Shown: one piece after another, positions 1 through 64,000 of the stretch
Layout: every line of letters begins with the position of its first letter
Numbering within the stretch: position 1 is the stretch's first letter
Source of the DNA: Cladocopium goreaui
Taxonomy: Eukaryota; Sar; Dinophyceae; Suessiales; Symbiodiniaceae
DNA length: 64,000 bases
Direction of reading: 5' to 3'
Assembly (NCBI GenBank): GCA_947184155.2
Contig: CAMXCT020000507.1
Coordinates: forward strand, 62,001 to 126,000
The notes under the pieces: model-generated
Told to the model about the DNA's origin: nothing
What the model saw: the letters and a program-made list of their open reading frames with translations, nothing else
Databases searched by the model: none
Program-made: the position numbers and the translations under genes

Positions 1-2300
1 GTTCGGAAGGACCAGTCAAATAGTCAGCGTTGAGCCGGGCGGCTGTGACTTGACAAGGCCGCAGGCAACCGCTTTCACTTCCAAAGGTGACGGCGCGCCA
101 AAATTATCCAATTTTCCGCAAGAAATGTGCTCAGCGACAGCTCAAGGCGGGATTCTTTTCATACCCTTTCATCAAGATTTTTGACCTGGCTCATTTTGCT
201 CTGCCATATATTATTTGTATATTTATCCCAATCATTTCAGCTGCTCGTCATTTGGTGTACCATGATGTACTCACTGAACTTCTGTCCACGGAATTGTGGG
301 GCGTTAGGCAATCAAATGATGCTGGGTCGGCCAATGGGCCTGACAATCTCCAAACATTGCAAACATGTGCGTGCTTCTTGTGGCCAATGTCACTAGCAAC
401 TGAGCACAATGCGCATCTTTTCTTAGTTTCTTCTTGAACCACTGGGTGGCGGCATGCGTGTTCCGTTGCGTCTTAAGTTTCAACCCTCCTAAGCCGTGAC
501 CCTCCAAACCACTGTAGTAGGGATACGAAGCATCGGATCAAGAATCATCTCCCAAGACCGGAGTGACATTACAGAAGTGGTCAACGAACCAAAAAACAAG
601 GCGGGGTCAAACCTCCCATCTGCCAAACATCCACTGGGAACTGGGCAAGTTCCAACAATCAAATCAAAGCCTATTCGGAAGCCAGCGCGATCCTAGGTGC
701 AGAGAAAGCCTGGCACCTCGCTCCTATCGCATCTCTATGGTCGCAGCCGTTCTTTGTGATCTACAGGTGGGATCTGATCAAAACCCCTGCGCCCCAAGCA
801 GCTGACCCGTTGCAGCCAGCTGAAACTCTGAGAAGTGGTTTATTGAACCGCGCAGAGTGCCAATCTCCTGAGCTTTGGAATGTCCATGGCCGAGGGCACC
901 TTTTCAGCGTGTGGGATTTGCCAATAACCATTTCAATTCGAAGAAGCAGCTGCCATCAACAGGGACGTCTCAAAGGACAATTGAAGATGGTGCAACATGC
1001 TCATTTGGTGTACCATGATGTACTCGCTAAACTTCTGTCCAAGGAATCGTGGGGCCGTTAGGGAATCAAATGATGCTGGGTCGGCCAATGGGCCGACAAT
1101 CTCCAAACATTGCAAACATGTGCGTATTTCTCAAGACTTCTTGGTTTCTGTCGGTCTTGCTAAATGGGATCTTACACGGCTTGGCAGCCCCTCAATTTGA
1201 TACCCTCAAGATCAAACAAACCCCCTTGTCCGACATTTTAGAACCCCGGATCTGGGGTCTAAAATCGTTTTCCCTTAAAAAACCCAAGGTTTCCCAATTT
1301 GTGGACGGAGACCATTCTAGAACCCCAAAGTGTACGGAGGGATAAGAGACACGTCCTCCCAGCTTTGCAGGGATTTAAGCCAAGCTGATTGCATCTGAAT
1401 AACTGATGAGGCTCGGAGGCTAGGTTTCAAGCATGCAGAGATACTGCGTTTGAGGCAAACAGGTTGCCAACTGCCTCCGCCCATGAGTTTGCATGTTACA
1501 TGTCTCACAGGTTCCTGATATTTGACGCCAATGATTGGATAGAGAACTGCATGACTCGTGAGTTGTCCGGAACTGGAATGTCCATGGCCGAGGGCACCTT
1601 TTCAGCGTGTGGGATTTGCCAAAAACCATTCCAATTCAAAGAAGCAGCTGCCATCAACAGGGACGTCTCACAGGACAATTGAAGATGGTGCAACATGTGC
1701 AGCTGCAAAGGCCTCAGCCAAATCCCTGAACATTTGCGTTGGTTTGCCTGTTCGGAAGGAGTCAAATAGTTAGCGTTGAGCCGGGCGGCTGTGACTTGAC
1801 AAGGCCGCAGGCAACCGCTTTCACTTCCAAAGGTGACGGCGCGCCAAAATTATCCAATTTTCCGCAAGAAATGTGCTCGGCGACAGCTCAAGGCGGGATT
1901 CTTTTCATACCCTTTCATCAAGGTTTTTGACCTGGCGCATTTTGCTCTGCCATATATTTGTATATTTATCCCAATCATTTCAGCTGCTCATTTGGTGTAC
2001 CATGATGTACTCGCTGAACTTCTGTCCACGGAATTGTGGGGCGTTAGGCCAAATGATGCTGGGTCGGCCAATGGGCCTGACAATCTCCAAACATTGCAAA
2101 CATGTGCGTGCTTCTTGTGGCCAATGTCACTAGGAGCCAACAGCCATACCCAAGACACCGGAAACGGAAGAGCCAAACAATTATTTCTCAAGACTTCTTG
2201 GTTTCTGTCGGTCTTGCTAAATGGGGTCTTACACGGCTTGGCAGCCCCTCAATTTGCGTGTTTTCGGGAAGCAATCTAGCACTGAGCCTGCAGTGCTAAC
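1..2300. repeat. Nested sub-repeat mosaic left of copy A
   Basis: Several blocks recur in this stretch. A block beginning with GTTCGGAAGGA is at 1 and about 1,750. A block containing the string TGGTGTACCATGATGTACTC is near 250, 1,010 and 1,995. A block starting GAGACACGTCCTCCCAGC is near 1,345. The same blocks recur at 13,085, 13,440, 13,790, 14,190, 14,430 and 14,840. Short open frames here repeat between blocks but shift frame freely, so I call it non-coding repeat DNA. No gene is seen. Confidence 0.85.
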
Positions 2301-5300
2301 TGATTCTTTTGCATCACTCTAGTACCACGTTCATTGCACCTTGTCCCACGAGCCTTTAGTGCCACATTCATTCTACCATTGGTAGCTTTTCCACTGGACG
2401 GGAGCGTTCAAGACGTCACTATGCTGGAGCACAGACATTGATCCGAGACAAGACTAGCAACAAACGTCGAATTCCACTTTTTTTGTTTGATAACCCTGGG
2501 GTAGTGATCCAATTGCGCGCATGGAATTTCAAAGTAACATTTCTTGACCAGCCTTGGGCACTGGTTTGAAAATACTTGCGCTTAGCTCCTCCGGAGCTAA
2601 GCGCAAGTATGATGATGGCAACGCAATTTTTGGAGGGATGCCACCCCTACACATGTGCTGCTTCAGTCTGACATGCGCTTGGTTCCTCCGGAGCTAAGCG
2701 CAAGTATCTAATTTTGATCTGTTTGCCAATGATATGGAATGACGAGGAATGTTGATCATTGAGAAAACATAATACAAAAATGGAATTTTAAAATGACATT
2801 TCAGTACGACTCCCCCCTCAAATTTCATTTTTAAGAGGGTAGGGATCAAACCATGGGCCTTCTAGAGACCTCTTGTGACGCAAAAGCCAGAACTTGCAGG
2901 CTGTCTCGCAGACCCTGAGCGTGGTACGTCTGCAGGGATTACGCATGTAGGACAGCTTCAACAGAGCTGAAAGACTTCGATAAGGTGCATGTTGCAGGAC
3001 TGCCTCTTCAAGCACCTATGAACTATGAACAATGTGGTCTGAGGTGGCGCAAATGTGTGCGGCAACAACTTTTTAAGAACTGAGGACCAACCAGGGCTGA
3101 ACTCCTTCAGCTCATTCTGATTGAGTCATTTTTGTCCATCATTGTTCCAATTTTTGCTGTCAGCTTCCAGGACTAAGTACAGCGTACTGCAGGTAGTTTT
3201 GCGCCCGAACACATATCCTATAATGAAAAAGTTTCAATGTGCTAGTTCAGGCGTAACAGGGTTTTAAATTTACTATTATAGGGTTCCCCCGTAATAATAA
3301 AAACTGTCTTCCATCAACGAAATGAATTAATGGGGCTCTTGAAACAAGAGATGCTTGAATATTGCCGATACTTTTGGAAGGCTATCACCTGCACCTCAGT
3401 TAGATTGGTTTGAACGCAGTGCATTTGGCCTCTGTGCGTCACTTCTATGGCTTCGGCAAACAGTGCCAGGCCCGGGGTGACCAGGCAATATAGCCCGGGA
3501 CACAACCCGCATCTAGCACCCATACCCCGGCTACTGCAAATCAGAACCGCAAATCTCTGACCCCGTAAATATCGTAAATGGATCTTTCTGCAAAGTGGAA
3601 CCTGAATTCAATGGCCAAAATCTGGGTGGAAGCAGTCTTCCTGGAAAAAAGACTACCCATTCAGATGGGGTGACAAACCTGCTACCTAGGTGGAAAATAT
3701 GCGACTTGGACTCTCTTTGATCAAAAACAGGCCTGCAACAATTTCAATTGCATTTTAGTTTTAATGTCCATTTGACATGCATTAGTTCATCAACACCCCG
3801 TGCGTGCGGACGCTGATATCATATCATTGCCAGGTGTTACGCCCCAACAAATAGCGGGAAATCTGACAATGCACACTCAGTCGTAGAGAGCCTGCGAGGG
3901 GCCCAAACAAATGCCCAAATGCACAGAGTCAACGGTTTGCAGCACGTTCCAGATCCCTGGCGACCCAGTTCGGAAGATTTCGGAAGCCTGAATCTGAAAA
4001 CCACGCAACTTGTGCTGCGCGGGCGCGCCGGGCGCGCGGACCCTTTTGAACCCCCTGAATCGCCTGAATCCCTTGTTACTACACATTGCTGGCCAAAACA
4101 TTGAAGAAAAGTTGCCAATGGGGATGCCTGAAGGCTAACTTGCAGTATCTTCACAACCATTCAGAAACGAAATTGGTTTCATGGAGAAATATCTCTAAAC
4201 ATTGCTGCCGTGGGAGTTGCTAGAACTGCGTGCGGAATGATGTAAACAAATCATGCGTTGTGATACGAGGCCAAAGTTCTGAGATGTTTAGCAGCTTCAA
4301 GGCATTCGAAAATACACTCAAATCAGCAAACTACTGTCCCGATCACTGCGACACGGCTGTCCACAGCAGTCTGTCTGAACAAGATCCGTGAGATCGAGGC
4401 GGGAGAGGTCGGACCCTTTCATCTGAAACCTGGTGGAACTCCAGCTGAAGGTAAAATGGCGCGGGCAAGGGATATCTGACAGCTGCTGTTTTTCGAATAT
4501 ACGTAGCCACAACATGGACGAAAGATGCGAAGCAAAAGCGTCGCGGCTTCAAGAGAGAGGGCTGCATCAACACGGTTTCTCTTTGGGGGAAATGCTAATG
4601 GCAAGGAAAACACATACTTGGGTTTCAGCAGGCTAGCATGTTGGATGCAAAACATTGCTCGTCTTCCGCCTCGTCTTGTGCTTGAATCAGGCTACATTAA
4701 ACACACGGATGCCCAAGTGGCTCATCACACCTGAACTGCTACGAGTCCAATCTGATCGCAAAAAAACTCATCAGGTTCCATCACCTCCATCTCAGTGTCA
4801 AAACGTGTCACGCGGTCAAAAATAATGCTGAAAGCCAAAAACTTCCAGGTCCATCACGGTGCTCGAAACACGAATGATCCAAATGCCCCCGGGTCTTGCT
4901 TCTTGAATTTTACTTCAGAAAACATATTGGAAATGCGACAACCAATGATGACAATCAAATGACATGTCAGTAGCATTGCGGCCATAAGGGACAACGAATG
5001 ATATCGTTCGAAACATGAAAGACGTAGGAATTCCTCCGTCGCAAAGCCGCCACAAGAAGGGAGACAAATGGAGAGCCAAGTGGGGAGACCTGTCGGAAAG
5101 AAAACTGACCCAGGGCGGTCACGGAGGGGGGGATAGGAAAGACGAGAAAACCTTCGTCCCAAAGTAGCCACAAGAAGGAAAGCAAAATACACAGCGCAGT
5201 GATGAGACAGACAAATGGTGAGACACAATTCCCTTTCCTGGGGCCAGTGTGAAGTACCAAGACCAGTGGAGACAACACAAATGGAGAAGTACAGTCAGTG

Positions 5301-5610
5301 TAGAAACACATTGGGGACAATGGGGGCCAGTGTGAAGTACCAAGACCAGTCGAGACAACACAAATGGAGAAGTACAGACAGCGTAGAAACACATTGGGGG
5401 CAATTTTGGGACCAAGGCAGCCAGTCCGAAGTGGGCGCCCCAGGCAACCACAAGAAGGAAGAATGGAGAGAAAAATAGGGACGCAAGCAAGTGACAAATG
5501 GGAGACGATGCAAGTCCTCCGCTTCAATTCCGTTTGGAGACGACGCAAAAGTTGGGCTCTCTGCAAGTTGGAATATTGAATAAGATGCCTAACTGCATAC
5601 AAACTGTTTG
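2300..5610. other. Duplicated intergenic DNA, no gene seen
   Basis: Single-copy-looking DNA that is repeated at about 15,140-18,410. Short open frames in it do not stay open in the partner copy and resemble no family I know. It holds a perfect hairpin at 2,572-2,610. Between 5,240 and 5,405 an 82-bp unit (it includes AGTGTGAAGTACCAAG) is present twice, against once in copy B. Confidence 0.6.
2572..2610. repeat. Perfect short hairpin, 18-bp arms
   Basis: ATACTTGCGCTTAGCTCC is followed after three bases by its exact reverse complement. The right arm occurs again at about 2,687-2,707 and, in copy B, near 15,337-15,357; the full palindrome is absent from copy B, where about 150 bp is missing. 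It may be a tiny mobile palindrome or a footprint of one. Confidence 0.8.
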
Positions 5611-5617
5611 GAGAAGC

Positions 5618-6027
5618 ACCCCACACTTCGCACTCCGCACTTCACACTCTCCACTCCGCGCTTCACACTCCACACTCCACACCACACTCCTCCATCCAAC
5701 ATCACACTCCACACTTCACACTCCAAACTTCAGACTCCACACTTCACGCCCCCCACTCCACACTTCCCACATCACACTTCACACTCTCCACTTCACATTC
5801 CAAACTTCAGACTCCACACTTCACGCCCCCCACTCCACACTTCCCACATCACACTTCACACTTCACACTCTCCACTTCACACTCCACACTTCAAACTCCA
5901 CACTTCACACCTCGCAATCACTGCGCAATCACACCCCAGACTCCACACTTCACAATCTCCACTCCACACTCCACACTTACACTCTCCATTCCACGCTTCA
6001 CACTCTCCACTTCACACTCCACACCAT
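5618..6027. repeat. CACACTCCACACTTCACACT minisatellite (A)
   Basis: Degenerate tandem array of C-rich 6-12 bp units of the type CACTCCA and CACTTCA. Open frames of 150-180 residues across it are simple products of the repeat (Thr, Leu, His and Ser rich) and are not genes. It is directly followed by a telomere-like array. Confidence 0.9.
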
Positions 6028-6182
6028 AAAGAAACCCCAAATGAAACCCTAAAGAAACCTTAAAGAAACCCTAACTAAAGAAACCTGAAAGAAACCCTAA
6101 ATAAACTCTGAAGAAACCTCAATGAAACCCTAACCCTAAAGAAACCCTAAATGAAACCTTCAAGAAATCCTTAAGACACCCT
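6028..6182. repeat. Telomere-like CCCTAAA-related array (A)
   Basis: Array of AAAGAAACCCTAAA-like units, including AACCCTAACCCTAAAG near 6,125-6,145. The core CCCTAAA is the complement of the TTTAGGG telomere repeat. The units are spaced by extra GAAA, so this is a degenerate interstitial array rather than a clean telomere. Confidence 0.75.
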
Positions 6183-6264
6183 ATTTCAATTACCTAACGT
6201 TCATTGATATATTGTTCTCGTTTATTCTTGAAAATACCCGCGAAATCAGAAATCCGCATATCCT

Positions 6265-6390
6265 TACCATCTGGTTGTTTAACATAGCCATGGAAAATCA
6301 CCATGCATTTTTCATAGGTAAACCATCTATTCCGATAAGGGCCATCGATACCAAACCATGGCGAACTGTGAATGTCATAACCAGAAGGTA
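6265..6390. repeat. TACC(C/A)TCTGGTTA-type inverted-repeat element (A)
   Basis: Begins TACCATCTGGTTG and ends with the near inverse ATAACCAGAAGGTA. The interior has the family's mirrored ATGGAAAATCACCAT and TACCATGGC blocks. A member of the miniature inverted-repeat family seen elsewhere in the window. Confidence 0.75.
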
Positions 6391-9036
6391 GAATATCAGG
6401 ACCAATCCAAACGGACCATCTGAAATCTGCATTTTTCTTCATCCAATCGCTGTGCAAATCAATGCCGAATCATCCCTTCATGGCCATCGGCTTCAACACG
6501 TCCAGGTCCTGTCCACTGAAAAATCCCCAGCTGGATGGTTTCATTTGGAAAATACCAATGAATACTTGGAATTCTCATGACTTAGAAAACCTCTATATAC
6601 TAACATATATTTAAGTTGCCCTCTGGTCATTTCACATGGCCATGGAAAATGACCCAAAGTATAGATGAGCAACAAAAGTCCACGGCCATTTTCCATGGCC
6701 GCAGGATATTACCATAGCCAGCTCCGTGCGCTGCTCCTGGCCTTTTCATGGAGCTGGTAAATCTTCTTGGCCACCAACCTATACCAGTTTGCTGCACAAG
6801 AACTTTGGTGATTAGGGCTTTGGACCTCACAAAACATCATCAAAGGATATGTTCCATGGATTGAAATGCTAAGACCTCTTTGAGAGGTGGGTTGACCATG
6901 ACATTTTCTGAAGATTGGATGTCAATCCTACAACCTTCGTACCGGATCGCATTTGAATGTTCTTTGCTATCCATGTTGCCATGTTGCAAAGGTGAGCAAT
7001 GCATAACTATTGCCATACCCTCAAATAACTGGGCTCAAAGCTTAGATGTGGCAGTCAGGCAGCCATTATCGGCAGTCCTGCGGCAAACAAACTCGAGTTG
7101 AGGCCGGAAAAGCATTCCAAGACAACATTTAATACCATTTTCATCTGGTCATCTCTATTGTTCTAAGTAGCTCATGAAACATTTTTGACACGCAACAGCC
7201 GAACAGCCCCCCAGCAGCAGCCGAACTTCGCGGGTCCAGGGCTCCAACACAGGCATCACTGCAATCGCTTGCATCAAGGCCGGAAGCTTATGTGCCTGGT
7301 CGCTGGGAGACTCCTTGTGATCCCATGGAATGCGCATGGTGGAAACCACATATATTTCGCTTATTACATATAATTATGGGTTACATATCATAATGAATAA
7401 TGACATATTATATGATCAGCTCATTATGTTTACCACTGGGACTGGGATATTATGGCTTTTGATTATCCCACCATTATTGGTACATGCCATAATATGGTAT
7501 ATGTATATATTAATATATATATGATGGGGATCCTGAAATTGGACAGTACCATTCCCCTTTCCCATGGAGGTATCACATCCCACTCTTGCCTTCGCCACTG
7601 CATCCAGAGCAGTCTTAACAGCTGCCATGACCTGTGATTTGCTTATGGAAGCACCAAAAAATAAGACATATTCCCTATATTTCCTATAGATTCCTCAAGT
7701 AGTGAAAACAAACATCAGCAACTAAATCTAAGAACATGGGCAAAACATCAGAATCGCATTTTTCAGAAATTGACCATAACACATACCCCGGATTACGACA
7801 CGTTCATGGTTTGATAAGAGAAGTGATGATGGCGAGCTGTCCACGGCAGTGGTTTGTCAATGGGGGAGACCCCTTTTCATCAATTTTCATACAGAACATA
7901 CAGATAATCTTCATAATCTATTGGAATTGGGTATATATATATATATCAAAATATCCTATTCTCAGAGAAACCATAACAAATTCTTGAACCTAGCCCTGGC
8001 CTTGGGGTCTTTGCAAGAGCATCATCATCTTTCCCGGTGACCTCAAAAAGTCAGCCATCAGCAACTCTCGAAGTCATCGAGCCATGCTGGGTTCACCAAC
8101 GCCATTCGCAGCAGCCAAAGCTAAGAGCTCCTTCTTCTTGCCTTGGGGCTTCGATAGTGATGTGGATGACATCTGACATAAGATAGATATTAATGACTAT
8201 TCAATTATACAGGGGTTATATCATGTTATATCACAACTGATGGAGGGCTTATCACCATCATGTTATATCCATTTGTAACCTCAACCGCCAAGAAGCTGTG
8301 CCCCCTTGCAGACCCTTTATTGCACCCTGACAGCAACGATGCGCAGCCAAGTTGCACTGAGCAAGCAGGACGGGCCGATCGATTTCATGGCTTGCAAAAG
8401 AGCACACACCTGCAAAGGAGGTGTCTTTAAAAAGCACAACAAAACCAGGCATCTGGAGCTGCTCCGGGCAACTGGGCAACTGGTGAAAACATCATTTTTC
8501 TTGGATCGACGCAAGAAATCGGTCTAGGTCTCATGAATTTTGGGCTGATCGGCGCTGATCGGCCATGCTTTCAAACAGGATCTATAGAATCTATGATCAC
8601 CCTGACCTCCAGCATCCGCGTTGACGAGTTCATGATTGTTGTAGGTCACATTGATCAGCTCCAAGGCAACGTGTTCGCCTTCTTTCAGCTTCACCTGAAA
8701 CACGGAAAGCCACGGAAAGCGAATCGAGGGGTAGTGAAGATTCCAAAGTTACTCATGTTATGGCTATATTGTAGTACAACCATGGGATAGATATATAGAA
8801 TCTTATAGAATTATATAGATAGATATATTGGATAAATATATGGTATATAGTTGGCAGCGGCTGAGACTGCAACAAGATTCTCTTTGCGATCGATGATCTT
8901 GACTTTTCCTCCAAGAGTGGACAGCCTTTCACTGATTCGCTGCACGGCACTTGGGTGTAGAAGAAAAAATGGGGTGAATGGTGATACCCCACAAGGACAA
9001 CTTTTCGTATACGGAAATCAACATAAAGTATATGAC

Positions 9037-9141
9037 GTACCCCATAGGATCCATGTATGCTATATTAATGCTAACATAAAGGGGGTATATTGATGGGATC
9101 CATGTTACCATTAATATAGCATACATGGATCCTATGGGTAC
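9037..9141. repeat. Palindromic element, GTACCCCATAGGATCCATG ends (A)
   Basis: About 105 bp whose left arm, GTACCCCATAGGATCCATG and onward, is mirrored at the right as CATGGATCCTATGGGTAC, with arms of about 33 bp around a centre containing AACATAAAGGGGG. It lies inside an intron position of the synthetase pseudogene. Confidence 0.85.
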
Positions 9142-9933
9142 TATGACACAGCATCTTTATTATCAAACTTCGGGGTCTAGAACCACACCTTCGGGCGTGA
9201 TCAGCCCGATGTCTCCAGAGTGGAACCTCAACACCGCGGCCCAACGGCCCGTTGAAACAGCGAAAGGGCTCAACGTCCAAGGCCCTGTGCCAGCCGTCTT
9301 TGTCGAAGTCTGCTGCCTCGTCGGATCTATGGAAAAAAAACATGATGCAAAAACACACATCATTAAAACAAAAAAAATACATAAAAACACACAACATTTG
9401 ATCAACATGTTGATCAACATTTGAAACACACATCAGAAAAAAAGATGCAAAACCAAAGCCATCTTTTCTTCAGCTCTCATCGCCAAGCTGCTGTCTGCTC
9501 TGGCAGCGTGTAATAGCCAGAACCGATGGAATTACCTGACCGCAGGGAGTTTTACCAAGTACTATCCACAGCACTCTCCAAAGTTGTTCATTGCTCCTTT
9601 TCCTTCTTCATGTTGCAAGCAAGCCCTCTTCAACCATTTTTTCTGTGTTATCTGTCTGTGTTCTTTCTTTGTCTCGCTGCTTCCTCCAACTTCCAATTCT
9701 GGTGCCGCCTCTCATCCAAATTTCTCCCCGGCCGCAGCAGGCGGAGCCATCTGAATGCACCTACCAAGTTGCCAAGAAGCTTCATCAGCTACCGGGATTT
9801 TGCTGAATCCCACAGCGATGAACTCTCCATCAATAGCACATTTTGGTGCACGACCATCCAAGCATCATCCGAGCGATTTAAGCAGTGCTCAAAACCTATC
9901 ATTGGTTGGTTTATAGGGATTCCCAGGTCATGA

Positions 9934-9962
9934 ATTATTATTGATGATGATGATGATGATGT
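9934..9962. repeat. Short GAT repeat (A)
   Basis: About 29 bp of (GAT)n at the place where copy B has about 860 bp of GAT repeat. Probably close to the ancestral length. Confidence 0.85.
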
Positions 9963-11539
9963 CGTCAATCCCCAATTTCCTGTCGAATCCCCGGGGAAAA
10001 GAACGTTGGTCCAGGCCTTGTCTGTACAAAGGTAGGGCTTGCCATCGTTGTCGGTGATCTCTGGCCTGGTTTCTCCATCAATGTGGGGATGGAGCCCCCA
10101 ACGGCTATGAAAAAACATAGGCAAAATATTGGCAAAATGGATCAACATGGTATAACAGATTGATCAATGATATACTGGGTCAGGCATCTAAAACATTTCA
10201 TTTGACACTGCCGGAAATTGAGTCTGGCCTGGGATCTGATGGATCTGAGGTGCCCGTACTCTGAGTGAAGTGTCAGTTCGACGGAGGACAGGACGGATCC
10301 AACGAATCCAACGGATGGATCTGCCAGCGGCTTTTGAAGCCTGGCACTCAGGCGCTTCTCAGGCGGTTCTCCCGCAGTCACCCACTGCTGTTGGAAAACC
10401 ACGATATGTTCACGGCAAAACAAGGCGGAGCGGACACAGCGCCACCGCAGGTCAAATAGATCACTTGGAAACCCGGAAATTGGGGAGCTCAAATTCGGAG
10501 CTCAAATTCAACGACAACGACTTGGCAGAACTTTTCTATTGGCTCGCATCCCTAAGCATCCAACTTTGAATGAGAGGACAGCCAAAGGCTGTCCGCACCC
10601 ATTCCTGACACTCGAGGAAAGCGCTACGAAATCCCTCAGCAGTTGGATGATTTTCCCCAACCTGAACATCAGGGGAGATGGCACCACCGCCAGATAATGT
10701 GAACTTCATACATCCACCAAGCCTCAACAAGGCTGGGCTGTCACCGGGTAACAAGGGGGCACTGAGAGGAGCTCTTTGCATGTCTTTGCGTAGCAAACTT
10801 GGTGTTTCTCAAGCTTGGGGGACCCCAACACCATGGGTTTCCCATGGTTTACCAATGAAAAAAATGTGTTGGATCATGTTGGATCGTATAACATGTTATC
10901 TCTGTAAGATTATCTCCCTATTTCCTCCCTTAATATCGTGATTGCTACTATCTCCCTATGTTCTTGTATGTTCTTACATGTTTGTATTGTCTAGCTTTCC
11001 GCAGTTCCCTATTTTCTTGTTACTTTCTCCTTCCTATTTCGTCCATTGGTGGAACTTCCCAAATGGGAAGCCAGGCTGCACCATTGGTTTCTGAGGTTTC
11101 TGAGATCTCAACATGGACTTGAACTTCTTGAACACCTTGCCAAGCGGACTATTCAGCTCGCTGCAGCGCTTGAACCATTCGCCCTCTTCGAACACAAGGT
11201 GGTACCCCCCTAGTTATAAGTTAAGTGATATTAAGTGTATAAACCCATCTACAAGCAAGTCACAACAGAACCACCATGAACCCTAGCTAAACTAGTACCA
11301 ACTTAGTTGTGGGCACTACCCTCTAAGGAGCCAAGAAATGCCATCACTTTCTTCACCTTCCTGAGCTCGCGACCAGCAGGTCGAACAGCAGTGTGTAGCG
11401 GTTCTGCCGCACCGCGGATTTCTTGATCCGCATCGCCAGCTTGAAGAGAAATGCCACCCTTGGAGCTTGATGCCCATCACCATCATCAGCATCATCCTAA
11501 TGATAGATAGTTACAGCAAACCATACCAACAATATCCAA

Positions 11540-11632
11540 CAATAATTCAACAATAATTCATCATCGGATCATCATCATCATCATAATCATCATCATCATC
11601 ACCACCATCATCATCATCATCATCATCATTCA
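11540..11632. repeat. ATC/GAT trinucleotide repeat (A)
   Basis: Interrupted (ATC)n array next to the pseudogene exon at 11,680-11,719. Copy B has a different repeat count at about 26,445-26,511. Confidence 0.8.
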
Positions 11633-12229
11633 CCTGAAGTGCATCTGTCATCTTGCGCCTCGCCCTTAGGCCCTTAGGCTGGGGCACAGGTCCACTCTTC
11701 TCAACTTTCGTCTCTGCACCTTCATCTGGGGCAAGTAGCTTCACCATAAGGATTCTCATCATGGGATAAATGACAGTAAACCATATAATATACCATGATA
11801 TACATGTTTCTACCATGGCACGTATGGTCTCTAAACTCTTCACCCTTGTGATTTTGTCAAGGCATAGCCGGTGGCACAGGCTATCACATCTCAGCCACAC
11901 TAGCTGATTAGACAATGAGAATAAGTGAGCCCTTGTGATTCATGACAAATTACTATAAAATGCACCCTTCCAACCTTATCATAGCTGCGAGTAGCCACTA
12001 TAGATAGGTTTTCAGTTGCTCATTTCAAGAGTTTCATGAAAAGGTGGAAGGACATTAAAACCCAAGATTTCTAGGTGAGATCCCTATCTTTCCTTCTTAC
12101 CCTAGGGTAAACGTTTGCATAGATGTGGAGTTTACCCACTAAAAGATACTAAAACGTAGATCGTTTTCCGTTTCCGGGAATCCCCATGGCTTTTCTGCAT
12201 CCATGTCACTTATGGAACCCGTTCCCGGG

Positions 12230-12356
12230 TACCCTCTGGTAATGACTAACAGTTTGCTATTGAAAATGACCATAGTCATATAATGTAATATAGTTTTATA
12301 TTTACCCGTCAAAAATGAATAAAATTCCATAGCTTTTTGTATGTTTACCAAAGGGT
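12230..12356. repeat. TACCCTCTGGTAA inverted-repeat element at right end of copy A
   Basis: Starts TACCCTCTGGTAATG and ends TTACCAAAGGGT. Homology between the two large copies stops at this element's outer end. Confidence 0.75.
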
Positions 12357-13084
12357 GACTGAACGTGATCAGCTGAATAGCGCGCCTGTAGAGATTTGAG
12401 TCGGCTGGCAATTTGGCTGTAAATATCCCAAGTGCCACTTGCGCCAGCAGCACAAACGGTAACGGCAACAACGCTCACTCTGCATGGTGTCTTTGCACGA
12501 CACGCCTTCGGTAGAGCTGCACGACAACTCCTGGGCAGGATTGTCATCATTTCGTTTGCAGCAGCCTGGCGTTGGAGCGCTGCAACATTTCTTTGTGATA
12601 CATCCGTCTTTCTATGTCTTTCTGACTCCAAGGGTCGGCAGCATTACCCAGTTGCAGCAAACCAGTTGCGCATCAGAGACCCTTAAAGGACGGAATGGGC
12701 AAATCAACCCATGATGGGCAGCTGCTGCCTCTGACAGGGGGCAAAGCTCGGCCAAGGTCTGACCCACAGAACCAGGTATCTTCCAAGCCGTGACGGACAG
12801 CCCATGCGATCACATATTCTAAACATTCCGAATTTCTTGAGAAGCTTTAGCAGCAAAATTGGGTTGACGTGGATTCGATTGCAAACTTGAAAGCATGAGC
12901 ACAACTACGAGTAGGAGGCAGTCTACGTAGGGCCAAACATCCACAAACAAGAATTGCGTAACCTCTGGGAAAAGTATAACGAGGAATGCATGCGAACAAG
13001 CCTGCCAGCATTGCCTTTCCTGAAGCCTGCCAGCATTCCTTTCCTGCCTCTGTTAGGCTTGAATGCGCAAACACAGCATGGAGA
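12357..13084. other. Single-copy spacer between duplication copies, no gene seen
   Basis: About 730 bp not repeated elsewhere in the window. Open frames on both strands overlap between 12,430 and 12,710 with no splice pattern or family likeness that I can defend. Confidence 0.5.
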
Positions 13085-15140
13085 AGAGACACGTCCTCCC
13101 AGCTTTGCAGGGATTTAAGCCAAGCTGATTGCATCTGAAGAACCGATGAGGCTCGGAGGCTAGGTTTCAAGCATGCAGAGATACTGCGTTTGAGGCAAAC
13201 AGGTTGCCAACTGCCTCCGCCCATGAGTTTGCATGTTACATGTCTCACAGGTTCCTGATATTTGACGCCAATGATTGGATAGAGAATTGCATGACTCGTG
13301 AGTTGTCCGGAACTGGAATGTCCATGGCCGAGGGCACCTTTTCAGCGTGTGGGATTTGCCAAAAACCGTTCCAATTCAAAGAAGCAGCTGCCATCAACAG
13401 GGACGTCTCACAGGACAATTGAAGATGGTGCAACATGCTCATTTGGTGTACCATGTACCATGATGTACTCGCTAAACTTCTGTCCAAGGAATCGTGGGGC
13501 GTTAGGGAATCAAATGGTGCTGGGTCGGCCAATGGGCCAACAATCTCCAAACATTGCAAACATGTGCGTATTTCTCAAGACTTCTTGGTTTCTGTCGGTC
13601 TTGCTAAATGGGGTCTTACACGGCTTGGCAGCCCCTCAATTTGATACCCTCAAGATCAAACAAACCCCCTTGTCCGACATTTTAGAACCCCGGATCTGGG
13701 GTCTAAAATCGTTTTCCCTTAAAAAACCCAAGGTTTCCCAATTTGTGAACGGAGACCATTCTAAAACCCCAAAGTGTACGGAGGGATAAGAGACACGTCC
13801 TCCCAGCTTTGCAGGGATTTAAGCCAAGCTGATTGCATCTGAATAACTGATGAGGCTCGGAGGCTAGGTTTCAAGCATGCAGAGATACTGCGTTTGAGGC
13901 AAACAGGTTGCCAACTGCCTCCGCCCATGAGTTTGCATGTTACATGTCTCACAGGTTCCTGATATTTGACGCCAATGATTGGATAGAGAACTGCATGACT
14001 CGTGAGTTGTCCGGAACTGGAATGTCCATGGCCGAGGGCACCTTTTCAGCGTGTGGGATGTGCCAAAAACCATTCCAATTCAAAGAAGCAGCTGCCATCA
14101 ACAGGGACGTCTCACAGGAAAATTGAAGATGGTGCAACATGTGCAGCTGCAAAGGCCTCAGCCAAATCCCTGAACATTTGCGTTGGTTTGCCTGTTCGGA
14201 AGGACCAGTCAAATAGTCAGCGTTGAGCCGGGCGGCTGTGACTTGACAAGGCCGCAGGCAACCGCTTTCATCCAAAGGTGACGGCGCGCCAAAATTATCC
14301 AATTTTCCGCAAGAAATGTGCTCGGCGACAGCTCAAGGCTGGATTCTTTTCACACCCTTTCACCAAGATTTTTGACGTGGCGCATTTTTCTCTGCCATAT
14401 ATTTATATATTTGTCCCAATCATTTCAGCTGCTCATTTGGTGTAGCATGAAGTACTCGTTGAACTTCTGTCCAAGGAATCGTGGGGCGTTAGGGAATCAA
14501 ATGATGCTGGGTCGGCCAATGGGCCAACAATCTCCAAACATTGCAAACATGTGCGTATTTCTCAAGACTTCTTGGTTTCTGTCGGTCTTGCTAAATGGGG
14601 TCTTACACGGCTTGGCAGCCCCTCAATTTGCGTGTTTTCGGGAAGCAATCTAGCACTGAGCCTCGGAGGCTAGCTTTCAAGCTGCAAAGGCCTTAGCATG
14701 TTGCAGTTGATGTTACCAGCACGATCCTACGAGTAGGTGCAGACAAAGCCTGGCACCTCGCTCCTATCGCATCTCTAAATCGAAGACACGTGGCTTGGGC
14801 CACCTCCAAAATTCAAAGGATTCCCTTATACCAAAGGTGGACATGCTGGTACCATGGTGTACTTGCTGAACTTCTGTCCACGGAATCGGGGGGCGCAAGG
14901 CTTTAGGCAAGGCCAATGGGCCTGACAATCTCCAAACATTGCAAACGTGTGCGTGCTTCTTGTGGCCAATGTCACTAGGAGCCAACAGCCATACCCAAGC
15001 TACCGGAAACAGAAGAGCCAAACAATTATTTCTCAAGACTTCTTGGTTTCTGTCGGTCTTGCTAAATGGGGTCTTACACGGCTTGGCAGCTCCTCAATTT
15101 GCGTGTTTTCCGGGAGCAATCTAGCACTGAGCCTGCAGTG
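13085..15140. repeat. Nested sub-repeat mosaic left of copy B
   Basis: Mosaic of the same 0.35-0.5 kb blocks as at 1-2,300, but in a different number and order: the GAGACACGTCC block occurs at 13,085 and again at about 13,790, separated by the TGGTGTACC block. This points to unequal exchange between blocks after or during the large duplication. No credible coding exon was found. Confidence 0.85.
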
Positions 15141-18100
15141 CTAACTGATTCTTTTGCATCACTCTAGTACCACGTTCATTGCACCTTGTCCCACGAGCCT
15201 TTAGTGCCACATTCATTCTATCACAGACATTGATCCGAGACAAGGCTAGCAACAAACCATGATGATGGCAACGCAATTTTTGGAGGGATGCCACCCCTAC
15301 ACATGTGCTGCTTCAGTCTGACATGCGCTTGGTTCCTCCGGAGCTAAGCGCAAGTATTTAATTTTCATCTGTTTGCCAATGATATGGAATGACGAGGAAT
15401 GTTGATCATTGAGAAAAAATAATGCAAACATGGAATTTTAAAAATCACATTTCAGTACGACTCCCCCCCTCAAATTTCATTTTTAAGAGGGTAGGGATCA
15501 AACCATGGGCCTTCTAGAGACCTCTTGTGACGCAGAAGCCAAAACTTGCAGGCTGTCTCGCAGACCCTGAACGTGGTACGTTTGCAGGGACTGCGCATGT
15601 AGGACAGCTTCAACAGAGCTGAAAGATTTCGATAAGGTGCATGTTGCAGGACTGCCTCTTAAAGCACCTATGAACTATGAACAATGTGGTCTGAGGTGGC
15701 GCAAATGTGTGCGGCAACAACTTTCTAAGAACTGAGGACCAACCAGGGCTGAACTCCTTCAGCTCGTTCTGATTGAGTCATTTTTGTCTATCATTGTTCC
15801 AATTTTTGCTGTCAGCTTCCAGGACTAAGTACAGCGTACTGCAAGTAGTTTTGCGCCCGAACACATATCCTAAATGAATAGGTTTCAATGTGCTAGTTCA
15901 GGCGTAACAGGGTTTTAAATTTACTATTAGGGTTCCCCCGTAATAATAAAAACCGCCTTTCCATCAACTAAATGAACTAATAGGGCTCTTGAAGCAAGAG
16001 ATGCTTGAATATTGCCGATACTTTTGGAAGGCTATCACCTGCACCTCAGTTAGATTGGTTTGAACGCAGTGCATTTGGCCTCTGTGCGTCACTTCTATGG
16101 CTTCGGCAAACAGTGCCAGGCCCGGGGTGACCAGGCAACATAGCCCGGGACACAACCCGCATCTAGCACCCATACCTCGGCTACTGCAAATCAGAACCGC
16201 AAATCTCTGACCCCGTAAATATCGTAAATTGATCTTTCTGCAAAGTGGGATCTGAATTCAATGGCCAAAATCTGGATGGAAGCAGTCTTCCTGGAAAAAA
16301 GACTACCCATTCAAATGGGGTGACAAACCTGCTGCTCTTACCTACTAGTAGGTGGAAAATATGTGACTTGGACTCTTTTTGATCAAAAACAGGCCTGCAA
16401 CAATTTCAATTGCATTTTATGACATGCAACAGTTCATCAACACCCCGTGCGTGCGGAAGCTGATATCATTGCCAGGTGTTACGCCCCAACAAATAGCGGG
16501 AAATCTGACAAGGTTGCACACTCAGTCGTAGAGAGCCTGCGAGGGGCCCAAACAAATGCCCAAATGCTCAGAGTCAACGGTTTGCAGCACGTTCCAGATC
16601 CCTGGCGACCCAGTTCGGAAGATTTCGGAAGCCTGAATCTGAAAACCACGCAACTTGTGCTGCGCGGGCGCGCCGGGCGCGCGGACCCTTTTGAACCCCC
16701 TGAATCGCCTGAATCCCTTGTTACTACACATCGCTGGCCAAAACATTGAAGAAAAGTTGCCAATGGGGATGCCTGAAGGCTAACTTGCAGTATCTGCACA
16801 ACCATTCAGAAACGAAATTGGTTTCATGGAGAAATATCTCTAAACATTGCTGCCGTGGGAGTTGCTAGAACTGCGTGCGGAATGATGTAAACAAATCATG
16901 CGTAGTGATACGAGGCCAAAGTTCTGAGATGTTTAGTTTAGCAGCTTCAAGGCATTCGAAAATACACTCAAATCAGCATACTACTGTCCCGATCACTTCG
17001 ACACGGCTGTCCACAGCAGTCTGTCTGAACAAGATCCGCGAGATCGAGGCGGGAGAGGTCGGACCCTTTCATCTGAAACCTGGTGGAACTCCAGCTGAAG
17101 GAAGGTAAAATTGCGCGGGCAAGGGATATCTGACAGCTGCTGTTTTTCGAATATAGGTAGCCACAAAATGGACGAAAGATGCGAAGCAAAAGCGTCGCGG
17201 CTTCAAGAGAGAAGCTCTAGTGCCCAGTACAGCACAATCGTTTGGGAGAGAAGGGCTTACAAACGCTGGCTGTTCGGGCCACCTCTTTGGTTTTTTGCCT
17301 TGACATTGCTGAACATTCGAAGTCGATCTCCGTTCGACCGTCTTTTTCCTAGGAAACTTTTGACAATGAGATGAGCAAGTCTCTTTGGAGATATTGTCTG
17401 CCTTGGAAGCCTTGGTTTCTCCACAACGCATATGCGACACACTGAGCATGCTAAGGGCTGCATCAACAAGGTTTCTCTTTGGAGGAAATGCTAATGGCAA
17501 GGAAAACACATAATTGGGTTTCAACAGGCTAGCATGTTGGTTGTGCTTGAATCAGGTTACATTAAACACACGGATGCCCAAGTGGCTCGTCACACCTGAA
17601 CTGCTACCAGTCCAATCTGATCGCAAAAAAACTCATCAGGTTCCATCACCTCCATTGGTGTCAAAACGTGTCACACGGCCAAAACTAATGCTGAAAGCCA
17701 AAAATTCCAGGTCCATCACGGTGCTCGAAACACGAATGATCCAAATGCCCCCGGGTCTTGCTTCTTGAAAATCTACTTCGCAGAAAACATATTGGAAACG
17801 CGACAACCAATGATGACAATCAAATGACATATGTCAGTAGCATTGCGGCCATAAGGGACAACGAATGATATCGTTCGAAACATGTAACATGAAAGACGTA
17901 CGAATTCCTCCGTTGCAAAGCCGCCACAAGAAGGGAGACAAATGGAGAGCCAAGTGGGGAGACTTGTCGGAAAGAAAACTGACCCAGGGCGGTCATGGGA
18001 GTGGAGAGGGTGATAGGAAAGACGAGAAAACCTTCGTCCCAAAGTAGCCACAAGAAGGAAAGCAAAATACACAGCGCAGTGATGAGACAGACAAATGGTG

Positions 18101-18414
18101 AGATACAATTCCCTTTCCTGGGGCCAGTGTGAAGTACCAAGACCAGTGGAGACAACACAAATGGAGAAGTACAGACAGCGTAGAAACACATTGGGGACAA
18201 TTTTGGGACCAAGGCAGCCAGTCCGAAGTGGGCGCCCCAGGCAACCACAAGAAGGAAGAATGGAGAGAAAAGTAGGGACGCAAGCAAGTGACAAATGGGA
18301 GACGATGCAAATCCTCCGCTTCAATTCCGTTTGGAGACGACGCAAAAGTTGGGCTCTCTGCAAGGGGAATTATTGAATAAGATGCCTAACTGCATACAAA
18401 CTGTTTGGAGAAGC

Positions 18415-18716
18415 ACCCCACACTTCGCACTCCGCACTTCACACTCCACTCCACGCTTCACACTCCACCCACATCACACTTCACACTCTCCACTCCACAC
18501 TCCCACTCCACACTTCACACTCTCCACTCCACACTTCACACTCCTCACTCCACAATGCACACTCTCCACTTCACACTCCACACTTCAAACTCCACACTTC
18601 ACACTTCGCAATCACTGCGCAATCACACCCCAGACTCCACACTTCACAATCTCCACTCCACACTCCGCACTTGCACTCGCCACTCCACGCTTCACACTCT
18701 CCACTTCACACTCCAC
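18415..18716. repeat. CACACTCCACACTTCACACT minisatellite (B)
   Basis: Copy B partner of the array at 5,618-6,027, shortened by about 100 bp and rearranged internally, as expected for slippage in tandem repeats. Confidence 0.9.
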
Positions 18717-18874
18717 ACCCTAAAGAAACCCCAAATGAAACCCTAAAGAAACCTTAAAGAAACCCTAACTAAAGAAACCTGAAAGACACCCTAAATAAAC
18801 TCTGAAGAAACCTAAATGAAACCCTAACCCTAAAGAAACCCTAAATGAAACCTTCAAGAAACCCTTAAGACACC
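18717..18874. repeat. Telomere-like CCCTAAA-related array (B)
   Basis: Copy B partner of the array at 6,028-6,182, nearly identical in unit order. Its presence in both copies shows it existed before the duplication. Confidence 0.75.
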
Positions 18875-18955
18875 CTATTTCAATTACCTAACGTTCATTG
18901 ATATATTGTTCTCGTTTATTGAAAATACCCGCGAAATCAGAAATCCGCATATCCT

Positions 18956-19057
18956 TACCATCTGGTTGTTTAACATAGCCATGGAAAATCACCATGCTAT
19001 TACCATCTATTTCTATGGGCCATCTATACCATGGCTATGTTAAATAACCAGATGGTA
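18956..19057. repeat. TACC(C/A)TCTGGTTA-type inverted-repeat element (B)
   Basis: Copy B counterpart of 6,265-6,390, with ends TACCATCTGGTT and AACCAGATGGTA that are perfectly inverse over 12 bp. The interior is about 25 bp shorter than in copy A. Confidence 0.8.
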
Positions 19058-19904
19058 GAATATCCGGACCAATCCAAATGGACCATCTCCATGAAATCTG
19101 CATTTTTCTTCATCCAATCGAGGCTGTGCAAATCAATGCCGAATCATCCCTTCATGGCCATCGGCTTCAACACGTCCAGGTCCTGTCCACTGAAAAATCC
19201 CCAATAGCTGGATGGTTTAATGGAAAAGACCGATGAACATGATGAACATTTGGATTTCTCGTGACTTTGAAAACCTCGATTAAAATTTATTTAAGTTGCC
19301 CTCTGGTCATTTCACATGGCCATGGAAAATGACCCAAAGTATAGATGAGCAACAAAAGTCCACGGCCACTTTCCATGGCCGCAGGATATTACCATAGCCA
19401 GCTGCTCCGTGCGCTCCGGGCCTTTTCATGGAGCTGGTAAATCTTCTTGGCCACCAACCTATACCAGGTTGCTGCACAAGAACTTTGGTGATTAGGGCTT
19501 TGGACCTCACAAAACATCATCAAAGGATATGTTCCATGGATTGAAATGCTAAGACCTCTTTGAGAGGTGGCTTGAACATGACATTTTAGGGATTCCGCAT
19601 TCTGAAGATTGGATGTCAATCCTACAACCTTCGTATCGGATCGCATTTGAATGTTCTTTGCTATCCATGTTGCCATGTTGCAAAGGTGAGCAATGCATAA
19701 CTATTGCCATACCCTCAAATAACTGGGCTCAAAGCTTAGATGTGGCAGTCAGGCAGCCATTATCGGCAGTCCTGCGGCAAACAAACTCGAGTTGAGGCCG
19801 GAAAAGCATTCCAAGACAACATTTAATACCATTTTCATCTGGTCATCTCTATTGTTCTAAGTAGCTCATGAAACATTTTTGACACGCAACAGCCGAACAG
19901 CCCC

Positions 19905-22900
19905 CCAGCAGCAGCCGAACTTCGCGGGTCCAGGGCTCCAACACAGGCATCACTGCAATCGCTTGCATCAAGGCCGGAAGCTTATGTGCCTGGTCGCTGG
20001 GAGACTCCTTGTGATCCCATGGAATGCGCATGGTGGAAACCACATATATTTCGCTTATTACATATAATTATGGGTTACATATCATAATGAATAATGACAT
20101 ATTATATGATCAGCTCATTATGTTTACCACTGGGACTGGGATATTATGGCTTTTGATTATCCCACCATTATTGGTACATGCCATAATATGGTATATGTAT
20201 ATATTAATATATATATGATGGGGATCCTGAAATTGGACAGTACCATTCCCCTTTCCCATGGAGGTATCACATCCCACTCTTGCCTTCGCCACTGCATCCA
20301 GAGCAGTCTTAACAGCTGCCATGACCTGTGATTTGCTTTTGGAAGCACCAAAAAATAAGACATATTCCCTATATTTCCTATAGATTCCTCAAGTAGTGAA
20401 AACAAACATCAGCAACTAAATCTAAGAACATGGGCAAAACATCAGAATCGCATTTTTCAGAAATTGACCATAACACATACCCCGGATTACGACACGTTCA
20501 TGGTTTGACAAGAGAAGTGATGATGGCGAGCTGTCCACGGCAGTGGTTTGTCAATGGGGGAGACCCCTTTTCATCAATTTTCATACAGAACATACAGATA
20601 ATCTTCATAATCTATTGGAATTGGGTATATATATATATGAAAATATCCTATTCTCAGACAAACCATAACAAATTCTTGAACCTAGCCCTGGCCTTGGGGT
20701 CTTTGCAAAGAGCATCATCATCTTTCCCGGTGACCTCAAAAAGTCAGCCATCAGCAACTCGAAGTCATCGAGCCATGCTGGGTTCACCAACGCCATTCGC
20801 AGCAGCCAAAGCTAAGAGCTCCTTCTTCTTGCCTTGGGGCTTCGATAGTGATGTGGATGACATCTGACATAAGATAGATACTAATGACTCATATGACTAT
20901 TCAATTAATTAAAGGGGTTATATCATGTTATATCACAACTGATGGAGAGCTTATCGCCATCATGTTATATCCATTTGTAACCTCAACCGCCAAGAAGCTT
21001 TGCTCCCTTGCAGACCCTTTATTGCACCCTGACAGCAACGATGCGCAGCCAAGTTGCACTGAGCAAGCAGGACGGGCCGATCGATTTCATGGCTTGCAAA
21101 AGAGCACACACCTGCGAAGGAGGTGTCTTTAAAAAGCACAACAAAACCAGGCATCTGGAGCTGCTCCGGACAACTGGGCAACTGGTGAAAACATCATTTT
21201 TCTTGGATCAACGCAAGAAATCGGTCTAGGTCTCATGAATTTTGGGAAGATCGGCGCTGATCGGCGCTGATCGGCGCTGATCGGCGCTGATCGGCCATGC
21301 TTTCAAGCAGGATCTATAGAATCTATGATCACCCTGACCTCCAGCATCCGCGTTGATGAGTTCATGATTGTTGTAGGTCACATTGATCAGCTCCAAGGCA
21401 ACGTATTCGCCACCTTTCAGCTTCACCTGGAAACACGGAAAGCCACGGAAAGCGAATCGAGGGGTAGTGAAGATTCCAAAGTTACTGTTATGGCTATATT
21501 ATAGTACAACTATGGGATAGAATCTATCCATTAGCAAAATTTTTCCCTTAGCAAAATTTTCCCTTTAGCAAAATTTTTCCTTAAGCAAAATTTCCCCTTA
21601 GCATTTTTTTCCTTTAGCAAAATTTGTCCTTAAGCAATTTGTTTCCCTTAGCAAAATTTTCCCTTTAGCAAAATTTTTCCTTAAGCAACAAAAAATCCCT
21701 TAGCATTTTTTTAAACAACATTTGTCCTTAAGCAAAAATTTCCCCTTAGCATTTTTTTTCCTTTAGCAAAATTTGTCCTTAAGGGAAAAAATTTCCAGGT
21801 TAGCAAAATTTTTCCCTTAGGAAAATTTTCCCTTTAGCAAAATCTTCCCTTTAGCAAAATTTGTCCTTAAGCAATGTTTTTCCTTAAGCAAAATTTTCCC
21901 TTAGCAATTTTTTTCCTTTAGCAAAATTTGTCGTTAAGCAATTTTTTCCCTTAGCAAAATTTTCCCTTTAGCAAAATTTTTCCTTGGCAAAATTTGTCCC
22001 TTAGCAAAATTTGTCCCTTAGCAAACTCGTCCCTGCACTGCTGCCTTTCCCTTTGCCCAAAAGGGATTTTATCCAACAAAATCTCTGCAAGCTCCAATTT
22101 GGATTGAGAAGATTGGGCCTCTCAAATTGTTTGTGGTTTTGGTCCCTGGGTTGTTATGCAATTTTGGCTGGGAAGTTACAATTAAAATCCATTATTCCAC
22201 TGTTAGTGGCGGGGGGTCACTCCAAGTTAAACCCTTTGTTTTAATTACATCATTATCATTGTTAGAATAGAAGGAATAAGTTTTTGCTCCATGTTCTTCT
22301 TGCTTGCTGCTGGTAATTTGAATATTTGTTTGCATGAGGTCAGGTATTTGCTTTTGCAACCAAATACAGATTAAGATTTGAAATTGTGCTTCTTACATGT
22401 TCCTTTTGCCTTTGCTTTTGTATTGTTTTTTTTTTTTTTGCATTTTTTTTACATTTTTTCTGTTTTTTTTTTGCTTTTGGATTTGTTTTTTTTTGGGGGG
22501 GTTGCTTTTTTTGTTTTACATTTTTTCACATTTTTCACAAATAAATTGATTTTCAAGTTTATAGGATTCTGCCTAAGTGGTTAACATAAGGATAGATATA
22601 TAGAATCTTATAGAATTATATAGATATATTGGATAAATATATGGTATATAGTTGGCAGCGGCTGAGACTGCAACAAGATTCTTCTTGCGATCGATGATCT
22701 TGACTTTTCCTCCAAGAGTGAACAACATGTCACTGATTCGCTGCACGGCAATTGGGTGTAGAAGAAAAAATGGGGTGAATGGTGATACCCCACAAGGACA
22801 ACTTTTCGTATACGGAAATCAACATAAAGTATATGACGTACCCCATAGGATCCATGTATGCTATATTAATGCTAACATAAAGGGGGTATATTGATGGGAT

Positions 22901-24067
22901 CCATGTTACCATTAATATAGCATACATGGATCCTATGGGTACTATGACACAGCATCTTTATTATCAAACTTCGGGGTCTAGAACCACACCTTCGGGCGTG
23001 ATCAGCCCGATGTCTCCAGAGTGGAACCTCAACACCGCGGCCCGTTACGGCCCGTTGAAACAGCGAAAGGGCTCAACGTCCAAGGCCCTGTGCCAGCCGT
23101 CGTTGTCGAAGTCTGCTGCCTCGTTGGATCTATAGGAAAAAAACATGATGCAAAAACACACATCATTAAAAAATAAAATTAAAACATACATAAAAAACAC
23201 AACATTTGATCAACATTTGAAACACACATCAGAAAAATTGGCAAAACAAAACCATCTTTTCTTCAGCTCTCATCGCCAAGCTGCTGTCTGCTCTGGCAGC
23301 TTGTAATAGCCAGAACCGATGGAATTACCTGACCGCAGGGAGTTTTACCAAGTACTATCCACAGCACTCTCCAAAGTTGTTCAGTGTTCCTTTTCCTTCT
23401 TCATGTTGCAAGCAAGCCCTCTTCAACCATTTTTTTCTGAGTTATCTGTCTGTGTTCTTTCTTTGTCTCGCTGCTTCCTCCAACTTCCAATTCTGGTGCC
23501 GCCTCTCATCCAAATTTCTCCCCGACCGCAGCAGGCGGAGCCATCTGAATGCACCTACCAAGAAGCTTCATCAGCTACCGGGATTTTGCTGAATCCCACA
23601 GCGATGAACTACCCATCAATAGCACATTTTGGTGCACGACCATCCAAGCATCATCCGAGCGATTTAAGCAGTGCTCAAAACCTATCATTGGTTGGTTTAT
23701 AGGGATTCCCAGGTCATGAATTAATTATTGATGATGATGGTGATGATGGTGATGATGATGATGGTGATGATGATGATGATGATAATGATGATGATGACGA
23801 TGATGACGATGATGATGATGATGATAATGATGATGATGACGATGACGATGATGACGATGATGATGATGACGATGATGATGATGATGATGGTGATGATGAC
23901 GGATGACGATGATGATGATGATGATGGTGATGATGGTGATGGTGATGATGATGATGACGATGACGATGATGACGATGACGATGATGATGATGATGATGGC
24001 GATGATGATGATGATGGTGATGATGATGATGACGATGATGATGATGATGACGATGATGACGATGACG

Positions 24068-24099
<32 letters not shown>

Positions 24100-24230
24100 G
24101 ATGAGGATCGTGGTGATGATGATGATGATGACGATGACGATGATGACGATGATGATGATGATGACGATGATGATGATGATGGTGATGATGATGATGATGG
24201 TGATGATGATGGTGACGATGATGACAATGA

Positions 24231-24261
<31 letters not shown>

Positions 24262-24405
24262 GATGATGATGACGATGATGACGATGATGATGATGACGAT
24301 GATGATGATGGTGATGATGATGATGATGACGGATGACGATGACGATGACGACGACGATGATGATGATGGTGATGATGGTGATGATGGTGATGATGGTGAT
24401 GACGA

Positions 24406-24474
<69 letters not shown>

Positions 24475-26476
24475 CGATGACGACGGATGACGATGATGAC
24501 GATGATGATGATGATGATCATGATGATGATGATGGTGATGATGGTGATGATGGGGATGATGACGATGATGATGATGATGATGTCAATCCCCAATTTCCTG
24601 TCGAATCCCCGGGGAAAAGAACGTTGGCCCAGGCCTTGTCTGTACAAAGGTAGGGCTTGCCATCGTTGTCGGTGATCTCTGGCCTGGTTTCTCCATGTGG
24701 GGATGGAGCCCCCAACGGCTATGAAAAACATAGGCAAAATATTGGCAAAATGGATCAACATGGTACAACATATTGATCAATGATATACTGGGTCAGGCAT
24801 CTGAAACATTCTGAAACTGCCGGAAATTGAGTCTGGCCTGGGATCTGATGGATCTGAGGTGCCCGTACTCTGAGTGAAGTGTCAGTTCGACGGAGGACAG
24901 GACGGATCCAACGAATCCAACGGATGGATCTGCCAGCGGCTTTTGAAGCCTGGCAGTCAGGCGCTTCTCAGGCGGTTCTCCCGCAGTCACCCGCTGCTGT
25001 TGGAAAACCACGATATGTTCACGGCAAAACAAGGCGGAGCGGACACAGCGCCACCGCAGGTCTCTGTAAGGCCTGATGGCTGCAGATGGGGGGCAGGCAG
25101 GATCTGCCTTGCCTCTTCCCACATGAAAGATAGTTCAAACATAGAGCAACATACAAATAGATCACTTGGAAACCCGGAAATTGGGGAGCTCAAATTTAAT
25201 GACAACGACTTGGCAGAACTTTTCTATGCCTTGGCTCGCATCCCTAAGCATCCAACCGTAACCTTGAATGAGCGGACAGCCAAAGGCTGTCCGCACCCAT
25301 TCCTGACGAGGAAACCAAACATGTTCTGGTTGGTGGTTTCAACCCCTCTGAAAAATATGAGTTCGTCAATTGAGATTATTCTTCACAATCTATGAAATTC
25401 CATGGTTCCAGTCACCACCAAGCAGTAACCAGTGTTTGGCTTGTGTGTTGGACTGAACGAACGTCCCCTCCGGTGTGTGTGTGTGTGTATTTTTTCCATG
25501 GCTTGCGTTCGAGAAATGCCTCAGCAGTTGGATGATTTTCCAACCTGAACATCAGGGGAGATAGCACCACCGCCAGATAATGTGAACTTCATACATCCAC
25601 CAAGCCTCAATAAGGCTGGGCTGTCCGGGTCACCGGGTAACAAGGGGGCACTGAGAGGAGAAAAAATGCATGTCTTTGCGTAGCAAACTTGGTGTTTCAA
25701 AAGCTTGGGGGACCTCAAAACCATGGGTTTCCCATGGTTTACCAATGAAAAAAAACAGTGTTGGATCGTATAACATGTTATCTCTGTAAGATTATCTCCC
25801 TATTTCCTTTCTAAATATCGTGATTGCTACTATCTCCCTATGTTCTTGTATGTTCTTACATGTTTGTATTGTCTAGCTTTCCGCAGTTCCCTATTTTCTT
25901 GTTACTTTCTCCTTCCTATTTCGTCCATTGGTGGAACTTCCGAAATGGGAAGCCAGGCTGCACCATTGGTCTCTGAGGTTTCTGAGATCTCAACATGGAC
26001 TTGAACTTCTTGAACACCTTGCCAAGCGGACTATTCAGCTCGCTGCAGCGCTTGAACCATTCGCCCTCTTCGAACACAAGGTGGTACTCCCCTAGTTATA
26101 AGTTAAGTGATATTAAATTATTAAGTGTATAAACCCATCTACAAGCAAGTCACAACAGAATCACCATGAACCCTAGCTAAACTAGTACCAACTTAGTTGT
26201 GGGCACTACCCTCTAAGGAGCCAAGAAATTCCATCACTTTCTTCACCTTCCTGAGCTCGCGACCAACAGGTCGAACAGCGGTGTGTAGCGGTTCTGCCGC
26301 ACCGCGGATTTCTTGATCCGCATCGCCAGCTTGAAGAGAAATGCCACCCTTGGAGCTTGATGCCCATCACCATCATCAGCATCATCCTACTGATAGATAG
26401 TTATAGCAAACCATACCAACAATAATTCAACAATAATTCATCATCGGATCATCATCATCATCATCATCATCATCGG

Positions 26477-26508
<32 letters not shown>

Positions 26509-29500
26509 CATTCACCTGAAGTGCATCTGTCATCTTGCGCCTCGCATGTGCCCTTAGGCTGGGGCACAGGTCCACTCTTCTCAACTTTCGTCTCTGCACC
26601 TTCAGCTGGGGCAAGTAGCTTCACCATAAGGATTTTCGTCATGGGATAAATGACAGTAAGCCATATAATATACCATGTTTCTACCATGGCACGTATGGTC
26701 TCTAAACTCTTCACCCTTGTGATTTTGTCAGGGCATAGCCGGTGGCACAGGCTATCACATCTCAGCCACACTAGCTGATTAGACAATGAGAATAAGTGAG
26801 CCCTTGTGATTCATGATAAATTACTAATTACTATAAAATGCACCCTTCCAACCTTATCATAGCTGCGAGTAGCCACTATAGATAGGTTTTCAGTTGCTCA
26901 TTTCAAGAGTTTCATGAAAAGGTGGAAGGACATTAAAACCCGAGATTTCTAGGTGAGATCCCTATCTTTCCTGGTTACCCTAGGGTAAACGTTTGCATAC
27001 ATGTGGAGTTTACCCACTAAACACTAAAAGATACGAAAAAAACCGTAGATCGTTTTCCGTTCCCGGGATTCCCCACGGCTTTTCCGCATCCATGTCACTT
27101 ATGGAACCCGTTCCCGGGTACCCTCTGGTAATGACTAACAGTTTGCTATTGAAAATGGCCATTTATAGTTGATATACCCATTAAAAATGGTGAATGGTGA
27201 TTTTGCTATTGAAAATGACCATAATCATATAGTTTTATATTTACCCATCAAAAATGAAAAAAATCCATAGCATTTTGTATGTTTACCAAAGGGTAAATGG
27301 GTCTCCCCAAAGATCCGGCGTAAGCCCAACTTGCGCCTTTCTTGATGGTCTCCCAGACCTTCGGTACCCCAGCCATCAAAGTTGGAGCGAACCTCGTTGC
27401 CAGCAATTGAAAAGGCAAGACATTTTCCAGCGTCTCCAATTCTTAACAATTCTTAACAACGTGACAGCACCTGTCACACAAACAAGGGGTGTTGCCGGAC
27501 TTAGAACCTTTCGCATTATGACTCTATTATATACGTGTCACTTCTGTCCCGACTTCGTCTCGGCCAGAAATTCGTCCACCATGTTCGAACAGAACAAAGG
27601 TCGGTGATGGTGGCAGATCTCCATAAATATCATAAATTACCCTGCATTTTACGCTGTTGGATGGTTGGTAGATCTCCCTTTTTTACCATAAAAAACACTA
27701 CTGAACATCAGCATTTTGAGGCTGTCCCTGCAAGATCTTAGGCCCGGTCTCCTCAAGAGCTCCCTTGGGGTAACACCTCTCGGGACCTCCCGGCCAATGT
27801 TTTTTTGTCGCTGAACATTTCAAAGAAGGGGATTCTGATGCTATCTTTATGGAATATCATGGAATATTGGTTATAGACATAGATGGTTATAGTATGGTTT
27901 CTGGTGGGACATGATGAATTTTGTTAGTGGAATATCATATGGAATATTGACTATAGTGGAAATATGTGGGGATATAATAGGGAGAATAGGGATTTGTTTA
28001 GGGATTATAGTGAAAAAACATCTGGGTAGATGACAAGAATTCACACACCTGAACAAGTTCGTCCATTTTGAGATAGTTACCCTACAATTCTCCTCATTCG
28101 TGACGTGAGGTCGTGATGAAATCTTTCTTCTAACTCTCGACACCTGGCAGAAGAGACTTGGGATCTGCATAGGCAATGCGGTTGCCAGTGGTGTAGAAAA
28201 GCCTGAGTCTCAACGTCGTCGCAACCGTTGCAACGTTTGGCCATGGCCGCAGCTCCCTCAAGGCTTTAAGTTTCCCGTGAGATGACCTAAGGCATTGACA
28301 ACTCTGCTACCACTGCCAAAATGTGAGCCAGTGGAAGATATCCGAGGAAGGTATGGGATCCTGACCGTCATCTGTCATCTCTGCAGGCAAAATATGGGAG
28401 ACATCCATAGGCATCCATAGGCATCCCAGCCTAGATCGTCCAAGACCTCTGAGAATTGAATGAAGCCTCAGCATTCAGAAAGTCCCGGGAGGACGGTTGC
28501 AGAGATTCAGACTTGCAATGCTGAGTCAAAGACATGATGCAACAAATGCCACCAGTTGTTGATGTTGCAGCATCACACCCTGGCAGCTCAAGCTCCAAAA
28601 TCGACCCATTCTCTTCCAAGTGAAATGCAGCGGGGCTATCTGAAAATGGGGCGCAGTATGCCCCATTGACATTTTCATGGAGAACATCAGCTTTTCAATC
28701 ATATGGATACTTTATCCATCTTTATCCCACGTTTTCCCAAGAATTTCAAGTTCAACCCCAGCCGTGCAACGAGTGAAAAAAACGCCGTGCCGTCACGTCA
28801 CCCGGTTTTCTAGGCGCCTTTGGTGGGCCGGTTGAGCCGCTGGTGTACCTTGAAGGATCTTCATCATCAAAGACTCACCATGAAGCCTCAACATTTATAG
28901 GCAGTGTATCATCAACATATATCATAGAAACATAGAGATATGAAAGATAAGTGTATATATATACACACTATATAAGTTGACTATAAAAAGTGACTATAAG
29001 TGTATTAATACACTCACTCACAATGTATAAATGATTTATAATTACTAGCCTTGTAATATGCTGTCTATACCACATCAGTCACTGGCTGTCAGATCACATC
29101 AGCACCGCGATAGAGTCAGGCTTCGCGGGAGTGGACTCCTTGGGGTTGGCCTGCCAAAATCATGGCAAAAAAAATCCCCAACATGGAGATTTCTAGTGAT
29201 TTATAGCCCTGGGAATACTATGGAATACCTGGATGAATTGCCACACAAGCATAGAAAAGCATGTTGAAGAAACAACATGACATGCCACGAAACACAATTT
29301 CCCTTGCGCAACACCTTGGGCCGGCCTTGCGCGAAACTTGCGAGATGCAGGTTTCAAACTACCCAAAAGTTCTCCACAAACCCGCTTACTAAACTTTAAG
29401 AGGAAGGTTTTAGAACGCCTCCCATATATATATATACACACACGTATTTATGAAATAATGGTATGATTGATGGTTTTGCCGGTTAGCACTTTCCCAGCTT

Positions 29501-31999
29501 TCCAAGCCATGACCAACGAAAAAAAAAACACCTTGCCCAGCTCGATGACCTCCTGCCTGGCAGCGAAGCGTATGGGTCAAAAGCCTACCTGGGGAACAGC
29601 AAAATAGCTGCAATGTGGGGCCCCCTAGTTATAAGTTTATTTATAAGCCCCAATAACTATAGTTATAAGTTATAAGTACAATAAACCATAGTTATTGGAG
29701 TTATAAACCAACTTAGCTATCTAGGGGGCCCCACTTTGTGGTAAATGTTTGGTAAATGGATGTGAATATCCTATCAATGGTATGGATTAGGTATCCAAAA
29801 ATATGACTAGGCAATGTTCATCAAACATGGAGCCCTTAAGCTGAAAAACAGAGCCCAAGGCCTTTTTCTTAACATCTGTTTATAAGTACACCATCCATCT
29901 TGGCCAACATTTCAACATTTCATGCCATTTCCATTCCAAACATGGGACAACCAACGTTTCAGCCACAAGCCACCGCGCCAGGAGAGAAGTTTCACCGACT
30001 TGGAGCTGCTCTTCAATTTGGTTTGGCATTCTTCGGGCCTCAGCCGAGAGAATGGTGATCTCATGACTGGTTCACCTGCGAGGATGAGAATGGTACAGAT
30101 ACCACCCGGTTGACTTCATCCACATCCACTGGAAACATTGGTCAATTGGTCAATCGGTCAAGATATGGCAAGATCCTTCTTCCAACTCTCAGAACTTGAT
30201 TTGCAGTCTGATGTCACTTCGCAAAGATCAGCGAAGAATCTGCCGTCATGTTGCACCTGTTGTACCTGTTGTGCCTCTCTTGGGATCCAGCGTGCACAAA
30301 TAGTCCAGGTATATAATGGCCTCTCGATGGGGCCGAACATTGGGTGCTTGCCAAACATGACCAATCCATCTGCGGTTTCCTAGGCCTTGAATATATAGAA
30401 TTTACCATCTGGTTATTTAACAGTTCGCCATGGAAAATCACCATGCTATTAATAGGTAAACCATGGTAAACCATCTATTTCGATTAGGGCCATCTATACC
30501 ATGGCTATGTTAGTCATAACCAAAGGGTATACAATGCTGCATATCTTCAGAAATGGAGCCTCCAGGGAAGGCATTTGCTCCGCAATCTTCTCCAAGCCTC
30601 AAACTTTCACCCAGCCGTCGACAAATAATGGGCTGATTCGGGAAAGCGGTTTTTCAGTTTCAAAACCTTGGATGTGTTCAAAAATCCCTGGGATCTTGGG
30701 AAGATCCTGTTTAACATCTTCAGCCTGTTCAACCCAAACAGAACAACTAACACAACTCATTGGATATGTGTCCATTGTTTCTGACATCGATCATCCAAGG
30801 CTCATACCCTCCGCAGATTTGCGATTGCACACAATGGCCGAAACGGCTCCTGACGGGGACGAGACATCATCGGCTTGGTTGACCCAGGTTGAAAGGAACA
30901 ACTGACAAGGAATTTCCAATACCCTCTGGTAAACATACAAAAAGCTATGGAAAATGGCCATAGAAATAGTGAGTTTTCCCATCAAAAATGGTGATTTTCC
31001 ATAGCTACGTTAAATCACCAGAGGGTATATTTGATGGGAAAGTCATGGAATGCCATGTACTCTGGTTTCCCCTGGATTTTCTATCACATCATCCAAATAG
31101 AAGCATCGATTTTTGTGACCTCCATCGCCGGATATCTCAAGATTTTTTTTCTCCCGTGCATGACGTTTTTTGTCACGTCAGTCCAACACACATCATGTTG
31201 GCCATGGCCATCTTCTGTTCTTTCCGAGGCTCATCCCATTGACCCATTGACCAGCCCCGAATATCTAACCAAAATCATGGAAACCAACTCTTCTTTAATG
31301 GGATTTTCCAGCTCCCCTCCGGTAACATGGCAAGGGGACATCCTCAGTAAATGGAGCTTTGATTGGGAAAAACCTCCACGGATCCAGGGAAAATCCCCGG
31401 GTCGCCTTCGTTGACCGCGTGGACCACTGCATCGGTCCCAAGGGTCGCATAGGCGGTGGCCACCACGATGTTCTGCGACATGGCGCCAAACCTGGCTATT
31501 GAAGCCATGGACCATAGAAAGTTCGTTGATTTACCCATCAAAAAATGTTTTTGATGGTGGTTTTCCATGGTTTTTTGTATGTTTACCAGTTTGGGTAAAT
31601 CTCTATATCCCATGATATCCTAGGGAATATCCCATTCATCATGGATTTTTGTTGTGGCCATTTGATGTGATTTTTAATGGGATCCCTTTTTGATGGGATG
31701 CAACTAATATCATGGGACTACCATGAAGATCAGGACGAAGACCTCTTAATGGAAATCAGGGGTGTTCCTCCTCTGATAAACTACACGAACAGTTTGCGAA
31801 CTGGAAACATCACCATTTTGAATGGGTAAATCAACTATATATCAATGGATTGGTTTAAGGGAAAATCTACAGGAAACCATAGATTTTCCCATTAAGTATG
31901 GGGGTTTCCTGTAAAATGTCCCTTAAACCAATCCATTGAATATAATTCTGGGCCATATTTTCTATAGCAAACTGTGGGCCACAAATGACCAGGCCGGGT
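19905..31999 (-). CDS. Long-chain acyl-CoA synthetase (AMP-forming), about 28 small exons
   Basis: Activates fatty acids with ATP and CoA, feeding lipid synthesis and beta-oxidation. Exons joined in order give the ANL/ACSL signatures: VATAYATLG with VHAVNEGAVSAIVCNRKS; the P-loop YTSGSTGPPK followed by GVMLQHQQLVAF; FLGYLPLAHILAVVAEL; RIAYADPKSLLPG; APTLMAGVPKVWETIKKG; LSGGGAISPDVQ; FGCPLIQGYGLTETCGG; DPSVGFVGSVLSS; RGEIWMRG then NSIGSGYYKLPEQTA; DGWFHSGDIGLITPEG; KVKIIDRKKNL; KGGEYVALE; and IDRPVLLAQCN. Most junctions keep codon phase exactly, many through GC-AG introns. N-terminal exons before the segment PAWSFVAHS and the last C-terminal residues were not found, so the model is partial. 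The 3' exons lie in copy B and look intact, unlike copy A. No chloroplast or ER targeting could be judged. Confidence 0.88.
21521..22589. mobile_element. 1,069-bp insertion with 6-bp target duplication
   Basis: Copy A reads TGGGATAGATATATAG near 8,784. Copy B has GGATAG at 21,515-21,520, then about 1,069 foreign bases, then GGATAG again at 22,590-22,595 before the homology resumes. The insert starts with a 500-bp array of AGCAAAATTTTTCCCTT-like units and ends in T-rich sequence and CTAAGTGGTTAACATAA. It lies inside a synthetase intron (exons 22,675 and 21,426). There is no clear terminal inverted repeat or protein, so its class is unknown; a non-autonomous element is the simplest reading. Confidence 0.85.
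21530..22025. repeat. AGCAAAATTTTTCCCTT minisatellite
   Basis: About 28 degenerate copies of a 17-18 bp unit, AGCAAAATTTT(T/G)(T)CC(C/T)TTA. It fills the first half of the insertion and is absent from copy A. Confidence 0.92.
22838..22942. repeat. Palindromic element, GTACCCCATAGGATCCATG ends (B)
   Basis: Copy B counterpart of 9,037-9,141, identical in structure. It sits in the intron between the synthetase exons at 22,990 and 22,709. A diverged relative with the same AACATAAAGGGGGTAT centre lies near 56,880-56,966. Confidence 0.85.
23723..24585. repeat. Expanded GAT/GAC repeat (B)
   Basis: About 860 bp of near-pure (GAT)n with scattered GAC and GGT variants. It is open in several frames, giving runs of Asp, Met, His and Ser that are not proteins. 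It lies in the synthetase intron between exons 24,635 and 23,503, so it is transcribed if the gene is. Confidence 0.95.
26445..26511. repeat. ATC/GAT trinucleotide repeat (B)
   Basis: Copy B partner of the array at 11,540-11,632, in the intron just downstream of synthetase exon 26,560-26,599. Confidence 0.8.
27119..27295. repeat. TACCCTCTGGTAA inverted-repeat element at right end of copy B
   Basis: Begins TACCCTCTGGTAATG and ends TTACCAAAGGGTA. Longer than its copy A partner because of an internal duplication of the TTGCTATTGAAAATG block. It marks the right edge of the large duplication and lies in the intron just after synthetase exon 27,337-27,392. Confidence 0.78.
29615..29734. repeat. 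Palindromic element, GTGGGGCCCCCTAG ends
   Basis: GTGGGGCCCCCTAG at the left is exactly mirrored as CTAGGGGGCCCCAC at the right. The interior is made of mirrored TTATAAGT and ACTATAGTTATA blocks, so nearly all of the 120 bp can fold on itself. A relative is at 35,413-35,525. Confidence 0.88.
30403..30529. repeat. TACCATCTGGTTA inverted-repeat element
   Basis: Ends TACCATCTGGTTATTTAAC and GTCATAACCAAAGGGTA. The interior carries the family's ATGGAAAATCACCATGCTA block. It lies in synthetase intron DNA. Confidence 0.75.
30920..31028. repeat. TACCCTCTGGTAA inverted-repeat element
   Basis: Ends TACCCTCTGGTAAACATA and TTAAATCACCAGAGGGTA, with a mirrored interior (AGCTATGGAAAATGG opposite ATTTTCCATAGCTA). 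It lies in the intron between synthetase exons at 31,406 and 30,849. Confidence 0.85.
31842..31939. repeat. 98-bp element with 21-bp perfect terminal inverted repeats
   Basis: TCAATGGATTGGTTTAAGGGA at the left is the exact inverse of the last 21 bases; the interior CAGGAAACC and GGTTTCCTG blocks are also mirrored. The ends are unlike those of the TACCCTCTGG family, so it is a separate miniature element. Confidence 0.88.
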
Positions 32000-32071
32000 C
32001 TGTGTTGCGATGAACGGGAGTAAATGGGATCATGGGATGAATGTGATTCACATAGAAATCTGAGATATTTT

Positions 32072-32194
32072 TACCCTCTGGTTATTTAACAGTTCGCCAT
32101 GGAAAATCCCCATGCTATTAATAGGTAAACATAGGTAAACCATCTATTTCTATGGGCCATCTATACCATGGCTATGTTAAATAACCAGAGGGTA
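32072..32194. repeat. TACCCTCTGGTTA inverted-repeat element
   Basis: Ends TACCCTCTGGTTATTTAAC and GTTAAATAACCAGAGGGTA are perfectly inverse over 19 bp. The interior is the ATGGAAAATC...CCATGGC type. Confidence 0.9.
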
Positions 32195-32987
32195 TTTGGA
32201 ATTTACGGATCATTTTCCCTGTTCTATATCAGATATGAATGATGGATATTTCATGGGATATCATGGAATTGAATGCGATTGATAGGGTATAAGAAGGATA
32301 TAATACGGGAATATACTATGGCATATCATGGCGAAACAAGGGGATATAATTGGGATATAGTATTATGTGATTAATGGGTATGGGGTAACAATATAATCGG
32401 GATATCATGGGGATAACTGGATATAGAACCAACTTCACATGATGAGGAAAAACATGGAACAAAAACTCTATGAACATTATATTACATCATTATATCACCA
32501 AAAATGATCAGACCTTTCTTTGCATCACCCAACTGAAAAGGCAACATAATCTCAAAAAGGTGCTTCAAATTGAATTGTTCAAACCTCCCCCAAAACATGA
32601 TATTTGCCAACCCCTGTCAAATGGGAGAAACTCAACGAACATCATAGGACATAAATGAACATAGGACATATTTAGATATATGATCGGAAAAAACATGGGT
32701 CATGAGAACATATTCGGATACACAAACAAAATAAAACAAATAAATAAGTTAATATAATAGACAAAACATGGGGTTTAACACAGCCAAAGAGGATAACCAG
32801 CGATACATCTGGAAGTCAGATGGCCAAAATCTCCTCAAACAGCTTCTGGGCTTTGGGGGTTTCTAATGAATTGAGAAGCGGATAAGCTTAGCCAGCAGCA
32901 CGCGCATACCTGCCAATCGGCACAGGTGTCCTGCGTTTCCAGAAGAATGTCGGACTGACGCCTGGCTAATTCTAATCTCTTTCATAT

Positions 32988-33093
32988 TACCCTCTGGTAA
33001 TTTTAACATAACTATGGAAAATCACCATTTTTCATGGGAAAATCCACTATAAATGGGCCATTTTCAATAGTTATGTTAAATTACCAGAGGGTA
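32988..33093. repeat. TACCCTCTGGTAA inverted-repeat element
   Basis: TACCCTCTGGTAATTTTAAC opposite GTTAAATTACCAGAGGGTA, 106 bp in total, nearly fully self-complementary. Confidence 0.9.
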
Positions 33094-34452
33094 GATGTCA
33101 CTACCAAAGTATTGTTTAATAGTGGATCTAGAAAGCCTTGGCAGATGAAATATCAAGGCAATCACCAAAACAGAAGATGTGGAAGTTTTCACAGCAGAAA
33201 CGAGCACTGAATCGAGTCATGAACAACAGCCCGTATCTAATCCCATTCTGCTTGGTTGCTATCCTATGTTTCATATCAATAGGCAATTTTTAGTGTCTCC
33301 CATGACTTTTCACCAGCTGGTTACGTTACGTGCATGGCAACTGCTGACAGAATCTGAGACTGGCAGTCCTCATACATCATGATCTTGAACTTTCCAGTGA
33401 GGCTGTCGAACTCTCCTTCAGGCTGCGGCCTCGGCAACCACATTGGTCCACTTCTTTATTGGTCCACTTCTTTATTGGTCCACTTCCCAAGTTTCTATGG
33501 TGATCTATGGTGATCTATGGTGGAAAGCCAATCCATAACAGCCATAACATCCTCCGAGCTAGGAATCCATGAAAGCTGTCAAGAAAAGCATCCCATGTTC
33601 AAACATCACCCATCTATTTTTGAAGATAAGGATTCCCTTAGTCCTACAATTCAAATAATCATTCCTTCCCCCGTTCATCTCATCCTTAAACGGGGTCCCG
33701 GTCATGGCATGTCATGGACGGCTGGGCATCCCACTCCAAGCCAAGTGCTCGCAAACCAGCCCCAAAAGCCTGGACATTTTTGGGACGTGAGAAATGGCGA
33801 CCCACAACTTGATTGACAAACATTTTGGGCATATATATTTGAAGGGATCTATGATATATGAATAATATATGATAGAATGGTGATCACCAGAAATTGGTGT
33901 ATATATATATTATATAATATGATGTCATATTTTGAAGTTCACCAGAAACTGATATATGACATGACATGTATTGATATGTTAACCATCCCTGGCATGGATC
34001 CAATTGGGATATGAGATTTGCTGAGTTTGTTTCTAAACATACAGTATATTTGCATTTGCCACATCTTGAAAATAACACCTTCCAGGAACAGCTTCACCAT
34101 CGAAGATATTCAAACATGGTTACTGTATGTGACACGTTTTGGACAACCTTGTGAAGCGCCGAAGTTCCATATGGTGCTTGGGGGTGCCATTCCGCCCCGA
34201 AAAAAAACCAACCGGAGCTGATTACTCCATGTTATACCATGTTATACCATGTACCCATGGCCCATTCCCCAACATCCTCGGTGCCTTGCATAAATCACCG
34301 AATTCCCGATAGCTTCGCCAGTGCGTCTCTCCAAAGACCTGCTGATTTCATGGGCACAGCACTGGCTACAACGACTACGCATCGACACGAAGCAGCAGGA
34401 CCGGCCTTGGCTGGAAATCTGTAGCCTTCGTCCTCGACAAAGATACACATTT

Positions 34453-34733
34453 GCCCTCTGGTTGGCTAACATAACGATGGAAAATCATCATTGGTTAATG
34501 GGTAAATCATCTATAGATGCAGTGTTTTCATCCGTTTTCCATAGCCAACTCTCCAAATTCTCCTTGGTGTCTGAAAATTTGGCACCCCCATTTTCAGACA
34601 CATCCACTGGCCAGTTTCCGGTGACATCAAACCTGGAAAAAACTGGGAAATCCTCAAGCTAAATGGAGGATTTCATGGGAATATCCACTATAAATGGAGG
34701 ATTTTCCCCTGCCACATTGAATTACTGGAGGGT
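34453..34733. repeat. Enlarged or nested inverted-repeat element
   Basis: Opens with GCCCTCTGGTTGGCTAACATA and closes with ATTACTGGAGGGTC, both diverged versions of the TACCCTCTGG family ends, but is 281 bp with two internal fold-backs. Possibly two elements in tandem or one with an insertion. Confidence 0.5.
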
Positions 34734-34860
34734 CCACCGGCTGTCCGTGTTGAAACACGACCGTCCTTTTTCCAAGACAGCAAGGGTCGAATTCCTTGAG
34801 CTTGTCGATCAGCATAGCCTCAATGTATGGTATGGTAGCACCAGGACAGTGGGGACTCTA

Positions 34861-34972
34861 GAAATAGATGGTATAGATGGTATAGATGGTATAGATGGTA
34901 TAGATGGTATAGATGGTATAGATGGTATAGATGGTATAGATGGTATATGGTATAGATGGTATAGATGGTATA
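34861..34972. repeat. 9-bp ATAGATGGT tandem repeat
   Basis: About 12 copies of ATAGATGGT with one interruption near 34,938. The 9-bp period makes it open in all frames (Ile-Asp-Gly repeats on the plus strand), which should not be taken as a protein. Confidence 0.92.
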
Positions 34973-35412
34973 AGCAATCCCCCCAGTCGTGGATGCTTAG
35001 TGTCGGGTTGACCGAACTGAACAAATCTCTGTATACCTGGGATTTCTACCCCCCAAAATAGGTGGTATAGTTATGGATAAAACAAACAACAGCTCTTGAC
35101 TGGTAGCCATATCCAAAATTTGGAATACGGGTCAAACGAATATGGCACTGCCCATAAAGCCGCTGGGTCATTCAATACTAAACTGCTTGGTACTTTGAAC
35201 TGTTTGAACCGCAGAGTGAAAAATAGATGTCAGTTGGCATCATCATCCAATACCAAACGAAAAAACAAATAGGGTGGAATATCAACATGTCTTGACACCG
35301 ACAGCCAGCCTGGGAAATTCCCATTGAAATTGATTGCTGGTTCATTCTATCATGCTTCCCCATTGCCGGTTGAACCCCGGAGCCAATTGAGTCTTATCAA
35401 GTATTATACAAC

Positions 35413-35525
35413 GTGAGGCCCCCAAGATATCTAAGTTGGTTTATAACTCCAATAACTATGGTTTATGGTACTTATAACTATAGTTACTGGGGTTTATAAA
35501 CCAACTTATAACTGGGGGGCCTCAC
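35413..35525. repeat. Palindromic element, GTGAGGCCCCC ends
   Basis: GTGAGGCCCCCAAG opposite CTGGGGGGCCTCAC, with the same mirrored ATAACTATAGTTA-type interior as the element at 29,615-29,734. The shared interior and differing ends suggest one family whose end bases co-vary. Confidence 0.85.
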
Positions 35526-35680
35526 ATTGTATATATATATATATAGCCATATCCCAAATAAGTGGTATTGTGGTATTCACCAAAATAACTGGGTCAGTGT
35601 AAAAAAACTGATTTGCTCCAGTCATCAAAGGTGGCAACCGAAAATCACCGAACTTGCAGATTTTCCCATATAAAACATAT

Positions 35681-35806
35681 TACCCTCTGGTAAACGTTTA
35701 CAGTTTGCGACATTGAACATGGCCCAGTCGAAATAGTGGTTTTTCCCATGAAAAATTATGATTTTCATTGATTTTACATAGCTACGTAAACGTTTACCAG
35801 AGGGTC
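35681..35806. repeat. TACCCTCTGGTAA inverted-repeat element
   Basis: TACCCTCTGGTAAACGTTTAC opposite GTAAACGTTTACCAGAGGGT, with inverse ends of about 19 bp. Confidence 0.88.
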
Positions 35807-38786
35807 AAACACCGCCATTAACTTTTTTTGGATTTTGCAGTTTGCCATGTTTCATGACCAGGTCCCTAATTTTGACCCCCATCATCCCCACGTGGAAATT
35901 CCCATGGGCATAACCCAAATTGGATCCTCATCAAAATCAATAGCTGAAGTTTATCATAGCTGAATCCCCACACTTGCTATAGCTGAATCCACTATTTTTT
36001 GATGAATATTGATCAATATTGCATAAATTCTCATGATCTCCCCATGAAATCAAAAAACCCAACCACTGCAGTCCCAGATGCGCTTCACCGACCGCTCGAG
36101 TAGTTGGGGTACTGTCAGTACGCCCTGGATGGTAGGGGAATCCCCAACAAAAACGCGCCTGGTTTGAAGATGTTTTGACCTCCAACTATTCTATTTCTTT
36201 GAAGTTCACCTCTGAAGAAAATCGAACAACAACTTCAACCAGTGCATGGTCAAGGTCCATGACTGGTATACGGTGTGTATATGTATGGGTTATGGTCATC
36301 CCACCATCAGGGTCATAAATCATAATCCTGATTCATGGATTTATTGGTTTATCTAACTCTTGACCATGGCACACATGGTCAAAACCATGGTTCATATTTG
36401 TGCGACCGTCAAAACTCAATTCATGTGGTGAGGTCATGGCATCGCTTCACAAGGCCCCCTATCGCTACACACAGTCCCAGCACCCTTTTCACCAACTAGG
36501 CAGAATTGGTGCTAGAAGAGGAGGATCCAGATGAGGAATCGGATTCTTATTCCTTTTGCGCTGGTATCTCTAGGGAAATTCAAGCTTTTACGTGATCACC
36601 AACGCTGACGTCGACAGCTTCAGCTAGACACCAGCCGGACTCACTGCAGGTCATCTGACCTCGGAGGCTGCCCTTGGCTTGTCTTGGCTTGTCTTGCCTG
36701 TGCTGCCTTGTTTCCGGCGCCTTTTTTTCTTCACCCCGCCTCCTTTGCAACCTAATACCACGCCAAAATGAATCGGCAAAACCCTGACCAAATGAACCCT
36801 TTAAGAACTAACCCATTAAGAACTTGAGGGTACCCTTGTTCATACTTCCCATATTTTTCCACCTATAGCACAAGTTGTATAGTTTCAAGTGACCATGTGG
36901 GGTACTCCCTAATTTCATGGATTTCAGGTATCGCTCTGGGTATCGAGGGGTATCGCTTCGGGCATCGCTACGGGGACCAGAAAATGTGTGATCTCAGGGG
37001 TATGTTTCAAGTGACACGAAATTCTGACAAGCTCCATGTTGCAATTCTACTCCTGGACAGTGGCTTTGGAGAAGCGTCCGTGACCGCACAAGGATGCTGT
37101 TTCAACATATCTCAGCACGGTCACTATCTGAATCAACATCATCACCATCACCATCATCATCAGCATCATCACCATCATCAAGCTCATGATGCGTTATGAA
37201 TTAGTTTCTTGCATACCTTATAGATCAACATACCCCAATATATCAACATTGTTTAATGTAACTATCTCATATATACTTGACGACAGGCCATCTTGCAACT
37301 ACCCAGGAAGACCAGCCCACTGCGACTGCTCCAGTGTCGCACTCTGACATCAAAAGATTGGAAAGTCATGCGCCCAACAGGAAGGTTCAATCATAAACAA
37401 AGTCTAAAAAGAGGTATCGCTACACAAGGCCCCCTATCGCTACACACAGTAAATCACATGTTTTGAGTAGTGATGGCGGATCGTAGTTGAAGCCTTTCAT
37501 GGCGTCTTTTGATCATTGCACATATGGTTTATGGCATTATTTATGGTCATCATGTCATCCATCCCACAATCGGAATCCTTCCTGCCTTAAACCCATCCCA
37601 ATTGGGAAAACAACCAATGCTGTAGCTCCTCAGCTCAGGCTGCACCGTCTTCAGACCGAGCCATTCCCAGCCTCTTCCGGAAACGGTGACGTCACGAGTT
37701 TGCCAGCCTGGATCGCTTCTAGGGAATGCCAAACCTCAGAAAAGTCTGCGACATCGGATGACAGTCCAAATAACATGTTCGACAAAGTATAGACAAGTGA
37801 AAGCACAAAGTTCTGCTCAGTCTCGCAACGTCGGAATCAGGACCTGTACTATTGATCTTGGCTTTCTTCACTGGTCCTCAGGCCGGGCTTGTGCCGTGAA
37901 ACTAGCGCGGTTTGAGTCAAAAGGCTATGAAGTCTTCAACTCAAACACGTTCAACTCAGACCAGAACTTGCAAACTCGGACACAGCATTCATGTTCTTCA
38001 GCAGCATCCAAATTGGGCCTCAAGGTCCAATCATGTCCAATCCAGCTGTGGTCAAGGCTGTTGATTTCTACATTGCAAGGCTCTCCATGCTCTCCATCAC
38101 ATGTTGTAAGGTGTCAACCAAGGGTAAGGACCCAAAGCAAGAAATCCTTGGCTCCAAGTCACCACCGCGGGTTTTCGGGGATGTGCTATGCCTAAAAAAA
38201 CACCTCCCATAAACCATGGTTTATACGGATTTACATTGATTTACCATGATTTACCATGATTTACCCATATTTGGGACCATGATGGGACCATTTAGGAGGT
38301 GTTAGTAGGGATGGGAGTCCTTTGATTGGTCCCTTAGAAAAACTCTGAAAAATCCATTGGATCAACACCCAGCTACCAGAATCACCAGAAGCAATCCGGC
38401 GACGTGCAAGGCAACCTTGGCGGCCACGAGTTGGAAACATGTGAAGATCGAGGAAAGCGGGACTTCACTGGGAGGCAAAGCCACAGCTACATGTGCAAAG
38501 TCCAATGCATGCAAAATGCAACTCTTTGAGTGAGTTTAGTGAAAGTATAGATTGACATGTCTCATATCACCTTTCAGAAGGAACACAGACATGACATGAA
38601 ATGTTACAGCCTGTTGTCAATGCTCTGCACTTCATTGGCTCCACTGATCTATGCATCCCAAGAACATTAAGCCCAACATTTGCCATCGGAAAATCAGCTG
38701 TCAAAGCTGCAGCCTTCACTGAGAGACTGATTTGCCTTGACGCGACTTGCGCATAAAATGGCTGCGCTGATTGGCCATTTCGAGTG

Positions 38787-38915
38787 TACCATCTGGTTAT
38801 TTAACATAGCCATGGAAAATCACCATTTTTAAATATTTTTAATAGGTAAACCATCCATAAATGGGCCATCTATACCATGGCTATGTTAGTCATAACCAGA
38901 GGATACCAGAGGGTA
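38787..38915. repeat. TACCATCTGGTTA inverted-repeat element
   Basis: Begins TACCATCTGGTTATTTAACA and ends ACCAGAGGATACCAGAGGGTA, with a short duplication of the right end. Confidence 0.8.
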
Positions 38916-39443
38916 TCAATACACTTTAGGACAGACCCATGTCATCCCATGTCACAGCTCAGCAGCGCCTTTCACGCGACACGTGGCTGCCAAAACGTTG
39001 CTGCGATGGGCGACCGTTGGTCGGTGAAACAGAGACAGGGCAGCTGACGGCTGCCTGCCCCCATCAACACGACGTGCTCACTGGTAGAGCACAACTTGCC
39101 ACTTTAATCCTCTAGTGACTTCCAGCCACTTCTCAATCATTTCCACATTTTTCCACATCTTAACACATTTTCCCAGGCTTGGCAAAGCAATTCACCTCAC
39201 ACTCCGGGCTTCTTGCCCTGAAGTCACAGTGAAGTGCGCAAGTGCGCAAGCAATGCATTTCGCTAGGGCCGGACACCTCTGCTATGTAAACAGATGCTCT
39301 TTGAGAAACCATCAGAACCTCTGCAATCAAACGCACTAACCTCTAAACAATTTACAGTAATTTAAATCATTCACGAAAACATAATGATTCGACTTGACAT
39401 GCAGTGTCCAGGATCTGTGAGACACGGATCCTGCCGCCCTGGA

Positions 39444-39662
39444 TCACATCATCCCCTTGCCCATTAAGGCCATGGGGCCGCCCATGGGGCCCATTCCCTT
39501 CTTCATGAACTGCGGTTGCCATACCATGTTGCCTTTGCTCATGCCTTTGCCGCCCATCTGTCCCATCTGTCCCATAGGGCTGCCTTTGCCCATCTTTCCC
39601 ATACCTTTGCCCATGCCGCCCATCATGTTCATCATGGGGCCCATACCCCAAGCGCCCATCAT
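39444..39662 (-). CDS. Possible Met/Gly/Lys-rich C-terminal exon
   Basis: A 72-residue frame ending in a stop, made of GMGK, MGQM, GPMGG and similar units, preceded on the minus strand by CCGAG that could be a splice acceptor. Low-complexity Met/Gly/Lys tails occur at the ends of nucleic-acid-binding proteins in protists, so this could be the last exon of a gene whose upstream exons I could not find. It could also be a chance product of CCCATN repeats. It has no domain and no assigned function. Confidence 0.35.
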   Translation of the reverse strand: MMGAWGMGPMMNMMGGMGKGMGKMGKGSPMGQMGQMGGKGMSKGNMVWQPQFMKKGMGPMGGPMALMGKGMM

Positions 39663-40564
39663 CCTCGGAAGCGGCCAGACCCGATTTGTGGCCAATTTTT
39701 GATGGAAAATCTTGTTTCAAAGGCAGGCAACAATCCATCTCCAGCTCTTGAAATCAACTGTGTTTTTTTATCGGTTCCAAAGTCAAAACCATGATGCCCA
39801 CATCTTCACAATGCCAAGTACACTTCCGAAATGTTCCAAGGACACTTCTGTGAAGGTCGATGACATGTCTATAGCAACTCCCAAAAAGGTGACGAAAAGT
39901 TGGAAACCTGTAAAAAAAATGGAGGAAACCATCCTGGAAACACTTTTCAATTTTTTTGGGGGGGTTGCTTTACATAATCTCTGTATATTTCACATGGTAT
40001 ATATGTTTGTACCGCGCTAAACCCCCCAAAAAAACAATTCCCCTACTTGCCCAATTTCGAATTTTTGCAGGCTATCCATATTAAAAGCATCAAAAGCATT
40101 CAAAAACTACATCCCGCAATTGGCTGCCTCTTCGGCGGTTTACTACATGGATGTTTCAAACTGCCTATCTGCTGATAAGTCCCCAGCTATGGATAATTGA
40201 ATATGTCTTAATCAGCCTAAATCATCCATAAATCCCCAGCGGATAATTGAGGATAATTGAATAGAGTAGATAGAGTAGTATGTTTTAATCACCCCAAAAT
40301 TGAATCCAGTTCATCCCTGTCTAAATTCACATCTTCTAAATCTTCCGGCTTCACCCAGGATCTGATTCATCATCTGCACCTGCTTTCCGGCTTCACCCAA
40401 CAACATGACCTCTTTGGCGGCGTAGCCCTTTGCCTGCGGATCACCAAAATCCGGGTGCAGTTTCCCAATGGCTGCAGTGAACTCACTATGGAGAAATCAC
40501 GGTTGGAGAAATGATGACAAATCCCATGACGGATCCATGGTGCTGGTATATATATATATTTTTG

Positions 40565-40604
40565 CAAAAGGGGCGTGTTTTTACAAAGGGGCGTGCTTTT
40601 GGAA
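40565..40604. repeat. GGGGCGTG direct repeats, left of the 41-56 kb module
   Basis: AAAAGGGGCGTGTTTTT followed by AAAGGGGCGTGCTTTT. The same motif recurs in the same orientation at 56,775-56,828 (three copies) and in altered form at 48,690-48,722. Confidence 0.7.
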
Positions 40605-41125
40605 CCCCTGGGATAATCCCTTGATAAAACCAAGATATCACCATAGATTCAAACTGTCCAATGGGGTTCTTAGCCAATAGCATCAGGTCCCTGTGCCAAT
40701 CTCAAGGGCCAACAGGCCCAAAGTAGCGCGCTTGCGCTTTTTTGACCCCAGACGAATGCAGCTCTGAGCTTATGCCAGGGGCCTCAGAGGTGATGTGTGA
40801 TGGATCGACCAAGAATGTGGCATTTGGTTTACCTTGGAAACATGGGTTGAACTTAAGAAGGTTGGACCATTACCTGCAATTCATCACAATGTTCCAAACA
40901 AAGTGTTATATCTAGTGTAAAGGGTAACTTTTCGTTCCTGATAGATAACCGTTACATATAATATCATCATATAGTAAATCCTTAATATAACCTGAATATG
41001 ACCTGACAAAAGAAGTCAGGCTGACAGCTGAAGACACCCATCCATCCAAAGTGTGTTTGGAGGTTTGTTTTTCTCTCTAGCGACGTATTTGGCTCAATCT
41101 CTGAGTTGTCACAGCTTTCTCAGCT

Positions 41126-44100
41126 ATGGCAGCAGCCGATCCTCATGCTCATGCTGCTAAGGCGGACATTGCTGATGTCCATATGGAGTGGGAGGGTGAC
41201 CGTGTTGTTCGCCGACAGGTGAGGGAGAACAAATGTTTGTTCAGATCAGAAAAGAACACCGAGGATGTGCCCCATGTGAACGTCAAATCTGCCAGTGCCA
41301 ACTATGATGTCCTTTTACCGTTGGCCCGTCGGATGGTTGATGAACATGGGGAGTGTCTCATGGTGTCCATTCCTGCCCTGGTACTAGAGACACTGAGATC
41401 AATCTTCTAGACTTATGTTTTGTGTGTGTGTTGTGGGGGGTTGTTAGGTATTGGTTTGAACACATGTTTTATAAACCCCTTTTCCAGGTTCTGACATCTT
41501 ATACTGACAAATTCCAACCATTCCCCATCCCGCACTTAGGATTACCAAGTTGGGAATTTCCATGGCAGTCCCCCTTGAGAAGAAGAGGATTCAAATTGAT
41601 GCCTGGCTAGCCAAGAAGTACATGGTTCTTCTTAAGCGAAAACTTCAGCGAGGACAGGTACCGAGGAGTGGGGCATTCCGTCAATTGATGGCGGCAGTTT
41701 ACCCAGATCGATTTGATGGCCCGGACCAGGCCTGGTAATCATAACACTATGTTTCCACTACCATAAAGTTTTGGGGGGTTCCTGTTGAGGTCTATGAAAG
41801 GGGTACATTTCTTTTTTGTCTAGTATGAAGTTTCCCCTCCTAAACTGTTCAGAAAGTTTCTTCCAAATTTACCGTGTCCCTCCCACTTTAGATGTTGTTT
41901 CGCTGTGCAGGTGGTTCAGTTCGATGAGAGAGATGAGGAAGACAGCGACAAGGAGGAGGACCCATCGGTCTCTGACGCCGCATTGACCGAGAATGATGGT
42001 GTTGAAAGTGATTCTATGCCGGTGATGGATGATGAAATTCCTGCCTCTCAACCAGATATGAATGATGTGGTGGTGTTGTGTGATGGTGAAGATGATGGTG
42101 AAGAAGATGAAAGGGTAGGGGTCTTGGTGCAGGGTGAAGAGGAAGAGGAAGAGTTCTCCCCAGGGGACAAAGCGTTGCCATATGAGCCTGACAAGACACC
42201 CACGAAAAAGGCCCCCACCAGTTCGAACAAGTCGGCTGGCTCAGCTTCCCAGACCAAATCCAAATTTCATATCTTTGATGATGATGATGACAAGAGAAAT
42301 TCTACACCAGAGCCCGACTTTGACAAGGAAACGTTTGTAGATGGGAAGGGTGGTAGCAATGGTTCAATCCAAGAGTTGAAAGCCAAGTTGTCTAACCTAC
42401 GCAGGCAAAAGTCCGCACTGAAACTGGGTTTCAAGATTTGTTTTCCATGGTTTAGTTATGTTCACCCGCAAAGGTTTTCTATGAGTAATATGTTTTTGTG
42501 TGTTTGCGACATTGCATTATATTATGTTTACCATCGGTTATATAACGTTTTTTTGCCTACCCCTCCGAACCCTTACATTAACCCCATGTTTCTTCCTGCC
42601 TGCCTAAGGATTGCAAGCCAGCCAAGTTCGATCAAGCAGCCCAAACAAGCAGTTGAGCTGATTGAGGTCCCAGATACTCTTGGTTTTGGGGGTGATGAGG
42701 TGGATACCTGCCCCATGAATCTAGAGGAGTTCATGGATGATTTCATGAATGAAGAGGTTGTTGCGGACGTGGAGACTGAGCCCCTTCACAATGCCGTATC
42801 TGGGGTGAAAGTTTGTAAAAATGATTTTCTGGGTTTGCTTATTCTAAGATAGTTTCAATCTGGTTGGGAAACGCCCCAAAGCCTTCAGAATGTCCCTCAT
42901 GCTTCAAATTATGCCATGTGCATGTGCCATGTCAGTTTGTGCTATCAGGTACTTCTTCGACGCCAGCAACTTGCTTTCAAACAGAAGGCAGATGAAGATG
43001 ATGATGATGATGAAGGAGGTGCAGGTACAGGTCAGCCAAAAGGAAGAGGAAAAGGGAAGGGTCGTGGCAAGGGAAAAGGCAAGTCTGCTGGCCGTGGCAA
43101 GGCCAAGGCTGTCGACAAGACTGAGAAACCTGGGTCCAAAACAGCCCACAAGAGGAAGGCAAAGAATGTTGCCCCAGAAGAATCCGAGCCATTGGCTGAA
43201 GAACCACCCGCAAAGAAAACTAGGACTAGGAAACCAAAGGCTTCAGTAGAGAAGGCCAAGGCTGATGAATCTGCCGTGGTGCAGCCTGATTTGGGTGGGG
43301 AGACCCCAGAGCCATCAGTGAGCAAGCCTAGGAGGTCGAGGGCTAGCGCCACCAACAAGAAGGACAAGACAGACGACAAGGTTCCAAAAGACAAAGGTGC
43401 CAAGGTTCCCAAGACTCAAAAGAAGGCTTCGCAGACTGACACAGGCATGGACAAAAAAACAAAGCAGAAGAAAGAAACCCAGAAGGATTCCAAGAAAGGA
43501 GGGGAGGATTCTAATGGCAAAGAGGTCAAGGAGGGGGATGATGATGAGAGCCTCAAGTCGTTCGCTCGCCGTGCTCGCCCCTCTTCCAACCCCTGTGCAA
43601 TTGCCAAATGGGATGCTGTTCGCCAAAGTTTCAATGACACCATCCGCTCCCTTGCCATTCAAAAAGCTTCCGCTCATGAGGACGGTGTTGGAAAATGGTG
43701 TTCTTTGTGTTGTGCTTTTGGTTTTGCCATTGGTTTCTTATGTTCTTTAAAACTGCGTTTAGTGTCTGCCCCCCCAGTTTGTAATGTGTGTTCATCTGAC
43801 TTTACCCTGGCATTACATTCTCCCACCATTCAAACGTTTTGTTTTTCCATGGGTTGCCCCAATAGTGTCACATGCAAACCTGCTCTAATGCATATCAGCT
43901 GCATTATTTTCCAAAGAGCATAACAACAGTAGGCTGTTTACCTTCAAAGGTTTCCTTGGAGTGACAGACTATTCGCTAGCCTACCTTCTAGGATGCAACA
44001 TTAGTACAATGCATTTTCTGTTGTCCACATCCATTTACAGCCTCTTCTGTTTGTTTCCGGCCTTGGAACTTAGAACCAAGTTCATACGTTCTTCTTCTTA

Positions 44101-44373
44101 GTATTATGCACAGCTTGATGGATTATAGTTATGAATATTGTGGTCCAACCTCCTTCGTTAATATCTTACACATTGTATATATACCCAATTTTAGGAAATA
44201 GAACCAGCCAAAAACCCACAACATTCCAGTTATTCCTACATCCCTGGCAGTACGATTTCTGGACCTTCTGCTCGACCTCTTGGAAGGGGAAAAAGATTTC
44301 CGTGGAAGAATTCCCACAAGCTGCATCGCTTGCAGCTCATGATTATGTGGCCAAGACTTTTAACAAGCATTGA
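41126..44373 (+). CDS. Acidic/Lys-rich protein of the 41-56 kb module, 679 aa, six exons
   Basis: Exons 41,126-41,380; 41,550-41,729; 41,911-42,404; 42,609-42,804; 42,949-43,684; 44,195-44,373. Phases agree at every join; the donors after 41,729 and 42,404 are GC. The start is the first ATG, in TATGGCAGCAG. The order is a short N-terminal region, a basic segment (KKRIQIDAWLAKKYMVLLKRK), a long Asp/Glu/Ser-rich stretch, a VELIEVPD/EEFMDDFMNEE segment, then a nuclear-looking Gly/Lys-Arg tract (KGRGKGKGRGKGKGK) and a Lys/Pro-rich linker of about 180 residues before SFARRARPSSNPCAIAKWDA and a C-terminal YDFW segment. No catalytic motif is seen. A DNA- or chromatin-binding partner of the next genes is inferred. 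The exon 1/2 junction is the least certain. Confidence 0.68.
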
Positions 44374-45396
44374 TGTGACTAGAACACACTCCTGAGATCA
44401 CGCTGAAATTTTGTGGGGTCCATGGATGTGCTTAACTCTTACCCACGCACTGCTCACTCTTACCAAATTATCCAAAAACAATATTGGGATGTGATTTGCC
44501 CTTTTGGTGTTTGTCAACAACTTTGGTATTGAATCCTCAGAAAAAATCATGGCAGCCAGTGCGTTGGAGTAGTTGGCATTTTGGGGTCTGGATTACTGCA
44601 ACAAGCGGATCCACTATATTGAGCACAAGGCTTCCCAAAAATTATCGCTAGTCGGTGCAACTTACAAGTGCTTAGAGCACGGCCCAAAGTGAGTTGCCAG
44701 AAGTGAGTCATTTGAACTATAATTACTCAATAAAGATCAGATTGTCTAAAAACAAACTGGTTCATTTATTCCAGCATCTTATCACCTACATATGTAGCTA
44801 TGGGTAACTCCAGGGTGACAGTGCACGCATTTGATTGCAAATCAGAGCGACATCTACCTCATGTGCCTGCGTGGAAAAAAACAACGCTGATTCCCTGGGA
44901 CCTCATCCTCTGAAATGTCAATGTGTTTGATTCCATTGAATTCTACGTGTAATACCACTCAAGGCAGTTGGGCAACAATTTAAGATTTTATATCGTAGGA
45001 ATTTGGGAATTCTATCATAGAGTTACTTGCACAAGATTGGAAACCAAATCCAATTGTTGCAATATAAAATTTCCCCACATCCCCAATGGGTCACACCAGT
45101 CGGGCTCCAAGAGCCAAGAGCCACACTGTCATCCCCTTGCTGCCCAGGTCTCATGGCAATGGCTGGCGAAGACGTTTGTTGCCTCACGAGGGCATTGCTG
45201 ACATGTTTGGCGCCCATGGTTCTGTGGCAAGGGTGTGGGATGTTTGTTTGAAACATAGGAGGTTCTAACTTGGAAGACATAAACATTATCTATATCATCA
45301 TGTTGTAGCATCATTCCAACAGAGCATTGTACCACTCACAGCGGCCGAAACAACAGCTGGGTGGCCCAAAAAAAGGGAGCTAGCTTCTAGGGCGCC

Positions 45397-48211
45397 ATGG
45401 CTGTGCCCAATGATGATTTTTCTCCACTGGACCGTGTCTTGAAGAGGCTTCATGCCAATGGCGCACCGAAGGTGGGGGGGTATCTACAATTTACAATTAA
45501 CCCCTTCCAGTCGCATGTCCTGAGCCCCAATACCAACAAGTTTGGGTCCCTGACCTTGAGAAGTTGTAGAATTGTTCCTTGCATCCTTTGCCTGCAATGT
45601 TGGGTATGGGCATGGGTGTCAAGCACCAAGCTCCTATTAAACCAACTAGAGAAACAGAGATGACGTATGATGAGTTTCAACCAGTTAAATCCACAAATCA
45701 ATTGAATCAAACTTCTGTATTCTGATGGGATGTCCGTCAGATACTGATGGCATTGGTGGTACTCCTCGCCCTGTCGGAGAATGTGCTGATATTTTCCGAG
45801 GCGAGGTCATGGGGGTTAAAGAACAATGTATATTATAAAATATCATATATAATCATATATAATACATATATATATATTTCCGACTTGACCTTTTTTTGTG
45901 AATCAGTTTGGTTTTAGATTCAATCTGAAAAAATATGAACCCATTCAAATCAAATCTGATCGAATATGATGAAAGAATGGTCCTGCCAGAGCATCGCTCC
46001 TGCACTGCAGGCCTATTCCTTTGTGGAACTCTTCTGTGGCCATGCTTGGGTTAGCCGGGTTATGCGGTGCAAGGGCCACCCTACTGCCCAAATGGATCTC
46101 TTGCTCACCAAGGAGAAGTTTCGATCATCACCCCAAAATCCCATGGATCTCCTGACAGATAGTGGGTTTTTGCCCCCTGTCCCTAATTTATTTCAGTTTC
46201 ATATGTAGCTGAGATTGGACCTTTGAAAGCTGCATTGATTTGAGTTGACTGTTACAAAAACTTTCACCACATGCTATCGAAAACCAAGGCTAGCTCTTGC
46301 CTCTATATTGAATGGGCGATTCGATGGATGTGTCTACCTCTTGGCTATGGTTTGTACCAGTTTTGTGGCGATCAATAGAGCTACAAACCAGCGCTACCCA
46401 GATTCTCCGCTAGGCAACACGCTGGTGCCTAGCGTTCAGATTGGAAACATCCTTGCAGCACGGCATGGGGCCTCAGCCAAGCAAAGAAGTGAGTGGGTGG
46501 AACCTTAGGCCATTCCAGCTCAATCTTCAAGGGGTTGAAGGGATATTTCCAAGACGATTTTCTAACTACAAACTGAAAAAGATACATTTGAATCCGGTGA
46601 TATCCCATGGGAGCCCAGGACTAATGATTTTTGAATTTGGAAGTATTTTCACAGGGCCAACATGCACCCATCAAACATTTACCATCCTGCCCAAAAAAAA
46701 GCACAAACTGACCGGGGATCATGCGTTATCTCCAATGCCATGGGTGATTTTGAAAGCAAACTATGCTGGTTGTGAGCCTCCCATAACAAGTCAGAGCAAC
46801 CCCCAGTATCAACATGCTCTTGAGTCTGAGATTCTTGTTGTGTTCCCTTTGTTAATGCTTTTGTTTTTTTACCAAAGAGTTCCAAATACTTGAGGCCGGT
46901 CAGCATATCAAAATGGTCTAAACTATTAAACTAAACAACATGCTGCCACCCATAACAAGATACCATTGGTTACATCTTTCATTCGAAGAATATCTGGGGC
47001 CCAAATCAGATACTACGCTTGAAGAAAATGGTCAAATATGGTCAATCTGTTTGCCAGTCCTTGGCCCCCATATGACCCCACAATCACAAACAAATTGCCA
47101 AGAAAACATATTACCAATCATTACCATAATACCATCAAAATTGATCTATGAGTCCATGAGTGCATTAGGACAGCTTTTCTATGTGGGATTTTCTGATTTG
47201 GGGATTTGTGGCCTATTACGTTTTGGGTTCCCTTCTTCTCCACCATGTTCTCTGTCAGCCCTGGCCAGCCCATTGGGTCACTCCACTGGTCTAGGTGCTG
47301 CCTGCTGATACACGCCTGTCTGGCCATGGGTGGATGCTTTGTGCTGGAGCAGCCGAGTTCGTCAACTTGGTCTTGGTTGCCACGGGTGAGGGAACTATTC
47401 CACCACTTGAAAGAGGTTGGGGAGGAACCAAATTAAACTAGACTAGCAACCACACAGTTCTAAGCAGTATGATAGATCGGTTAAAATCATAAATTGTAAT
47501 TTGGATCCTGGAAATTTTGAAATACTTACACGAAGGGTAAATTGAACAATTACTTTGGGGTCAGTCAAGTGGTTCAGGTTTGACCTTTGTTTCTCCATGT
47601 TTCTCCCAAAAGGTGTGGTCTGCGGGATGGTGGATGGCTCACTACAACAGCAAATTTCCCAAGCGACATCACGCCTGGAGCAATAGCCGAGAGATTAGAT
47701 TACTTGATATGGGTGTACTTTGTCGAGAGTACCAACGCAAACTTGCTACTCTTGGTGTCAAGTCCAGCAAGACCTACATATCTGGTGGCCGGAAGAAATA
47801 CGTGGGCACAAAACATCTCAAGGGTTCTGAGTCAGGGCCTTGGTGTGTTTCAACATTCTGGCATACTTGCCAATTTGTTTTCGGCCTGGGCTAGTTACAT
47901 GCACATGGATATGTATATAGAAATTCAAAGCCATATATATGTGTGTGTGTTCAGCGCCCGTGCCCAGGAACTACCCTCCGGCCTTTGGGAAGAAGATCTT
48001 CAAGATCCATTCCAGACTTGTCAGCACGAGGGTCCTCCGGGAAGCGACTGGTGAGTTCTATGACGCAATTGATGGACAAACCCTTTTCTCCATCTTAGAA
48101 TGGGGCGACCTTTGGAATGATGCAGACATGGTCTCCTGTCTAGCATGGCTACGAGCCAACAAACACCTCAACCTAGGATCTTGGAGGGATCTTTTCCCAT
48201 CTGAACTTTAA
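45397..48211 (+). CDS. ELFCG methyltransferase-like protein, 368 aa, seven exons
   Basis: Exons 45,397-45,471; 45,570-45,683; 46,011-46,165; 46,289-46,462; 47,295-47,415; 47,613-47,823; 47,955-48,211 sum to 1,107 nt with every codon phase matching and one stop at the end; the intron after 46,462 is GC-AG. Around residue 64 is SFVELFCGHAWVSRVMR, the shape of motif I (SAM-binding FxGxG-like loop) in Rossmann methyltransferases; TAQMDLLL follows as a motif-II-like strand ending in an acidic residue. Next come AMVCTSFVAINRAT, a second core strand GGCFVLEQPSS, then WWMAHYNSKFPKRHHAWSNS and NYPPAFGKKI. I see no PCQ of cytosine-C5 or clear (D/N)PPY of amino-methylases; VLEQP may take that place. Substrate unknown; catalysis is inference. 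The frame is intact. Confidence 0.8.
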
Positions 48212-48689
48212 ACAAATTTGATCCTTCATGTTTGGGCGTCCCAATTTTTCAGTTCGGTTGGGAATGCCAGCCCAAAGAAGGTGAATGCTAGTTGTGCATT
48301 TTAATTTCAATGCTTTGGCTGGGACACAGCTTTAGATGTGTTTTGAAAGCCTAAATGAAGAAACAATTCGTTTGCGTATGAAATTTCCAATGCTTTGATA
48401 TGCCAGCTCAGCTGAAAAGGATGGTGTCTAGCACTTGCAATCGGTTTTTTGCAGTCATGTATGGAGTGACGTGGGAAACATTGCATATCATGAGTGCCCT
48501 GGAAGATTTTGTGGGGAATTGGAGGGATATCTTAATTTTATACAAGAATATTCAATGTTTTCTCCAATTTTAAGGATGTTTATCATGTTTTTTGGCCAAT
48601 ATTGCACCATTTCACCCGTACATGAAAATACGTGCAAACTACGTGCAAAACACGTGTTTTGCACGTGCAAAAACCCGTACGCGTACAAG

Positions 48690-48722
48690 GGGCGTGGATT
48701 TCCATACAAGGGGCGTGGATAG
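48690..48722. repeat. GGGGCGTGGAT direct repeats inside the module
   Basis: Two copies of TACAAGGGGCGTGGAT in the spacer between the second and third genes, embedded in ACGTG/CGTAC-rich sequence (48,620-48,750). Related to the flanking GGGGCGTG repeats. Confidence 0.65.
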
Positions 48723-48954
48723 CCGTACAAAAACACGTACAAAATACGTATTTTTCCTGGTTTTTGACCATGCCAATTTTTGATGGTTTTGTCAAAAAAA
48801 AACATGAAAAATCAAGGAAAATCCATCAAAATTCCTTGGAATGTGTTTTTTTCCCCTGGCCACCGACTATCCTGCCAAATCTGGGCCGAAGATCGTGGCT
48901 CAACCAGGCATCGGCCTGCAAAAGGCTGGGGTTTAGGTGATTTAGGGGCTAGAA

Positions 48955-51900
48955 ATGGCACCTACAAAGCTTGAATCTCGCCAATGGTCTTGTTCAGAGC
49001 TAGCTGGCTCCAATGCAGAGATGCTTCAAGTGAAACGTGAAGCAGAAAGCAAAGAGGAACTTGAGCGAAAGATCAAGGAGCCTAGCAGTTGTTCAAATTG
49101 TTTTTCACACTGGTCTCACAGTTTCCCCTTTCAAACACGCAGATCCTGTTTGCAAAGGACTACGAACGAGAGATTCTAGCTCTGAGAGGTCAAGTTGATG
49201 AGTATGATGACAATGTTGAAGTTTCTTATTGGCATTTAGCATATAGATCCATATATATAGATAATGTATATCCCTATAGTGTTTCTGTGGTAAGCAAACC
49301 CCTATAGATCATTATTCTTGGTGGCCACCTGCCAAGGAAGCTGACACTATCCCAGTATCCTGTATGCAAGTGTTGGGAACTCGCTTTGTGGATTGTTACG
49401 ACTTTGGGGAGATCTGGAAACACACAATGTCCACCATTGATTTGGTATTTCCAAGTTGTTCTCATCCAATCCTTTGATACCTAAAGAGTTGAGGCTACAG
49501 AAGAGGAATTGAAAAATTCCAGGATGAATGCTAACAAAGGGAAGAAGCCAGCAAAGTCAGCACCCACAGCTGCAAAAGCAGCACCGGCACCCAAGTCAGC
49601 GAAGACAGCTTCGTCTGCCCCTGTGACTGCAGCAGCTGCAAAGGCGGCACCCCCTTCCAAAGTGAGTGGGAAATCCAGCAAGGAGTCGGAGACCTCAGTC
49701 AAAGATGGGAAGCGGTGCCCCAAAGTTCCTGAAAGTACACCAGAGGTTGTTCAATCCCCGGCGCCACCAGTGTCCAAGCGTCAGAGGGGTAAGCAGCCAG
49801 ACCCAGACCCTAACTCTCAAATCGACTCTTTGAAGCAGGCCTGGGATCATTGATTTTGTTTGCAAGTGGTTTTCAGAAATATTATGCCAGGTATTTTGCT
49901 GATTTTTCTACATGTTGAATATCTGAACTTGAAAACTTCCCATCCATGTAGGCAAATGCCAAGATGCAAGCTCAGCTTGACCTGATGGCAAAAGAAATGG
50001 AAAAGGCTAAGAAAGTTCAGAAGAGCTCCCCTGGTACGAGTTCCACTACTGCCACTCCAAGTGCAAAGCACCCAGGTCCATCCCCGGCCTCGGCTAAGCC
50101 ACGTGCTTCGTCCAAGGTTGCTCCTCCTGACGCACCAGGGTCGGACAGCGACAACGAGGAGCTGACCCAAGGTGCAAAATTGGGCCGGCTGAGTCGACTG
50201 TGCGAGCGAAAGCCAAGTGGCAAGTTACACGTCCCACTTGAAGTACATGAGAAATGGCTCCAGAAGGGCCGTGCTAGGGATGAACTCTTGGAACAACTTG
50301 AAGCAAGTGACTGGAATCCGGACAGGGTTTGGTAAACTGGTGCTTCAATTTGATCCTCAACATCTTGATTTCTTGACATCGTTTCACCACAAAATTATAT
50401 ATATACTATGCATTGAGCCCTTCAAAGACTTCCACCCTGGGATGTCCAGACCAATAAACAATAAACAATAAACTATAAACAAGTTTATGCGTTCCTGCTG
50501 TTCTCTTGGCCATGATGCATCACTCACCCCTGGGAAGGATGCATTCGTGAAGAAAGTCACCAAGGTCCATGAGACTACCGCCAAGAAAAAATCAACCAAT
50601 AGAAGAGGATGGTATACCAAAGAAGCTATGGAGAAAAAACTTCAATGGAGCAAGTTCCTAGGATCAAACTGGTATCTTCTGAGCTCCTACATGCTGAGAT
50701 GTACGAAGTTCTCTCCTATATAATATCTGCATGTACACATTTTGTAACCATCCACCATCATAGCTAGTACCAAACAGGGTTGTACAGATTGCCCGCTTCA
50801 GGTCATACATCGCAGGCGTTGTCAAGTACTGCGAGAAGGAAGGGAACGAACACCTATGGAAGAAACTTGGTGGCTCTTTTGCCTTCATTGGGTCTTTACG
50901 TGCCACAAAAAAAACATGTTCAACATCTTTCAACTTTCAGCTGAAAGCAATTCCTTTCCTGCCCCCATGACTTTATCCTTCACATCATGTCATAATGTAT
51001 GGTGACTTTGTTGGATTAGTGGGCCCAAGGAAAGACAAGTACAATAAGAAGATTCGAAAATACTATGTGGAGACTGCTGAGTCCGATGAGTCGTGCGGTG
51101 AAGATGTTGAAACTTTGAAGGAAACGGAAGAGCTTGAGGTGAGGCATCACTGACAACCATTCACATAGAAATCCAATTTAGGGTATTTAATATGTGGTCT
51201 CCCTGTTTCCAGCTCCCATCTCGCTCCTGCAGGCTGACAGTCCAGTGCGATTCCAAAGGTTGCAAGGAAAGTCAAAGGCCTTGGCAGAGTTGCCATCCCA
51301 TGGTGAAGAAAGTGAGTCTGAGGAAGAAGATGCCAAGGGTAAGTCTGTGCAGGCCAACGGTGGCCCACAGGAGAATTGTTATTCAGTCCAATAGGGTATT
51401 CCAATTCCAATTTTTGATGTTTCTTCTAGTGAGTGTTTGTTAATCAAGGGGTTGTAGTGTAGGCTTTGCGGTTTGTTTCAAAACTCTTATCCCTGAGCAG
51501 GAGTACAAAAACATGAAGAAACTTGGTGATTCCCTGTTGGCCCGTTCGGCCAAAGTCACTGACCTGATGTCAAAGTTGGAAAGTCATGTCCAAGAAAAGC
51601 CGGAGGGATCCATGGAGAAGAAACGTGTTACCAGGCCAGGGGTTGAAACAACCAACACAGAACCATAGATGTTTTTTCCCAATCTCTATCCCACCATTTA
51701 TTCTGACCGATCAGACCCCCTTGGCCAAGGACTTTGAAGTCACTGGAGAATGCCATCGAGATCCTGGAAAAGGAGTTCGAGGGAATCGAGGCAAAGAAGG
51801 CCGAGGTATCGGACTTGCTGTGTGACAAGATCGAAGAGAAGCAGAAAGAGAAGCTTCTTACTTACATGAATGCATGTATATACAGTATACATCATTTATT

Positions 51901-52183
51901 GAAGTGTCCTCAAGAAATAGAACACTGCAAATGGAAATTCAACTTGCCAAAAGGAATGATTAGTGTTCAACACGTCCAAGGCTTCTAGATATGGTGCATG
52001 TTCAGATCAAGGAGACAACTTTGGCGTGTCTAGCCAGCAAACTTAACCTGAGCAGAACAAAAAACATACTGTACAGCAAATGTCGTGAGAGTCATTGTTT
52101 CCTATCATATGCTATGTTTTTTTTCCATACCTTGCTATCCAAGCAAACTCAATGATAAGGTGCGCAAAGGTCACCACGGCTGA
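48955..52183 (+). CDS. Coiled-coil, Ala/Lys-rich protein of the module, multi-exon
   Basis: Exons with matching phase: 49,952-50,326; 50,538-50,653; 50,802-50,869; 51,020-51,138; 51,233 to about 51,338; 51,501-51,634; 51,730 to about 51,870. The first exons (48,955 to about 49,080; 49,143 to about 49,230; about 49,495-49,838) and the last (KLNDKVRKGHHG, stop near 52,183) are less certain at their edges. An N-terminal coiled coil (KREAESKEELERKIK) precedes an Ala/Lys/Pro linker, a conserved-looking core (TNRRGWYTKEAMEKKLQWSK, SYIAGVVKYCEKEGNEH, RKDKYNKKIRKYYVE), an acidic ESESEEED patch and a second coiled coil (ENAIEILEKEFEGIEAKK). No enzyme motif; a structural or DNA-binding partner is inferred from position. 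Confidence 0.58.
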
Positions 52184-53024
52184 GCAATCGGGGAAGAAGC
52201 TTATATGCATTCAAGTTTTAAAGGGTGGAACCTGCATGAGAATGATACTACTTTTCGATTCAATCTCCAATGGTCCATCATGGCCATCACCCTAAGGAAC
52301 CTTTTGAAGTCACTGCAGCAGCAGTGTTGAGATGCGCTGTTTAGGGGTTGAGCCTAGCTGATTTCAGCTATGTTGGTTTTGTGAAAGTGTGGCAATGAAA
52401 CTTGCCGCAACGAAATGATATCAAAGATTGGGGCAACGCACCAAGCCTTAAGCCTATGGCTTGGTTTGCGCTTTGTGAAGATCAAACGCTGGGATAACCT
52501 AGCTTTGGGTAGCGCGGGAAAAGACAACAGGGCTCTTGGCTATTTGAGCAGGTCAGTATATTGTTGTAAGGAACTTGTGGCATCAACACCAAATCCCTAG
52601 TGGCATCTTAGTCCTAGTCCCCAATCCCATCAACATTACAGTTAAGGGGGATGTACTACACACACAAGTTCGCTCGTGCTGCCAGGTAGGGCCGCCAACA
52701 ACGATCAACCAGATCGGCTCCTTCGTCACTATGCTCGGCTGATTTCCAACGGAGCCCGGGCACTCAAAATCCTGGCCGGGTTGGTGGGAAGAAATATGGA
52801 CACATGAATGTCCAGACACCCATGCTTTTGGCAGCTCAGCTATTTTCAGGGTCTTCAAGCATCATGGACAACACGTGTTGCTACACTGCAAGCCTGACAA
52901 AACTTGTCAAATTCTATGACTACCATAATGCTCGGCTAGGGAGTATTGATATGATGTTGGAACCAGGTGCCATCATTTCTGAACAAAGCAGTATCTATCT
53001 CTAATATGTTTTTGCTTTCCGGCC

Positions 53025-56000
53025 ATGGATCCACATGATGATGACGATGACCTTCTGTGCCTGCTGCTGTCTTATGATTGTCCGGTGACTGGGAAGAAAA
53101 GAACAGCTGGGTCCTATGACACCGTGGGTTCACCCATCCCAAAAAAAAAGTTCCTTGGGTGCAATATGTTGTATACGAAGCATCCTTCAAGAGTGAGCAA
53201 CTTTTAAGGCACAGAATTTCCTCCATGTTACCCCAGGCTCAACGTGACTGAACCAGATGAGAAGGCATCAGCATCGGCGTCACCCATGCCAACTTGCACC
53301 ATGTCCACTGGTGAGGACTTTGCTGACCCAAACTACGATGATTATTTCCATAGGGGAAACACCGGTGCCACAACACCCATGTGTCCTCAAGTCTCGTCAA
53401 AGGCAACTGCCATGGCAAACCGATCTGCCGATTGGCTGAAGTCACCCTACGTGTTACTTTTTGATTTTTGAGAATAGTTCTGATACTTGTCATCTTACAA
53501 ATGTTGTTGAATCCCAACTGGCAGTACCCCACCTGTGTCGTTTTTTTTGGTTGAACTAAGGAAATCGCTGCCGCTGCTCCCAGCGCTCAATTCTTTGCTG
53601 AAGTTGGTGCCACTTTTACTGCTGATGGCTTTGATTGGGGGCAGCTCAAGTCACATGGGCTTTTTTACCGATGCCAACGGTCAGAACATATGCTTTGTGG
53701 AAAATTGTTAGCACACTGCAAAGCTCAAGTAAGCACTTTGAGGGAGGAAATTGGTGTTCGAATTTGTTGCTTCAAAATTGGTATTACGTCAAATCCTCCT
53801 CTTCGGTTTTCGACTTATGTGGAGAAGAATTACAGTTGTATGTGGGTCATTGCTGTCTCAAAAAGTGTTGATCAAATCAACATGCTTGAGGCAGCTGTCA
53901 TTTCCGAATTTCAAAAGCATGTCGGGTGCAAAAATGAGCCTGACACCGGTGGCGAGGGTGCGCTCAACCGGAAAAACCGAACAAAGCCACCCTACTATCT
54001 ATATGTCACTGCTGGCAGGGCAGATCAATCTCGATGGGTGGGATAGATCCCGTTGGGAAAAGGCGGAGAAAAAAAAAGTGTGTGTGTGTGTGTGAGGGGA
54101 TGCAGGTCATCATAATCATCGCACATGTTCATCAAGCACAGCAAGAGCAGGCACAACCAGGCATATCATATCTACTTGATTAATATCAAATCATCTGTAT
54201 ATAATATATATATATATATGAATCATCAAGATCTCAAGCCCAGCTCATTTTTCAAAATTGTGGAGTCATCAAGCGGATCTTTTTTGATAGTCTTTTTTTA
54301 GTGTGATCTTGGGATGTTGCCGAGGCTCCATGCAGCCACATCGTGGAGCTTGCGAAAGAAGAGGTTCGGAGAAACCCAAATGCCAGCAGAGCAACCAAAG
54401 AATTTGCTGATATCGACCCAGCCCATGCAGAAACAAGGTGCCATGCTCTATTTCGCAAGTACGGCTGTAGTGCCCCAGTGGAGCTTTCTTACATCAAGTT
54501 GGGACCTGGCAACCTCCAAAAGTTTGCAATCATTTTGTTTTCCGATTGGGCAAAACTGTTGTTGAACACTGGACGTTTTTGCCGACAGCTATGTGGTGTG
54601 AGCACCTTCCGTGAGATGAAAGAGGTGCTAACAGAATTTTGGGATCGCTACAAGGCTTTACATAGCAACCATGACCTTTTCAAAATGGAGGATGTGGACC
54701 TCTCAATGACTGTTCCAGTGTATTCACACACAGATGAAGGGCGCTCATACAAACACCAGCCGCTTTGGGTTTTATCCACACACGGATGCATCGGGAGGGG
54801 CACCAAAACCTACATCAGCCGCAAACTCCACTTGGTTCCTATCAAGCATCGGCCTATGGGACTGAATTTCATTGGTTCGACATGGGCCACCCAATTTATG
54901 ACGGCTTCAGCCCTTAGGGCTTCCTTGAATGAGACACCAGGGGCCATGGACAAAATTTTGAAAGCCTATGCTGAAGATATGTCAAGGCTAGCACATGACG
55001 GATTGGTTGGCCCGGAGGGACATATCAGGATCATCCACTTGGGAACAAAGGGTTGCCTAGTGTGAACTCAAAAGGTTTTTGGTTGTCTGGGAGAAGTATG
55101 TTTTAGTATGATCAAGGGTTGATGTTTCTTTTTATTGTGGCATCCTTCTGCTCCACCTAGGAGATCTCCCGGCGCTAGCAAAGTTGGCAGGCATGAAGCG
55201 GACGCATTCCCACGTGCCAAGGGCAGGGAGTTCAAAGAAACCTTGTCGGGGTATTTGCTGGATGTGTGATGCTGGGTTGGAAGGTAGAAATGCTGATGAA
55301 CAATCCCACCCATATGAGGACACATCAGTAAATGCCAGTTGGACTACTACTTTGGGTTCGACTTTGCCATGGGATTCGGAACCTGTGTTGCTGTCTCACC
55401 TTCCTTTGGACCAGAACGCAAAACAATCCTTTTTCATGACAGATATATGGCACAATTTTCATCTTGGTTTATGCAAGCATTGGATTGGCAGCAGCATCAT
55501 ATGTGCCATAGAACGGCTGGACTGTTTTCCTGTTGCTGCGGTCGATGCCCGGTTTCAATGGTTCACAGATGACTTTGCAGAATTTTGTCAGCAAAACAAC
55601 ATCCACCCGTATTTGAAGGAGATCAGCAGAGAAACCATGAGCTTTCCACAGGCCAAGTCTTGCCCAGTTGGTCGGTGGAGCAAAGGCGTTGTGGCAAGTC
55701 AGTTCATGCGGTACCTAGAAAACTTCTGCGACCGTTTTGTGACCAACCAGACTGATGATCAAGTGATGCTCACAGTGGTTTTTGGCAATATTACTTGAGA
55801 AAAATGTTTGATTTACTGTTTTCCTTTTTGCTCTTTAGTTCCTTGGGCAAATACAAGTTGACAAGTCTATGTTTGATAGTGCTGGGGGACTATATGAGGC
55901 AAAAGCAACCAAAGCGATCAACATGGCCATGAGCTTTATGTATGCCAGTGGTTTCTGGATATTAGCACATCATGGATTGCAGCTGTCGAAACTCATCATG

Positions 56001-56321
56001 GTTTTCCTACAGGGGTACACCAAATGCGCTGAGTGTTGTTTGCGGCAGGGATTTCACCGCTTTGGCTTAATGCCAAAAATGCATTACATCCATCATGCGG
56101 CAGATAGACTGAGGAGGGAAAGTGCTCTTGGGGTGTGGGTTAAAAACCCGCTCTCCGAGAGCGTTCAAATGCAGGAGGATTTCATAGGACGTCCAAGCCG
56201 GCTCAGCCGGAGGGTGGATGTCCGCCAATTACATTTGCGGGTAGTAGAGAGGTCCCTAATCAATGTTCAACAAGCTCTGGAGAACTCAGATCAAGATAGA
56301 CGAGGGTTGGCGCCAAGTTGA
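53025..56321 (+). CDS. GIY-YIG-like nuclease joined to transposase-like region, 883 aa, six exons
   Basis: Exons 53,025-53,158; 53,237-53,450; 53,561-54,037; 54,325-55,051; 55,161-55,777; 55,839-56,321 give 2,652 nt in one frame with all phases matching. After an Asp-rich N-terminus (MDPHDDDDDLL), residues of about 185-270 have the layout of a GIY-YIG/T5orf172 nuclease: CFKIGITSNPPLRF, then LEAAVISEF with a likely metal-binding Glu, and GGEG. The remainder, about 600 residues, has ordered conserved-looking segments: VPVYSHTDEGRSYKHQPLW, GLNFIGSTWATQF, HSHVPRAGS, a CWMCDAG cysteine pair, TDIWHNFHLGLCKHW, CPVGRWSKG, MPKMHYIHH and ESVQMQEDFIGRPSR. The TDIWHN and PKMHYIHH pattern recalls DDE/RNase-H-fold transposases, but I cannot assign a catalytic triad. 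If the 54,037/54,325 join is wrong, a separate 277-aa nuclease gene would end at 54,046. Confidence 0.78.
53561..54046 (+). other. GIY-YIG-like domain exon
   Basis: An open exon of 162 codons that ends at a stop if the internal donor TGG|GTGGGA at 54,037 is not used. It carries the whole GIY-YIG-like domain (CFKIGIT, PPLRF, LEAAVISEF, GCKNEP, GGEG, PPYYLYV). Alternative use of this donor would give either a free nuclease or the long fusion. Confidence 0.6.
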
Positions 56322-56774
56322 AATCAACCTCATTTTTTTGAGCTAGTCCCCAAAAACAAATAATCCATTCAGTCCACTTTGACAGCAATTTCCTGGGGGT
56401 TTACTATAGTGTTGCCAGTGTCAACCTCGGCCAGTACTAGAACCGAAAGCAAGGATGGAGCAAAGCGTGCCAAATGGCAAAACTGGAGGGGAGATGGGGA
56501 ACCTGGTGTTTGCAGGTATGTGTTCTTTTTGAATTGCTAAATTTTGATGGGAGTTATTTTATGTTACCCTTGGCAAAGTTTCCCCAAAATACTAAAGGTT
56601 GGGTTTGAAGTTGATCTTGTACGGCAGTTCAACCAACAACAAGACCAGTTGTGTGTTGACTATTGCTAATTCTTGGTGGTTATGTATTTAGCAGCAAAGC
56701 ATCATCAAGCATCATGAAGCATCATCACATGAAATAAGGGGGCATGTAAAGAGTATGTAAAATATCAAAAATAC

Positions 56775-56828
56775 AAAGGGGCGTGTTTTTGTGAAAGGGG
56801 CGTGTTTTTATGATAGGGGCGTGCTTTT
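56775..56828. repeat. GGGGCGTG direct repeats, right of the module
   Basis: Three tandem units AAAGGGGCGTGTTTTT, AAAGGGGCGTGTTTTT and TAGGGGCGTGCTTTT about 450 bp after the stop of the last module gene. The same unit in the same orientation lies about 560 bp before the first gene, at 40,565. Confidence 0.75.
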
Positions 56829-56879
56829 AAAAAAATATGGGTAGGACCTATAAATGAAGGACAAGTGAGATGAAGGTAT

Positions 56880-56966
56880 ATGTATATTAATGCTAACATA
56901 AAGGGGGTATTTCTTGATGGGATCCATGGCACACCATATATAGCAGCACTGGTGTGCCATGGATCC
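56880..56966. repeat. Palindromic element with GGATCCATGGCACACCA arms
   Basis: GGATCCATGGCACACCA at 56,920-56,936 and its exact inverse at 56,950-56,966, preceded by ATTAATGCTAACATAAAGGGGGTAT shared with the elements at 9,037 and 22,838. The arms have changed while the centre is kept. Confidence 0.8.
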
Positions 56967-56998
56967 GTCATGGGAATGGCAGATGGAAATCACACAGC

Positions 56999-57181
56999 TC
57001 TCGGGCTATTGGTCAAGTCATGGCAGGTTCCTGGACACAGAAATGCGGCTGGTTTTCCTTCGATGAATTTAAGGTGTTGGGAAAAGCCATCCGACCATAC
57101 AATAAAAACACCCCAGGAAGGCAACATCGACCGAGATATACCGAGATTTTGGGGATTGGTGTAGTTCCTGCTGAACAATGA
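56999..57181 (+). CDS. Possible terminal exon, unknown protein
   Basis: After a possible acceptor GGCAG near 57,027, the frame reads WTQKCGWFSFDEFKVLGKA and on to PRYTEILGIGVVPAEQ and a stop at 57,181. Its composition looks protein-like, and it ends just 57 bp before the end of the minus-strand cold-shock gene, a tail-to-tail arrangement. No upstream exon was found, and an antisense frame is also open, so the call is weak. Confidence 0.28.
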   Translation, partial: SRAIGQVMAGSWTQKCGWFSFDEFKVLGKAIRPYNKNTPGRQHRPRYTEILGIGVVPAEQ

Positions 57182-57238
57182 AGACTTCACAACTTGAGTC
57201 GTTTGTTTTTTTTGGGCCTCAAAAAAAAACCAGCCGGG

Positions 57239-57525
57239 CTAATCTTGAAAGCTCCCAAAAATTGACGTGGCCCCATCACACTTTTCAGTGGCCTCCAGCA
57301 CGACCTTGAACTTGACTGGTGTTCCTGAAGGACCATGTTGTCCTGGGCTTTTTTAAGAGAGTGACTCCAGAAGTGTTCGCAGCCAGGGGAATATCTATCC
57401 ATCCAATCATCCATCCATCTATAGTTATACTAGATTATATCATATCATGTTCTATCATGTATCATGTATTCATGTATTAGATATCATATATCAAATACTA
57501 TATGTTATATATATATATACGTATT

Positions 57526-57563
<38 letters not shown>

Positions 57564-58918
57564 TCATGTTACATATTACATAGTGCGTATATAATATCAT
57601 ATTGTATAAAATTATATAAACATATCATATATTATATTGTATATAATGTTATATATATTATATATATTATGACATATTCTGCTATATGTATAGTATAATA
57701 TAGTATGTATATATCATGATGTTTCATATCGAATGGATATCAATTACCTGTCAAATATGGCTGGCCCGGGCCTGGCAAGTCGGTCTTGAGCAGGAAGACG
57801 TCTTGTTCAGGGAAGGCTGGGCTAGAAATGAAACCATATCCTTGGTAGCGATCATGGGGGCCAGCATCAAACCCCAAAGCCCAAAAGGAAAGAAATCGAC
57901 CAACAGTGAATGATAAATATCAGATGAACATTTAGACAGTGTATATAACATAATATAGTTTAATTTAATATTATATTATAATATATTATATATGATATCA
58001 CATGATAAATATTGGAAACATACCATGTACCATGAGCTTCTCAGATTTCTTCTAAGCGTCCCTTCATTGGATTAAAGGACTTGATCTCACCAAAGTACGA
58101 AGCTTCATGTGGAGCAACTACCACAGTGACATCTTGTGCCTGTGTCCCTTTCTCGTTCTGAATCGTATTGAATTGAACCTCACCAAACACGCAACAAAAA
58201 ACAGAGAAAAGGCTGAACATCTCTTTGGCGTCTCAGGAAAGTTTATGGAAGTTTCACATTGTTTCTGGTGGTTTGAACTGTATTTTTCATCCACCTGATC
58301 GACCTGACTATGTATATAATCTGATATAAACTGATGGTGAAAAATGTCGCCTTGTCCCCCTGGAATGAACATCAGTGAACATCAACATCCATCAACAGCT
58401 GCGACGATCTGAAGAGATCTTCAGATTCTTCAGGCCCCAACTGTCTGACCGGGCTCAACACACATGCCCTTCAGGTCGCCCTTGTACAAAAACACATCGG
58501 TACCAGCTGCCGCGCATTCGATGAACCCCCAGCCCTACCAGCGATTCACCATTCGAAAAACCGCAACAAAAAAACATGGTTCCGCAATTCACCAGGGCCT
58601 ACATCTGCCGAAAAACCATGGGCAACATATGGCAACCATCTGAAAAGAGCTGAAAGAAAGCAACAAGACATGAATTGAACATGGTTGAACCATGATGAAC
58701 GTGATTCAGATAGAATACAAACTTTCTGCTGAAAAAGAACAGGCAAACGCAACCTGAAGAACCACAACCAGTGCCTTGTTGGGATTGAAAAACTTCACAG
58801 TCCCGGTCCTGACACTGACACAAACAATACAACGATTGATAATGATTGATAACGATTGATAACGATTGATCATAATCATGTCTTGATTTTTAGATCCAGC
58901 TTTGCCTTGGCGCACCAT
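57239..58918 (-). CDS. Protein with two cold-shock domains, five main exons
   Basis: Binds single-stranded RNA or DNA through OB-fold cold-shock domains. Exons: 58,775-58,808 (TGTVKFFNPNK, donor AAG|GC); 58,442-58,534 (GWGFIECAAAGTDVFLYK); 58,061-58,178 (VQFNTIQNEKGTQAQDV, then YFGEIKSFNPMK); 57,772-57,840 (YGFISSPAFPEQDVFLLK, donor CAG|GC); 57,239-57,324 (TPVKFKVVLEATEK to the stop). Each domain has the RNP1-like KFFNPNKGWGFI or KSFNPMKGYGFI and RNP2-like DVFLYK or DVFLLK strands. All phases fit; the intron after 58,061 appears to start with GA. A short first exon with ATG at 58,918 (MVRQGKAG) is a guess. The small size (about 120 residues) and lack of other domains suggest an RNA chaperone. 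Confidence 0.85.
57420..57720. repeat. (AT)n-rich low-complexity tract
   Basis: About 300 bp of ATAT, TATATC and TATATT runs in the last intron of the cold-shock gene (between exons 57,772 and 57,324). Confidence 0.9.
58834..58872. repeat. GATTGATAAC tandem repeat
   Basis: About four copies of GATTGATAA(T/C) just upstream of the first recognised cold-shock exon. Confidence 0.75.
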
Positions 58919-59708
58919 TGATCCATTCAACTGGTGAGAACCAAAGACGTTTAGAAGACACTTCGGCTGAGCATTTTGCCTGTGCATTTCAAAGTTCTTT
59001 TGACTTCCAACCACTCATTTCAAAGCTTCTAAAGCAACAAAAACATTGGAAATGCAGATGGAATGTCATCATACTTCATGCTACCAAGTGGGAACCTACT
59101 GGTACGAAACCGAATAATACCCGGGTTGCCAAGAGTCATCGCCATCTTTGAAGAAAGCGCGGTGGCAGCTTCCAGTGGCTGGGTTTGAGCGGCTTGAGCC
59201 ATGATTCATTGGATTTTTGAACAGGGCTTCAAGCTCCTTGATTTTCCAAGTCTATGACGTACTCATTGAACAATTCACAGCGTGTGATTCGCCTGGTTTT
59301 GGTTGGTGGTTTTAATTCGATATCAGTAGTTTGGGAGTATCGTTCCAAGAGCAACAAAACATAACAAAATAATGAAAGCCAGCACCCAGTCATTCTTCAG
59401 AACTTCAAATGAAAAGGTGCCACTGTCACATGGAGCAATCTATGGCAATGTGTATATGTGCCGCAGCAACAAGAACAATATAATCTATGATAATCTAAGT
59501 AAGGCAAGAACAGGGTCTGGCACCATGCAACCACAGCCAATGGTCATTTCGCAACATGGCTGTTTCGTTATCTGCCGAAGATGGGTTGCCAGTTCAGAGT
59601 TCGATGCAAAACAGCCAACGCAACCTTGGTACTTCGGTGACAGCACCCCATTGGTAAGTCGCTCATATTTTTACTGGCCCGAATCGACCGAAATGGTACA
59701 ACATGGAT

Positions 59709-59821
59709 TACCCTCTGGTAAACTAACATAGCTACTGAAAGTGGTCATTTATAGTTGATTTACCCATTAAAAATGGTGATGTTCCATAATTAGCTATGGT
59801 ATGTTAGTTTACCAGAGGGTA
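59709..59821. repeat. TACCCTCTGGTAA inverted-repeat element
   Basis: TACCCTCTGGTAAACTAACATA opposite TATGTTAGTTTACCAGAGGGTA: 22-bp inverse ends, perfect apart from one position, in a 113-bp element. One of the best-preserved members in the window. Confidence 0.92.
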
Positions 59822-59905
59822 CACAGATGATTACGGAACATCGTAGAAACATCGAAGGAACAGAAACGCATAGAAATGCTGCCTTCCATCTTCGTCCTGA
59901 AAGCG

Positions 59906-60235
59906 TTACCGCATTCTGAAGCCATAATCCCTTCCCCCGTTCATATTCAACACGCCCCAAACGAAACCATGGTGGATGTAGAGAATTTCCACATTCCGGA
60001 CCATGCTTTTTTGGGGTGTTTCATATGAACGGATGATGGGATTCGAAGCCCAACTTCCCACCAAGTTACCCATGTCGACCCGTGTCCAACGTTTCGCTAA
60101 GTGACCAGTGTCCAGGCAATGACCAGCCAGGCCGACGAGGCTTTCTGCGAGCCCCGGGGAAGCAACGGTGGACCCGTTGTGGCCACCGAAGTGTTCTGCG
60201 GCTGCAGCCCTGGGCAGATTTCCAGGGTGATCCAT
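59906..60235 (-). CDS. Possible exon(s), unknown protein
   Basis: A 109-codon open frame on the minus strand. It reads AEHFGGHNGSTVASPGLAES, GLAGHCLDTGHLAKRWTRVD, then NVEILYIHHGFVWGVLNMNG and a stop. The Gly/Ala/His-rich first half has a protein-like composition. There is no known domain and no clear splice partner; it may be one or two exons or a chance frame. Confidence 0.3.
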   Translation of the reverse strand: MDHPGNLPRAAAAEHFGGHNGSTVASPGLAESLVGLAGHCLDTGHLAKRWTRVDMGNLVGSWASNPIIRSYETPQKSMVRNVEILYIHHGFVWGVLNMNGGRDYGFRMR

Positions 60236-60249
60236 GATTCATCCATGAT

Positions 60250-63200
60250 TTATCTATGATCAATCAATGATGAATCTATGATTCATCTGAGCTTCACGTC
60301 ATCAATTCATCAGTGATTCATCAATGAATAGATCTGGCGTTGAAAATGGTGTATCCCGAATCCCAAGTCAATGGCTTCATCATATTTAATCATCCCATAT
60401 CCCCCAAAAGAGGCATTTGTGGAGGTATTTAATGGTACGTACGTTTTTTTTTACCACATTTTCAGAGCTACCCATTTGGCACCTGTGACTTCCGAAATCC
60501 ACGACGAAACTTCACTGTAATCCTCGTGAGGCAGCGGTGCCGCCGGCTGCTTTCATGTTGAAAACAGCCGCTCAGCAAAGAAATCTGACATATATATACC
60601 AGCAGCACAGCCAAGATTGCAAGAATTCCTACAACAGTTCAAAAATCGTAAAATTTTCTGGAATTCTCGCAATTCTCCGGTTGTCCCCGTAAATTCTCGC
60701 AACACAAGGAAATTCTCGCAATTCTCCGCCTTTTGCCCCTTTCCCCTGTTTTTTCATGTTTATCTTATATTTCATCATCATTCAAGAGCTAACGTCTCAA
60801 GGACGTCATGTACAGGCCATATATGCCCGATGAACCGTAGTTTTGATATGTTTTGGGTTATTTTATTCCGCTAAAACGGCTGATCCCCACAAAGCTGCCA
60901 TGTTTCGTACCACAAGGAATTTAAGCCCCCAGTTGTTTTTAAAATGTGTAAGTTTCTGTTTGGAACTTTAAAGAAAAGAAGTCATTGTATCAGGAACCAG
61001 ACTTGAAAAAAATACAGTGAATCCCTTGTGAACTTAGGGCGAAAAAAACAACAACAAACCGTACTTCAAATAAATACCAAAATCACTGTAAGCATGCCAA
61101 CCCTGTAAGGAAAACCAACCTCAAAAATCAACTGCAACAGTTTGACAGCCTAGGAGACGGCAGGCACCAAACCTGTCCAACACCCTAGCAACTTTCAAGC
61201 TGGAGCTTAGATCTACATGCTAGTGCAGGTTCCACAATGTTCTTCAATTCCAAAACAAATGAAGTTTCCGATGTTTCTTTCCTGCAAGGGCTAGGGATGA
61301 TTTTGTTATTACGGCCGATTACAGCCTTATATTCAAGAATGTTTTTCAGTTCGTTTTTCTGAAACTTAAAAGGTCCCTTATTCCCCGCCACGGGCGCCAA
61401 CTTCTAGGATTCACCTTCAAAGTCTTGAAAATTCGGAACATACGAAGACATTGGAACTTAAGTTCTTTTGGCCGCTGGCAGGCGGTCACACCTAATTACG
61501 TTCCAAGGTTGCATTAAAGTCCGAAATTTGGAACTTGAGATTTTTGGCCGGACACAGGCGCCGCCACAGTCGGATTTTTTTTTTAAACCAACATGTTATA
61601 AGTATTTATCTTGGTCCGCAGCAAACGGATTTTTTGGTCAACACTTAGGTTCAGTTTGTTTTAATTTTACTTTTTGAACTTAAGCTTCTTGTGGGCCCGC
61701 TGCAGGAGGAAAAAAAATGAATGCCCGACTCTGAAAATGTGTTTCAAGATTTGCAAACGTTGGATTTTGTGGGCCTACCGCAAGCGTTTGATTTACTGTT
61801 TAAATCACAAATCATTACAAATCTGCCATTGTACTACAGGATTGATTAAAGGATATTAAAGGTATATAATTAACTAAAGTCAAAGGATGTCAAAGGCACT
61901 CGGCTGTCAGGTTGGCCTAGTCCAACAATGATCCCTTCGTGCAACAACATGTCTGTCCATGTTTTCTTGTTGTTTGAGCACGTATTTTCTGTTTGTTTCT
62001 TTTTTTTGCGGGTAGAGCTACTAATTACTTCTCAAGATCTATCGCTTGAAATTTGGATCAATTTCATTGTTTTTGGTTTGCCAAGTTTCCAACAGCAATG
62101 TAATTGTAGCAACTTTAGCCACATGTTTTGGACAATATTGGAAACAAATTGTCTCTACTAATGTTCATCAACCATGGGTTCTTCAAGGCAGCAGACATGG
62201 TGTCATAAAACTATAAAGGCATAGAAAAATCATTATAGCGGCAATTTTTTGCTACTTAGGCCGGGGGAAAACGATGTAAGCCTCAGAGTTCTTATATTCA
62301 ACAAAAAAAATCTCTGCCCGCAAAATGCTGGGCACAAAGCCGCCAAAGAAGTGAATCGGGTTCAGAGCCAGTTCAAAGCAGTTCCAAGACTTGCTTTTGA
62401 AATCTTTTGAGTTTAACTCATGTTATTCAGAACAGGTAGTATCCAAGAACCAATCATCTACGGAGAAACAACACGTGATTTACATATGTTACATGCGAAT
62501 AAACTGCAGCGACCTCAAACTCTATTTTTTCATTTTTTTTTGCGTCAAACCTGCCTCATTCAGTGACTTTGAAGCATTTTTTCACATGTGGCGCATGCAG
62601 TCCACAAATTTGATGAATTTTGCTTACGTTACCTTACGTTACCTAATCTTTCCTGCATAGTTGGCACATTGTTGCACGTGTGAATTCCTGCAATTTCTCC
62701 GCCCTTTCTCGCAATTTTTTCTCGCAACTTCTCCGCATATTCTCGCAACTTCTCCGCATATTCTCGCAACTTCTCCGGGTGCATATTTCGCAGGAATTTC
62801 TCCGTTTGTATTTCAAATTTCTCCGTTTGTATTTTGAATTTCTCCGTTTGTATTTTTAATTTCTCCGGTTGTAGTAGTTGTTGTTGGTTTCTGTTTGTTT
62901 TCCTATGGGCACACAGTTTTGATCACAGTTATTTAAAAAACAAGCTTGCTTTTGGCGCTCAAGGTATCTAAAAATATCTAAAACGTATCGAACCCATCAT
63001 ACATGGAATTACATCAACAAGCAAAGCTTCAGACTGCACATCTCCCACAGGCACGTGGCCAATGCTTGCAGGACGCTTGCAGGTATGGCAGGTTATCCTT
63101 GTTTTCCGTTTTCTGTTCCGTCACCGGCGTCAAAATTTCAGCACCGAACTACAAATTTGCATTGGTCTTGGAATTATATATTGCCTTTGACTGCCATCAA

Positions 63201-64000
63201 CTTCTTGCCCGGAAACTTTTTTATCATCAAGCTCTGGAAGTCCTGAAGCAAGCCCCTCTCCATCCTGATATATCCTCCCTGATATCCCTAAGGATCTCGA
63301 AACCTGGTTCTTAAATTTAAACTTATTCTATGGAGCAAGCCACATGCCAAATCTTTACGTTTATACAGTATACATGTGCAGGTTATACTGTACATGACTC
63401 CACTTCGCATCCAAACCACTTACTATTTCTGATGTGACATTCCGTTCTTGTAGCGCGTAGTAGCCAATTTGCCCCCAAACTAAGCTACCTTGCATTAATT
63501 CTTCGTCGCATCGTCTATTTTATCACGGCTACATTACTTTTTCTTCGCTTTAGATTCTAAATCTGAAGGACTTCCATCACGTATGATGTTGCAGTAGTTT
63601 AGCATGATCAAAACAAGTAAAATAAAACCTTCCAATCATTAAAATTTCTCTCTGTTTTCCATCACTTTATTGTCCAAGCCTTAAGTCAAGTCTGCAGATT
63701 GACTCGACGGGCTTTAAAGAGATTAAATTGACACGAATTGTTTCTTGCTTAACCCAATGCCCTGGATGTTAATCTAAGTTCTATTCTTACCATTCCTTTT
63801 CACAAGTCAATTAGTTGCGTCATTTCCGTTGAAGCACCCGTAATCTCTATGTAAATAGGTTCTGCAACCGTCAGCCCAACCAACCAGTAACTTAAATGAA
63901 TAAATCACTCCAAATTAGTTTCACTGAGTTTTACAGCCTGAAAACCATGTCATTAAATCTATTTATGTAAGTCAGGTTAAATCAATCTAAATTAAGTTCG
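60250..64000. other. AT-rich DNA with no recognised gene
   Basis: Isolated short open frames only, none with splice context or family likeness. Contains scattered AATTCTCGCAATTCTCCG units (60,655-60,730) and the arrays described at 62,690-62,875. Everything right of 63,300 is featureless to me. Confidence 0.5.
62690..62875. repeat. TTCTCGCAACTTCTCCG and TTTCTCCGTTTGTATTT arrays
   Basis: Three copies of a 21-bp CTCGCAACTTCTCCGCATAT-like unit (62,690-62,780) pass into four copies of a 20-bp ATTTCTCCGTTTGTATTT-like unit (62,790-62,875). Both share the TTCTCCG core. Confidence 0.85.

What the first reader, a model, noticed from the sequence alone, without database searches (positions are those of the whole stretch)
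41126..56321. A four-gene, intron-rich module that looks like a giant mobile element or a domesticated one
Four co-oriented genes encode, in order, an acidic/Lys-rich protein, an ELFCG methyltransferase-like protein, a coiled-coil protein and a GIY-YIG-like nuclease fused to a transposase-like region. Three of the four assemble through 16 introns without a stop or phase error, which is unlikely for a decayed relic. The mix of a DNA-cutting domain, a possible DNA-modifying domain, basic DNA-binding tracts and a transposase-like core is what a self-mobilising or self-protecting element would carry. Spliceosomal introns, including GC-AG ones, inside such genes are unusual for a transposon. I recall similar protein segments as abundant unnamed proteins in Symbiodiniaceae annotations; that memory is unverified.
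Basis: partly seen in the sequence, partly recalled or inferred. Interest (0 to 1): 0.9.

Follow-up and report, generated by a model that had tools for sequence, protein, structure and literature searches.

The report
Giant four-gene jumping element in dinoflagellate
The four intron-filled genes belong to a large (about 16-18 kb) jumping DNA element that has recently copied itself around this alga-like genome, and its machinery matches no transposon family that we could test it against.

Summary
All four genes, not three, assemble stop-free (24 introns in my models). The window's 1.17-Gb genome holds 54 listed loci related to gene 4 (>=39% aa identity): 27 carry all four genes in order on one strand, 50 carry gene 3, none shows a wrong order or strand. 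Near-identical copies sit at unrelated sites with abrupt ends. All 6 left ends read are TA|CCTGG; all 14 distinct right ends are RGG|TAT. Complete copies span 16.2-18.1 kb; copies of one subfamily differ at 0-2 bases per 1.1-1.5 kb, so movement was recent. The window copy (about 40559-56876) lacks its outer ~70 bp on the left. Gene 4 joins a weak GIY-YIG-type nuclease match (T5orf172, below cut-off) to a conserved ~600-residue region without a Pfam match. Gene 2 keeps Cys/Glu motifs like those of DNA cytosine methyltransferases, unconfirmed by any profile. Best reading: a multi-gene DNA transposon of an undescribed lineage inserting at TA-rich sites. Movement is shown; enzyme chemistry is inferred.

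The parts
40559..56876 (+). Element body in the window: similarity to the C3557 copy starts at about 40559 (the outer ~70 bp of the left end are missing here) and the right end is ...AAGG at 56876, followed by TA
40568..40599 (+). Left subterminal direct repeats (AAGGGGCGTG at 40568 and 40586)
41126..44373 (+). Gene 1: acidic and Lys-rich protein, 641 aa; exons 41126-41352, 41540-41729, 41911-42410, 42609-42810, 42967-43686, 44287-44373
45397..48211 (+). Gene 2: ELFCG protein, 356 aa, methyltransferase-like motifs; exons 45397-45460, 45741-45800, 45976-46165, 46289-46462, 47295-47415, 47613-47830, 47968-48211 (3 GC-AG introns; first two exons uncertain)
48687..48717 (+). Internal pair of the same AAGGGGCGTG repeat between genes 2 and 3
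48955..52344 (+). Gene 3: Lys/Ala-rich, coiled-coil-like protein, 520 aa; exons 48955-49090, 49489-49838, 49952-50326, 50538-50653, 51030-51138, 51233-51385, 51501-51634, 51730-51871, 52297-52344 (first and last uncertain)
53025..56321 (+). Gene 4: 880 aa, nuclease-like domain joined to a ~600-residue conserved putative transposase; exons 53025-53149, 53237-53450, 53561-54037, 54325-55051, 55161-55777, 55839-56321 (first two uncertain)
53561..54037 (+). GIY-YIG-type (T5orf172-like) nuclease exon of gene 4
55052..55160 (+). Intron of gene 4 absent from 8 of 8 other subfamily members aligned
56776..56827 (+). Right subterminal direct repeats (GGGGCGTG motifs at 56778, 56797 and 56816)
56874..56878 (+). 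Right terminus AGG|TA, shared with the other subfamilies as RGG|TA

Best explanation
A multi-gene DNA transposon. SHOWN: a unit of about 16-18 kb with four genes in fixed order, conserved ends (TA|CCTGG ... RGG|TAT), subterminal direct repeats and many insertion sites, recently copied. INFERRED: gene 4 is the recombinase. It would bind the AAGGGGCGTG-type repeats near the ends, cut at the CCTGG and RGG ends, and insert at TA within TA-rich DNA. The ~600-residue region would be the core (candidate acidic residues D143 in SHxDEGR and D343 in DxWHxxHxG, numbering of the first row of A12) and the GIY-YIG-type domain would nick target or donor DNA. Gene 2 would modify DNA, perhaps the element's own cytosines; genes 1 and 3 would be DNA-binding or assembly partners. 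The host's spliceosome removes the introns. The window copy lacks its left terminus and is probably stranded.
For: Fixed gene order: 27 of 54 loci have all four genes, 40 of 54 have genes 2+3+4, 0 of 54 are discordant. Control: 0 of 54 lie within 20 kb of any of the 150 scored reverse-transcriptase loci. Sharp ends with unrelated flanks at 14 distinct sites from five subfamilies (identity inside and outside). Same right-end letters in five subfamilies and same left-end letters in the three whose left ends were read. AAGGGGCGTG occurs 6 times in the 64-kb window, all on the + strand and all inside the element. 53 of 54 gene-4 loci have no stop in the matched stretch, although 52 of them differ from the window at 44-61% of residues, which implies selection on the protein. 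No reverse transcriptase, capsid or other foreign domain is recognised in the four full proteins.
Against: No Pfam match for the putative transposase and no PDB sequence match worth the name, so its chemistry is unproven. Terminal inverted repeats are only about 5 bp (TACCT...AGGTA), and no target-site duplication was proved: TA at both sides may belong to the element, and no empty site was seen because the search did not complete. The C391 and C3557 flanks show no longer duplication by eye. The first Tyr of the GIY-YIG motif is not conserved in the 7 rows of A13. Gene 2 failed every methyltransferase profile and comparison with Dcm.
Confidence: 0.8

Rival explanations
1. A host four-gene cluster dispersed by segmental duplication or split assembly (haplotigs), not by transposition.
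For: Some contigs do repeat the same locus: C369/C6141 and C69/C5920 share flanks. The window itself holds a tandem duplication at 1-26,500.
Against: Fourteen sites have the same right end and unrelated flanks, with identity dropping from 99-100% to about chance within a few bases; right-end letters agree across five subfamilies.
Confidence: 0.03
2. A retroelement or Penelope-like element whose GIY-YIG nuclease is the endonuclease, with TA-rich targets.
For: GIY-YIG-type domain and TA-rich sites; Penelope-like elements carry such a domain (PMC6431247, passages read).
Against: No reverse transcriptase in the four proteins; 0 of 54 loci within 20 kb of the 150 scored RVT_1 loci, which are only the best of 4498 candidates. 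Introns remain in the copies examined: relatives match exon by exon and the nuclease exon stays separate from the next.
Confidence: 0.03
3. An integrated virus or Polinton-like virus remnant.
For: Size range and gene number overlap; such elements occur in a dinoflagellate (PMC12721341, listing only).
Against: No capsid, DNA polymerase B or packaging domain recognised in the four proteins; short ends unlike long Polinton repeats (recalled).
Confidence: 0.04
4. A very distant CACTA/En-Spm-type (CMC) element, enlarged as in red algae, rather than a new lineage. This does not exclude the best explanation; it would place it.
For: Giant En/Spm families of 16-20 kb with 4-5 ORFs are reported in Chondrus (PMC6431247, passage read). 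The layout D...CxxC...DxWH resembles CACTA transposases (recalled).
Against: Ends are CCTGG/RGG, not CACTA; 0 of 9 members match a transposase model in hmmscan at E<=10, only two chance families.
Confidence: 0.25

Closest known systems
Enlarged En/Spm (CACTA) transposons of Chondrus crispus (PMC6431247, passage read)
   Same: Size 16-20 kb, 4-5 ORFs, alga
   Different: Ends are not CACTA; no Transposase_21 match by hmmscan; GIY-YIG-type domain in one gene with the putative transposase; introns here (intron content of the Chondrus elements not seen)
SymbioLINE-Dnmt and SymbioDIRS-Dnmt3 of Symbiodinium (PMC5890265, outline and section 6 read)
   Same: Dinoflagellate mobile elements carrying a (here only possible) cytosine methyltransferase
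   Different: Those are intronless retrotransposons with PF00145 domains and reverse transcriptase; here neither is found and the unit appears to move as DNA
KolobokP (PMC9587614, abstract read)
   Same: DNA transposon with a transposase plus a homing-type nuclease
   Different: Small His-Me finger nuclease and long terminal direct repeats; here a GIY-YIG-type domain lies in the same gene model as the putative transposase, and no long terminal repeat was seen
T5orf172 / MUG113 (GIY-YIG superfamily) domains
   Same: IG-T, Arg and Glu of the core kept
   Different: Scores below cut-off; first-strand Tyr not conserved

Membership tests
DNA transposon (general) | Same unit at unrelated sites with sharp conserved ends | tested here: met
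   14 distinct right-end sites, 6 left ends
DNA transposon (general) | Terminal inverted repeats | tested here: inconclusive
   Only TACCT...AGGTA, about 5 bp, in the three subfamilies with both ends read
DNA transposon (general) | Target-site duplication | tested here: inconclusive
   TA beside 6 of 6 left and 14 of 14 right ends; empty-site search did not complete
CACTA/En-Spm (CMC) | CACTA termini | tested here: not met
CACTA/En-Spm (CMC) | Transposase_21-type transposase | tested here: not met
   0 of 9 members match in hmmscan at E<=10; the family search of the genome did not complete and no profile-profile comparison was made
GIY-YIG nuclease (T5orf172, PF10544) | Score above curated cut-off | tested here: not met
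   18.1 against 20 bits; 4 of 7 members match at E<=1
GIY-YIG nuclease (T5orf172, PF10544) | IG-T, Arg and Glu of the core | tested here: met
   I73 G74 T76 R82 E110 invariant in 7 rows; that these are the core residues is recalled
C5 DNA methyltransferase (PF00145) | Profile match | tested here: not met
   none for gene 2 or its relatives
C5 DNA methyltransferase (PF00145) | Motif I, catalytic Cys and Glu in order | tested here: inconclusive
   FCG in the 3 rows that cover it; C86, E140 and P142 invariant in 6 rows. hhalign to E. coli Dcm aligns only 25 columns at motif I, probability 1%
Penelope-like / retroelement | Reverse transcriptase | tested here: not met
   none in the four full proteins
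DDE transposase | RNase-H fold with DDE/D triad | not testable with these tools
   structure prediction switched off

The most novel reading that the evidence does not exclude
The founding example of a new superfamily of giant eukaryotic DNA transposons whose recombinase combines a GIY-YIG-type nuclease with an undescribed catalytic core. It would travel with a dedicated DNA-modifying enzyme and two partner proteins, keep some two dozen spliceosomal introns, and account for part of the abundant unnamed proteins of dinoflagellates.
Probability: 0.5. Interest if true: 0.85.

Novelty: new variant of a known kind. Interest (0 to 1): 0.77.

Why it matters
Dinoflagellate genomes are large and much of their repeat content and predicted protein set is unnamed (recalled). 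This gives a concrete, recently mobile unit with defined ends, so such proteins can be assigned to it and its movement assayed. If gene 2 modifies DNA, it would be a DNA-transposon counterpart of the methyltransferase-bearing retrotransposons of Symbiodinium. Introns retained, and apparently gained, inside a mobile element also bear on how introns spread.

Tried and rejected
A 19-bp perfect inverted repeat at 40522-40540/56957-56975 looked like the terminal repeats; it lies outside the ends, and its right copy belongs to a dispersed 94-bp repeat. Viral-contig scans gave no relative (one pattern hit, L001 was not examined). Pfam, NCBIfam, PHROGs and PDB searches did not identify the proteins beyond the weak nuclease match; one piece (51568-51822) was in a frame that my final gene-3 model does not use. 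A phage search with a gene-2 relative gave one hit at E=0.06, 20.5% identity. Left ends of the C369/C2913 subfamily were not reached, nor those of C841/C6028 in the first try; L066 was fetched and not examined, L065 was only scanned for the repeat, L071 was not used. A first automatic model of gene 4 cut false introns out of open exons and was replaced by hand.

Full report
What is in the window. The stretch 41126-56321 on the + strand contains four genes. The first automatic models were checked by hand, and all four read without a stop and with matching phases: 641, 356, 520 and 880 residues with 5, 6, 8 and 5 introns. Seven of the 24 introns are GC-AG, three of them in gene 2. The first two exons of genes 2 and 4 and the first and last exons of gene 3 have no support from diverged relatives and need RNA evidence.

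Where it comes from. Size and GC-AG introns fit a dinoflagellate (recalled), but no call names it.

The four genes travel together. I searched this genome with gene 4 exon 4 (150 rows, the best of 681 candidates), the nuclease exon (104 rows), gene 2 (145 rows), gene 3 (89 rows) and gene 1 (51 rows). Of the 54 gene-4 rows at 39% identity or more, 50 have the nuclease exon 0.1-2.5 kb upstream on the same strand. Within 40 kb upstream on the same strand, gene 3 lies in 50, gene 2 in 41 and gene 1 in 31; all four genes are present in 27. None of the 54 has a partner in the wrong order or strand (gene 2 within 20 kb with all 145 rows; genes 1-3 within 25 kb). For one search I entered mostly one row per locus: 44 of 51 rows for gene 1 and 67 of 89 for gene 3 (the dropped rows are further exons of listed loci), and for gene 2 49 of 145 rows, chosen as the loci of this family. 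As a control, 0 of 54 lie within 20 kb of any of the 150 scored reverse-transcriptase loci. The 54 are not 54 independent insertions: C369/C6141 and C69/C5920 share flanks, and other pairs with equal scores were not tested. Lower counts for genes 1 and 2 are expected, because they diverge fast and the tool scores only the best candidates; real losses are not excluded. Below 39% identity the picture differs: of 96 rows only 14 have the nuclease exon and 5 have gene 2. Of 93 gene-2 loci, 47 have no listed gene 4, and 36 of 104 nuclease rows have none, so the domain families are also used elsewhere.

It has ends, and it has moved. The window copy and a copy on C3557 agree up to abrupt borders on both sides: 13 mismatches in 1244 aligned bases at the left and 1 in 181 at the right, then no more than a forced alignment gives. 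Their gene-4 stretch (2761 bp) differs by 6 substitutions and 2 short indels. Four copies of another subfamily (C136, C391, C757, C4089) differ at 0-2 of 1112 bases inside the right end, and three of them at 1-2 of 1515 inside the left end, with unrelated flanks. Three more subfamilies show the same at the right end, and one of these also at the left end. In all, 14 distinct right-hand sites from 16 contigs end in RGG followed by TAT, and 6 left ends from three subfamilies read TA then CCTGG. End-to-end lengths, interiors not read through, are 18.12-18.13 kb (C136, C391, C757) and 16.2-16.3 kb (C841, C6028); the C3557 copy spans 38.4 kb, because roughly 22 kb of other DNA lies within gene 3's first intron. 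The C3557 left end begins with the common CCTGG about 70 bp outside the point where the window copy starts, so the window copy has lost its left terminus.

Other signals. The word AAGGGGCGTG occurs six times in the 64-kb window, all on one strand and all inside the element: two near each end and two between genes 2 and 3. Related words lie near the other subfamilies' ends. These direct repeats are good candidates for binding sites of the recombinase; that is inference. In gene 4, 53 of 54 loci have no stop in the matched stretch, which at these distances implies selection on the protein.

What the proteins are. Scanned whole, the four proteins give one Pfam hit of note: T5orf172 in gene 4 (E=0.014, 16.3 of 20 bits). 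The nuclease exon alone gives 18.1 bits, and 4 of 7 members match at E<=1, with the IG-T, Arg and Glu of the core invariant in 7 rows but no conserved first-strand Tyr. The ~450 residues that I aligned from nine sequences have invariant SHxDEGR, GICxxC and DxWHxxHxG motifs and no family match. In gene 2 and its relatives an FCG motif is present in the 3 rows that reach it, and a Cys in a CSSF-like motif and an LE-P motif are invariant in 6, as in cytosine-5 DNA methyltransferases (motifs recalled). No profile supports this, and the comparison with E. coli Dcm aligned only the first motif at 1% probability.

How it most likely works. Gene 4's product binds the subterminal repeats, cuts at the CCTGG and RGG ends and inserts the unit at TA in TA-rich DNA. 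Whether the nuclease-like domain, the unnamed core or both cut DNA is unknown. Gene 2 may mark the element's or the host's DNA; genes 1 and 3 look like basic or coiled-coil partners. Retention of introns in the copies examined argues against an RNA intermediate.

Comparison. Enlarged CACTA elements of 16-20 kb with 4-5 ORFs are reported from a red alga (PMC6431247, passages), but the CACTA ends are absent here. Symbiodinium retrotransposons carry cytosine methyltransferases (PMC5890265, outline and section 6), and KolobokP pairs a transposase with a homing-type nuclease (PMC9587614, abstract). I found no description of this unit in the listings of seven searches of open papers; subscription papers, preprints and Repbase were not searchable, so 'undescribed' means only that. 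I therefore call it a DNA transposon of an unassigned lineage.

Noticed in passing
window 1-26500: About 13 kb is repeated in direct orientation (long copies 12.4-14.9 kb apart, mostly 97-100% identical): a tandem duplication unrelated to the element.
   Followed up: no
window 55052-55160: A 109-bp intron of gene 4 is absent from 8 of 8 other members whose frames run straight through, which suggests an intron gained inside a mobile element.
   Followed up: partly
window 56882-56975; 28-base exact matches also at 9061 and 22862: A dispersed ~94-bp repeat with an internal palindrome lies directly outside the element's right end; 40 of the 42 rows of the genome search are copies of it at 82-96% identity.
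   Followed up: partly
G000:C3557:519578-541942: About 22 kb of extra DNA lies in gene 3's first intron in this copy; its content was not read.
   Followed up: no
G000, e.g. L067-L070: Distant relatives of gene 2 (27-36% identity), some in single open frames, are among the 47 gene-2 loci without a listed gene 4; one multi-copy set (C2446, C1890, C198, C6016, C1125, C4780) may belong to another element.
   Followed up: partly
G000, rows: 36 of 104 nuclease-exon rows lack a listed gene-4 neighbour, for example C1889, C3354 and C6121: perhaps a sister element family.
   Followed up: no
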